Below are positions 1 to 64,000 of a stretch of DNA of 64,000 nucleotides, piece after piece. Made by a program: the position numbers and the translations under genes. The DNA lies in the NCBI GenBank assembly GCA_037576195.1, contig CM075101.1, positions 20,460,001-20,524,000 of the forward strand. The letters are read 5' to 3'. A model generated the notes under the pieces. It made no database searches, had not been told where the DNA came from, and saw nothing but the letters and a program-made list of their open reading frames with translations. Source of the DNA: Phytoseiulus persimilis (taxonomy: Eukaryota > Arthropoda > Arachnida > Mesostigmata > Phytoseiidae). The number at the start of each line of letters is the position of its first letter. Position 1 is the first letter of the stretch.

Positions 1-51
1 CGTGCAGCACGCGATTCGCGCACCCACCTCCGATACAATCATCGTGCACCC

Positions 52-59
52 TCAATTAG
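52..59. repeat. Left target-site duplication TCAATTAG
   Basis: This 8-bp word directly abuts the left end of the hAT element and is repeated exactly at 1523-1530. Eight base pairs is the characteristic hAT duplication length. Confidence 0.88.
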
Positions 60-83
60 TGGAGACGCCATATGAGCGGACAT
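60..83 (+). repeat. Left terminal inverted repeat of hAT element
   Basis: Twenty-four bases that pair with 1499-1522 except at positions 2 and 4 from the outer end (TGGAG here versus TAGGG at the other end). The inner 20 bases are identical. The inner edge already contains the first CGGACA subterminal motif (77-82). Confidence 0.9.
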
Positions 84-135
84 GTCCTTGTCTGTCCGCT
101 TTGTCCGCTTTCTAGCTTTTCAGGGCAAATGTCCG
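77..135. promoter_or_regulatory. Left subterminal TGTCCG array of hAT element
   Basis: Four copies of the hexamer TGTCCG or its complement occur at 77-82 (-), 93-98 (+), 102-107 (+) and 130-135 (+). The first forms the 10-bp palindrome GGACATGTCC (78-87). Clustered short subterminal repeats are known transposase-binding sites in hAT elements such as Ac. By position and density these are the likely binding sites of this family's transposase; that function is inferred. Confidence 0.65.
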
Positions 136-649
136 TTTTCTTCGCGATCGACAGTAATCGTTGAGTTCGCAGGCACTTCCTGGGAAAGAGAGCGCTGTTC
201 CGAATCCCGGGGGGTGTTGATTCAGCCAGAGAGACATGTTAGCCGTTCGTCAACTGCGCTTCATAATATAAAGATAATATAATATTCCCGTAGCCAGGGA
301 CAAACTCTTATTCTTCCCTCCGGGACCTCGGATCAAATGGAGGGGTGTCGAGTTGACGGGTTGGATGCATCCTTAAGTAGATGTGAATGACCAGGACTCG
401 GTTAAGAAACTATGGGTTCTGGAAAGGGAGGCTTCATACATCTTCGACTTTGTGCTTCCTGTTGGGGAGCGAAATCATATGCCGTCGGGAGCTCTCGATC
501 TCGAGAAGATCTGGTAATGAAATGATGATTCCGCGGAAACGAGGAGAAGAACGCTCACTCGAAAATCTGTGCGAAATCAAATCTCTATGTTTGGAAACTC
601 ATTGCTTGGTTCGCCAGGTTCTCACCTCTGATCATTGCTCCCCCCTTAG

Positions 650-1201
650 CCGGAAAGCATCGACTCCAACTGTAATTCACCTGAATTCACATGCTCTACA
701 CATGTGTTGCGCCTGCTCTGCGAGACGGTTCGTGACCATTAGTAGATCTTACCGAGCATTTATCGGGCACGGGCTGCTGCCCCACGCGCCACCAACTGCG
801 CGTCTGGGAATCCCTCAATGCTGCCTCCCTTCATTTTAAGAATCTCGAGAGAGTCAAGATCTTCGTGTCTCGTTTCAGAGGCATAGCGGCCGAAATATTG
901 ACCTTATGGACTCTTGCTCAAGATGCAGAGCTCCAAAATCGATTCGAAGCAGTTTCGGTAATTTTTGAGTTCCTGGAATCCATCTTACTTTCGATCAAGA
1001 GCCAAATGAGGGCAGACCTCCCCGCCTGATTGGAGCAAATTTTCTCGAATAGCCCCGATTCCACTTGACTCTCGACTCTTCCGTCATGCACTCTGCCGCA
1101 ATGCCGGAATCGAGAGATTTTTTTCTCCGTTGAAAAACATCCCCACGGATAATCTGACCTCCTCGTCAGATCAGCTTGATGCGAAAGAACATCGTCCGTG
1201 A
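650..1201 (+). pseudogene. hAT transposase relic, frame-broken
   Basis: Three reading-frame segments in order resemble the C-terminal half of hAT transposases (RNase H-fold DDE enzymes with a C-terminal hATC dimerisation domain). Segment 1 (650-742) has CSTHVLRLL (692-718), resembling the family's C-x-x-H-x-L-N-L motif. After a shift, segment 2 (736-1029, about 97 codons) begins near CCPTRHQLRVWESLNA (775-822), resembling the CPTRWNSTY motif, and runs on as a helical stretch to a TGA at 1027. Segment 3 (1007-1201, shifted again) has NAGIERFFSPLKNI (1100-1141) and a downstream LDA (1175-1183), matching the hATC signature SNA..ER.FS..K and its conserved LDA. At least two frameshifts separate the segments. 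I could not identify the BED zinc finger or the first catalytic aspartates in 136-650. The homology call rests on motif order and spacing seen by eye. Confidence 0.72.
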
Positions 1202-1430
1202 AGAGATTCTCGCTTCACGGTGTCTCTGTCGCCTGAACGGAAGTCAAATATGCTGTTTCCGTGTCGACAACTTGAAACAATGGAGAATATTCATCGATCT
1301 CTCCATCAGCAGCTCTGTCTGTATGACGACGGAATCGGCCTGCTTCCATGCATATATGACTGCTCGAAATCCCAGCTAATAAAACTCATCTTGTACTGAA
1401 AGGGCATGCTCAAATCGCGAAAATAACGGA

Positions 1431-1505
1431 TGTCCGCTTCCAATGTCCGTTTCTGCCTCGGATGTCCGCCGGACACGTGTCCGCTTTTTGCGGAAAAAAT
1501 GTCCG
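1431..1505. promoter_or_regulatory. Right subterminal TGTCCG array of hAT element
   Basis: Six copies of TGTCCG or its complement occur at 1431-1436, 1444-1449, 1463-1468, 1470-1475 (-), 1478-1483 and 1500-1505. The third and fourth face each other across one base, and the fourth and fifth form the 12-bp palindrome GGACACGTGTCC (1471-1482). The motif is the same as at the left end, but the arrangement is denser and asymmetric, as is common for hAT ends. Confidence 0.65.
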
Positions 1506-1522
1506 CTCATATGGCGTCCCTA
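1499..1522 (-). repeat. Right terminal inverted repeat of hAT element
   Basis: Inverted partner of 60-83. The outermost bases read TAGGG inward, the canonical hAT start, so this end is probably closer to the ancestral terminus than the left one. Confidence 0.9.
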
Positions 1523-1530
1523 TCAATTAG
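1523..1530. repeat. Right target-site duplication TCAATTAG
   Basis: Exact copy of 52-59, directly adjacent to the right terminal inverted repeat. Together they fix the element boundaries at 60 and 1522. Confidence 0.88.
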
Positions 1531-3665
1531 ACACCGCGGTGACGAAACACCGTGTAAAACGTCGACAGAATCGGGAGACATTTGAGGAACTGGTTTATGT
1601 TTTGAACGATCCCATGGAGACTAAAAGCAATGCAGGGCCTGCGAAAGTCGCTGCCAATCGTGTCTCTCGTTTCAGGAGGCCGAATTCGAAGTTTTCAGCT
1701 GTGAGCGGCAAATCACGACCTTATTCCTTCCGTTCCTTATTTCACGCGAGCCACTCGTTCCAGTCCTCCCTCGATTTGAAAGATGTTCCCCGGAACCCAA
1801 GCGGTCCACAGGGCCCATGGTTCCGAAGTGAACATCGCCGCTTTGGGACGATCACCTGGAAAACTCTCCCAGCTAGCGGTTTGGAAGTCAGGTTTCGGTT
1901 TCAAAGGCCTAGAGGTCGACGACGGGAGCTTGCTGGGTTGGGGTCGGATCGAGGCTTGTGCGGTACGTGCTGCGTCTCCTTTGGAATCTTCTTCTTGGAA
2001 TCCGGAGCACAACTTTCTGGAAGCAGATCGGGAGGCGGGCTCCGTGTTTCCTCCGATGGCGTTGCCCTCGGTTCCGCGGTTGCACTGCGTAGCTGCCGCG
2101 TAGTGACGAGAGAGAGCGAGCACGCGCGTAGCACGCTATTCGATCATCGTCCCGTTTCTCCCTCGCTCGCGATCTGTCGAAGATATAATCTGAGAGATCT
2201 ATCAGCCGAGCGAGCCCGGAACAGCACGTCATTTTCGAGAACGGAAGGCTGGAATGGGGATAATTGAAGAAGGCTCGAGGGAGCCCAGGTGACAACAGAC
2301 GCAGTCAGTGCTTGCCGGTTCTTGCTGGCTGCAAGCCGCGGTCCGTTACCGACTCACGTCGCCTTTCGCTCGGCTACGTCGGGTTTCCGTGCAGACCGAT
2401 TTGGTTGGTTCCTACCTGCCGACGCATTAACAAATTACCTCGGGCTCCGCTCACCAGAGCCTGATCTCGCTTGTTCCCTCTCTGCGATTGCAGACAAGAA
2501 ATTTTTCAAGATTCAACGACATCCCAGGGAGCTGGCGGTGCCGAGGACGGTTTAGATTTCCGGCCTTCATTTGGCCCGACATCGAGTCCACCCACGGTTT
2601 CGGCAGCATTCAGACCGGAATTCATCGAGCACCTCCGGGTGCCGGAGAGGGTGTCCGGCACGGGAGTGCCGCGCCTGCACGCGTCACGAGAGCATGGACC
2701 TTGACGAGACTGTCCCGTACGTTTGAATCGTTATTCCTCCTGGTCGCCCGGTGCACAAGAGCTTTCCGGACGGCCGAGCTGCTGGATGGAATCCTGCTCT
2801 CCCGATGCAAAAACTCAACCGGGCGCGTTATCCTGTGGAGCTCCTCTTCTTCCGCGAACCCGACCGGGATGACCAGGTGATCACGGCTCCACCAGCCGCT
2901 CTGGGCGTCCCGCACAAAAACATTGCTTTCTAAACCGGCGGCCGAGTTCCACCTTCTAGCGAATGGATGCATGAATGAATGGATGGATGTGACCGGAATC
3001 GGTGAGCTGTCGTGATACAGCGCCGCATGGTTTTCTTCCAAACCTGGATCATCCTGAGGTAGTCGAAATATTTGCCGAGATAGGTGAGCTGGTCCACTTT
3101 GTTGGCTTACCCGATCCATCTCTATGCTAATCAAGAGGACTCAAACTTTTATTCTACAGAGCCGTTCCTTGGGGAGCGGGATAAATAGAGAGATCCAGAG
3201 ACAGAGTTGAAAGAGGAATGAGTGCTTTGAGGAAGACCTGAGGACAAGCAAGCCGGCGCTCAGAGATATCAACCAATCGCCCAAGCCTGCCACTCGAGCA
3301 GCCGACTCGAATTGGCAGCGGTGACCGACCGGCCGATGGGGGCGAATGTCTCATAACTCACCGTTGTCCTCGTATTATCCGACCGGAGTTGGCTTTACGG
3401 CACGGGGCGCCGTGAGTTGTTGTTCTCGTGGCGCCTTTGTCTCTGAATTGCGCTCGGTTCGCCGTTATGCTCGGGCGATGTTCGAGGCCACTCCGTAGCG
3501 AGCCCCCGGCATCAGCCCGAAATTGATCGACGCTCTCCCGTGGTGTGCGTCTCAGCCCGTTCAGTTGCCCCCGACGCGTCCTTATCCGTATCTCTCGCGG
3601 TCAGTAGCTCTGTTCACGTCGGTGGATTCCCAGGAGACGCAACACAAAATGCTTATTCCCGACTC
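1531..3665. other. No recognisable gene; CpG-rich unique sequence
   Basis: Several overlapping open frames of 60-270 codons occupy 1443-3134 on both strands. The longest + strand frame (1443-2267) begins inside the transposon's right end, which argues that it is a chance reading. None shows a recognisable domain, and the products are rich in R, S and P as expected from translating this background. A short ATGG/ATGA tetranucleotide run lies at about 2961-2989. Confidence 0.5.
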
Positions 3666-3701
3666 TTGAATTGGTTTGCCCGGCTGGGCAAACCAATTCA
3701 A
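3666..3701. repeat. Perfect 16-bp inverted repeat, 4-nt loop
   Basis: The left arm TTGAATTGGTTTGCCC (3666-3681) is followed by the loop GGCT (3682-3685) and then the exact reverse complement (3686-3701). Pairing stops at a C/C mismatch outside the stem. No T run follows, so it does not look like a bacterial-type terminator. The arms place ATTGG and CCAAT in divergent orientation and the centre TTTGCCC..GGGCAAA resembles a dyad transcription-factor site. It is too short for a typical microRNA precursor. The symmetry is directly visible; any role is inferred. Confidence 0.85.
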
Positions 3702-3950
3702 CAATCAGTGATTCCGATGCCCAAACAGTCGGCAAACATGGGTAAATCACATCCGGTTGAGTCATTGTCCAGTGATCCAGGCCAGCGATATTGAGTTTTT
3801 TTTTTCCTGTCGAGCATCCCGTTGGAGACTTCATCCTTCACCACACCCTCTTTTCAAGTTGCCCCCTGCTCTCGTTCCGAGCCCGCCCCCCGACCGCCAG
3901 CCTTCCATTAGTGTAGCAAAATCACCTGCTCTCCTCTAGTAGCGCCACTG

Positions 3951-3996
3951 CGAGATAATTAATTATTTATTAAAATAATCTCAATAAATTAAAACG
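3951..3996. other. AT-rich island with ATTA/TAAT core words
   Basis: About 45 bases are almost entirely A/T inside otherwise balanced sequence. The stretch contains repeated ATTA/TAAT words and one AATAAA, and an imperfect inverted repeat GAGATAATT...AATAATCTC with one mismatch. Such patches can be homeodomain-type binding clusters, a polyadenylation region or unstructured spacer. Nothing here decides among them. Confidence 0.45.
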
Positions 3997-6900
3997 GCGA
4001 TAGATGGGCCCCGATCACGTGCTGCAATATATTTGTCCTCGGAGATTCCCTCCACCCCGGTTTCTCTCGATTCTGGGTGTCGCCTTCTCCCGACCGTTTC
4101 GACCCGGACAAATCCTCGAAAACTAACACAAGATGGCTTGAAGCGTCGATTCTCTTCCCTGTCCCCATGAGGATCGGTATGACTCGGGCCGAAATTCCGA
4201 TTCGCTCGCGCTGGGACGAAAAGCACAGGGGACGTTACGGGAGGTAGTTGCGAGAGAGTTTCGAAGTGGTATTGGAATACCTTCAGAGTGGAGTGGAAAA
4301 AACTGCAGGGCGCGGGTTGTTGTTGGATGGGAGCCGCACGTAGGGGTGGCTCTAGCTCCGAGCCTTTGCGAACATTGCACAAAGGGCGACATACTGTGAA
4401 CGCTGCCCTCCGGCTCTGTGGACGCGCTCGCTATCAGCCCCAATCACGGCAGTATCACCCTCGATGTTTCCTTAGAGCCTGCCTGCCTGTCCTGCAACCC
4501 TTCCCCTTGTAGCTTGCTCCCCGGCCCAGTCGGTTCCCCAAAGCTCTGCCTTTGGTGGGCTCAATAGGTGTAATTAGTGATATCGTTCGTTCGTTCATTG
4601 AGCGCCTCATCAGCCGTCCGGCTGTGTCCGTCGGTGAGTCCTCCCTGTCCGTCGTCCTTCCTGCTGCTGCTGCCGCCGCCTCTCTGCTTCGGTCCACGCA
4701 CGGGGTGTGAGCTCTGTTTTAGAGCCGAGTGACATTGCTGGTGCCAGAGATGAGGGAGTAGTGTCGCCCGGCAGCCGCACGATTCGCCCCTGAACCTCCT
4801 CTCGGAGGAGCTTATGCGAAACTGGGTGAGTCGATCGAGGGGCAGATATGTGCGAGGCAAACGATGGGAACGACGAAGAACACTGGTGGTCGAGCGCGTG
4901 TCATGGACGGCAATTTCACGCTTTGCTGATGATCGAAAATCCGCCGACGTACTCTAAGAGACCAGCGGGCCGGTTGGTAAGCAAAGCAAGCAGGCTCGAT
5001 CGACGCCGTCGGGTCCCGTCCCCTCCGGAGGAGGAGAACACACACGCAGAGTTCAGACGCACCTGCTTCAGGACAGCACCGGCGTGGCTGCGATGAACGA
5101 CGGAGACGGTCTCTTCGGATCCGGAATCAGGGATTCGCGCCTCGCTGCTCGAAACTGGCTGAAATTACCGAACTGTTGCAGGCTGGGACACTTTCCGCTC
5201 GTGTCTCGACTCCAGCTGCCGTCTGTTTGAGGGCAACCCTTGCAGGAGGAGAAGGGTCAAGAAGGATTCCGATGGGGATTCCCAAGGGCGGATGCTCAAG
5301 CAACGGACCGGCTACTCCTTCATCGAGAGCGTGGTGGGAACGATGAGGAGTGGGAGCCCATGCAAACGCAGCTGCATTAGCTGATCCAACTCTCAAATTT
5401 GCCAAGTCGGAGGAGTTGGAACATCTTCCGCGGGACAAGTCGCTCGTGGGAGGATCCTGGTGCCGTACAGATCCGGGACAATACATGGAATGGAAGAGTG
5501 CAGTGCGGTCAACTTGTTCCTCAAATCGCGAAGTATATTTCGAAGGACCACAGCGGGGAGCTCGAGGTTCATACTCGAAGGAGCACATGCTCACAAGCGA
5601 AACACATAACGGGTGTCTGCAACGCAGTGATCGATGAGAGCATCATTGTTAGCACCCGCAATTTGCACGAGGAGGATCTCTTCCGCGCAGCGAACAACAC
5701 TAGCTTAAAGAAGCTTCGCTGGAAAGTATCAGCCGTCGCTGCGGGGCTATCAATCGCACAGAGGAAGCGGGCAGTTGTTATCGCAGCCCGGGCTCAGAGT
5801 ATTTTCACAACGATCAGAGCGAATCGCATCGGCTCCCTTATTTCGACAAAACCAGTCACTCGGAGTCTTCTTTTGTGACTCTTCCACAGCCGTCACTTTC
5901 GGTAACCAAGGTCTTCACACAAAACGATACTACTCGACAAAGGAATAAGTTTTCGGGAACCTGGGCTCTGGAGTGAGAATGATTTCTATTCCAGAGGCTC
6001 ACTCTGCGCTCCCGGTACGAGGCCCATCCCGTCTTCTGTCTCTTTAGGGATTTCGGAATCATTGTATTAACTCGTTCTGACGTGCGTGACGGAGTTCTGA
6101 AGAGCACGCCAGGGGCTCCGACGTGGAGACCTTCGTCACAGATGCGAGAGCCATCCCATTATCAGACCTGCCTTTCTTCCAATTGAAGGAACCGTATTTT
6201 GGCGCGGGCCCATTAAACCTCAAATGCGCTGACTTTGCGATAGATGGAGCGAAATATGTATCAGGCAGACTCATGCTCTGTCCCGTTAGAGAATGAAGAC
6301 GAAGGTCGTTTGCAACAAGCATACCGATATCTTATTGGCATAAAACCTCCCCGTGGCATTATCCCTAGAGAATTCGAAACCGTTCATCGGAGAGATCCAA
6401 AGAGCGAGAACGAGTCGGCCTTTGGTTCGAGATTCAATGCTCCGGAGACCGTCGAGAACACGAATCACGATGTTATCGGCGAGATCGAACTTCAATCACA
6501 GACTTGAAAATTTCAATTCGAATGATTGGATCACGGAAACTTGAAATGTCGGAAACGCAGATGATGTCCCACCTGCCCTTCTGTAGTTGTTTCCTCGAGA
6601 CTCGGAACAGACGTACTGGAGTCAAGCTAACGTCGAATATGTATGTTAGAGGAGAGGATCGGTCCAGTGCAACAAAAAATACATGATGATCAGGAGACGT
6701 GAAGGGCGGCATTAAAATATTTGATTAATTATTCAAAGCAGGCCGCCTTGCTTCGTCCCTCAGCTTCTTTGAAAGTCCTCATCCTCTCTCTTTGTTCATT
6801 CTTGGGAAAAAGTATCGTCTTCAGAGCAGACGCTGTCAGCGCCTGTCCCACTCAGGATTGCAAGGGACCACACAACGCGAAAGTAGGATATCCGCTCGCT

Positions 6901-9900
6901 TTAGAATATTTCATTGTCTCCAATACATTGTCACGCAGGAGCCGCGGCAGGTGTGAGGACGATCATTACGGCGCGCCGCAGATTTTTGTGCGGCTCTCCG
7001 CTTTCGCACTTCTTCGCAGCTCCGTGGATCGGCGTCGGAGAGAGGAGGGGGCGGTGAAGTAGCATTTTTGTCATTCATGAAGCGTGATGTCCGGGGGCTG
7101 TTTGGTTTTTAATTCCGTTTTTGACGGTTGGTTGCTCCGCTCGACCTAGACCACTGACTGAGTGACTGTTTGACGGTCGTTGGTCGGTGCATCCGTCAAT
7201 CGCACCCGGGGTTGGTAATACACACGAAATCCGACCGAATCTTCGTCCTTGTGTTACACAGCCCCTCCTCATGAGAGCTTGGCTCATACAGAAGTCGCAT
7301 CCCGTCGGAATGTCGTCGAAGGCGCGTCAGGGACTGGAGCGAGTGTTGGGATGGACTTGTCGTCCTATCTGTTGACCCGAGCAGAACCCTTCTCGGGATT
7401 CGGGGCTATTTGCATGTCCCCAGTTTTTCGTTCCCCACTTTCATTCTTCTCGTCACCGGCAGCCACAGAAATTAATCAGACGTGCATCAAGAATGGGAAC
7501 GAGGCTGAAGACAGGTTAAGTTTGAGCATTTAGATCGGCCGAGATTGTGCGAAACAGTGAAATTGTTTTCGTTCTAGTCATCCGCCTTTTCTGCGCCTTA
7601 TCTCCGCAGAAAGACCAACTTAACTGACTGCTGACTGACGTACTGACTCGCCGTCGGCGGTATCTGACCGAGGAACGACGCCGAAACACTAGATCGTATC
7701 TTGAACAAGTGACCGGAGGAAGCGGTTTGACTGACGGAGCGACACAGTGGTGGTGACTTCTGCAAAGCCGGAGCTACCCGCCGCAGAGGCAGCACGTTAT
7801 TTACAGCGGCATCCGCTCACGACATAAATCGTCCCGCGGAAACCTTCGACTTCGATTCGCGTCCACACGAACGTACAGCTACGAAAATACCGTAGCCACG
7901 AAACGGACTCCCGTGCAGTGAACGCAGAGACAGTCTAAAGAGGGGTTACTTTCGATCGGAGATCGAAGTTCTGAGCAGGATGTTGCTGATCCACGGAAAT
8001 ACGCAATCGAGTCGGCGGATCCAGCCCTGCCTGTCTTCCCGCAACTCCGCCTGGCTCCAGCATCGAGTTTTTCCGGGGCTCTCTCCGAAAACGGCCGCGC
8101 GATGGAGGAGCGGCGCTGAGCCGAATTTCTGCTCGGAGGGAACAGGCGGACGGTCTGCAACTGGAATACGTTTGCGTCGAAGAGGTGCTTGGCAACACAC
8201 AAAACGTTCAGAATGCATTCGAATGCAGAATGAGAACCCTCACGCGTGCGTAACACGCGGCTTGCTCGAGGGGCCACCGCGATTCGTTAGTGCCCGTGCG
8301 GAGTAGAATATTAAAACTGTGTTCACTCGATGTATAGTGGCGGCTTCCGCTGACAGGCCGAGTTCAAAGGAGGCAGCGAAGGCTCGTTTATCTGACTCCT
8401 TGCTCGTACGCACGGAAAACGGACAGGGGGAGGGGAACTTGCACGTGTGCACTGGGATCTATCTCCCCGAGTTGGCGCTCAACTGATTCTCCCTCTCGGC
8501 GCTTTCGTCCACATCATGTGAGTCGTGCCCGTTCGGCAAACTATTCGGGGATCTCACTCGCGCCTCCCATCTTCTGTATCGTCGGATTCGGTCCGTTTTA
8601 GCCCAGTGTCCGTGATACCCGGGCTCATTGTGAGAGTACTTTCCAACATTTAAGAAGATGGGACCTCGACAGGGAGCAGCTGGAGTACACAATAACGAGC
8701 GTCATCAAGTTGGACTTCCAGCGAGAAACTTCGAAGCCCTGCTCGGATCAAATCGGGACAGCTCGAGACGGCTGGCTATTCTCTTGCGGAGTCTAATCAA
8801 GCGAAACTCGCATATGAGACTCGTGCATTCAGCTGATGTGCTGTGGGATCTCCGAGAGTCCGAGTCGGGGCCAAGCTTCGGCAACACAGCAGTCCGCTCT
8901 GAGAGTCCGGGGAGGCCGCGAGGAAAATCGAACTTTCCGGAATCAAACGGCCATTCTTATAACTTGCTTATAACGGTGCGCAACTTGTGGAATATGGGTT
9001 GCTCACGTCAGTACCCGAGTCCGAGTAAGGAGCCAGAAAAACGTCTTCCTTGTCAGGCTCTGAGAATTTCTCACCACCCACAGGCGAATTTGCCGAAGGA
9101 GTCAAGCGACCAATGGCACGAATGTTTTAGCTCCATGGCATTCTACGTTCAGCTGCTGATTGGCGAGGCGCCTCCATGAGGCCGGATTCGTAGAAGTTAT
9201 CTCGAATATTATTTGTTTGATGATTGTTTGCTCGCCTGCTCGTTCGTTTGCTCGTTGGCTTGCCCGCTCACTTGGTCTTCGCTCGGATCTGAGTTTTGAT
9301 CCTGGGGACATTATCGCGCAATAAAATTATTACGAGCCGATAACGGCAGAGTAACTAACTATGGAAAGCGGCAGCGTAATTCTCTGCCGTGCACGCAAAC
9401 AAAATGTATATGTTTATGAGCGCGCAGTCAAGCATTAACTGTCTCCGGATTACTTCAACTTTGATCAGATACATTTTTATTGGGGAAAAATCCAGAATTG
9501 CTCTGTCTTTACTACCTGGCGTTGCGGACAATTTTCGGCGGTTACCTATTTTCGGCAGAAACTTTCGGTGGGCTCAATGGGAATCTCGTTCGATTGTGAA
9601 TGTTTATTATTTGGTGATCGCTTCTGGGACTTGGATGGAATCCACTGAAATCCGTCGCCGGAACCCGAATGTCCTCAGAAACTGAGAATGAAGATCGCTG
9701 TCCGCGCAACGAATCGAGATCAGGTCAGCTTTCACAGGCATTGCTGCCACCCGTATTCGTTGTGATGATACAACGAAGGGGTGATTAAAGTCATGCACGA
9801 CTAAGCATGGCTTTTTATTTGCTGAGTGCTTCCCGCCTGAACTGTGTACTTTGAGCTTTGACATTCGTTCTGCTGCATTCATCCAGACAAGCATAATCGG

Positions 9901-10910
9901 TGGGCCGTGCGCGAGGAGAACACGAGACGTTTTCGAGAACGATCTCGGTGAACGAGAGTGGATTCGGGGAATTCGATCAACGAATCTCTTCTATTTCCAA
10001 GCTCATTGACATCGGTCTACTCGACTTTCATTTGAGATCGCTGCATCGATCTCGAGCTGAATATTCGGATCATATTGGTCACATCAGACATTCGACGCGT
10101 AGCTTTGCGGTGTCGAGATGCCATGAACGCAACGCCGGTATAAACGGCGACGTTTGCTGAATTTTCTATTTCATCACTTCGGAAAACACGAATCTTCACA
10201 AACCCCCGCCGCTCATCTCGGCCTCACGGCTTTTGATGACGGCGTGTGTTTATTCGTTGCTTGTTCGATGAATGTATCAAATCGAACCCCGGAGTCATCC
10301 ATGCTTTGTTTGTCAACCGATGAACTTCACTTGCAAATCTGATTCAGAACGATGATAACGGTGACACATTTCTCCGCAGTTGGTCCTTACGAACGAATTC
10401 GGGATTTCGCGAGAGTGACATGGCGGTTCGATTCACACCCGCCACAAGTCGAGAATCGGGGACGTGGAAAGGTTTGCGGGCCTTGTTCTGCCCATTTAAA
10501 TTCTGTGGTATTTAAAAATTTAAAAGCGGTGCCTTCAAAATTTTCCCTCGATACCCCCTCCGGTGCCTGGTCGACGAACGGCTGGAATAGATTCGCGAAA
10601 TCGCCAATATCAACTTTGAGAGGCTTCCGTTCACAGCTCAGTCCAGCTCTAGTTGGCCAGTGGCAATGGTTAATCGGTCGGTCCCCAGGTTGGTTCCATC
10701 TTCAGGAATTCCGACCTGAAAGGAACGCAGTCTGTCCTGACGGAGTCAACGAACTCGACGCTCCCCTGAGCTAACTTCCTGGAATTCGGACCGACCCTCA
10801 GTATGCCACGTGAACAGCATAGGATATGTGATGGAGGTGATAACCCTGATGTTACGATACCGCTGAATGCGGCAAGGATTCTTCATCGAGAGCAATTGCG
10901 AGGCGCCCTC
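3997..10910. other. Long stretch without recognisable genes
   Basis: I find no domain-bearing reading frame here. Open frames overlap on both strands, for example 5127-5878 (three frames, 95-159 codons) and 8658-9179 (173 codons, ATG in strong context, product unrecognised). Degenerate period-4 tracts occur at about 7130-7200 (TGAC/TCGG-like) and 9213-9275 (CTCG/TTTG-like), and a near-palindromic AT patch at 6721-6740. A second AT-rich patch lies at about 10490-10530. No RNA gene or transposon ends were recognised. Confidence 0.5.
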
Positions 10911-11065
10911 GTGCTTTTACGTCACCAAGCCCAGAACGAGAAACGAACGAAGTTGTAAGGGAACCGTTGTACGAGAAGTGGAAAAAGTTACTATGGTGCT
11001 ATTACGTCAACGAGGCTAGAAAGAGAAACAAACGAAGTTGTAGAGGAACCGTTGAACGGAAAGTG
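10911..11065. repeat. 70-bp direct duplication with 85-bp period
   Basis: Bases 10911-10980 and 10996-11065 align without gaps at 58 of 70 positions (83%), separated by a 15-bp spacer. Each copy opens with GTGCTnTTACGTCA, containing an ACGTCA word (a CREB/ATF half-site type sequence), and includes a conserved ACGAAGTTGTA core and GGAACCGTTG. No third copy is present at plus or minus 85 bp. The period is not a multiple of three, so the duplication is not a repeat within one reading frame. It lies about 800 bp upstream of the best candidate start exon, so a duplicated regulatory module is possible but unproven. Confidence 0.8.
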
Positions 11066-11199
11066 ACAGTTGAATTCGGAGAGACGGTTAGGGGAGACCA
11101 GCGAGTGTTTCTCACGAGTGAAGGCCGTGTCAGCGACGACGCCGTCAACAACAACAGTTGTCGCAGAAGTCTCGAGCTAGTAGGAGCGGTGAGTTGGGC

Positions 11200-11845
11200 A
11201 CACATGGCACCACATCGGAGTCAGTGGGATTAAACTTTCAGTAAGCGAGCATGACAGACGTCCAGCAGACAGCTGCTTGAACACCAGAGGGCGCTGCTGT
11301 CTACGCGCGATGGACCCGATGGTGCTCTGTTCATTGGCGGCCCCTTTCCCAAAGTTCGGCGCGGGTTGCGTTCCTCCAACGCGGCTCCCCCAGTTAGTCA
11401 GTCAGTCGGACCGAACAGCCAGCCACACGGCCGCTTGTTGTCGTTTCCCCGAAAATCGTGCTTGCCGGTGTGTGCGAAAAGTAACGTGTCGCCGACAACG
11501 AACCCCAGTGTATTTTGTGGCATGGTGTTCGCGAGGTGGATGTCGTCGTCGCTGTTGTCGCCGACCGTCGCATAGTTCTGCTGGTGCTCGCAGCAAACTC
11601 AGGAGTTAGACGGATCGAGCGACCGCCAACCAGCTCGTGCTGGTGGTGTTGGTGGTGATCGGAAGCTCAGACGACATCTTCCTCAACGGTGACCGCCACA
11701 ACTGTGTTTCCGCGAAAACGAAACTAGGAAGATGCCTCTTTACGGATTTACCGTGCACCGGGACTGGATGGATTACTAAACAACTCTTAGGAATATTCGA
11801 AAGCCCAGTGATCAGCGTGCTTCCTCAATTCATGCGTGGAGCAGC
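11200..11845 (+). promoter_or_regulatory. Possible promoter and 5' leader of the signal-peptide exon
   Basis: This stretch has the texture of an arthropod 5' leader: CAACAACAACAG at about 11147-11160 just upstream, TCAGTCAGTCGG (initiator-like TCAGT) at 11398-11409, and GTCGTCGTCGCTGTTGTCG-type repeats near 11540-11560. No TATA box or DPE match is convincing, so the start site is not assignable. An upstream ATG at 11832 in weak context opens an out-of-frame 21-codon frame overlapping the main start. The regulatory call is inference from context only. Confidence 0.3.
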
Positions 11846-11918
11846 ATGGCCTGCTCTACGGTTGTCGTCGTCGGAGTACTGTTGTTGTGTTGTATGACGG
11901 CGTTCGCAGCGGAAAAAG
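11846..11918 (+). CDS. Candidate first coding exon: signal peptide then splice donor
   Basis: The ATG at 11846 has A at -3 and G at +4, a strong eukaryotic start context. The first 24 codons encode a short neutral head, an unbroken hydrophobic core (VVVVGVLLLCC, residues 6-16) and a small-residue cleavage region ending AFAA, followed by EK. This is a textbook secretory signal peptide. Immediately after comes AAAAAG|GTACGA, a good splice donor, so the exon would be 73 nt, ending in phase 1. If unspliced, the frame runs on to a stop at 12053-12055 for a 69-residue product with no recognisable family, which I consider less likely. A signal-peptide exon followed by a long first intron is common for secreted and cell-surface proteins. 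The mature protein and its identity are not visible from this exon. Confidence 0.42.
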
Positions 11919-12894
11919 GTACGAACCCGTACGAAAACCAGCTAGGATTGTTCGTTCATCGAAAGCTTAATCAAGCGCGACAACTTGAGCCGAACGACCA
12001 AAAAGCATGCGAGCTAGCAAGGCAGTTTGCGACCAGCACAGACCACTCGATTTAACGAGCGAGTAATTAAATCGAAGAAGAGATGGCATCAGCAGCTGCT
12101 GCGGGACTGTCTCGTCGAACTGCAGTGCCATCGTTCCTGTTCACGCAGAAAAGTTTACGACGAAACGTTCGAAGTACCATGTCACGTGATCCGCACTTCC
12201 TTACGCTCTCGATTCTAACGCCCAGGCCTCGCCGACAGCCGTTGCTGCGACGTATATCTTCATCGAAATTTTCGAATATCGGCCTATCCTGGAGTTGCTT
12301 CGCGATCTCGATGCTGATGCCGTTGTTGTGGCTCGCTGTCGTGGTTGATGTTGTCGTTGTACGAACCGTGCTGCGGCTCAGCAGCTGGAATCGGGCTCGT
12401 TATGCGATCTCCGCTCCGAATGTACAAAGTTCGGATAGAAGAGGATAAATGTCCGTGGTGTGATGATACAGTTTGTTTGTTTGTTCGGTTGCTTGTGTGA
12501 GGACGACGGACTCGCGTCCGCAGATCTATGGATACCAACGATTTGATTTTGACTCGCTCGTACGTTCGATGCGAGAACGACTTTCGACCGCATATTGTTT
12601 CGGGTAAGTGCTCTTGAATTCCCCATGCTTCTGTACATATTTACATAGAGGAACGCGGAGGGCGGGAACAGCGCTGCTTGTCAACGATTCTTCATGAAGC
12701 GGTGGATGTCTCCGTAAATGCACAACGCGAAACGATAGACGTTTTTCTGATGTCGTTGCGAGCGATTTCGATCGAGATCCGACCTGAGTCAGTGTTTTCG
12801 CTATGTGCTCCGAATTTGCCTCTCGCTGCACATTCTTATGGGAGTTATTATGTGCTTCATTGCCTGCCGAGCTCGGAGCATGAGAGCTACTCAG

Positions 12895-12913
12895 TCGGTC
12901 GGTCGGTCGGTCG
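12895..12913. repeat. TCGG tetranucleotide microsatellite
   Basis: Nearly five uninterrupted TCGG units preceded by CAG and followed by TCGC copies, part of the recurring period-4 sequence class in this window. Confidence 0.85.
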
Positions 12914-13423
12914 CTCGCAGGTTGGCAGACGCGTTTCGGATGGCTCTAAGGTTGGATCTTTGGCTGCCTGCTTCATGCGTTCCTTCTGCAGCGGCAGCCC
13001 CGCTGTCTTCTGTCCGAGAGGCGCCTCTCGGTTCTCTTCTCTTTCTTGTGCTTCAACTTTTTCGTCTTCTTCGGCGAGCGTCAATGTCGATGTTGGAATT
13101 CGGGAGATGGAGCTTCACGAGTTCGCTACACTTGCAGTGGCGTTCAGGGACGCCCTCGCTGAATCCCGCGGACGGCGACGACGATTTTACAAAAACGATC
13201 GGTGTAACACCGCTCAGCGTTCGTTACTTTGTCCCGGGATGATTCCGATTGAGGTTCGGCTGGATCCGCCCGCTCGTTGGTCAGTCAGCCGGTCGGTTGG
13301 GAGACCCGCCGCCCGACAGCTCCGCAAAATCGGCGGCGCAGACCTCCTCGGAAATCACACGACACATGAACGACGCGAGTTGAGCGAATCGATAGCACAA
13401 CTGCCTGCTTGGCTACCGAACCG

Positions 13424-13462
13424 ACTGACGGACGGACGGACTGACTGACTGACTGACTGGCT
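13424..13462. repeat. GACG then GACT tetranucleotide microsatellite
   Basis: GACG units (ACTGACGGACGGACGGA) grade into five GACT units, a compound tetranucleotide array. Confidence 0.85.
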
Positions 13463-14922
13463 CAGTAGAAAGAGTTCTCGTTGTGGACGGCAGGAATGAC
13501 GCTTCTTTCACTGAGGGAAACAACGCTGGCTGCAGTGACATTTGCCTAGAAAACCATTGAAGCTTGACGAGCCTACGGCGCGTACAGGAGGGGAGAGAAC
13601 GAAAATGAAGAAGGGGAACAGCACGTGTGACTGTCAATCTAGCCGCGGCGGATACGAGACAAATCCGAATCGGTTCCCGACTGTCGGACCTTCGACGAAC
13701 TTGTTGGGACGTTCGAAGTCCTGGACGTGGCTGTCTAAGTCGTTCTTCCGAGCATCTGCCGTTGAATCTGACACAACACGCAACACACGCTTGTTGCTCT
13801 CTTCTCGAGAAGAGATCTCGCGTCGACGTCGCGCGATGCTCTCGCTGGCTTGATGCAAATTCAATAAAATGATTCCGTACGGGATCACCTCGGGCGAATT
13901 CGACACCGATCCGATCGACCCTGCGATCCCGGGAGAGCCGACTTGAACCTGGCTCCCCACTGGGCTCACCTTGAAGTTTCTGGGGCTGGAGCTAGCGGGT
14001 TCGGGCCTGAAACGTCAGGATCTGACGCACGCTATAACGTAAAAGGCGCCCAGTGTGATTCGATGCCGCCATTTTTCAAGTTCGAGGTACGCAATCGACG
14101 CCGAGCTTGAAAGATTCGTCGGGGACGTTGTCGGTTTCGATTGCCGGGAAGCGTTAACGGCGAATCCTCACGGGACCATTAGGGCATTGAGAAGAACTTT
14201 TAAGAACAACGATAGTGTTGAGCTGGTAATGCCACTCGACTGATTGAGTTTTTCCTCTCTTGTTAATCGGAGGAATTCTATCAAGTTCCCCACAACATAT
14301 TTTGAGGCTTCTGTCGTGAACTTTGATTGTATTCCACTATTAGCGGTACGATACGATGCTCAGAAGCCATTTCAACGGTGACGTACATCGTTTGTGGGCG
14401 CATGAACGAATCGGACAAGTCCCGCTCTTGCATCCGTCAGTTCACCAATCGATCTTGAATCTCAACGAATTTGCGTAGGATGTTTATGGCCATCCGTTCA
14501 TCGAATTGTTTGGATTCAAGCCAAGGCATCGGAGCCGGGGAATGGAACTCCGCGCCGGAGCCGGCGATCCTACCGTTGTGGAGGCTGCTGACAATCACTT
14601 TAAAGGTTCCGCGATGAAATCATCCACCGATGCACTGAAGGCTGACGTTTGCGTAGTTATCATTCCTGGATGAATTCGGAAATTCGAGCTCTATGAGAGC
14701 GAAATCGATCTCCGCACAAATTATTCCGATATTTCTTGTAGTGAATAGCGCAACTCGTGGTATCGAATCATCCCCTGGGAAGCAATATTCCCGAACCGGT
14801 GGCGCGTCTGCTCGCATCCGTTTCCGCAACATGTGTTTCCTCTCCAGCTTCCCCTCCAAGTGTATCGAATCGCTGATATCCAATCGTTCCTCGTACGGCA
14901 TCTTGACGATTCCCCGGCTTAC

Positions 14923-15093
14923 CTGGAACGAGTTCTTCTGGATGTTGAAGCGATCAGTTGCCCACTTTGATCTGGAGCTCTCAGTGGCCTCTTCGTGCTC
15001 ACTCGCTCGGCTGACTTCGAATTTCGACGATGGCGGGCAATGTATGAATTCGAGCACATGTGTGGGTCTGACAACGATTTCTCACATTGATGT
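14923..15093 (-). CDS. Weak candidate internal exon on the - strand
   Basis: On the - strand a frame open from about 15093 reads through a charged, well-mixed composition to FNIQKNSFQ and then meets TTCCAG|GTAAGC, a near-perfect splice donor whose GT is at 14922-14921. Possible acceptors are TTGTCAG or ATGTGAG just after the upstream in-frame TGA. The open frame itself continues past the donor to 14620 for about 157 codons in total, and an overlapping + strand frame (14693-15184) is open as well, so chance is a real alternative. No domain was recognised. Confidence 0.17.
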
Positions 15094-17486
15094 CGATACG
15101 AGCAGCAAGCAAATTTGTGAATCCAACCCCATGAAATTCAACTACCCCCTCTCTCTTCGTCCCGCTGCCTGCTCGCTCACCTAGATGCTGAGTGCTCCCT
15201 CGCAGAGCTGCCTCGTCGTCTCGTCGTTGATCTCCATCTACTCATTGTGAACACAATAGAACAACGGGCGTCCGATCCACCACCGTCACCTTTCTCGTGC
15301 ATCCAATTCTCTCTGCCTCTTTCTCGAATCCCCCGCGAACGGAGCCCAGCCACCCTAGAGGAGGAGGCGGCGGCGGCTAGCTAACTCACAGCCAGTCGGG
15401 CTCAGAAGGTACGAAATACTTCGAAGCTTCTGAAGCGGAGACGGACGGACCCGGCAGAGGCCGCGCTGCGTTTAACAGCGCCAGCAGCGACAGCGGCGAC
15501 GACGCTAGACATAAACACCAGCGTAGCGAGATCCGACTGGTCGTTCAGAAAAGAAGGCGAGACAAAGCGAAAAGAAATTGTTAGCAGAAAAGCGAAAATG
15601 TTCGGACGACGTCTTGGGATCGAAGCTGTTCCGGGTCGCTATGGGAATTTCTTTCGGGAAGAGTTTTCGCTTCCGTGCCTCGTATGCAGAATTTCGGCCT
15701 CGGCTCTCCATGAGCTGGATACTCGCCGGAATTTGGAAGCCGAAGACGAATCTATTCGCTTGTGGGTTCCGATGTGGAATATGTGGTTTGTCCTCATTTG
15801 CGATGTCCAGAATCTCGCGGAACAACGCGTTGTGGAACGGAAGGGTGATGCTCTGGTTTTTTGTTCTTTTCGGTTATCGCTCCTGGTTAGCAATTCGTTT
15901 ACTAGGGCGGCTGGCAAGTTGAACTTTTTGGACACCCGCAGATTCCTGACTGGGTCCGCCCACTGGATTCACGCCGGTTGTTTGGCCGATGGAACGGGTT
16001 TTCAAGCAACGAGCGTAACGAAAAATTCCGGCTTCCGAACTTGGAAAAATTGATCCGAGGACGATCTGTCCGAAGTTTGATCGGAGTCGCCGGCCTCACG
16101 GTACATGGAATCAATGACGGGCCGAATCCACCTCTTCCCTCTGCGCGAACGACGTGTCTGGGAGGGTGAAGCAGAGCTCTGTTGAATTCTCCGATCGGTT
16201 CCAGACCACCTTGAGTTCGACAGTTTCGGCAGCGATGCAGACAACGCCGTGTTTCACTTTCACGGGACGCTTTCTTCTTCTTGAATCTTCTATGAAGCTT
16301 TGTTGTTGGATACGCCGGAATCCGTCGTGCAGTGGGAATGCCGAAGGCCTGGGAAGGAAGATGTTTAGGAAGTCGCAGACGAGAATTCGCATAGAAGACG
16401 ATTTTTCTCCACGCGGCCACCCCGTAACCCTCCATGCTTGCCTCCCACCCACTGAGCGACAAGCAGCTGGCTCATTAACATTGTTGTCACGGAGGAAATG
16501 TGGCGAAGGCTCCAAACAATGCCTGTTCGACAATGTCTCTCGCTGTTCTGATGGAACGCTGTGTGAGCGAACATTGGTTGGATTTGACTGCGGCGGGCCT
16601 GCTCGGACCGGTGGTCGGGCTCGTTGAATTCGTGTACGGTGCGAACAAGCGCCGGCAGGCTACGAGTCCAGACGGGCAGGAACCGACCGTTCCGGGAAGC
16701 CGGGGATCTCCGATCGATGAGTGGAAGGAGCTCCTGTCGAGGAGCCGACGGTGCCGAGAAAGGTGGGTCGGGCACAAGGAGAACTAATTCGCTCAACCTT
16801 CGATTCTTTTGACTTGTTCCGGTTGTTGCGGCTTCGGTTGTTGTCCGTCCGTTCCGCCATACGAACTGCCGAGCGAGCGACCGACCGTCGGTCCGTCCTC
16901 TCGCAGGACGACGGGAACGGGCGCCGGAATTATTTTTTCTCTCATCTGAGTGAAACTCGATTAGAGCCGAGCCGCGCGGAGAATAGTTTCATTGGGAGCA
17001 GCGTTCGCCGAATGTCTCCATCTCTCTTCATTACATTTCCAACGGTCCGAGGGGTTCATATCGAAGATCCGTACGGAGTCCAATCGCCCGATTCTCTCTC
17101 GTTGCTGTTTTTCCTCCGTTCATCGATGAACTGTCACAGTGCTTAATCGTTCTCGAGATCATTCATACCCACCCGATGCAGATTCCTCTTCGGAACGGAT
17201 CGGCAGATCTTGAAAATGTCGTGAGCCGTTCTGGAGGAAGGCCACGTCCTCGAGCGATTCCCGTGCGTCGATCTCGTCGAACCAGGCGGACGGAACCAGA
17301 ACTTCGCCATGTTTCGGTCGGGAGTCCCGGACAGTATGGAAGCCGCCGAGATATACGGGCGGCTCCGGAGCCGTCAACGCCACACAGCGGTAGCCGTTCC
17401 GGATGGATTTAACTCTTCGACGAGCGTTTGCCACCGCTGAGCAAACCGTATTTCGTGCTATCAGCCGAATTCGCGTGCCATCTCAG
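15094..17486. other. No recognisable gene; CAG/CGG-rich leader-like patch
   Basis: The patch 15340-15560 is rich in GGAGG, CGGCGG, CAGCAG and CGACGA repeats and contains CTCAGAAG|GTACGA at 15401-15414, a donor closely resembling the one at 11918. It could be a non-coding 5' exon, but no transcript evidence is available. The frames from 15598-16796 on both strands have no recognisable domain. Confidence 0.35.
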
Positions 17487-17728
17487 CTAGTGGGATGCGG
17501 CGGCGGCGGCGGCACCACCACTGCAGGTAGCGACCGACATCATCGGTCGCAGCACAATAACAGCCGCCAGCTGGAGCAGATGAACGATCAAGTGCGCATC
17601 CATTGGAAAATATTTTACGGCCAGACAACGATTTATTTATCCACGATGCTCCATGCAGGCGGACAGGCCGGCGAGCAACAACCAGACGAGAACGCGGGCG
17701 GCGGTCGGCCGACCGGCCGGCCGGCTAG
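17487..17728 (+). CDS. Weak candidate internal exon, Gly/Gln-rich
   Basis: A plausible acceptor (GCCATCTCAG, ending 17486) is followed by an open frame starting LVGCGGGGG, continuing through SRQLEQMNDQVRIHWKIF and a Gly/Gln/Glu-rich tail, up to CTAG|GTAGAC (donor GT at 17729-17730). The middle has many C- or G-ending codons and polar residues typical of coding sequence, and the flanks show both splice signals. Against it, the C-terminal part is built from GGCC/GGTC tetranucleotide repeat sequence, and two - strand frames overlap. The product is not recognised. Confidence 0.24.
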
Positions 17729-20440
17729 GTAGACAGGCTGGGTAACGACAGGCAGGTAGGCACCAGCGAGCCAGCCGGTGGAATCGCCTCCGGATTCCAT
17801 GCGGTATGACGCGGTAGCCGAACGGGCCTGCCAACGAACGTTCGAGCAGCAGGCGACGACCCGCATTCAAGATTCGGAACTCTTGCCCTGCTCGCACACC
17901 GAGGAGACGTCAGAAAAGTGCCGATGAATCGGAACAATCGGAAGAACGGCGGAGGTTTCAACGAGATTGAAAACACAAATTAGAGCCTGACACGAGCGGA
18001 ACGGAACTGGAGCGAGCAACCATCGTGTCCGTTGGTGCTCCATATTCGTAACTGACGTGGGGACGGTGCTGCTGGTTCTTCCTCCACGTTCCGGGCGAAT
18101 TTCGAGGCGTTCCCCCCTGCCCCCTTTTCGAGCGTATACGAACTCCGTGTTCGTACGCGGAGCCGTGGAAACCGAGAGCTCACCCGATCAGACAGTGAGG
18201 AAGCAACGCTGGCTAACGTTTGACGGACGTTCTCATAGGGCTCTGAGCCGAAACCGTTCGAGGCGGAAAGGACTGAGGAGCTTCAGTGGGGAGCTCCGAA
18301 TTGAAATTTCAGAAATTCCCCGCTCGAGCGCTGAGAAACTCGGAGCCGATCACGTTCCGTCGATGGCGTGGGTGGCTTGGCTCGCAGGCAGTCTGGGTGT
18401 GAACACGTCTTGAGGCGAAAACTTTTGAGTGAGCAAACAGATGAATGACCCACGGAACTGGCGAGCGACCGCCGAACAAACCAGCGAACATCAACCTTCT
18501 CGAACACGGGACGAGCGTGGCGAAGATATCAATATTGTATGTACGTGCCGGATTTCGGTCGGAGCGACAGATCCGGACGTACACACAAAACCGCCGGGCG
18601 ATCACACGGATCGATGGCGTGGCTTACGGAGGTCCGCAATGGCATGCATAGATCCTCTCCTCGCATCTAGCTACTCGCTCCCCTCAACTTGCGAACCTAA
18701 ACCGGTTTTTAGCTATTCTCAATGGCGTCCCCGTGTCTGGGGTTCTCGACGCTCGGCTTTAGATACTCGCGGCCGACGACGGCGCGGCTTCGACGGCCCC
18801 CGACGACCGGGCGTGGAGTGAGCGAAGGAAGCCCTGAACAACCAGCAGCAGCAGCACGATGACGTTGAGGAGCATCTTTAACAACGAGCGAAAAAAGGAA
18901 AGACGCTCGTCCTGGCCGGCAGACTGACGAACCAAAGAACGACTTGCTAAAACCTGAACCGAAGAAGAAGTACGCTCGCATGTGGGGCTCCTCCAGCTTC
19001 CCTCCAGCCACTCCTCCTCGAGTTGTGGTGTATCCAGCGAGTGGAGGAAGAGAAGAAAACAACACGAAAACGAGCAGCCGACAGGTAGATCGACCCGGAC
19101 GGGCGTCTACCGAGCGACGTCTACGCTAGCTCCTCCGCCGAACCGGCTATCTTGTTAACAGGCCGCCGCCGGTGGCGTCATCATCATGACTTGATACGAA
19201 GGGGGAGGCTCTTAAAACGGTGATGACGGCCACGATTATAACTAGAACATCATCAAGCGAATGAGTTTTTCTCCCTCGCTTCCCCGACCGTTCTTCTTTG
19301 TCGGTATTCAATTTGAATCCATGCCGAGCTCCGACGAGAGGCTGCCTCCGACGACGACGACGTTAGCGATGAAGCGTGTCTCAATCCAACCGCCTTCCTC
19401 GTTCGATATTTCGCTCGGTTCTCGAATGCAAGCTGTATCCAAGCGCGGTTGGCTGCGCGAAATCCGCTCTCTTTTCGCAGGAAATCAGAAAGCTCCATCT
19501 GATCGACAGACCGAGCGTTTCCGTCCGAATATCTGACCGAACGACATCGCCGCTGGAATCGTCGAGCCTTGTGGCAGGTGGTGCGACAGTAGCAGCTGCA
19601 ACACCTTATTAAGTTTCAGCGCGTCTTAGGACTCGACGAGCGGTTGGCCGACGTTGAGCCGGTGCTCGACGACTACATAGCTGCTCAGCCGGGACATAGT
19701 AAGGAAGTGAGCGGGCGGGAGGGCGGGCGAATTGGAGCAGGGTGCACTTGTCTCCCCACAAACTTTGCCCCTTAGCGCTAATCACCACGTGATGCTGTCC
19801 CTGCAGCCGGTGGCGGCGGCCGAGTCGAACAACCAGCCAGCTGATTGTCGGCCGTAGAGAGACGCTAACAAGCAGGAGTGTCGCTGCGGCTTTCTTGGAC
19901 CAGCTACAACGGACGTAAGACCTGACGCGAGTTCCAGTCCTTAACGTTGCCTCTTTTTCCTCCCACGCGGCGCGCCCTCCCAACTTGCTGTCTGCCCGCC
20001 GCTAGATTGCCAGACGATTCGGGGATTGTTGCACGTTCCGTTGCGACGGGAAGGCTTCTGTGAACTACGCGGGCTCCGCGGCGTTTCCCGAAAGTTTCGA
20101 GTCTGTGACTGATGGTGATCGAATACCGCCGTCGGGAGACCGACTTGCAGCTAATGTTGCAGCAGCTGAGGCGGGACTTGAACGATTATCAGCGGATTCG
20201 AAGTTAACGAATTAGGAACGAGGTCCGGGCAGTGCCTCATAACGGACTCATTCTTAGGAAAGTTTCTCCGGTTTCGCTCCGATAACGATTCGCGAGACGA
20301 GTCCTCACATATCCGAGTATCTCCGAAGATCACACGGATGCAGGTCCGGGATACGCTTTTCTCGGAACGAGAGCGAACGACTCCTCGATGTCCGCTCGGA
20401 GTCGGGTTGTTCTTCTACGAGAGAATATTGGCATCTTCAG
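17729..20440. other. No recognisable gene; tetranucleotide tract and CAG-rich patches
   Basis: The sequence continues as a degenerate GGCC/GGTA/GACA period-4 tract to about 17790. A CAGCAGCAG run lies near 18842-18857. Overlapping frames on both strands between 18000 and 19983 are short and featureless. Confidence 0.45.
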
Positions 20441-20644
20441 GGATCGGTCGGGAGGGTGCAACTCCGGGAATGAATGGACAAATGAGGCGGGCGAGGGTCG
20501 CCGCCGCCGCCACCATTCCCACCACGACCCCCAGCGACACCACCGCCATGGCTGTTACCACTAACGCTAGCACTACCATTTCCACCGCCTCTGTCAGCCG
20601 CCGCCCCGATACGAGCGTTGCCAGCCGCTACGCGCAGCAGGAGG
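20441..20644 (+). CDS. Candidate internal exon, Ala/Thr/Ser-rich
   Basis: The segment is bracketed by an acceptor-like GGCATCTTCAG (ending 20440) and a donor CAGGAGG|GTATGC (GT at 20645-20646), entering and leaving in phase 1. Between about 20500 and 20630 nearly every codon ends in C or T and most follow the RNY pattern (ACC, ATT, GCC, AGC, GTT, AAC), which is strong three-base periodicity. The product would be low complexity: AAAATIPTTTPSDTT, then Thr/Ser/Ala, then SRRPDTSVASRYAQQ. Because RNY reads as RNY on the opposite strand, a Gly/Asn/Ser-rich - strand reading (20437-20640) is equally periodic, so strand is uncertain. Both readings resemble linker regions of regulatory proteins; neither is identifiable. 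Confidence 0.3.
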
Positions 20645-23600
20645 GTATGCAGGGTAATAGCGAAAGTATTCAGTGGGGATCCGGGGCGGGCGAGCGGGGT
20701 CTTTATTTCGTGTCTTTGATCTCGGCTTGTGATACTATCAAGTGTGCAATAGGGGTTCTTGTTTTCTAATTGTCGTTTGCCCACCCGCGCGGGTCGCCTC
20801 TGACACGGACAGCGAGCTTCTGTTGTTGGTGGAGGCGGGGAGGGGGAGAAATAGATCGGCTCCCGGTTCGCACTCGGAGACTGGCCGTTGACGCCGCGGG
20901 CAACGGGTCGATCCCGGGGCAGATTTGCGTTGGATTCCGAGCAAATCGTTTTTCCGGGACGCGGACATGCTTCGGACGCGAGGAACATTTCCAGAGAAGC
21001 GATCTCTAAAAATATTCAGAGCTTCTCCATTTGGAAGCGACGCGAGGACGACCTGCGGGCGATAAGCTCAATCCGTGTCTGTGAGAAACCAACTTTAGTG
21101 CTTTACTCCTCGTCGTGACTGTCTCTTACCTTGGTGCGGCAGCTTCCTTTCTGCTCTGTGAAAAGACAGCCAGCGATTCGTGTTTCGCCTCTTTGTGTCT
21201 TTTTGAGCCGTTCATCGATCGATGGGAAGGATGATAGACCCTGTGCATGCATGACCAGGTAAGCCCCGGAACGATGAGACGGGAAACTGCCGAAAATCGA
21301 GGAAACTTCGAGCGGTCAACGCGACGGAAAGACGGAAGGAGTGGGAAGCGGGAGTCTATGAGCAGCTCAGAGACGGAAAACTGTGCGAAACAAGGAGATA
21401 CGGTAGAGGGATCGAAGAAAACGAAGTTGGTCATGGGCAGACAGACGCCGATCACCATGCAGGAGGAGATGTGTGCGGGTGGGAAGGTATGGAGAGCTTC
21501 AGTCACCGAGAAGGCACTTGTCGTGAAAGAGTATGCGGTTGAGACAGGCGAACGGGGAATCGAGGGAGTGCTGCTCGCCTTGCGGAACTAGCTGCCGCCC
21601 TCCATCTGATTCTCTTCGCTACATCCTTCCATTGCTTGTATTACGCGTCCTCACGTCACCAATCGATTGTGCCGTGCTCGAGAGTCGGTTTCTTTCCCCC
21701 GTCGTGCAACGGCAGTGTGCCAGCAGGTTGGAGAACCGCTCAGCTGGTTTGCGAACGAAGGATTCGCGTATCTGAAAATAATTATTTGTCTTGTCAATAA
21801 AGCCGAGTCGAAGAATTGGCCCTCCGTCGTCGAGCTGTTCTCCAACTCTCGGGTCTCGAGGGTTAGCGAGTTTTGTCTCTCGTCGGACAGACGGATTCGC
21901 ATGGTGGCTGGCTCCACCGATGGAACGGGCATCCTTCGGTTCGGGCGAAGGAGGAGGGCGGTCGGGGTCGGGATTCCCTCGAGGGGCAAGCACATCGAAC
22001 AAAGGTGAATTTGTATGCAGCGGTCCGCACTTGCTTTCTTCAACGTCTGAGTCTGCTCCTAGTTCCTTGGTCCGCTCGGCCCTGTGGTTGGTTGCCTCAG
22101 TGGCTGCGTGTGGTGCGAGGAACGGTTCCTTCGCACAATCTTCGCCAATCCTCTAGGGCGACCCTGAGTCATCAGTTTGTCGAATCGAAGCTAGTTTTAT
22201 TACACGAACTCCGCTCCATCCGTGCGTCTGCCCGTCACTCAGTCAGACCCATCGACAACCGACATGCAACAAAAGCAAACATTATCATACACTGTAAGGA
22301 GCAAGTTCCCAACTCGAGCCACCTTGCGATGGCATGGGGATCGTTCCCTGTCGAGAAGCCTGTCGGATCGAGAGTGACTCCTCAGAATAACTTTCGGCGC
22401 GGTCTCCGAGCAATTTCTACCGAGGATCGAACGAACGCTCTGTTCAATCCGAACGGGATACAAGCTGAACGAAGACACTCGGACTTGTGAACGACGGGCT
22501 TGTGGTGCACCGTGGATATTCTGGCTTTAGCGCCGTGCTTCCTCCCATTGCGCGCGATCCTACTTGAAGCTCCCTCTCGGCGCTCAACGAGCTGCTAGAA
22601 GCGGTGGGAGGTTCGGTCTGAAGACAATAATCAACTTCTGAACGAACTGACAGCGAAAACGGTCACGACGGAACCAGAACACGACAGACTTGGATTCGTT
22701 ATCATTTATTCGAGGGACGGCTGGGAAGCAGAGTCGGCTTTGTGCCGGAGAAGCGGAACTCAAGGCATTTCATCAAATTGAGCCGATTGTTGCTAAAACG
22801 GACTCCCCGTTCCTCCACTTCCGCAGCGCGATCCCGCAGCAGCCGAGGGGCAATATGTTCGCCGTTTCAGGTGGCATCGTCTGGAGCATGGAGAACTGCG
22901 GCGTGGCGTTCAGTGGGTACTTCCAGCTTCGGTAGTCAGTCCGCCTCAGTTTTTCCCTCCGTGTGGCCTCATTGTGGATTTGTGTTTGCTTCCACGGGTC
23001 GGTCAAGCAGACTTTCGGAGGGAAAACACAAACGAAACACCAACGCCTGCATCGACCGAGTCTTTTCGCCATCAATGAGGTTGAACTAACCACGACTGAC
23101 AACAAGTCGGCTGACTGGTCGGGTTCGTCCTTCGACTCTGTCCGCACGGGGTAAACACTTTTGGTCTTCCGCCCCGTCCGGACGGAGTTGAGTTGGCCAT
23201 CTTTCTTCTGTTGAACAGCCCAGACAAGAACAATACCGAACAGCTCTGTTCCTTCGCTTGGCCACACCGTTCGCTTGCTAGCCGGGACGGCTTACAGATG
23301 AAGCGCCTCAACTAGCCGTTCACGGATCTGCTATAATACAGTGACGTTTCTTGTTTCTGCACCTTGTGCAAATGGGAGGATGTCTCATTGTGTATGGCGC
23401 CGAGGAATCACATTCGGCTCAATCCACCCAGAAGAAACTTTCGGGAAAGCGGGATGGTCAAGAACTCACTTGACATAGCGATGGAGCTATATGGGAGCGA
23501 TCACCTGACCGGTAGAAATCGCCGAGGCTGGAAGTGGAGCAGCCATGTTTGAGTCTCCAGGAAGAATTGGAGAAGCTAAATCCTTGATTACCCGGGGCCA

Positions 23601-25259
23601 ATTCAGAGAACAATGACTGGCAGCCCAAGAACAACCCGCACCCTCACTTTGTTCTTGGCACTGGTTAAGCGGCGGATCATGCCCGCTGCTAGCCACCCAA
23701 CACCGTTTAGTTGAGGAGTTGGCTTGACAGTTCGCGATTTCTGTGCCGTTACCGAAGCTGGGCGCTCACCGTTCCTTCTGTTCTTTTCTGTTTTATTTGA
23801 TCGCGCAACAACAACAGCCATCGCTAGGAAACAAGAATGTCTATCTGCTCGCTCGTCGGCGTGTGAGCGTCCTTATCGAAATTGTTGCGCACTGCTTCCA
23901 GCGGAGGAAACGAGGGGCTCGCCGTGTACAGGTTGTCCAGTCGAAAAGATACTTTGTTGTATTCATTCAACAACTTCGCGCTGACGACGGCGGAGCGAAC
24001 GGTTCTGATAATTCGTGGTGTAATCGGAAGCAAGCACTGAAGAAAAACAAAGCAAGAACAATAGGCTCTCCTTATCACCTCGACGAAATCGTACGGAACC
24101 TTTACATAACCAGAAACCGGGTCTCCGATGGCGTCGGCAACGGCAATCCACAGAGAATTCATTAGAGCACTCTGATTCCGCACTCAGGAACGGTCGCTAT
24201 CACTTTCCCGTAAGTTCCGACAGTTTCTGTCGGCGGTTTCGTGCGCTGTAGTTAGTTTCCCGTCATTCGTGGGTGATGCTCTACCTCTCTGTGTTGATCA
24301 GCGAGGACGACGATCACGACCCGCAAGTGGCTTCGGTGATGATAGCCACAACGAGATGAAGCGATAAAAGGCCGGGCAGCATGACGACGGATAAACGGAC
24401 GGTTGGACGGCGGATTAAAACACGATCCGGTCAGTAGTTTTCTGTTCTTTCCCTCTCAACGAAATTGTGGTTTCGGATTCCTTGATTGAGTGGTGAGTTT
24501 ACAAACGAGCCAACGTGTTGGGTTTCGCGGGTGAGAGCAGATGTTCAGTGCTTCTGATCCCGATAATGGCAATGATCTTCGTCAGGATGTTGTACATGAC
24601 GGTGATTGGACGACGATAGCGGCGACAGCGATGGAAACGATGTGTTCCGATGATAGCCGAATCCTTCCGTTTATAATCTCGTTAATCGTTCCGTCAGAAG
24701 GCTGCCATTCTGGGCTGGTCGAACTTACCGAACCCAAGAAATCCTCTCCCAGTATGATTCATTCCGAAACAATCATTCTAATACACATGACTGAACTGCA
24801 GAACAATCGACGAGAGCAGAGAAACAGATGAAGGTTTACCAGATGAACTCTGAGCGGACGACTTCACCGTGGTACCATGGATCACCACGGCTTCGGCTGT
24901 AAATCTGTGGTGAGCAACGTTTTCCAGGACGTCGTAAGCCCGCGGTCATGGAACTGACAGCAGTGGAAGAGTCCCGATGCACGTGTGCGACAGCTCCCAA
25001 TTCGAAATTGCCTTGAAAGTGTTTGATTCGCGTAATTAACGGATCATTTAAACACAGTTTTGATCCGCCGTAAATAAGTTGCCAAGTAAAACCGCGTTAA
25101 CAGCCTCCTTTGGAGCTGTCAGAGCGTCCGTTCCCTTGATCACACAACGAAGGAGGGGGAGGAGGGCTGGGTAAATAAATATCATCTGCTCATGAAACTC
25201 GCTATGACTTTCAACATTCACCTCATAGATCAGGGTAAAGTGGAATTCCTTTGCGTCGT
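20645..25259. other. Long stretch without recognisable genes
   Basis: The most exon-like piece is 21716-22004 (+), with raised G/C at third positions, an acceptor-like GCAACGGCAG and a donor AACAAAG|GTGAAT. The opposite strand is open as well and no domain is visible, so it is not called as a gene. A purine-rich + frame at 21247-21591 is similarly uninformative. From about 24200 to 25260 only short frames remain. Confidence 0.45.
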
Positions 25260-26072
25260 GGTGTACGCAGCAGGTGGACGCTCAAGTAGACGAACGAAAA
25301 GACATCCGAATGGACTGACAAGCAAACAAACAAGAGGACGAACGAAGTAACGAACAAGCGAACGAGCAGCGAGAGGGCGAATCATAGCTGCTGCGCCAAA
25401 AAATACGAAGCTACAAATAAAGAACGTCGACGACGGGTGAGCTTCCTTTTCTTCTTCTGTTGCTGCTGCTGCGGCGGCGGCGGCTGCTGCTGCTCTTCTC
25501 GTTGTTCCATGAAGATGAACGAATGAACCGAAGGAAGACCCGTCGGATACCCTGACGGGCGGACGGAGCCGGCAAGCAGCCGACGAGAGCGGAGTGATGG
25601 GCGAGGAAAGATCTCCGTTGGCTGATCCAGAGCATCGGCTCCACTATGGTTGAGGCGCTACAGCATCAGAGCCAGCATCGAAGCCAGAGGCAAGAGGAAA
25701 GTTCTTTTTTCTGAAGCACCTCTTTCTTCCGTTTCTCACGTGCTGCTGTTGTCGTCGACGTGGACGACGACGTAGTGGATGGAGCGGGAAGATCGACCGA
25801 CCAACGGAGCAGGCCAGCAGCCAGTCAACCAGCAGAAGATTCCTTAGCTGTCGACACTCCCCTCGTTTCGTTTGGCTTTGGCGGCCCCGTGTTTGGACAG
25901 AGAAGCATCCAGTGAGCGCGCCGCGCCGTACGAGCGCTGGCCGCAGTCGGCGGCTCAAGCAACTTCAAGTCAGTCAGATCAGCGGCGGCGGCAACAACAA
26001 CGACGTCTACGTCGTTCAAGTCGAAGTCATCGACGACGACGACAACGACCGGTCAAGCAGCAGAGGATAATA
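25260..26072 (+). promoter_or_regulatory. 5'-leader-like region with CAG/CAA/CGA repeats
   Basis: This region carries a degenerate GAAC/AAGC tetranucleotide tract (25315-25380), repeated CAGCCAGTCAACCAGCAG words (about 25812-25832), AAGTCAGTCAGATCAG (25965-25980, initiator-like TCAGT) and GGCAACAACAACGACG and CGACGACGACGACAACG runs (25988-26049). It ends at an ATG in strong context. Such CAA/CGA-rich leaders are typical of arthropod transcripts. I infer a possible transcription start region; no core promoter element is decisive. Confidence 0.28.
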
Positions 26073-26156
26073 ATGGTGAAGACATGGAGGAAGAAAGAAC
26101 AAGCTTCAGTCTTCGTTCTTACCCTTCTTCTCGTCTATGCAAAATCGTTTCACTAG
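26073..26156 (+). CDS. Short secretory-type ORF, 27 codons
   Basis: The ATG has A at -3 and G at +4. The 27 residues start with a basic head (MVKTWRKKEQ), followed by a hydrophobic core (ASVFVLTLLLVYA) and KSFH before a TAG. This is the shape of a signal peptide, so the frame could be a start exon, yet the only downstream GT dinucleotides before the stop are poor donors (CTC|GTCTAT, ATC|GTTTCA). It may equally be a short upstream ORF in a leader, or chance. Confidence 0.22.
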   Translation: MVKTWRKKEQASVFVLTLLLVYAKSFH

Positions 26157-29100
26157 ATCGATTGGATCGTTGCTGTTGTCGACCACGTTGACGTCGAGAG
26201 CCTCGGCAGAGTCCGAAAACCGCGTCCAAGCGGGTTCCATAGCGAGTCCACCGAGTAGCTCCGCTGCGCTAAGGAGTAGAGTCCGTGTAGGCTTTCATTG
26301 TAAACGATGTTTTAAATAGCTCTGGTTATCGATTCCTGAAAATCCGAACGGGGCTCACGTTCCTGCGGTCTACGGACGTTTGCGGTGCTTCCATCCAGCG
26401 TAGTCTGATGGCTTCCCTCCCTAATCACAGCTGTCGCGTTCCGATGTAACGCACAGGCTACAAGTTACGCCATTTATGCGGAGCTCATTGTGCTGTACTC
26501 GTGTTTGGCGGCGATGACGACGAAGTCGCTCGTATTGCTCGCCGGCGTTCTCCTCATCATTCACGAGATCTTCCAAACAATGTTCAAATAGGGATAATGA
26601 TCGAACGCTTTTGGATAATGTCGATACGACGGTTGTATCGGGCTCAATTCGGAGATCAGCGGAGAGGTGGTTCGAATATTTTAAAGTAACATGATCGGAA
26701 GATTATCCAGCAGCTGCTCCGCTGAATGGAAACACCCGGCATGATGAAGTGGTTAATCCGGGGATTATTGAGGGAGTAATACGTCGGAATATGAAAAAGG
26801 AGAACCGAACGCGACGTTAGAGCGAGCTGAAGGGATCGGTGCTTCTCGACGTACAGACATTCCCCGTTCGAGGCAGCTGAAACCGGGTTAACTCATGTCG
26901 ACACTGACGACGACATCGAGGATGCGCAGAGGGAGCTGCGCACCGAAGGATCACAAAGCGCATTTTTTGTTTTTTTTTTCTGCTCTTTTCATTGACAAAA
27001 CGGAGGAACAATGAAAGAGAGAAGGAAAGGAGGAACGAGCGGTGAGGGGAACAATAGCATGAAGCTACCGCTCGCCGGCGATGATGGTTTGTTGTCCAAA
27101 GGGGTAAACGGGGAGAAATGAGAGTGAAGTACAAGGAGACAGGTTGTGGTTGTTGTCACCGTCGTCGGTGGCGGTGAAACAGGCGGGGTGTCGGTCGGCC
27201 GCAAGGAAAAACGAATTGAATGCAGTGAAAGCGATGATCCCGTCACCGGAATCTGCGGGGTAGGACCAGTGTCCTGCCAGTCAACTGAAGACATGCTATT
27301 TCCGATAGCTCGAGATGCTCGCCTCGTCGACAACGGCTCCTCCACTCACTCTGTATTCTTCAATCGCTGCGTATGAATATACTCTCCTCTGCTCCGCGAG
27401 CAAGACCGGGAATTTCTCAGGAGTGACAATGATGATTTCGCGACCTGAGCATGTAATTCATCGAGGGGAATTGGCATCACGGGGGTTGCATCATTCCAGA
27501 TACGGAATGACAAACTGAGAGCTGCTTTCACGGGGACAAGACGCAGACTGGATAGTTCCTGATCATATCTCGTTCCGAGCTAGTCGTATCCAATCATTGC
27601 GGTTCAATCCAATTAGCTCGTGTTAAGGCGATTTGCGGATCGGGAATCGAGTTGTTTCTATGATGAGCAGCGAAACAAAGAGAAACAAGCTTCGAGCGAG
27701 CGAATGAAGCCGCTTAAAAGGATGCAAGAAAGACGACCAGCAACTTGATGTGTTGTTATCGCGCTCCGATTGAGACCCCCTATCGTTCGTGGCTTGCTGA
27801 GCGCCAGCTACCACCACCAGCAGTGCCAGCGGCGGCACCAGAGGTAGCGGCTGTATCAAACTTTGGGCAAAGCACGCTAAATATTCAGATTCAATTATTC
27901 TCTCGCTCGCTTCCGAAGCGTTGCAGCTTCATCGTCTGCCGCTGCCGCGCTGAGCTTGAAGGAAGTTGAAGTCTGGTCTGGTCTGCTTGGCTCTGCTCTG
28001 AATTTTCGCCTCGCCCCCCGCGTGAAGTGTCTGCGCACTCCGCCGCTCATGGCACGACCACTCCCCCGCGGAACCCTTCCTCGATGCGACGGAGCAGCGG
28101 GGCGAGGGCGTTATTATATTATAGATCATAACCATTTGTTATCTTTACACCACGCTTCCTCTTTCTCTCAGCGAGGCTCATTAAAGCCAGGGCGACTAAC
28201 GTAGCGTTGGTCTCCGAGCGTTTCTTTATTATGACTTGTTTCTTCGAGCTCACTCATCGCTTATTTCCCTATCGGGCGGCTGAGCCAATCATCTTCACGA
28301 GGATCCCGTTCCGACGAGAGCCTGACGGTGTTGTTACCCTTCAACCATTGGCGCGAGGCCTCGTCTCGCGCCAGAGTCGACTGGTCCTCGCTCGGTACTG
28401 TTTTCATTTTCGACAGAACGGATTCCAGTTTGAACCTCGGCGCGGTCAATCCATGATCCGTATTCGGTTCCGGAGCGGGCCGGCAAGGCACTCCGAGTGC
28501 CGTGGAGTGTGATGTTGACACAGCTGGCGGGTGAACTCCATGAAATCGATCGGGCGCCCAGCTCATCGATGTCGCACCATCACGCCAACGATTGCCGCGG
28601 AATGCAGCCACAAATTGATTTCGACGGCTGCGAAATTCCGCAGTGGACTCAGTCAGATCAGGAAACATCTCATCAGCCCGAGTTGCTTCATCTGACCTGA
28701 CTGACAATCGCGATGAGTCCCTCATCGAGATTCCGTGACTCACTGAAGATTGTTCAATGACGATATCGCACCTTCGGTGGATTGGCCGCCGCGAACGAAC
28801 AAGCGCACTCATCGGGCACCCGGGGTAACAACTCTTAGTGTTCTTGTCTCTGGAACGATAATCTTCTGACATTTGGCCTTTGGTTTGTGTCAACTCGACT
28901 GATCATTTCGCCTGAAGTGGGGAGTGGAGGGCTCGTTTTCGCTGTTCGTCCGTCTGCGTTGTTGACTGCCTGGCCCACAGCACAATGCGGCGTTGATCTC
29001 TTGATACGGACAGCCAGGCCAGCTCCGTGCGGGACGATCCGCCGGCAACTAACCAAGCAAGCCACCAGCCGAGTTAGCCACCAGCTCGGCAGGATGACCG

Positions 29101-29987
29101 CCGCTCAAGCGGCCGCCAGCCCAACGTTGCTAGCAATCGGGAGTCTGTGGCGCCAAAAGAGACCTAGAGCGAGTCATTGTTATCCACTCACAGTGGTAGA
29201 AACAGGAGGCGAAAATGACCGAGTGACTGTTGCGTACCCGCCACCGCCGCTTTGGAGATTGGTATCTTATTATTTATTGTCGCCCAATTGGCGACACCGA
29301 GTTCGCAGCGCCGGCCACCGGCAACGAATCTCAGAGAGGTTTCGAGAATTGATACCGGTGGTCGGCTGCCCCGGCGCACGTAGAGCGGACGCCATCGAGA
29401 ATTGCGGGGCTTCGCGAGAACTGGTTCCGTTCATCGGTCAAGCTGTTTGGAGAAGTTCTCCACCTGGCCCTAGAACCGGTACCGAAGACATGGCTGTGGA
29501 GGCGATGCGGTGACCATTTCGTCGAACGGCTGCATGAGCCATAATCAATTTCTGTGGTCACTGTGTTTCCGCACGGGACGAGGAAGTTTCCGGAAGAGAA
29601 AAGCGCATTTAGGCCGGGAATGTGCGTTTGTTTTTTCAGTTATGTCGTCTGCTTCATGATCAATCGCCCGTTTGGTTTATTTCCGAGTCGTGTAAGTCCG
29701 CCATCGCTGCCCTTCGTATCGGACGAGTCACGTGGTGTGCGGCAGCCCGAAAGAATTATCGAGTGCGTATTGTGTTACGAAAACAAAGGTCACCGCTGGA
29801 TTTGGACTGCGAACATAATTCGTCGCACACTGCGGGGCGCATCCCGACCAAATTCTACGCGGTCGTCGTTGGTGACCGCGCGGTTTCGGCATTTAGCATG
29901 TTACGATCGCGTTTCGTGATTCGGAAACAATGGCCAACAAGTGGCTTTTTAGGTCATTTTCAATGACGGAGCTGCTGCCGGCACAGC
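26157..29987. other. No recognisable gene
   Basis: Open frames up to about 210 codons (28261-28893 -, 28887-29513 +) lack recognisable domains. A GGCGCGAG...CTCGCGCC hairpin (8-bp stem) lies near 28349-28372, which is expected by chance at this frequency. A CAC/GGT-rich patch lies near 27140-27180. Nothing else is supported. Confidence 0.45.
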
Positions 29988-30104
29988 ATGACCGCCGGCC
30001 TTATCGTATCGATCTTCCTGAGTGTTTCGAGTCCGTTACGAGCGTTCTCGCGGAACGTCCCCGCGTCAGCCCCGACGATAACTAAGATGCTTTTCCTTTT
30101 CCAG
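29988..30104 (+). CDS. Weak candidate start exon with hydrophobic leader and splice donor
   Basis: The ATG at 29988 has A at -3. The 39 codons begin MTAGLIVSIFLSVSSP, a plausible signal-peptide core, and end MLFLFQ at CCAG|GTGAGT, a consensus donor with the exon ending in phase 0. The pyrimidine-rich CTTTTCCTTTTCCAG immediately before the donor could alternatively be a splice acceptor, in which case this is not an exon end. A - strand frame (29960-30370) overlaps. The product is unidentified. Confidence 0.22.
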
Positions 30105-33100
30105 GTGAGTAACGAGATCCTACAACCCGCGATTGTTATGCAAGCGGGGGCTCGATCGAGAGAACTCCTCTGATCGATCCGTTTGTCGTATCCGGACCCC
30201 TGCGGATGTTGGGCATCGACTGGATCCGTTCTTAATCCTCTCTGATCGTAGACTTCATCTGGCGTCGATGGTTTTCGGGGAGGCACGAACTGCGTTGGGT
30301 TTTTTTCCACCGCCACTCCCTCGAAGAGAACCAGAGTCGTTCGGACGGAATTCTCGGAGTTTCGGCTCAACTCCCGAGTCGGGATTTCTCAGTAAATTGT
30401 TTCTGCTAAAGAAAGCCAGCCTCGGTTGATGGCTCAGAGAGCCTCGGAGGGAGTCTGGGTCGTAGAGCTACCGCTGTGGTCTGCTGTCAATATTTACACT
30501 TCTGTTCTTACCTCACAGCGGCAGAGATTAGTCTTTATGTCTCCAAGATGTCACCATCACACAAACTCACTCAACCGCTCGCTCGCCCACTCGCTAAGAG
30601 TTTGTGAAAACAAAAGGATAAATTCGATTGACGCCGCGAAGGTCCGGGAGGAGTTCGTGGGCCGTCTTTCTCCCGCGGGCTGACATTTTACAGCTGGACG
30701 TCTTGGGAAAATATTGCGGAGCTCCTCATGACCACTGTGTTATCCGTGATTCTTCGAGTTTGGCAACGAAACGAATGCGCCAAGAAACAGGGCTCGAAGT
30801 TCATGGAGTTGCAGAACCATTCGGGAAACGGCGATGGAACCGTCGAGCGGGCCCTTCCGCCGTCGAGGAACATCCTCTTTTCGTGGTTCCTGTCGAGAAT
30901 CGCGAGGAGGTACCGTCTGCGCGGGGTTTGTTCAGCTTCGAGGTGAGGTGAGGAAAGCCCGGTCTCCGTCGTTGACTTATCGCTGCTGTCTGGTCGGGCT
31001 CTGTGTGTGCTCGCGCGCTTGCTTACTTGCGCTCGCGGCTCGTCTGCTGCAGGAGAAGCAATGGAGGCTCAAATTGGGCGAAAACCCATTTGGAGAACCA
31101 TCACCCGGCGTCATGGCTCCCTTCTCCCTCTACAGCTCCCCTCTTCTCTCCTAAGGGCTCCCTCGACGAGCAAGCGACCGGACAGTCGGTTAGCCGGAAG
31201 CCGTCGGATCCATCTCGGCGGGACGGGGGGCGATTTGTAGATCCGACCGAGCGACCGACGCTGGTTTCGCCGGGTCCGCAATCTGTAAATTTCTTCCCGC
31301 ACTCCATCTTGATGCGCCATTTTTCCTTTCGAATGCAGATTATTGCTCTGCGGCGCCTTCGGATCTTTGTTGGCCGACCAGCCACTGAGGGATTCCATTG
31401 GCGAAGGCTGAGGGAAACTCGGCTCGGAATAGCCAAACTGATGTCGATTCGACCTCCCGCTATCTACTCGTCAGCCAATCGTTTGTTTTGTCTGTTGTGA
31501 TAGTAGCTCCTATCGATTGAATGCCTGCTGCTTGTGTCAACTCATTGTCAGGAGCGACGATTGATGCTTTCGAGTGAAACAATTATCTCACGCGTGAGTT
31601 TCCATTGCACTCGCCGCCTGATCGAATGCGATGAAAAATATCCGTGGAACGTCAAACAATCTCGCCCTAATCCAACGAACCCATCGAGTGAGCGAGCGAT
31701 CGATTGACAGCCTGCCACCGATTGACTGAACGGTCACTAAACGATTGACCAGACGAATGAGGTTAACGACGCCGACCACGACTATGACGACGACGACGGC
31801 AAAGTTGTCATATGAAAAGAGCGACCTGTGCTGAAAGAGTCAAATCCATTATGAGAGAGGAAAGCTCTCAATTCGGAGCTCTCACCCTCGATGTAGTCGC
31901 TCCTCGAGCTCGTTATATGGTCTCCGCACGCGGGCTTCAGTCCTGACACCGACGGCCGGACGAATTCGGCGGACAGGGGTCCGTTCGGTGCAATGAATTG
32001 AGCAGTTAGAGCGTGAATCGAGCGAAATTTATTGAGCCGACGAGCATTATGTTCGATACAGAGTTTGTGTGAGCGTGTGTAGGATGTCTCTAATTCACGG
32101 CCGGGCGCGACATTCGGAACTTTAGACCGAGCGACTCGGTCCGGGACCATCTGGCTGGTTGGTTGCTTGATGGAACGCTAATTCTCTTGTTCCCCTAATG
32201 CTTGTGCCCAGACAGGCTTTTGAATTGACTCGCTTGCGCACACTCGCTCGCTCGCTTCGAAACCCCTCCCGGCGCGGTCTATCGTTGTTCCTCCAGTGCA
32301 TACTGAAACACAATGCGAAATGCGACCAAGACTTCATTGTGAACTGAAAGACGAAACGAAGTTAGGGCACGAGGGGGAGAGAGCGTGAAACGTTCTTCTA
32401 TCGACCCCTCGGAGAAAAAGGCTGAGAGTGAAAAGAGGGATGCACGAAGAGAAGAGCGGAAGGAGAAACGGAACTCTTTGTATCGGCCCAACAGACGAGT
32501 CGAACAAACTCGTGAAACACGATCGATACGAATCCGAGGGGGACGGGACTGGAAATTGATAATTGGACGCATCGGAGCGACTTTGTTTGCTAACGCCTCC
32601 GTGGCTCGTGAATTTCGTGCGAACGCGAGCTGCGAAAACTTTCTTTTCCGCTCAGGTGGATATCCTACGGAAGCGTGCCGGCATCGCCAGCGAGTGGATC
32701 TCGGGCGCCATGTCGGGAGGTTTCAAAATTTCGAGGTTTAGTGTTTGTTGGATGCTTCCTCGCTTGATTGCTAGGCCGCTTGCTTGCTTGAACGATTCCC
32801 TCAGATGGTTCCTCGCGCGGTGCGTTACTCGTCTCCCTGTTTAGTTCCGTGCCTGGAACCTCGCTCGGTTAGTAGGTTGTATGCTTGATTGCTTGCTTGT
32901 TTGGTCGGCTGCTTCGCTCGCCGGTCCGCCCGCTGTGTCGCTACCCGAATGTGTGTCGAGGGTTCGCTGTACAGAACGTCTATCGGGTGTCTTTCGTTAC
33001 CCGTTCCATCTGTCTAATTCGAGCACGAGCGGAGTTGTGGTCGTCGTTGAAACAAACGTTTGACCCGCGACAGTCGCTAACGAAGCAGGCGCTCGGATTT

Positions 33101-33568
33101 GGGAGAGATCGCCACAGCATCCCTCATGCGGAACGTACCCGCAACCCGCGTGCTCGTCCCCTCGTTCTCCCCCTGAACCCCGCGTCCGATATTCGGGATA
33201 TCGTTTCTTGCCGCGTGATCCAGCCGGAAAATTCGAATTCCGGGAAGAATACGAAATGGGGTAATAAATCCGCTCCTGGCGCTCGTTTACGATTCTTCGA
33301 TTCTATCGTGACTCTGAAACTTTTGCAACATTTGCGTCGACGTACGTGAGACAAAACATCGGACGGATTTCGCGAACGTCCGGTGGCACTCTCCTTGAGT
33401 GCTTCGAGTCGATCGGAAAATGTTCCATCATCGAGCCCATTGCGCTCGAAATGATTACAATAGTTTATCAATCTGTTGGTCGTCGGCCGCCAGGCCAACC
33501 GAGCGTCCCATCGCTGGCTCGCTTGGTGGATCCCTCTTCGAAGCCCTTCCGTTTGGTTTGCGTTTCGG

Positions 33569-33588
33569 CGAACGAACGAACGAACGAA
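33569..33588. repeat. CGAA tetranucleotide microsatellite
   Basis: Five consecutive CGAA units, followed by degenerate copies. Confidence 0.85.
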
Positions 33589-35508
33589 GAAGCCCGCGAG
33601 CGAAGTGAACGATGCGCTGTTCGTAAAAACAACCTCAGCAGCCGCGGCAGAAGCCGGACCGAATCAATTTAAAATTCAGAACGAGTTCGAAGGGTGGGTG
33701 GGGCGACGGCGACAGCCCCGACCGGGCGGCCGAAATGACGAATGGGCCAAACCAGCCAACAAACCATTCGGTCGACCGACCGGCACCAGCCGCGGGGAGA
33801 GTTCACCAGCCGAGCTCTCGCTCAGAAGACTTGTCCACCTCCGTCATCATCGCCAACAGCAGGGAGCGTATATTTTTTTGCGCAGTGTGTTCACTGGAGG
33901 CAAACCCGGGAATTTCTGATCGGCTTGAAATGAACCGTTGAACCTAGACACCCTCTCAGAGCGGGGACCCAGACACGCGCCGAGGGCTCATCTTCAAGTT
34001 CATGACGCGTCGGAACGCCCGGATGAAAGTACCACAAAGGGGCAAATGATTGATTGTCGATTTGTGTTGCCGGAGACCGACACCCACTTGGAATCAAGGT
34101 GTTCCTTTCCGAACCTCTCGGTGCCAATCGTTCGGCCCTTCGGAATCGATCGCCGACCGATAGCTCGGAGTGAATGTGCTCGTCGCTAGAACAAAAGCTC
34201 TTCTCGGTTGTTGGCTGCCATCGGAGTCTTTTTGGGATGGCCAGTCACCGATGTGGCATCGATGGCAGCGACCACGGCGACAAATGACTTTTGCTCTTCC
34301 TCGTCTAGCACTCGATTCATCTATTCCTCGTCCTCTTCCCTCGTTCGCGAAGGAAGGCAGCTACTCGCGCGAAAAGGTGAAATAGGCAAAGGGATAGGCC
34401 AGAGACAGAACGCTCAACCACAACAAGAAGTCACGGAAAGCTGGTCCGTTCGACCGCTCGTCCGTCCGCCCGCCCGCCCGCTCGCCTGCCTGCCTACCAC
34501 TCTGTCTGTTTGTTGCCTCAACAAGGAGGAGTATTTTCGGCGGAGATTGAACTCAAATTCCAGCTGGCACCGCCAACACATCACCAGCGGTGCCACCCAA
34601 TCCTTCCGAGCCACCCAGAAACACTCAAACTCGGCCGGAATCAGACGACCAATGCCCAATGACAGTGCTCAGGTCGCTTTTAGAGCAGCGAACCGTACCA
34701 GTTGTCAAGGTGCGCACGCCGAACTCGATCCTGTCTTCCATATCTTGATTCACTGGGAAGTTTCGCGTGTTGCCTTCTGATCTGCTTGATATACATGGAG
34801 GCTTCGGAGAGTTTCTTCAATCACTCTTCCGTCCAGAAACGAGCACGGATCTCTATTTTCCCAGCGATTCTGGATCGTGTGGATTCTGCGGAGGGAATTT
34901 CATCGAGTGCCTCCCATCGCTACAAATATTCGCCCGTGGATGGAGTCCGCGCTCCGCGGCAGTAGTTCCCCGCTGACTCCACTGGTGGTCTGGTCGAGGG
35001 ATCCGAGTCGAGAGCTACAGCCGCACTCATGGAACGACGGAACAGGCTTCTAAGCGTCTCCCCTCCAGTCGATAGCGAACGTTTCTTCCTCTATTTAGAG
35101 TCAAAGGGCCAAAGGGTAGATCGGGAATATTCCAGTTCCTGATGCCACTGCTTGGGCGCGGGACAAGTGGGAGACATAGAAGGAGCTTGTGAGGGGCGAT
35201 GGCGGATCGGAGGCGAAACGGGCTGTATGGGACCACCGTCGGACGTACCGAGTGCAGGAGGGTCTGTGTGCACGTGCAACCGACCGTGTCTTCTTCTCTT
35301 TCTCGTGCTCCCCCGACGGCGCCGAACCAAAGGAATAGGGTTCTGCTACTTTTCCCGCCGTCGCCGGAGCCTATTTCGCTCAGGCTGGTATCGAAGCTAG
35401 CAAGCAACTAGGCAGTGGATGCGGGAAGGGCTGCGCGGGATAAGGAATTGGCGGGTCGCATGAGAAGGAGATCCGTTCGAGTAAAAGGGCTGAATGCCAT
35501 GTCGGATT

Positions 35509-35537
35509 GAGAGAGAGCTTTCTCTCTCTCTCTCTCT
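35509..35537. repeat. GA/TC microsatellite pair, self-complementary
   Basis: A GA run (35509-35517) is followed at once by a TC run (35521-35537), so the two can pair as a hairpin with a very short loop. Such mirror or hairpin dinucleotide runs are usually slippage products; GAGA-type factor binding is an alternative. Confidence 0.75.
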
Positions 35538-37963
35538 GTGGATCGATGGACCGATCGGATCCATTTCATTCCGCCCGGAGCACCTCCTTTTCAGTAATCG
35601 CAAGTTTCTCGCCGAAAGAAAACGAGTCTTTCTCGTCGTTGTTCTTCGCCATCTCGTTTGGCGAGCTAACCGGATCGCGGACGGCTCGGGTTTGAGTAGC
35701 TTAATAGTTCACTTTGTTGTTGTTCGATGTCAGCAGCAGGTACGAGAGCGGAGGGGCAAAACTCGCAAGTGGGTGCCGGGGTGGGGAGAGAGGACCCCTC
35801 CCCCTGACGGTCTAGCAGAACGAAACAAGAATACACAGACTCAGCCTACCCGTAAGCCGGCCAGGCTCCGCCAGTCAAAAGCGGCTCTACACCGCCGAAG
35901 ACAGCAGTAGGAGCCCACAATCAACTTCGCTCGGCAAAACATTCGCGCAAGTGAATCCTCACAAAAGAAAGGAAGGCATCGTCGTCGCAAAGCGAAGGCG
36001 TCAAACGCATTCAGGTACAGCAAGCAACTGATATTGACAGCCGATCTTTTCGTGATAAGTTGTTTGGGCAGGAGACGGGCCGCTTGAAGCCTCGACAGAG
36101 AAGCACTCGTGAAGCACGAGACTTCTCCTCTCCAGAAAGCGGGCCCAATTATCATTTTATCAATCAGTCGGTTCGTTCGACGACGAGGGCTCGGAACATC
36201 GTGTTCGGTCGGTTGGGACCGGTGTCGGTGCTAATCGGTTATACCTTCGAGTGAGAAAATTCCACATCGGACCGTGTCCACACAACGATGAACATCATCG
36301 ATAGCGGAGATTGAATGGGCGAAGATGAATTCATTATTTTGATGCGCACCCAAGGCACGATTTGTCGACATTTCGCCGGTACTCCGCACCTGGTGATCAG
36401 AGGGGGCAGACCGAGGGCCGCGAATGTCGCAGACTTTGCTTCGATCCGCTCTCGAAAGTCGATCTCGCTCATGTTTTCCCCGACCGATTCCGAACCGTCG
36501 TCGTTCGATTAGCGTTTCGCCGCGGGCGTTGCGACATTGGAAGCGAGACTTGCTCGCTGTATCGCTCCAACGCTATGACGGGAGCGAATCGATTCCGTGG
36601 AAACGCTTCCGGAAGATAGGTGAGGCCTTATGGCGTCCTCTGTGGCCGGACTTGAACGCCAGGGCGTTTCGCTCCCCGCGTGGATGGACCCCAAGGAGCC
36701 TTGCCGACGACACGTTCTCCGCCAGAAGAACTCGCGGCAACGTTAGTCTCGAAAACCGACGATGCGACCGCGGATATCGCTGCGGAGCGATTGTTGCTCG
36801 CGCTGGCACAGCGATCGTCGCTGGCCGAAATCTGTTTGGCAAATGTCCGTTGGGTGAGTTATGAATAGGCATCACTCACACGGTGATGTATCCAATGGTT
36901 TATGACGCCCTGCGTCGCCCGATAGCGGTATGAGTAATGACTGACTTCGAGAGTTGCTTTTGTTTTTCTTTTTCCCACCCGCTACTCAGCCCGGCTCGGT
37001 CTGTCCCGTCATCCAGGGCGACCCACCGACCGACAGTCAGTCAGTCAATCAGTCAAAACAAAATATGTTGCGCGGGCCCTTTCACAACGATCATCCAAAG
37101 TTCGCTCATTACACGTCAGAATAGACCCTGCTCGATGATTCCGACTCCCCCCGATAATGCGCTCGCGGGTTTTGCCCGATGAGCTGTCTGACCTTGGGAG
37201 TGAGGACAGAGGATCGAGTTGGCAGGTTTCGTTTCAACGTATTTCCCCCATCCCCGCTAGCGTCTCCTCCACTTTCGGGTCGAACATCCGCGGTGTGCCC
37301 ATCGAAAATCAATCGACTATTCCACCGGACCAAATATTCAGATGTCTAGTAGGATCAGACGTTGGAGGGTGTTCTTCCGTTCCGATCCTGTTAGGGCAGA
37401 CGAGAGAAGCCATCCGTTGAAGATTCACGGTGGGCCGCGCCTCGTCCCCGTCCTCGGATAACCTCTCCTTCACTTGGCGCTCACTCGATCCCTCGGTGCT
37501 GGCTTCAACCAGGTGCTTCACTGTGTCATGTTCCCAGTCGGACCAGCCGAGCTGGTCGCAGAAGCCCGGACGAAACGAACATCAAATACTGCCAACAGAC
37601 GACACTTTGTTTGACGCGCTCTAATGATCGCGGCCTTATAATCACAGAAACACACGGACCTACGAACTCTTAGCCGTGCGCGTCAACAAACGATACACGG
37701 GGACGTGAACGGACGGTTGTAGATTGGGCTTCGGGAATCATCTTTTCCGCCAGCAGCAGCATCCCGAAATCCAAGAGCAGGCAGGAAGGAGTTTTATTTG
37801 TTTATTGTTCAAGTTGCTCTGGGCCTCAACAGGCTGGTCGACTTCGCCGCCCCACTAAACGATCATCGTGTTTCGGATGATGCGTTGACGACGATGACGA
37901 GCTAGCTCGCTCGCCCGCCCGCCCGACTAACCGCGAGCTCGTCTGCTATTCCCCGCTGATAAT

Positions 37964-37996
37964 CATGATGATGATGATGATAATAATAATAATAAT
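37964..37996. repeat. ATG/ATA trinucleotide microsatellite
   Basis: A run of ATG units passes into a run of ATA units (ATGATGATGATGATAATAAT and further), then ends in AATGGTGACG. It sits next to a degenerate CTCGCCCG tract (37901-37925). Confidence 0.85.
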
Positions 37997-40900
37997 GGTG
38001 ACGATGGAAAAATAATGAGGCAGTCGATAAATCAGCCAGAGCAGAAAAAATGACTGCAGTGACTTATTCATTATGAAAGCATTCGAGGGAACGACCGACA
38101 GTTGGGATCAAGGTTGGAATCGGGGCGAATCGGTGGTTCGGGCCATCCAGCTGACGGGACAGTCCAAGATTACCGCTCGAATTCGTACGTCGCAACATTG
38201 GGAAACGACAAATGGAATATTTGGTTTCGAGGAAAAAATCGCATCCTCCCGAAGCCCTAATTTATGATTCATGAGGTCCGAGAACGGAATCCAGTCCTAT
38301 CTTGTCGTCGGTCGACGAACCTGAATTCCGCCTGCCTGCATTACGGGGGCGCCGGCGAACGGACCCATGGTTTCGAGTATCTCTGAGCATTCGTGGGTGG
38401 GGAATCGACGGCACGGATGGATGGACGGCCGAGGAGAGAGTGGAACGGGGCACTGGGTGAAGAGCCACTTGAGATAAGGGAACATAAGGAAGCCAGTTCG
38501 CAAGACTCTCGGTGGAACAGAATGGAACTAGTCGAGAGAGTATGTAAAATGAAGCTCGTCGTCGTCGGTCTCCGAAGGGTTTTCAAGGAGCTCTTCTCGA
38601 GAAAAACGGTCCAATACGGCGATTCGAGAGACGGAGGGGCGAGGCTAAACGGATGAATCCGATACCGTTCAAGCAGTGCGTCCTCTTCGAGCATTGCCGA
38701 CCGGTCATCGATAACTTTCAGTTTTTGCCACGTGCAGGTCCTCTTCTAACGATATCATTGCGAACTCTCACGCTCCGGGGCGTCTCACGCTGGAAACTCG
38801 CTCCGAAATCATGCTCGAGCTCCGTGCGTGGCGATGAAGACCGAATCACGGATGATCTCTCGTCGAGACCGTTCCCGCAGTTCCTGAAGTTGAGCGGCAA
38901 GGGACACTCTCGTCCCGGAGGGACCAACACGATCTTTCCCGCTACTGGATGCGAGTTGGCAGCTGATCAAAAACAATAAAAGCGCAATGTTCGTGTTCGA
39001 TGTTGGATTTTGGTCAGGGCGATCGTTGTCGGAGAAAAATGTTCGATGACGAGAACTCTTTCATTGTTTGAGGGCCGCGCGGTCCGTGGTGGTCGCCTGG
39101 CTGCGGCACCGACTGTCAGACGGGAGTGATGTTGGTTGACCCTCACCATTCGCAGTGGAGTCTTCGGAGGCCGGAGGAGTTCTCGCGAACAAATCCTCTC
39201 GAGATCCTCGCCTTGTTTTCTCTTCTGTAGGTTTTAGCTCGCCGATCTCCATCACTCGACCTCCCTCCGTGCTAATCCCGTCGTTACCCCAGAGAACAGG
39301 AGTCCTCTCTCCCTCTCGAATGCACACACGATAATCCGCGCGCTGACCAGATGTTGAGTTGCGAGCTCCGTGCTCGAACCAGAAACACCACGCTGCAGTT
39401 GTCCGACTGGAGTCAACTATCACAAAGACGAGGGCTGACCTCGACGAGTTTGATTCTGTTCAGCACCCGAGACTAAGGTCGAATCAAAGTCGCGCTCTGA
39501 ATCTAGTTCGGTCGGGAGTCTGAGGCCTTGAATGCCCGACTCGCTCCGGATAGCCGTGTGAGCTCGTTTCGTAGAAAAAAAAAAGTCCGACTTGCGTTTC
39601 AGGGGTGGAAATTTTACCAGCAGGATCGGAGAGGGAGGAGATCCTCTTGTCGGAACCAAGAGACCTTGCTCGGAACCATGATTTGAGGAAACGCGTGCTC
39701 CTCAACTGTCAGTGATTCGCGCGGGGTTCCCGCTCTCGGCTCGAGACGCGCAAACGGCCCCGTGAAGCGATGACGTCCGAATGGCCGCGAGAAATAGAAA
39801 GATGGATAGACGGACGGACAGACAGACTCGTGGCTGAGCGGGACAGCCAACGAAACTTGATAACTTCATCAGATGACTTCTGTGCGTCCCTGGCTCATCT
39901 GTCAGCTGTTTCGCGCTTGCCCCCGCCAAGCGAACGACTCACCGAAAACGAGCTAGCGAGAAAACTCCGCGTGCCCCTGTGGTGTCATGGTTGCCGCTGT
40001 CGCCATAGCTGCAATCATTTTGACCGGACGGTCAGCCGGTAGTCTTCTGCGGCCGCGTTCAGAGGTCTCTTCTGTTAGGTAATTATATCTCGTGTGTACA
40101 GACAATGATGGCAAACTTGCAGCGGTATTGTTCTGTCGCACGGGCGGGGCGGTGGGAACACGAAGGGAGGGAAGAACACAGACGACGTTGTTCGTCTTTT
40201 ATTCATTGCGCCGTCTTCAAAATCTCTCGTCTGGGATCTTTATGATTTTTTTCCTGAAAAAAATGTTCCTTATCTTTGATGAGGATGCAGTCGTTTGTAA
40301 TCTGTCTTGCGTTCGCATTCGCAGATTCGCAGAAGGGTCGCAATAAAAACTCCGAGATCCTTGCTCTCTCGTCGGAAGACTCTTCGTTCGTGAAACGGAA
40401 TTCCGCGAGTTTCCATGTCGTCGTCAAGGGCCTAACACGGTGCGGGTCTTGGTCCCGCCGCCGAGCTCATCCTCCGTTACGAACGAGACGCGGCGTCCGA
40501 GACAGGCGGGATACGGAGTTGGAACGATGCTGATGATAACGATCGAGTCAACGGCTGCGACCGATCCACTCAGAGGTCAAACGATATAATTTAATCGAGG
40601 TTTCGCGCCTTCGTTTGTTGTTCTCTCCATTGGAGACTTCGTTCTCACTCGATCCAAGCAAATTCTTGTCAAGAAGTCTGTGGCGCGCCTGGGGACGCGA
40701 TGAAATCGGGAGCCGTCAGGAGAGCTCGCTCGGCGCGAGCCGTTTCCAGGCCCACCCGGTTCCAAAGAATTCGTAACGATCTCATCGAAGATTCAGAACG
40801 GTTTTCGGCACAACCAGAAGCTCCCGAGAATTCTTTCCCTGCTTGGGATTTTCCAACGCTGAATCGACACAGTTCTAGCCTGCTCGGGAGGAATCCGTCC

Positions 40901-43040
40901 CTCGTGCTATGGTCAGCCCAGACCCCCCTCTTGCCCCACACCTTTTCTCAAAACGGTACCTCCGCCGAAAATTCAAAAGCGGGAATTTCTTTTGTCTTCT
41001 GAAGGCTATGATTTTCGATTCGAAAACGACCAGAAAACAGCTGGCGATCGATGTAGATGAGTTCTCTGCAGTCGATTTTTACTATACATTACCTCCTCGA
41101 CGTGGAAATCACGGCAGCCGGTGAGTTGTTGCTGCCTCGGAAAGTCGAAATCGGCATCAATTCAATTCAACGACGCAAACTAGATTCTTCTCTGATTATA
41201 TCACGCTTTTTGGAACTTACATGAGTAGATTCCGTGCATTTCTGTGTCCTGGCGCCTTCAACGCAAGGTCGTGAGAGGTGAATTCCCTTCGGTTTGAAAA
41301 CAACTTTCTTTTCGTTCGTCGTTTCGACCGTTTCCGACTTGCGGCTATGGTCTTGGTTGGGTTTGGTGGGAGGGTCGCCATCTGACTGACTGACTGACTG
41401 ACCGCTCAGTGCGTCCGTCCGTGTGTCGTTTCTTCCATCGGATCCATCTGACTGCTTAGCGAGCGGACAGCCGTCCTTTACGCCGTCCCGTCGGGAGGCA
41501 AGTGCTCACCGAGCTGACCGTAAGAGTGTTCAGCAAGCGAATTTTAGGTCCTTTGTGCGGCGGCGGCGCGACTAACCTTGCCGCACCCGTCTTTATTTCC
41601 AGATGCATTTTTCTATTCTCCCTCCCGCAACAAAAGCACGAAAGACATCTAAAGAGCGTGGGTCAGTCATCGCTGATTGCGGCAGCGGCCGAAGGAAACT
41701 CCTCGTCCTTGGTACACTTCAACCACGGATGAGTTTGCTCACGATCGACCTCTCCCGTGCGCGGTTCCTCTGTCCGCTCGGGCATCCGTTCCGATGACGG
41801 CTCGGAGTCAATGCAAACAATGACTCCCCGGGATTCGGGGCATGGCTTCACCGGCTCGTCATCGCCCCGCGGTGGTTGGGCACCTTCGACAGAGGTCCAA
41901 ACCGAAGCACGCGGAGATCGAGGGTCGCTTGTCCGGCTGATTCGAATATTCACTGGTCGTGAATCACATCGCATGCCGGTCCCGGAAGCTCAGGCTCGAA
42001 ACGTGGATTCCTCTCCGACTTACACTCCGTTTTATGACACATTTATCGAGCGAAACGTTAACGGTCGATATCACTATTTAATTGACCTAGATGCGGATCG
42101 GCTGACTCGACTACGGACTATCTCGAAGACAGCCTACGTCTGAACGGGCCCGAGTGCGCGGGTCCCGATTCGAATTTTCCCATCGGAAACGTCCTCGGAG
42201 CTGTCCGAACCCACTCAGGAGACATCAGCGATCGGTTCTCGTCACATATGCCCAAGGAAGCAGCGACTTGTCGACGAGGTTTCGATTTCTTGAATCCGCG
42301 GGATTTACTTCGTCGTGGGCTGTTGGGAGCATCGAAGGAGGGACAGCGATTCGAGTCGTATTTTCGGCACCGTTGAACTTTGGTTTTTGCTCGATTGTGG
42401 CTTACCCTTTGGCAGGAAGGCAACGCAAGGGCTGAATCAATATTTCATGACTGACTGTGAGGTTCCAGCGATCGGAGGATCTCTTGAAATAGAACTTTGC
42501 CAAAGAGAATCTACGCTGACGTCTTCTTGAGAGTCGTGGTGGTCGGCGAAGATTTTCGGAAAAGTTCCGTTAGGAAACCTCCTGCGATCAGGTGGTAAGA
42601 CGGAACATTTTTTTGCCCGCTGGCAGCTCTCGCTGTTGACTCTCGGAGCTTCATTAGACTTTCAGCGTTTCATTAGGAACTCGTGACTTCATCATCGTTG
42701 AACGATCCAAAGCCCGCGGATGAATAAATTGGATCGAGGGTGAAGTTGCTCGTCCATGATGATAGGACTTGTTCAAAAAATGCTCTCGCTGGGATCATAG
42801 GATGGAGTTTGTCCTGGTGTTATTTAAACGGCAGCAGATGTCACCGACCCGCGACGAGCCTTCGAGCCAGTAAACCCGGGCTGTGGGGGGCGGGAGGCAT
42901 CTGTCGACATTGGGAACAATTTTCTTGCGGATGGTGGTGGTGGAACTCGCCTCGTGATGGACGGCTTTTGCCTCCTTTTTTCCTTTTTCTCCTCATCCTA
43001 ACCCCAAGCAATAATGTATTCTGTTCAGGCATCGTTCCTT
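37997..43040. other. No recognisable gene
   Basis: Short, overlapping frames on both strands without domains. A GACG/GACA run lies near 39806-39825 and an A9 run near 39576. The CTGA microsatellite is listed separately. No RNA genes or transposon ends were recognised. Confidence 0.45.
41382..41402. repeat. CTGA tetranucleotide microsatellite
   Basis: Five CTGA units, the same unit class as GACT at 13441-13459, followed by GTCCGTCC-like degenerate copies. Confidence 0.85.
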
Positions 43041-43076
43041 CCCCCCCCCCCCCCCTACCCCTCCCCCCGCCCCCTC
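43041..43076. repeat. C15 homopolymer and C-rich tract
   Basis: Fifteen consecutive C residues (43041-43055) followed by TACCCCTCCCCCCGCCCCCT, making a 36-nt almost pure pyrimidine tract that can adopt i-motif or G-quadruplex structure on the opposite strand. Confidence 0.9.
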
Positions 43077-46000
43077 ATTCGCCTCGCTGCCCTCCTCAAG
43101 TTTGGTCCCTTCTCCTGTTGAAACTGGATGTGCGCCGGCAGTGGAGGATGGGCCGTCTGCTCTCTGTGCGTCCGTCTGCTTCAGAACGGTTCCGATAGCT
43201 GGTTGCTTACTCACTTTTGGCTCTTCACAAACAACGCGCGGACCTGCGTGAAATTTTGAAATCCACGTCGCCGGCATTGAGGGAGCTCGGAGCGAACGCA
43301 CCTTCTCTCTCACTCCCCGCTCGAAGAAAGAACGACGGACAAACGAGGTGTGCCTAATGCTAGTGATGCAACTTTCGATCGAAACTCGCTCGGATGCTTG
43401 TTCTTCAGAAGGTTCGCTTGTTTATGACTCTTTGTTCGGGAGGCTGTTCGCCGTTTTATTCCCGCACGCCGCCCTAAAGCTTATTCCTGCGATGATCCCT
43501 TTGACCGAATAACGAGACGGGGAAAGCCACGAGAGTCGGGATTGGAGGACTGGGATTCCGCTCGGGATCTTCCTCGACCAGGGAGCCGTGTGAGGTGATC
43601 TCCGAGAGGACCATCGACATGAACCGGGGTGCCCTTGTTGGACAATGAGCTCCGGCGTTCGAGCGTTCGACAAATCAGAGGCTCGTTGTCGGCGAAATTT
43701 CGGGACACTCTAACCGTGCTTCGCGGAATTTCGTTCCGTCCGGAGCAGAAAAACGAAAAGCCATCGATGTTTGCCAGTAGGATGAAAAATAAGCGGAGTT
43801 GCTCGAAAACCAAATGCAGAGGGAAGGAACGGAACGAGAGAAGTCCATCAGAAACCACCAACGAGCTGGCAGACAGGCTGGCTGGCGAGCGAGCGAACAG
43901 CAAGCCCAAGCGGTCGGATGGCTCACTGGCTAAAAATCATGGACTTTATTAGCGCCTGATTGATTGGCTTTCAGTCGCGGAGTCGAGTCAATAGCAGCAT
44001 CGGCGGCGGCAACAACAACAACGACGCCAGACGAGAAGAATCCCAAGTCACGACGACCAGAAGAGTGAGCGGAAAGAGCAACCGAACGGCCGGCGCGCTT
44101 ACGGCCTGAGCTGGCTCGCCTGGCATTTCGCTGGCCGGCCGGACGGACGGCCTGGCTGCAGCGGACTCGACGGACCGGCGTGCTTTGCTGAAGAAAAGTT
44201 CATTATGTTTAGGCCTCATCGACTTTGAGAACTCCATCGTCGAATTCTCATTTATTTCTCCTCTATTTTTCTCTGCTGCCTGCACGACGTGCAAGAGGAT
44301 GAGCCGAAATAGAAGAGGAAGGAAATGAAGCCTCTTTAGCAACGAGTCCAACCCCGAATCCGCGGCTCCAGAAAGGGTCCGCGGCGGTCTTGGCCGCCGC
44401 CTTGATTGTCGCTCCGTAACCCTTAATGGAATCACTGAGGTTTTAGTGGGTTCCTGTTGAACGTTTTTTCTCCCCGCTCAACTTTTTGAGCCTCCAATCG
44501 AAACTGTGAATCAAATCCCATCAACATTGCTCGGCGTTCTTTGGTAGCTGGACGATCCGATCGGTCTCGTAAGGAGGAAGGAGCCGAGCAAAATGGGATG
44601 CTCCTATGCCTTTGTGGTGAAACTCGAGATAGACACCGCCATCATCGATGAACGTCACGATGAAAGGTTCCCTAAGTGAGTCAACGATGAGAATCCTTGG
44701 TGACGATGGACGACTTTGATCTGGATTAACGACTTTGACTGAGATTCACGATGAAAATAGATGACCGCGATCTGAATTGACGACGAAGATTGATTCCGGT
44801 GATTAAAATCGATGTCGATGACCACGGGAACGCGCAGCCGACGGAACAAGAAATCTTCTTCTTTTTTTTGTTTCTGTCCGCGGCTGTTTATGCTTCGCTT
44901 CTTCGTCGTCTTGACTCGCTCTCCCGTTGTTCTGCTTTGTAAATTAAACAAACGCTGGACCTATCTCATGCTGTCTATATTTCGTTGGGTCGTTTGAAAA
45001 CTCAACGACGACGACGACAAGACGGCGACGAAGACGAGAGGAGGAGGGAATCAGGACTTATCCAATATCCAAAAGCCAACATCGCTCACTCTGCGGGATA
45101 CCGAAAGAAGTTGGAACGGCGGCGGGAGCACCGGCGGGATGAGAATAATAATAAGTAGAAAGAACGGATGGACAGAAAACAGAAAGAGAGAATCTGCTTG
45201 CTGCTCTTCATGTTTCTGTTGTACAGCGAGAGAATGTTTGTTTGTTTGTGTGTCTGGTGATTGGCTCCACCTCTCTCCTCGAATCAGCTGTCGAACGGAA
45301 CAATTTCGTTCCCTCTTTCTTTCGTTCTGAAACTGAAATTAGCTATTTGAAACTATTCCCTTCGACTCCAGCTCGTCGCGCCGCCGGAGGTTCGCTGCGC
45401 CTCGATTTCTGCTCGACGAATAATTTTTCGAAACTCGATCTGAACGCGAAAAACTCTGGGAAAAGCGAATCGAGACAGGGGAACTCGGTATCGAGCGAAA
45501 ACTCAGGAACGAGCTGGAAATGAGTTCTCGAGGGTCTTGAGAATGCCCAACGTTCGTCAAAGGGTGTCGCGTTTCAATTCCATCAGCAAACTCGCGAAGA
45601 GTAAATATTTATCAATAGAGTTACCAGGTGTCCATTGAAAGGTCGAGAAATTCATTCTGTGAACATTTCATTACGCCACGCGCCTTATTATGAAATGGGA
45701 TCTCATTATTCAATGTGGTTCTCGTTTCAAGAGGAACATGTTTCGCATCTACAAGACGCACGCTTCATCTTCGGAACGGTCGTCTTCGACGCTGCATCGA
45801 GATCTAAAATAGCAAATGAACATTTACTCAAAGAACTCGAGGCCCGACAGAATGACGTCCGGCGGTTTCGAAAAGAGTTGTGGTGCTGTGCGGAGAATAA
45901 TTCACTTTGAAGTAATGTTTGAGTTATTTCCGCTAACAGCTCACTTATGGAGATGGTTGTTGTCATCGTTTGTCGCCGAAGTTGACGGAAAAAATGTTGT

Positions 46001-48444
46001 GACTTTCATCGACGGTTCACCAGGCTGGAAGATGATATATACGAGGCGAAACAGCGTTGCATCTTGACGAAACGGAACTTTTTTTTTCCGAGAAGCACGA
46101 AAAAATGTTTCTCCTGTTCCGCTGGAACCGCGCGTCTCACTGGGGACGCCCAAAGTTTCCTTCTCCACTTGCTCACGTGGCAGCCGGCAGGAGTTTTGCG
46201 AGCTCACTCAGTCTGATGTGCCGACTGCAGTTCAGGCAGAAGAGCCTTTAGCAGTCTCCGCTGTGAACTAGCCGTCGCTCAGACTCGCCAGACACGCTCA
46301 AGAATGTTTGTTGTCAACAATACTTTTATGACATCGGCACGACTGTCCAAGGCGAGCGAGGTGTTCTCGCTCGTGAGCGCGTCTGGCTGGAAGCGTCGTC
46401 GGAGGCAAAAAGACGGAAGGAAATTGTCACTGTTGTTCGTGTGATTATGAAAGAGTTCGGGCGAAGGGTTTTGAACGTGTCCCAGTCACTATTTCCACCC
46501 GGACGTTGGGGATGTGGCGACAAAAGCCTCAGAGCTTTCAGGGGAAACACTCGGCGACGTTTGGGGAGACCTCAGCTGACCGTGGTATTCAAAGATGGCG
46601 GAAACATCGGAAAACCGCGAAGCCAAGTCAAAAGTTCGCAGGATCGTCGTCCAAAGCCTTGATGAGCGATGGTCCTCTGCTGCTAAATACCGTCAAATCT
46701 ACGTCGGTTACGCTCCAAACTTCTATTGACTATTTCCTCCCTGTTTGATTCATTCGATTGGGTCATGTTCTCGTTCGTGGCGTCGAGTTTTTTTCTCCGC
46801 TCGGCTGACTGACACATCCTCTTCTGAGTGTCTACCGGGCAAGACGTGCGGCCGGGCGCTCAGGCGAGGGAGCGGGCGTGCGTTAATCTCATAGCTGGAG
46901 AATTTACTTAGTTGGAGCGTCGATAGCGTCGTTGCCCCTTGCTGTGAACAAATGGATGTTCGAAGCTATGGGGAGCAAATAGCAGCAACGTCAGCAGCAA
47001 AATCATCGACACAGAGAAACAGATGATGCCCCCTGGTGCGGTCTGTCCGTCGCTCTGCTCGGCGGTTGCTAGGGGCCAGAATTCTCTTTTGCCGCGTCCT
47101 TCTCGGCTGTATTGGATCATTCTCTTCTTTCTTCTCGTATTTTTTCGTAGCTTCGCCTTATCCGCGTTGTTGCCTTTGTTGACGTAGACCCTGGCCACTG
47201 CGTTAAGGAATTCGACCGTTGGACCGATCGTGCCTCGTGATCAGCGACGTACAGCATTCCTCACCTTCCGAACATCAATTACCGAATAGAACACTTCTGG
47301 AAAATATTCCATCAGAGGATGCGCTTAAAAGTGTCGACATGGATTGACCAAACACTGTTTCCCCCTCGTTTTCCAAACAATGGTGACCGTTTTCCCGAGC
47401 TCTCCCGCGTTCGCCGGCCCGTTGACTCGTTAAGTGCGCGAGTTTGTCAGAATGTTTGTGTGTGAGGAAGAGTGTTTGTGATGATAAGCTTCGTTACAGT
47501 GATGGCGTTTACCGATCATCTGGTCCGCTTGGAAGTGAGCGAGATTAATAGCGCGCTGAGCGATACCTGAACTGAAAGCTTCGCTGGAGAATGTATCTCC
47601 CCACATCATGAGCATGAACAGCAGCCGCTGTAGAGCCGACACCGGACCAGATGTGTTTTCTTAGATAAGCATCGGATCTTTCTTTCGGCCTACTCTTCTT
47701 CCTTTCGCCTCTCTCTATCTGTAAATGATGCAGAAATAACAAATGCGCTCCTCGCGCCGCTCCTGGAAAGACGACTCGGTCGTTCAGCATGAGTGTCGCA
47801 GAGCTCAGCGCTTCCTCCGAGAAAGTACCGACCGAAGTGACTTCTCCACGGTCAGCCATCGCTGAACCAACAACACGATGCCCACAAGTCGCTTCAACGG
47901 CTAACAACAGCCGCATACATGCCTCGTTGCGACAGCGCAACCCGACCTTGTGAAAACTCGGAACCTTCCGTGACAAGCTCTACGAGAGGAGCCGAGGTCT
48001 TGTTATACTGTTCTGGATCGACAGAGTTTGCGCAAGCCCGCGGCATCAATGCCATTGTTGGTGAAAGAGTTGACTCTATAGCGAAGAACGTACGCCTGCT
48101 TGGGTTGCCTTCCTCACAGCAGCAGCTGCTGCTGCGAATGAATGATCTCACTCAAGACGCGCTCCCGTCTACGAGCCCTCTGCATCCTCCGCTTTGCTAA
48201 CATCCACGGCTTATTATTGGCCGCGCAGGCCTGACTGCGTCTGCGAAGTAGAGCCTGCCCGCTCGCTTGCTTGCTGGCCCGTCCGACCGACCGACCGCGC
48301 GCCTCGACCGAAAGCTGCACCAGCAGTCGTAGTATTCTTCTACTCTGGAGGGGAACGAGGCGAGCTGACGTGGACGGGGCCGTTTCGTCCTTTCTTCCGC
48401 CGCTTTTTCTTCTTTCCCAGCCACACAGACCTTGGGAGCAAGAA
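43077..48444. other. No recognisable gene
   Basis: Contains a degenerate GGCT/GCGA tract (43861-43930), a GCGGCGGCAACAACAACAACGACG leader-like patch near 44003-44028 and CGACGACGACGACAAG near 45005-45022. The frame 45635-45910 (91 codons, helical composition, product unrecognised) overlaps an open - strand frame and is not called. A second CTTG/CCGA tetranucleotide tract lies at 48255-48300. Confidence 0.45.
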
Positions 48445-48457
48445 GGGGGGGGGGGGG
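48445..48457. repeat. G13 homopolymer
   Basis: Thirteen consecutive G residues inside an AG-rich tract (AGAAG before, AGGAGAA after). Confidence 0.9.
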
Positions 48458-49949
48458 AGGAGAATCAGCACCAATGCTCGAGGACTCCTCTAGGACCGCC
48501 GCCATCGGACGATAGGCCCTCTTGTGCGACACTCGACCGTGGAAGCCACACGCATTGCTAGGAATCCCGGCCGTTGCAGAATCACGACCGGCGACCCGAG
48601 ATTCATACTTAACGCCATTTGTCAGCTTCCGGCGGCCCTGCTCTCCACATCCGGTCGCCGCCTTCTACTTGTTCATATTCTTCGCTATCGTGGCTCCCTT
48701 TGCATTCCGGAGCTGGCCGGGCTGACTCGGCCTCGCGTGGTATGTTGCCTCTGTCCATCTGGCGGCCCCCAGGCGAGCTTGGCCTTATCGCCGCCGCACA
48801 AACGGACAAACAGACAGCGGGACGAGTGAACCGAAGCAAACGTCGCACACACGGCGGGACGAACGCCGAAACCCACCCCATGCGACGGAAGACAAGAGCG
48901 AGAGAAAAAGAGTGTCCGTGATGAAGGCAGAGTCCGCATTCCGGTTTCTCCGAGATCCTGACGGTGGACGTACGCGCGCTTTGGAGCGGAGGGCCGGTCG
49001 AGGCCGTTCTCCTCTTGTTTCTCGTGTTCCTGCAAGCCCGGGCTCCTTTCTCTGAAACATTTGAATGGCGCTGCCAGTCAGTCAGTCTTTCTCTTTGAAT
49101 GTTCATTCTCGCTGAGAGTTTGTCTTCGCGTCCCGTTCCCGTCGCTCGATGGCAGCGGCGCCGCTTCTGCTCCCTCTCTGCTTCCTCGGACGTCCTGCTC
49201 TCACCGTCGTCGCCCCCGTCATCGCAACGGTTAAGTAATCCCAAGTTGGGCTCATTGAGGAGAATCTGACTGAGACGCGTTCTATCGGGTTTCTCCGCGA
49301 CGTCCTCGTCCTCCTCATTTTTCCCTCTCCGCAGCATCTAGTTCGGACTACAAAGCGCTGCCGCCATAAATGATTGCTTGGCTGTGCCGGATTGCCTCGT
49401 GACCTCCTCCTCCCCCTTCAACCCCCAGAGCGGAGGGGGGGGGGGTATGATCATGACTACGGTTATTGCTTTCTGATAATCGTTTCACAGTCCGCTAGAA
49501 GTTTACGCGACTTGACCATCTTCCCGGAAGTCGAAAAACACGCCTCCCCTCCCCCTTACCCCATGCGCCGTCTCCACGATCATTCCAAAACAAGTGTTCG
49601 CGACGCTGATGTACGGCTGTCTGATGATAGACGTAGCGCTGTCTTGCAATCGATTGCTCGTGACGGCTCATGTAGTCTGATTCCGAAGTACGTCGTAATT
49701 CTTATTGCGGGCCGACTTATGCAGCCAGACGCAGTCGCGGCGACAGTGCAGCTGCGGCGGCGGGAGCGCTCTCGTAGAAGCAGTCGAGCAAACATTTCGC
49801 TCGATCCATCGAGCGTGAATGAATTTTCTTAGCGACTCCGCGCCGCGACTTGACTCGCAGCCCCCCCAGTCGTTGTTACTACTCGTCGCGATAGTGTGAC
49901 TGGGGATGAGGCAAAGCGTCGTTTGAGCGCGTCATTGCCCAAAAACACA
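48458..49949. other. No recognisable gene; G11 homopolymer
   Basis: The 242-codon - strand frame (48609-49337) is Arg/Glu-rich, has no recognised domain and overlaps + strand frames. An 11-G homopolymer lies at 49435-49445. Confidence 0.45.
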
Positions 49950-49973
49950 CACGCGCTCATACACGAGCGCGTG
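49950..49973. repeat. 9-bp GC-rich hairpin upstream of a TATA-like word
   Basis: CACGCGCTC (49950-49958) and GAGCGCGTG (49965-49973) pair perfectly around a 6-nt loop. A further GAGCGCGT copy occurs at 49925-49932, and TTTATAATAA follows at 49977-49986. Confidence 0.7.
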
Positions 49974-52900
49974 CATTTATAATAACGTTAGAACGGAGGG
50001 CGCTCTTCTCCGCTAACTTCATTTTCTTGAATTTCTTCGAATTTGTCATCGCCACCGTCACTTGGAGTCGCGTTGAGATAGCGACTCGACACGCGTGGGC
50101 GACGACGACGGGATCGTGTAGAGTCAAAAATGTTTGTAACAAAATGCTGACAACAACCTCGAAGGAACGGTTCTCCTGAGTTCGGTCAGAATTCGAAAGT
50201 GCTCTGTGCGCAAGTATCCAGACGGGGCCGCCGTCGCCCCGGGCTCGTCGTCATTTGTTCGTTCCTTCGTCGAGTTCTAGTGCGCGGTTGTGGGGGACGA
50301 AATCGACGGAAATCGGACCGAAGCAGCGGCGCGGTCGTCGAGAGGTGGCTGCCGGACGACGACGACGACGAAGAGCCCCTGATGAAGCCACCAATAAGGC
50401 AACCCCTTGCCGAGGAGGCTCGAGGGCATTTTGTAATTGGTCGTCCTGAATTAGAATTACTCCGAAGCCTTCGTGGGTCTGAAGCAAATCGCAGCCCGGG
50501 GGCCGCCGCGGACGGAGCCTAACCCGCGACGACGGGCCTGGCAACCAAACACGCTTTTCGAATTCCATCGGGGCGGCAGCACGTCCCAAGGAGGAAACGA
50601 TCCGAGCCGAGCGTTCCGAGCAGCTCTATGCGTCCTTTCGATTGTTCCCGTCATTGGAATCGTGCAACGCCATTCTGAATCAATCAGGGAACCACTCGGC
50701 GAAGCTCTCGGTCCCCTTCGGTTGCGCCACTACATTGCGCGCATGATTCGATGGCATAGCCGCTTTTCGGATGTTCCTCTCGCGACACAAATTTGCGAAC
50801 CTCCATCCATCGGAAGCGGACCGAGGCCTCAGCATGCGGGTGAGCATGTGATGGTGGAGCTCCTTTCATCGTCCGCCTTCTAGTGTTGACTTTCGGGACG
50901 GAGATAACTTGCAGAGATGCGCTTTCGGACGTCTCGGAGTAATGCAGCCGCAGCTGTATGTGCCGCTGCGTAGAAAGATCCTTTCAATTAATTCTCAAGA
51001 GAGCGAGCGAAATGAAGGAGGGATATTCCCCTCATCCAAACAGCAGCGGCACACAAGTAGAGGACAGATTATTATTTTCTCCCCTCCCTACTTGTTCCTC
51101 ATTCCCCACTCCGATCCGGGGAGTCGTCTGCCTGCTCTTGAGGGAAGATTTCCGTTCGATCTTTCCATTTCCAGTCTCTCGGACGAGCTCCTCCCGCGTC
51201 CAAGGGTCAGATGAGAGCGTCGGGAACTATCGGTTTATTAGTCCGAATATCCTTCCGCCATTCCCGATCGAGCAACTCAACCCTACACCAATCGATCCAT
51301 CCATGTGAGAATTCATCGATACAGCAACCTCCTGTCGCTGTCTCCCCGAGAGCGTCGTCGGTCGAGGAATAATGAGTAGATTATCCGGGGCGGCTCGATA
51401 TGCTCATTGTTTGTTAGAGCCTCCTTCTTGTTATGGCGCTTTGTTCCGGATCGGATGAATGGCTGCGTGGGTACGTCAGTTAGCCGCTCAGCTGGCGATC
51501 TCCCGGACATACATTTTTTTTCGGTGGAGATATTGTGGCTATTGTCTGCTGAGTGCACGAGTTGTTCCGGATCAGATAAGGTTAGATTACGCTGAGGTGG
51601 GGTGGGAACCCTCCGAACGACTCCAGATAAGGGACGAACGTGCCTCATTCGAAAGGGGGAGGGGATGCTTGAAATCTAAGCGAGAGATGAGGAGGAGCTG
51701 AGCCTATCGAAATTCACTTGATAGAGGGCGAACCCGCCAACGAATTGAAAGAGGCGAGGAACATGAGCGAGAAGAGGAGCGTTATTCCTCCCGAGGTGAA
51801 TAATAATTGCTTGAGTCATCGCGTCATGCTGTTATTATTGTCGTCATCGTTATTATTATGATTGTCGGATCGTTCGAGCCCGGCGGCCGTATGGGGTTGC
51901 AGACGAAAGACATTCGATGAGCTCAACGGCGGCGGTGGAGGCTCGACTCCGAGGGTGCATTAGCAGAAGCCCGAGTCGATTGGCAGTTGGCCCCGTTGGA
52001 TGTCTGACGTCGTCGTCGTACTCGTTGTGCATTAGGCCTCGCGTAGTTTCATTGCTTCAGTCAAAGTAACAGGAATGAAACCCGACCACCAACGTTGTCT
52101 GGCGGCGAAGTTAGCTGAAAGCATCCCCCGCACTCCATCATAGAGCTCTCAGGGGAGGGGAGACGAGCTGTTGCATAACATGAAATCAGTAAACTGGCCG
52201 ACGGAAGCGCCGGAAAATCTTCTCGAGCGGACCTCCTTGAGTGAAACCAGCCTCGCAATCCCTCGCTCGCTTCAAGCTTCTCTGACCCCTGTCCTCGAGC
52301 CCCCTCCGGTGACCCGGGACGATGGACGCAATCTTTCGGAAGCGCGGGAGAATTTTCCTCGGACGGGAATCTACTCGCGCTCGTCCAGCGGGATCCGTTG
52401 CAACGTCTCGGCTCGGCTAGAGTCCGGCCCGAACTCGCTAACCGTCGAGGGGCCGACAACTCCAAGACGAGCCCGGAGACCCCTCTCGGTACACAAGTTC
52501 AGCGGATACAACAGCCGCTGTCGCTTCCTCCGAATCCCTCTCTTCGTTTCTCGCGGTATCTCCCTCGTTACTCTCGGTCGCTTCTCGTCTCGGTGCCTGG
52601 TAAAACTTCGAGGATGGCAGGTGGATTGAGGAGGGGAGGGGGAGAATCCGAGAACGGAACGAAGCGAGCGTGGACGAGACGCGAGACGACAAAACTAGTT
52701 TCTTCATTCAACTCGGAGAGGGCTCGAAATACGAAACGATCTCCATTCTCGGCCGTATTCAAGCAGATGGCGCTGCCCGCGCAGCCCATAACGAAGAGTG
52801 GAATACTCGGAAAAATGCCTAAACTCGGCGAAACTGGGACAATCCTCGACAGGCACGCGACGACACGCTCCTGGCAAGCAGGATGAGAGTCTATCCACTT

Positions 52901-55900
52901 CTCTTGCCATGACCTCTACGGTTGAACACCGAGAAAACGAAATGAGCAGGGGGCTCTGGCTGAGTTTTTTGGGTTTGAAAGCGGAGTTGGGAGTTAGTCT
53001 CATGCCTAACTCATTCATTCAGTCGGAATGAACTCGAACGGCCGTCATAGCCGACTACTTGAATGGATCGACGAGCGAATGAGTTTATTGATAGATGGAG
53101 GCATGGATGATGCTCTAAACTGGAGTGATGAAAAACTGAAGTTGAGAAATTATATGAAAGTTGATGGAGGGGGAACTCACGTACTTTTTTCTGTTTTCCA
53201 GGTAAATACTGGCTTCCGGCAGCTTGGCGCCGAACTTGAATCGTCAGCGATCGACCATCCCGGTTCCACATGCTCGCGATACAGAGTTCGAAATCGATGC
53301 AAGAACGCAAGGGGGTGGGGGCTGCCACACGGAAACCAAAATTGCATTTCCTCTGTTCTGAGCTCACAACGCTAGCCATGGATGCGCGTTCTATTACCGA
53401 GAGCTCCCAGTAGCACTTTGTGGCGAAGGATGTTTAACCTCTTCGGAAACTTCACCATTACATCGAGTTGCATTCAGCCCCTGGATCGTCTCCTTCGGGC
53501 GGCGCTCATAAAGAGTTTGCGGGGGCAGGAGAGCGACTCGGGGAAGCATCCGTGCTAAAGAGGGCAACCTGCCCTCCTGACTGTCAGTCAGCCATGCAGC
53601 GGTGGGTGGGTATCTTCACTCCCAGATACGGCCACCAGCGCCTGCTATCGCCGACAACGAATCAATCTTACCGAACATACGGAGAGAGGACGGGAAAACC
53701 GCTCGTTCGCTTGCCGGCCGGCTATCCAGTCAGTGAGACAGGCTGGAGAGGCTGCACTCTGAGATTACTTGCTCCCACCACGTTACTGAACCACTCCTCC
53801 TGGTGACGAGCTCCTCGAGCAAAACTTGAGTCGACGTGATGCAGAGAGGTTTCGTTACAACTTTGCTCTCGGCTGAACGCACGAAACGAGAGCCATTTTG
53901 GTTCAAGTTGAAGCCCACGCGACACAGAACAACTAGGTGTCGTGCTCCTAGGAACGGCTCGAAGTGAAGCTCCCCCCACCGGCCCCAGAACATTGGCTCA
54001 GAGTAATGACCTTCCTCCGAGGCTGCAGCCGTCGAGGGGGAGGAACAAGCGACAGGAGGCAAAAAAAGAAGACCACAAGAGAGTGAGCAAAACGAATAGA
54101 ACACGAACGAGGCATTTTCATCTCCTTTCTCCGCTGGTTTTTGGACGACTTCCCCAGAAGAGGCCAAGGCCCAAAAAGCTTGGGACATCGGTCTGGGCAG
54201 TCTGCGAAGCTGGGAATGGCTTGAAGGGTCCCTCCCTAACGTGGGGAGGGGGGCATAAGGGCATCCGGACCGGGACCGGCTGTTGAAAGAACATAGCGGT
54301 CCTGGCGGGCAACGACGTCGGACGGATTAGGTGGGGGGGGGCGGAAAGCAAGGCCGACTCGGCGAAGGGGGAGACCCTGATTGAGCGAGAGATGGAAGCC
54401 TCGTTTACTCTTCGGGCCGCAGCCGTCGTTTTGATCAGAAGGAAGGAAACACTGCCCACCCCATTCCGCCACAATCGCCGAACGAGTATTGAGGCTCGCT
54501 AGTGCGGACTGGCAGCCGCACTCTGACGCAGAAAGCGATTCCTCTAGTTGAACTTGCACCGCACACGATCGGAAAGTTGGCATGGCGTTTCCTCACGGTT
54601 TTTTTTTTCCGACCGAAAGCAAAGCAAATCCTCTCTGCATGGCAATGGTATTTCCCGATCGGAACGCTTCGAGGGAAATGAATTTGCAGTTTTTCTATTT
54701 CTTTTGCTTCGTCGCCAAGTGTGCTGTCGCTCGCTCAACCGGGTCTGCACTGTTGATCGGAGCACTTCTGAGGAAAACGTTTCTCGCGAGGAGATGGGGG
54801 AATCATGAGTATGAGACCCATTCTGTCTTGGTCGGAGCTCTTCGGAGGTTCCAAAATACCACCGAATGTCTGCTCGAGTACCGCTGCGGACCGGAGTTTC
54901 CCTCTCGAGGCGAGAGAGGAATCAATGGTACTCCCCTGGTCTTGAAACAGGAGGAGATCGAAATCCTCTGCAGCTCCGAACGACGAAGACCATGACGGGG
55001 AGCATTCAGTTCCTTTGATACGAACATTCTGAGCCCTTTGCCACGAAGTTCAACGATCATCGTTCACCCGCCACGGTTAGGCTTCGGATGCGTACACGCA
55101 CTCGGCGCCCATTCCGTATCGTGTGCTCCTTTCGAGGTCACGAGCATTCATTCCATCCAGTCAACCGGAGGTCCGCTCTCCCCAGAAATCCGTGGTGGCT
55201 AGGGAACAGTTTCCTCAGGGACTGCGCCGAGCAGGCGGTGATTATTTTCAGATTATCATCAGAGTATTCCGGAACCATGAAAAAATTCTCCGCCCTCTTC
55301 TTGCGGCCCCTTGTTCCATCTTCCGGCCTCGCAGGCTTGCGGTTCGAGAAGTAGGCCGGAAAGGTGCTGTCTAACCCTCCGATGATCAATTAATTCCTGT
55401 CGGCCTTAATCCTCATCCACGAACCCGTTATCGCGCGGGCGGGCACCCCGCTGGAAGTGGGTGGGGGGCAAGACGAGAGAGCGATCGGCGTCACGGTCGA
55501 TGGCCTTGCGGGTTCGAAGCAGCGCCTAGGCACTTGCTCTCCGACTGGGCTATCCGATTGCAGGAGGCGGGATAGGTCGCTCAGTCGCTATCTCATACAT
55601 CATCTTCGCCTCCTCCCTCAACGGCATTGCGCCCCTCCCCCATGTCGGAGCTAAGACCCCGGTCGCTGCCTCCTCGCCGTGGCGTCATTCCCACATTCGG
55701 TAGGTTCTGACATAAGCAAGCTCTGGTGAGGTTACCGATTCCTTCGATCATCAATTTATTCATCCGACCGCTGACCCAGCGATCCATCAGCGGACGAATC
55801 GATCCTTCAATTCATTCATCCATCGACTGGTTTCCCGGGTATCCATTAATCCAGCCGAGAGAGGCTGAACGTCTGGGCGGCTTCCCAACCAACTGGCAAG

Positions 55901-56807
55901 CTGTGCGGCTTGCTGGAAGCGCTTTCGAATCGAAAACTCGGAAACGATTATCGAGGGTGGAGAAATATTCGGACTGGAATCAAACTCATTGACCAACCGA
56001 CCGAGCAGCCATGGAGGCGGATCGTAGGAGAATGTTTGACGTGTGTTGATTGTTTCGTGCAGCTGCCGGTGCGACTGCTGGCGCTGGCGGTGGTTTTGGC
56101 GGTAACCCTTCGGAGGAAAACCTCGGCATTAACTCCGAACTCCTGCGACTGCTCTCACTATCTGGCCGGCCCGAAAGCTGGCGGACCAGCTGCGCGATAG
56201 AAAAGTACGGCCAACATCGTCACCGCCACACTGGCAACAGCAGCAATGCACTATATTATAGAATATATAAGGTCCGTGCCGTGCGGGCGCTAGGAACGGA
56301 GCTAAGGCTGCCGAACGGTCAGACGACGGTGGCCGTAGTAACTTTTACGAGAGCGCTCACAACAGAGAGAACGTAGTCGGCAGCGAAAAGGTCGGTTTCC
56401 TCTTCGCAGAGGGAGTTAGGGGACTTCGGGGACGCTACGCCAGCTCCACTCAGCAGGGAGAGTTTCCCTTAACGGCATCTCATCTTTCGGGAGAACTCCG
56501 AGCTCCATCCTCCCGAGCTACAGCATCGTAACTAGAAAAAGCAACAGTGGTTGTCTGTCGTAACGAATCTTGACTATGTTCCTGTCATCCTTTACGATCT
56601 TGGAGCTCCGATTAGCTCCTTTCGGTATCCCTGTTTTCAACGCTGGCGGGAATCTCGCAATAAGATCGCGATTCTGCGGAGAGTTTCCGAAGAAAAAACG
56701 GGGAAATTTCCGAGAAACGGAGATCTGGAGGAGGAATCCGACGGCAGCGAGAGGTTTGTAGGAGTTCTGGTGACGCTTGGCGGAAAGTATCGCTCGTGAC
56801 GCTTCAA
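49974..56807. other. No recognisable gene
   Basis: A GAC run lies at 50355-50370. At 53011-53379 both strands are open. The + side has a good acceptor (CTGTTTTCCAG, 53192-53202) and the - side two donor-like GTACGT/GTGAGT sites, but no domain is recognisable. A degenerate CTTG/CCGG tract lies at 53701-53750 and a C/A-rich TCATTCATCCAT tract near 55757-55825. Confidence 0.45.
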
Positions 56808-56826
56808 CCCCCCCCCCCCCCCCCCC
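56808..56826. repeat. C19 homopolymer
   Basis: Nineteen consecutive C residues, the longest homopolymer in the window, interrupted only at the end by TCCG. The length is likely to be unreliable in sequencing. Confidence 0.9.
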
Positions 56827-59800
56827 TCCGACCGGAGCTTTCATCGGAGTTTCGAACGCGATTTCCGAATTCAAAATCCGTTTCGGGAACCACCGAAATG
56901 TGGCCTGCTCCGATTCTTTTGTTATCGGAACTCGGCGCAAAATTCCTGAATGAGGAACATCTGGAGCTGTAGACTCACGCTTGCCAAACTGAACTTGGTC
57001 TAAAACTTGAAGCCAACTTCAAACACGGAAGAAATCGCTGCTCTTGGCTGACTTGATCAATGGACGAATGGACGTCAATGAGAATAGCGAACACGAGTTT
57101 TCATGTTTTCGTGATCCGGAAAGTTTCCATCGTTGTTCGATTTCGGATGGAAAGAAAAGCTCCGCCTGTACCATCGCGGCGGTCTTTGTGGCGAAACACG
57201 TGCCCATTAGGACGGAACCGAAATCTTCCTTCTCGCGACGGTCCGCAAGTCTGAGTCCCAGAGTCATTCTCCGATTTTCCGAGCCCTTGGCGGAGCGATC
57301 ACAGGATTGATATGGGCTCCGGAAGAAGCTCGAACGCTCAAACGAGGTCAGAACGATCCTTGCTCCTGCCTCCCACCCTCCGACAGCGGACTCCTAGCAT
57401 AACGAACTCCCCGTACTGATTCAGTTTGGGGGGAGGAACTGTTCTTCGGGACCTCACAGGACGGCACTCCATGTTCCCTCGGCGGAGCGAGAGCACGGTG
57501 GCTCCGCGAGCCCAAGATTTGATAATCGTCGGTCCAGAGGAAATGTTTTATGCGAAAGTTGTGCAAATGGCTCCGCGCAGCCACTCACCCGCGATCGCCG
57601 CTGTTTGAGGGCAGTGCAAACATCTGCGGAGTCGCTGGAAGGTTGGCTCAGACGAGGCTTGCCTGATCTAATCATATTACTTTCTCGTCCCGGATAGCTG
57701 CCGCTTGACTGGCTGGCGGGCCGACTCGCTCGCTCGCAATATTTCGCTGATGATACTCGACGCCGCTCTGAGGGAAAAACGTAAAAGAAAGAGACCACGA
57801 TGTCTGAGCAGGCGAAAAGGGAGCAGCGGCGCCACAACCGTTGCTGCCGCCGTCGCGAACGACGGCGACGACCGAGGAGAATTTAAGTCTGATGGTGAGA
57901 CGGGGAGCGAGACGGAAAACGAGAGGAATTTAGTGGAAATAGCCGCGACCAGAAGGGGAAATAACCGAACGAGAGCAAGAGGTTTGAATTGCTTTTCCGC
58001 TTGACTCTGTTCCCAGTTTAGCTTTCGGCCTGTCCGAGAACCAGCCAGAAGAGCGAACAGGAACAACCGCCACCCTCAGTCTGGGCACAGGGCGCAGGTT
58101 CCCGCTCACGGTCGACTTCGCAGCAGACACGCGAAAAACGTTCGTGACATCGAAATTACGAACGATGCCGCTGCTTTGTGCCGCCGTCTGACATATGTAT
58201 GAAGTGTCTGCGTGTCCGTCTCGGTATCGACCGGCGATTCTAATGTGCCGCGTCTTATTCGTGTTTGCTCGGTCCCCGTCCACCCGATCTTTCTCTCTCA
58301 CTTTTCCTGATGTGTTCTTGATGAGCGCGGAGCCGTCGCCGACCGCAACCGCAGGAGTGAAAGCTCACCTGACGAGGCTCCGCATAAACCGCCGCACAAA
58401 GAAATCACCCCAGATGCCGTAATTTGTAGAGCAGCTTCCAGGGAAACGAAAAATCGCATTCCCCCCGCCTCCCTCTGACGTAACCGACGGCGGTGGCGGC
58501 GACGTGTCGGATCTCATCGCCATCGATGTTTACTTTTGATGATAGCACGGGAGGGCGGGAGAGGATGCACGATCCGTTCCGCGGAAATCATTCTTCAACG
58601 AACTCGGTGTGACGAAGCGTCTGCGCACCTTTGTGAGTTTTCCACTCCGGCCTCCTCAAGTTTGCGCTGGTTCGCTCCACGACGTCGCGCGGAGGGAAAA
58701 TTCACAGCCCAGCCTAGCAGAAGAAAGTTGATTTGCCTACAGCTGCGTCGGAGCCATCCAAGTGGCATCCATCAGCAATCCGATGGCTTCCTTTTCCAGT
58801 TTGCTGGTTTTGTGTTGATACTGCACCGGAGGGAGGAAGGGCCTACCGGGAGGATGGGTGGATTGGTAGCGAACCGTCGAATTGATGAGTGGAGCGAGAC
58901 CGACGGCAGACACGTTCTGCTTGCAGTCTCGTCCGAGTTCGTCCGCGTTCCTCGCCCGGGCAGGCTTGTGCGAGATCGACCGGCACACAAACTGCAGACG
59001 AACGGGCGACCAGGTACGGGGCTCGAACCCCGCGCTTCGCGCTGCAAATATATATTGCATGACGAGATCGAGTTTCCTCCGATCTAAAAGCCCAAAACGA
59101 AGAGACCGACTCCATCGGACTGTTGCTGGTGGTGGATCGAGTTGCCCGTTCTCCGAATCGTTTCGAAGAAACTTCGTTCCCGATTTTCGCGTAGTTTGGT
59201 GTGTTTTCCTCCCTCGGAGGAGTCTTCCACGACGCGGATCGAACTCTCGGAAGGCTCTCCGCCACGGGGATGCTTTCCAGATCGCGATCAGCTGCCTTGA
59301 CGGCGTGCACACCTCATCATGTTCAGAGAAATATCGAAGGAAATATCGGTTTCTCGGTATTCTTCACACACGGCTATAGGTAAGGAGCGATGTTGGAGAA
59401 GTTCCGTTCGCTGGTTCGGGAGCGAGTTCCGATCGTCGAATTCCTTCCGGAGGCTCCTCGAGAAACGTCTCCTACTCTTGGCATTTGGCCCCCGTTGCTG
59501 CTTTTTCCGCGGTGGCCTCTCTTACACTACTGTCGCTTCCGCGCTCGCTGAAATGGAACTTCCCTGAGGTATTTCACTATCTGTCTGACATTTTGGACGC
59601 ATTCTGCACGCAACTGCGAACAGGTCCAGAGAGATAATGGCCGAGGGGAAGATAACTCTTCACGACGGCGACAATGAACACAATACTGCCTTGTACCCTG
59701 GTTGGTCGGCGTAAGTTCCCATTTAAACATCCCTACTGCACACCCGCCGTCCCCACCCCCTTCGAAAGAAGCTCTGCAGCGGTAGCTGCCGCCAGCGCAG

Positions 59801-59885
59801 TTTTCGCAGCGCGAGCAAGCGAGCGACATAAAACAACCCCTCCAGCTGTAGTGAAGTCATAAAATGGAACAGACAGCCACTGAGA

Positions 59886-59898
59886 GATAGATAGATAG
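59886..59898. repeat. AGAT tetranucleotide microsatellite
   Basis: Three AGAT units preceded by GAG, a minimal array. Confidence 0.7.
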
Positions 59899-62840
59899 TC
59901 GCAAGGGAAAGAAAAGTGGACGCACCCTCGGAAGGAACCCTCGAAACAGAGTTGGCGCAGCAATTCAAGCAGGGTTCTGCCGCGGAGAACCTCGGGAAAC
60001 GAGGAGCTGGTCGGATGTTGCCAGCAAGCCATCCGATCCTCGGATAATGGTTTCATTAGTTCGCTTCGAGATAATTGCATATGGGGCCTAGTCCTCCGGA
60101 CGGGAACGATTTGGGTGAAGCAGTCAGTTCAGCAAACGTCATAATTTCATTTCACACTTTCTTCATTACTACAGTCCCCCCACAATCTTTGCCCTTTTTG
60201 GCGGGGCTCTCTGAAAGAATTGATGAACTATGAAGTATTCTTGGGATGCGTGCGGGGCTAAACGCTGAAGTTGCGTCACGCTCCGCGTTTATAATCACCG
60301 AATGTAACACAATGTTCCGCTTTGGCAAGTGACATTGTTATCTTTCTGCCTCAGCGGCTCCGTCATTCGGTGAGTAGGAAGCGACAACAGCCTCATCTTT
60401 CGAGAGTCGAGCGACCTGGAAACCACGGTCAGAGCTGACCGCAAACGGCGAAAACGATTCGGTCGCGATCGATTAGTTTTCTCGAGTGACGATCATGAGC
60501 CGCTCCGGGAACTTTAGAATGATGCGTGTCGGACGCAGAGAAGACGTTCGCTTCGGAGCAAACAAGAGCCGCTCCGAGGGGAGACTCTCTGCTGGTGGGA
60601 GTCGGTGTTCCCGCGGCCGTCCCCGCCGAACAAGAATCGCAGCGTCGAATCAATGTCAGAGCGCATCGCTTTCGTCACGTTTCGATTTATGTCCGATAGT
60701 GCGGGTCGCGCGTGCGAGGGCGCGCGTTCAAATGCATTCCACGGCGCGAGTGCACTGCATTAGAGTCTAATTGATGTTCTCGACATGGTGCTCTCAAATG
60801 AATTTCGACAAACAGCGTTGCTGTGCTCAACGAACGCACCGGCCGGCCGAACGCTCGTTTTGGTGATCGAAACGCCGATTCGTTCTTCTCTCTTACCTCT
60901 CAGACTCTTGTCACCCGAGCTCCTTGCGCGGAACGTTCGGTGCTGACTTCCCGCGAAATCTCGTCGTGTTGTTGTTGTCGTCCTCTTTCGCCGCTCTCGC
61001 CACAAAGAACGAGTGACACGGAACGGCTGCTCTGTGGAAACTTGGTAAAATATGATGTAGTACTACTGCTGCCGCGGATCCTGGTAAGGGGAGAATCGAG
61101 GTGACGTGGATGGACTGAGTAATGCGGAAATGGACAGCGCGGAGGAGGTCATGGGATAGGACGTTGAGGCGATGTAAATTCTTCACCGTTCAACTCGGGC
61201 TCGCCAAGTTCGCGAAGCTGAGCCAAGCGAAGCCAACTCCAGGAATGCAGCGGCGAGAGTCCGGTCTGACTGTCCGTCCATCTGTGCGTCCCTCTGGTCT
61301 GCCTCGATTTTCCGAGCCACTGCGAATGCTGCTGGTACCAGGGTTATTCGAGTGAGAGATGGCTCATAAGCTGAGGCGTAATACCCGCTTCCGAGCACCG
61401 ATGGAAGCGCCTGTTTATCACAGCTGTACCTCGACAAAAGTTATTAGAGCAACTTCTATCTCGAGGACGCTTCCCGATTCCATTTACAACGACTAGACTT
61501 GCCTCTTGCGAGCGGTCTTCATCATGTGACGTCATATGTGCAGCCCGAGTACGATCCGGGCGAATGTCATCCGTCCACTATCCATGACGACGGACTCGAT
61601 CCGGTGTGTTCTCCGAGCGTTAATGCTACGAACCGCCATCCGTCGAGGAAGACTACTGTGAATGAGCAACGGGCTGGGCTGGCCGATCGTCTGAGCGAGG
61701 CTCGAAAATCAACGGTTTCATGATCCGAACGCGTCTGCGGCCGCCATCTTGGATCGCTGAAAGAGAGGTCCGTTATGGTTGATAGGTCGTATCTCTTGGT
61801 CCGCCAACTCAGGGAGGTCGTGGGATTTCGAGTCCGTACCCGCTCTCGAGGGAATCGAGTCCGAGTGGAGCGAGGGACGCAGATGGACGAAAGCCGCCTG
61901 ACGGACGCATTTTCAAAAGCGGAAGAAACCTGCGAGGGAACGAAAAGAAAAAAAAACCTAATGGCCAAAGCATGTTCGGCGCTTTAACAAGCCTTTTGTG
62001 CTGCGATCTGTGCTAGAACAAGCCAGTTGAGGCCTCCGCGATCCGATTCGTCGATGGAAGCGTGTTTTTCTCTGAAAGGTAGCGCTCTGAAATGTGGAAA
62101 CTGGAACCGACCGCCTCAATCACCAGCCAGACAGTTCATTAGATGATTTCGAAACTCTAGCTTCCCAGGAAGGGGCGAAAAATAGATCCTCTCTGCCGAC
62201 ATTCTGCTGTAACGTACGAGGAGCTAGGAAGATGGAAAGCTAAAAGAGAAGACGACGACAGCGACAACGATGATTTGCAGAAAAGTTGGGAGAAAAGGAG
62301 AGCCACACAGAGGAAAAGAACGCTGAGACTTTGCGCTCTTCAAGAAGGCTTATGGTTAAATCTCTCCGTTTCGTCTGTCTTCCTGTCGGCCGTTCGAGGT
62401 ATCCTGCTTTCGGTTTGAGGAGCAAAATTCTCCGCTGCAGAACCATTCCTCAGAACTCCTTGGGGACGTTGGATGCCCCAATCGGCCGCCTCGATGTAGG
62501 AATAAGTGACTTCTGTGCTCTTTGTGGCATCGATGATTTCGTGGCATACTTATTTTCTCCAATGTACGACACTCCCGAGAGGCTCAGATTCTCCCACCTC
62601 AAGATCTGATCGCCGCGTCCAGGTCACGCTGTTCGTAGTTCATTCGCAGTCCGAGATCGGGAATCGGAGAACTTCAGACACTAGAGTCTGCTGGCGATGA
62701 TTCAGTTGGCGTGCCAAAACAAAATCATCCTCGATCGTACGAAAAAGGAGCAGGAACGGCCCGGCGAGTAGACAGCGAGGGTGACAACCGACCAACTGGT
62801 TATTTCGACCGGGTTGTTGTCAATCTGTTGTTAGCTTAGA

Positions 62841-62859
62841 CTCCCTCCCTCCCTCCCTC
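62841..62859. repeat. CTCC tetranucleotide microsatellite
   Basis: Four to five CTCC units in a pyrimidine-rich context. Confidence 0.85.
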
Positions 62860-64000
62860 TGTTCCCCTCCGCCCAACTCTTGGGAAGTCTTGACGCGTCG
62901 GCCGCCAGCTTGTTATTGGATATCAGTTCGGAATGGTCCGTTCAGGCAGTCGTTCGCGCTTCGGGAGAAGATTAAAACTTCAACCCGTACCCCGATTCTC
63001 CAGCTCACTCTGTTTACCTTGCCGAGTTGCTCTCGGGCTGCTGTAGATTTTCAAACAGAGCTCCCCTCTGCTGGGAACTTCTTCCGAAATAGCTTCCGAA
63101 GAAAAAGGTGAACAAGGAGAAAAAAGCTGAACTATTGCCACCGCCGCTGTGACCATCAACAAGAAATATAATGCTGTCAATGTTGAAGCAACTAAACCTT
63201 AAAGTGTCCACAGCGTCTTGCTAACTAAAGCAAGTTGTCGTCACCTCGCTGCTGCTGCTGCAAAGGGATCGGTGGCCTGGCTGTCATCGGTGGCCATGCG
63301 TCGGGAGCGATTATTTTCCTCTCGAGCGGCCCGCATATGGGAAATTATTTCTGAGGCTGCTGCTCACAAACCTCTTCTGAGCCCTGTCACGGCTCCAACT
63401 CGATCACCGTGGCCTCCTGCCGCCAACTGTCAGAGTAACGAACTCGCGTCGAACTTTGCGGTGCGGGGTCCGCGTTCCCTTATGCGTTATTCGTCGAGAG
63501 TGGAGCCACATTCGGTTTCAGTGAAGCTCTCGATCCGTTATCGATTTCTGTTCTGCGGGTATCGACTCTGCGTTTCACCTTCCACGTTCCTCGATCCCGG
63601 GGAGACGGCAGCAGGGAACGGTAGGAACTGTTATTCGGAACAGTCCACGAGAAGTTGTTTTCGGAACAGCATGCTCTGCCTTGCTGTTTTGAATTCCTCT
63701 TTTCTCTCTGTCGATGTCTACGTATTCGTACCTTTGTGAACACGATCGGTGAGCTTTTTCGGAATCAGGGCGTAGACGACGATGTCGTAGTGGCCGCGTA
63801 GTTGCCTCGTTGAGCCTGTGCTAGTCGACGGCGTGTGCTCGCCTGCGAGCTTCCTCCGGCGGTGGCTGATGCATAAAAATGCAAAACTGTGCGAGCGTTG
63901 GGAAAACACGGAGGGCGGATTTTCTCCGGCGTCTTCAGACAAGAGAAAAAGAACCGAAGTTGCTAGTTGTCCTTCGTCACCGTTGCGGTGCTGGCGGTCG

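Follow-up and report, generated by a model that had tools for sequence, protein, structure and literature searches.

The stretch of DNA analysed here, referred to as the window, comprises 64,000 nucleotides of the Phytoseiulus persimilis genome (GCA_037576195.1, contig CM075101.1, positions 20,460,001 to 20,524,000 of the forward strand). Close to its beginning lies a 1463-bp element at window positions 60–1522, directly flanked on both sides by octamer duplications. The following features were located in and around this element; the relative mentioned in the list is a 2599-bp copy of the same family, described below.

52..59, no strand: left target-site duplication TCAATTAG, identical to 1523–1530 at 8/8 positions
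60..83, plus strand: left terminal inverted repeat (TIR), 24 bp, 22/24 against the right end; family comparison
77..135, no strand: left subterminal TGTCCG cluster, with sites at 77 (minus), 93 (plus), 102 (plus) and 130 (plus); motif scan
84..687, plus strand: 5' part, with homology to the stretch that precedes the ATG of the relative's transposase frame; blastn
685..690, no strand: approximate internal-deletion site; blastn blocks and tblastn
689..1150, plus strand: decayed C-terminal transposase remnant with stops and frame changes; tblastn, E = 3e-30
1431..1505, no strand: right subterminal TGTCCG cluster, with sites at 1431, 1444, 1463, 1470 (minus), 1478 and 1500; motif scan
1499..1522, minus strand: right TIR, minus-strand reading TAGGGACGCCATATGAGCGGACAT, 22/24 against the left end; family comparison
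1523..1530, no strand: right target-site duplication TCAATTAG, identical to 52–59 at 8/8 positions

A previous sequence-only reading had described a complete hAT insertion with 24-bp ends, an 8-bp duplication and base-exact boundaries at 52–1530. This observation was real, as the 8/8 octamers and the 22/24 ends confirm, and the window element is a complete hAT copy with base-exact ends. The span given holds for the element together with its duplications, whereas the element proper occupies 60–1522. Between the two TIRs of the window copy (60–83 and 1499–1522), 22 of 24 positions match, and positions 5–24 are identical, exactly as had been stated for the inner 20 bp. The left tip of the window copy is TGGAG, while TAGAG is found in 23 of the 30 family copies compared, a TG start occurring otherwise only in C1:9027738. 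At position 4, the right end has G in 27/30 copies, so that the A/G mismatch between the two ends is a feature of the family. Scanning the 64-kb window for inverted 24-bp ends (at least 17/24 matching, with an exact 10-base seed, 60–5000 bp apart) accompanied by an octamer duplicated at 7/8 or better returned this element as the sole pair. A Pfam search of 10 of the 46 listed open frames of the window gave no match.

Family of related copies in the host genome

The genome searched comprised 181 Mb in 127 contigs (the four largest among those viewed being 54.7, 52.0, 38.9 and 28.1 Mb), and at least 56 places or pieces in it match the window element, with 40 of 159 candidates scored. With up to three mismatches allowed, the 20-bp TIR core was matched 137 times in forward and 136 times in reverse orientation (0 and 5 for the reversed-pattern control). 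The core of a sister subfamily, characterized by GACC, gave 117 and 112 matches with up to two mismatches (control 0 and 0), counts that overlap with those of the GAGC-type core. Among the 16 fetched copies of this sister subfamily (L080–L095), 14 were 654–760 bp long and two were 872 and 900 bp; in 12 of them, the duplication agreed at 7/8 or more.

Both ends were compared in 30 copies of the window family. This set consists of 29 listed pairs, minus two rows starting at C2:13099719 that represent a 697-bp element with other ends, plus three added copies (C3:34418081, C3:37485487 and C2:4440661). The left end was moved in two copies, by 1 bp in C3:5168786 (for the duplication) and by 2 bp in C3:20054665; C3:20982594, whose right end lies outside the sequence at hand, was excluded, and the fragments among the 56 matches are not counted. 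A duplication of 7/8 or 8/8 was observed in 29/30 copies, C1:9027738 with 5/8 being the exception, and the 22 perfect duplications represented 22 different octamers. Thus, the genome search with the ends that had been proposed as a check yielded many copies whose perfect duplications all differ, which establishes a family. The TIR pairs matched at 20–24 of 24 positions in 28/30 copies and at 18 in one; the remaining copy, which carries a 2-bp deletion, scored 10/24 in ungapped comparison. Twenty-two copies were 1.2–1.54 kb long, and the other eight were longer (1.9–4.6 kb), several of them through inserts. A text search of the literature with four short TIR strings, a scope that leaves Repbase and Dfam aside, gave matches in 30 papers, of which the eight listed appear unrelated by title.

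Internal deletion and the likely source of transposase

The 2599-bp relative at C3:34418081-34420679 has TIRs that are identical to each other (24/24) and match each window end at 23/24 positions. Its duplication, GTCATCCC, is perfect (8/8), and it has an open frame that spans 468 aa when counted from ATG and 572 aa from stop to stop. Positions 3–628 of the window element align with it at 73.6% identity (blastn); the listed open frame 387–836 overlaps this 5' part (84–687) of the window element. At element position 628, position 1947 of the relative joins position 1200, with approximately 746 bp of the relative missing from the window copy (blastn), and transposase codons 1–242 are deleted (tblastn). 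The remnant that follows covers residues 243–259, 281–412 and 402–441 of the 468-aa transposase in broken frames (tblastn, E = 3e-30). Because codons 1–242 are missing and the C-terminal remnant is broken, the window copy is, to judge from its sequence, a non-autonomous deletion derivative that lacks a functional gene.

The window copy most likely moved in trans. Mobilisation in trans, one of the options raised in the sequence-only reading, fits the coexistence of an open-frame relative with matching ends and a broken gene in the window copy. The family may actually be mobilised by another copy, since the interior of the 2599-bp relative is 20–29% diverged from the short copies. A search with the 468-aa query gave 93 matching places in the genome, the closest other transposase copy (L071) being 88–91% identical and frame-broken. 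No ends of the window family were recognisable around L071 in the 3.9 kb fetched, which slightly lowers the confidence in a non-autonomous hAT copy as the explanation. The next copies were 54–58% identical. One of these, L069, is a 2060-bp element with related ends (TAGAGCTCCCATATG...), a perfect duplication (GTCATCAT, 8/8) and a frame broken near its start, and L072 resembles it, with a length of 2049 bp and flanks that agree at 6/8. At L070, transposase relatives of 58% identity lie near a GACC end, for which no matching right end was found in the stretch inspected; at L073, also a transposase relative, the stretch fetched contained no ends of the window family.

Assignment to the hAT superfamily

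The consensus of hAT tips is YAGRG. The family resembles hAT elements (Ac/hobo/Hermes, Buster and Tip) in its 8-bp duplications, its short TIRs with a tip of this type and its subterminal repeats at both ends, as well as in the BED-like finger of its transposase and in a target compatible with nTnnnnAn. Its 24-bp TIRs fall within the short range of 10–25 bp reported for hAT elements (PMC3942097).

Eight transposases were aligned, the seven others being 26–51% identical to the first, and the motifs ET.D, TD (219–220), TRWGT and V.R..S were invariant among them. DUF659 (Pfam) was matched by all eight (best 2.2e-14) and the hAT dimerisation model PF05699 by three (best E 0.057); the 468-aa protein alone remained below the Pfam cut-offs for both (19.2 bits vs 34.7 for DUF659 and 13.3 vs 21.4 for hAT dimerisation). 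D155 and the E of VER are kept in 7/8 proteins and D220 in 8/8, and we take these three to be the catalytic residues; in L079, Y replaces D at the first acidic site and the E of VER is replaced by G. Of the putative BED-like finger, C30, H51 and H57 are invariant and the second C is present in 7/8, while the Pfam BED model was absent among the matches of the eight transposases. Compared by profile with a hAT protein of this genome that is Pfam-positive, the landmarks D, D, C..H and TRW lined up in order, at a low probability of 1.4% and an E-value of 0.037. No match was obtained in a search of solved structures (PDB) with the 468-aa protein, and its profile gave 27 chance-level PDB matches (best E 0.1), none of them named a transposase.

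Anatomy and homology to DUF659 are the basis of the hAT assignment, which is strong by anatomy and, on the sequences compared, by far the best reading. The exact boundaries, the multi-copy family with different 8-bp flanks and the transposase-bearing relative all support what had been proposed from the window alone. The P, Merlin and Zisupton-like superfamilies produce 8-bp duplications too, so duplications of this length are by themselves no proof of hAT, and the Pfam hAT dimerisation score lies below its cut-off. It is nevertheless improbable that the family belongs to another such cut-and-paste superfamily and merely resembles hAT, given a transposase that lies between matching ends and shows a BED-like finger together with TRW and VERSFS motifs, DUF659 homology in 8/8 relatives, and TAGRG tips and a T2/A7 target that fit hAT. 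Within hAT, the compact 468-aa frame with its DUF659-type core differs from the Hermes transposase, for which 612 aa are reported (PMC10368747).

Subterminal motif and target choice

Counted from the ends of the element, the TGTCCG sites of the window copy lie at 18 (minus), 34, 43 and 71 on the left and at −92, −79, −60, −53 (minus), −45 and −23 on the right; those of the 2599-bp relative lie at 18 (minus), 30, 43 and 71 and at −79, −60, −53 (minus), −45 and −23. Three of the four left positions therefore recur, the second being shifted by 4 bp, and five right sites recur, the one at window position 1431 missing in the relative. Some short copies have fewer sites, C1:1592000 retaining only 18 (minus) and 71 on the left. 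The subterminal TGTCCG arrays noted from the window alone were borne out in the 30 copies, where the density reached 19 and 34 per kb over the outer 150 bp on the two sides, counting the site within the TIR itself, against 0.19 per kb in the middles; the background in window 1601–64000 was 0.67 per kb. The BED domain of Hermes is reported to bind subterminal repeats, with AAG(T/C) as the motif instead of the TGTCCG observed here (PMC10368747). By analogy, the family transposase is predicted to bind the TGTCCG repeats via its finger.

The left octamers of the 29 copies with a duplication of at least 7/8 contained A4 in 28/29, T5 in 29/29, T2 in 22/29, A7 in 21/29, C3 in 16/29 and G6 in 11/29. 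For C1:4510422 and C2:4440661, the octamers were taken in the orientation of the genome; C1:4510422 is actually reversed, which would change T2 to 21/29 and A7 to 22/29, with A4 and T5 unaffected. In the sister subfamily (n = 12, the four of 16 copies with a duplication below 7/8 being omitted), A4 and T5 were found in 12/12, T2 and A7 in 9/12, C3 in 10/12 and G6 in 7/12. With both subfamilies pooled, A4 was present in 40/41 and T5 in 41/41 targets, while AT accounts for 5.2% of the dinucleotides in the window. The target thus has a firm AT centre, with preferences for T2, C3 and A7 and a weak one for G6. The window octamer TCAATTAG has the AT centre and A7 and departs from the pattern at T2 and C3.

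Buster-group elements have the target nnnTAnnn, and their TA centre is absent from the family and sister targets, in which the centre is AT. For Hermes and hobo, the pattern nTnnnnAn is reported (PMC10368747, PMC8961557); the family and its sister agree with this Ac-group target at T2 (22/29 and 9/12) and A7 (21/29 and 9/12) and have the AT centre in addition. A separate hAT lineage could be envisaged, rather doubtfully, in which a compact DUF659-type transposase would go together with a nearly palindromic target, nTCATnAn, whose AT centre is fixed; this target would differ from the described Ac and Buster patterns and be common to at least two end sets (GAGC and GACC) and perhaps to a third (CTCCC, one clean element).

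Composite and nested loci

The 4638-bp family copy L061 (C3:20955277-20959914) has the same end type and a perfect duplication (ATTATGAG, 8/8), and contains frames of 626 and 178 aa with PF14291 (DUF4371) and PF05699 (hAT dimerisation). On these grounds, it might be taken for the autonomous partner whose DUF4371/hAT-dimerisation protein moves the family, a role that is most improbable. The three closest other copies of its gene (L062–L064) have the central block in common, and in all of them it ends at one right border, where the inverse of CAGTGGCGTAGCG is read. Around them no family end occurs within four mismatches (a single 6-mismatch match lies in L063), nor did the window element find a match in these regions at E 0.001. 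L061 was rejected as an autonomous source, the comparison with L062–L064 indicating a different hAT nested inside it; the block reads as a second hAT whose left end would have been lost together with part of the host copy. Cross-mobilisation of the family by an L061-type protein is possible.

Further composite structures were seen. The fragment at L068, a dimerisation match near a TIR, looks by inspection like the nested gene of the L061 type. The 4439-bp family copy C3:37485487-37489925 (L022 and L065) contains a nested insert of about 2.9 kb with ends TAGGGTAAGCGTACCAGTT and a 399-aa frame, presumably pogo-like by its motifs. At C2:13099719-13101859 (L014), nothing but the octamer CTGATGAC lies between the 697-bp element, which has TGGAGCTCCC ends, and a 1436-bp family copy; the octamer occurs there three times, as if the second element had hit the duplication of the first. 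Arrays of a repeat of about 45 bp are common to the inserts of two family copies (C2:5481586-5484337 and C2:4440661-4443955) and recur at L019, at L073 and in the left flank of C3:8777528, which may point to a satellite that family elements acquired or that spread along with them. C1:1841289, C2:35759055 and C3:20982594 (2237 bp each) have an extra 695-bp insert at the same place, as compared by length only. The different perfect duplications of C1:1841289 and C2:35759055 suggest that a copy bearing an insert moved again.

Age and mode of spread

Among 22 aligned copies, the nearest to the window copy is C4:4995210-4996672, which has the same length and differs at 15/1463 positions (K2P 0.010); another pair differs at 3/1435 positions, and the nearest-neighbour distances of other copies reach 0.097. 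This range of distances suggests that the family has been mobile over a long time, rather recent moves included. The identity of the inner TIR bases, which had been read as a sign of limited age, is weak evidence. When the 2599-bp relative was compared with two short copies, the TIRs were 92–100% identical while the subterminal 126 bp were 82–86% and the interiors 71–80% identical, so identical inner TIR bases do not date the insertion, and the sibling copy with 15/1463 differences is the better evidence of age.

The joined flanks of the window element, searched as an empty site in the host genome, matched only their own two flanks. A flank-spanning match for C2:13100424 is not counted: it runs 22 bp past the junction and starts in a neighbouring related element. 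Flanks are shared between some loci, C3:8777528 and the C2:26573339 locus having 258 bp in common (100%) and C3:34334731 and the C3:33817530 locus 250 bp (96%). As the means by which the copies spread, in place of transposition, segmental duplication can practically be dismissed: the 22 perfect duplications are 22 different octamers, and the window flanks have no match elsewhere in the genome.

Discussion

The window element can with high confidence be regarded as a non-autonomous hAT transposon copy, a deletion derivative most likely mobilised by transposase made elsewhere. The exact boundaries, the varied flanks and a relative that combines matching ends with a transposase frame fit both hAT and mobilisation in trans. 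In the proposed course of events, about 750 bp would have disappeared from the transposase gene of an autonomous relative, codons 1–242 included, and with them the zinc finger and the first two of the presumed catalytic acidic residues. The shortened form would have kept both ends, and transposase made elsewhere would copy it around the genome. A transposase of the 468-aa type would bind the subterminal TGTCCG sites via its N-terminal C-x2-C...H-x5-H (BED-like) finger, cut at the TAGRG tips and join the element to a staggered target of 8 bp that is centred on AT and preferably reads nTCATnAn, the octamer being left duplicated.

Close parallels are families such as the short copies of BuT2 and mar of Drosophila, which are internal deletion derivatives that keep their ends, TIR and TSD, and are reported as non-autonomous, hAT-derived and thought to spread in trans (PMC3942097, PMC3517528). 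The present family differs in host and sequence, in its greater length (1.2–1.54 kb in 22/30 copies) and in the recognisable transposase remnant of the window copy.

The element is thus of an ordinary, known kind, for which the family, the deletion origin, the likely type of helper and the target preference are documented; beyond target choice, the result amounts to routine annotation. What it provides, within one genome, is a hAT family with clean boundaries and deletion derivatives, together with a map of its subterminal motif and of its preferred target. A sister subfamily whose ends differ has the same AT-centred target, and this makes target choice by hAT elements amenable to testing.
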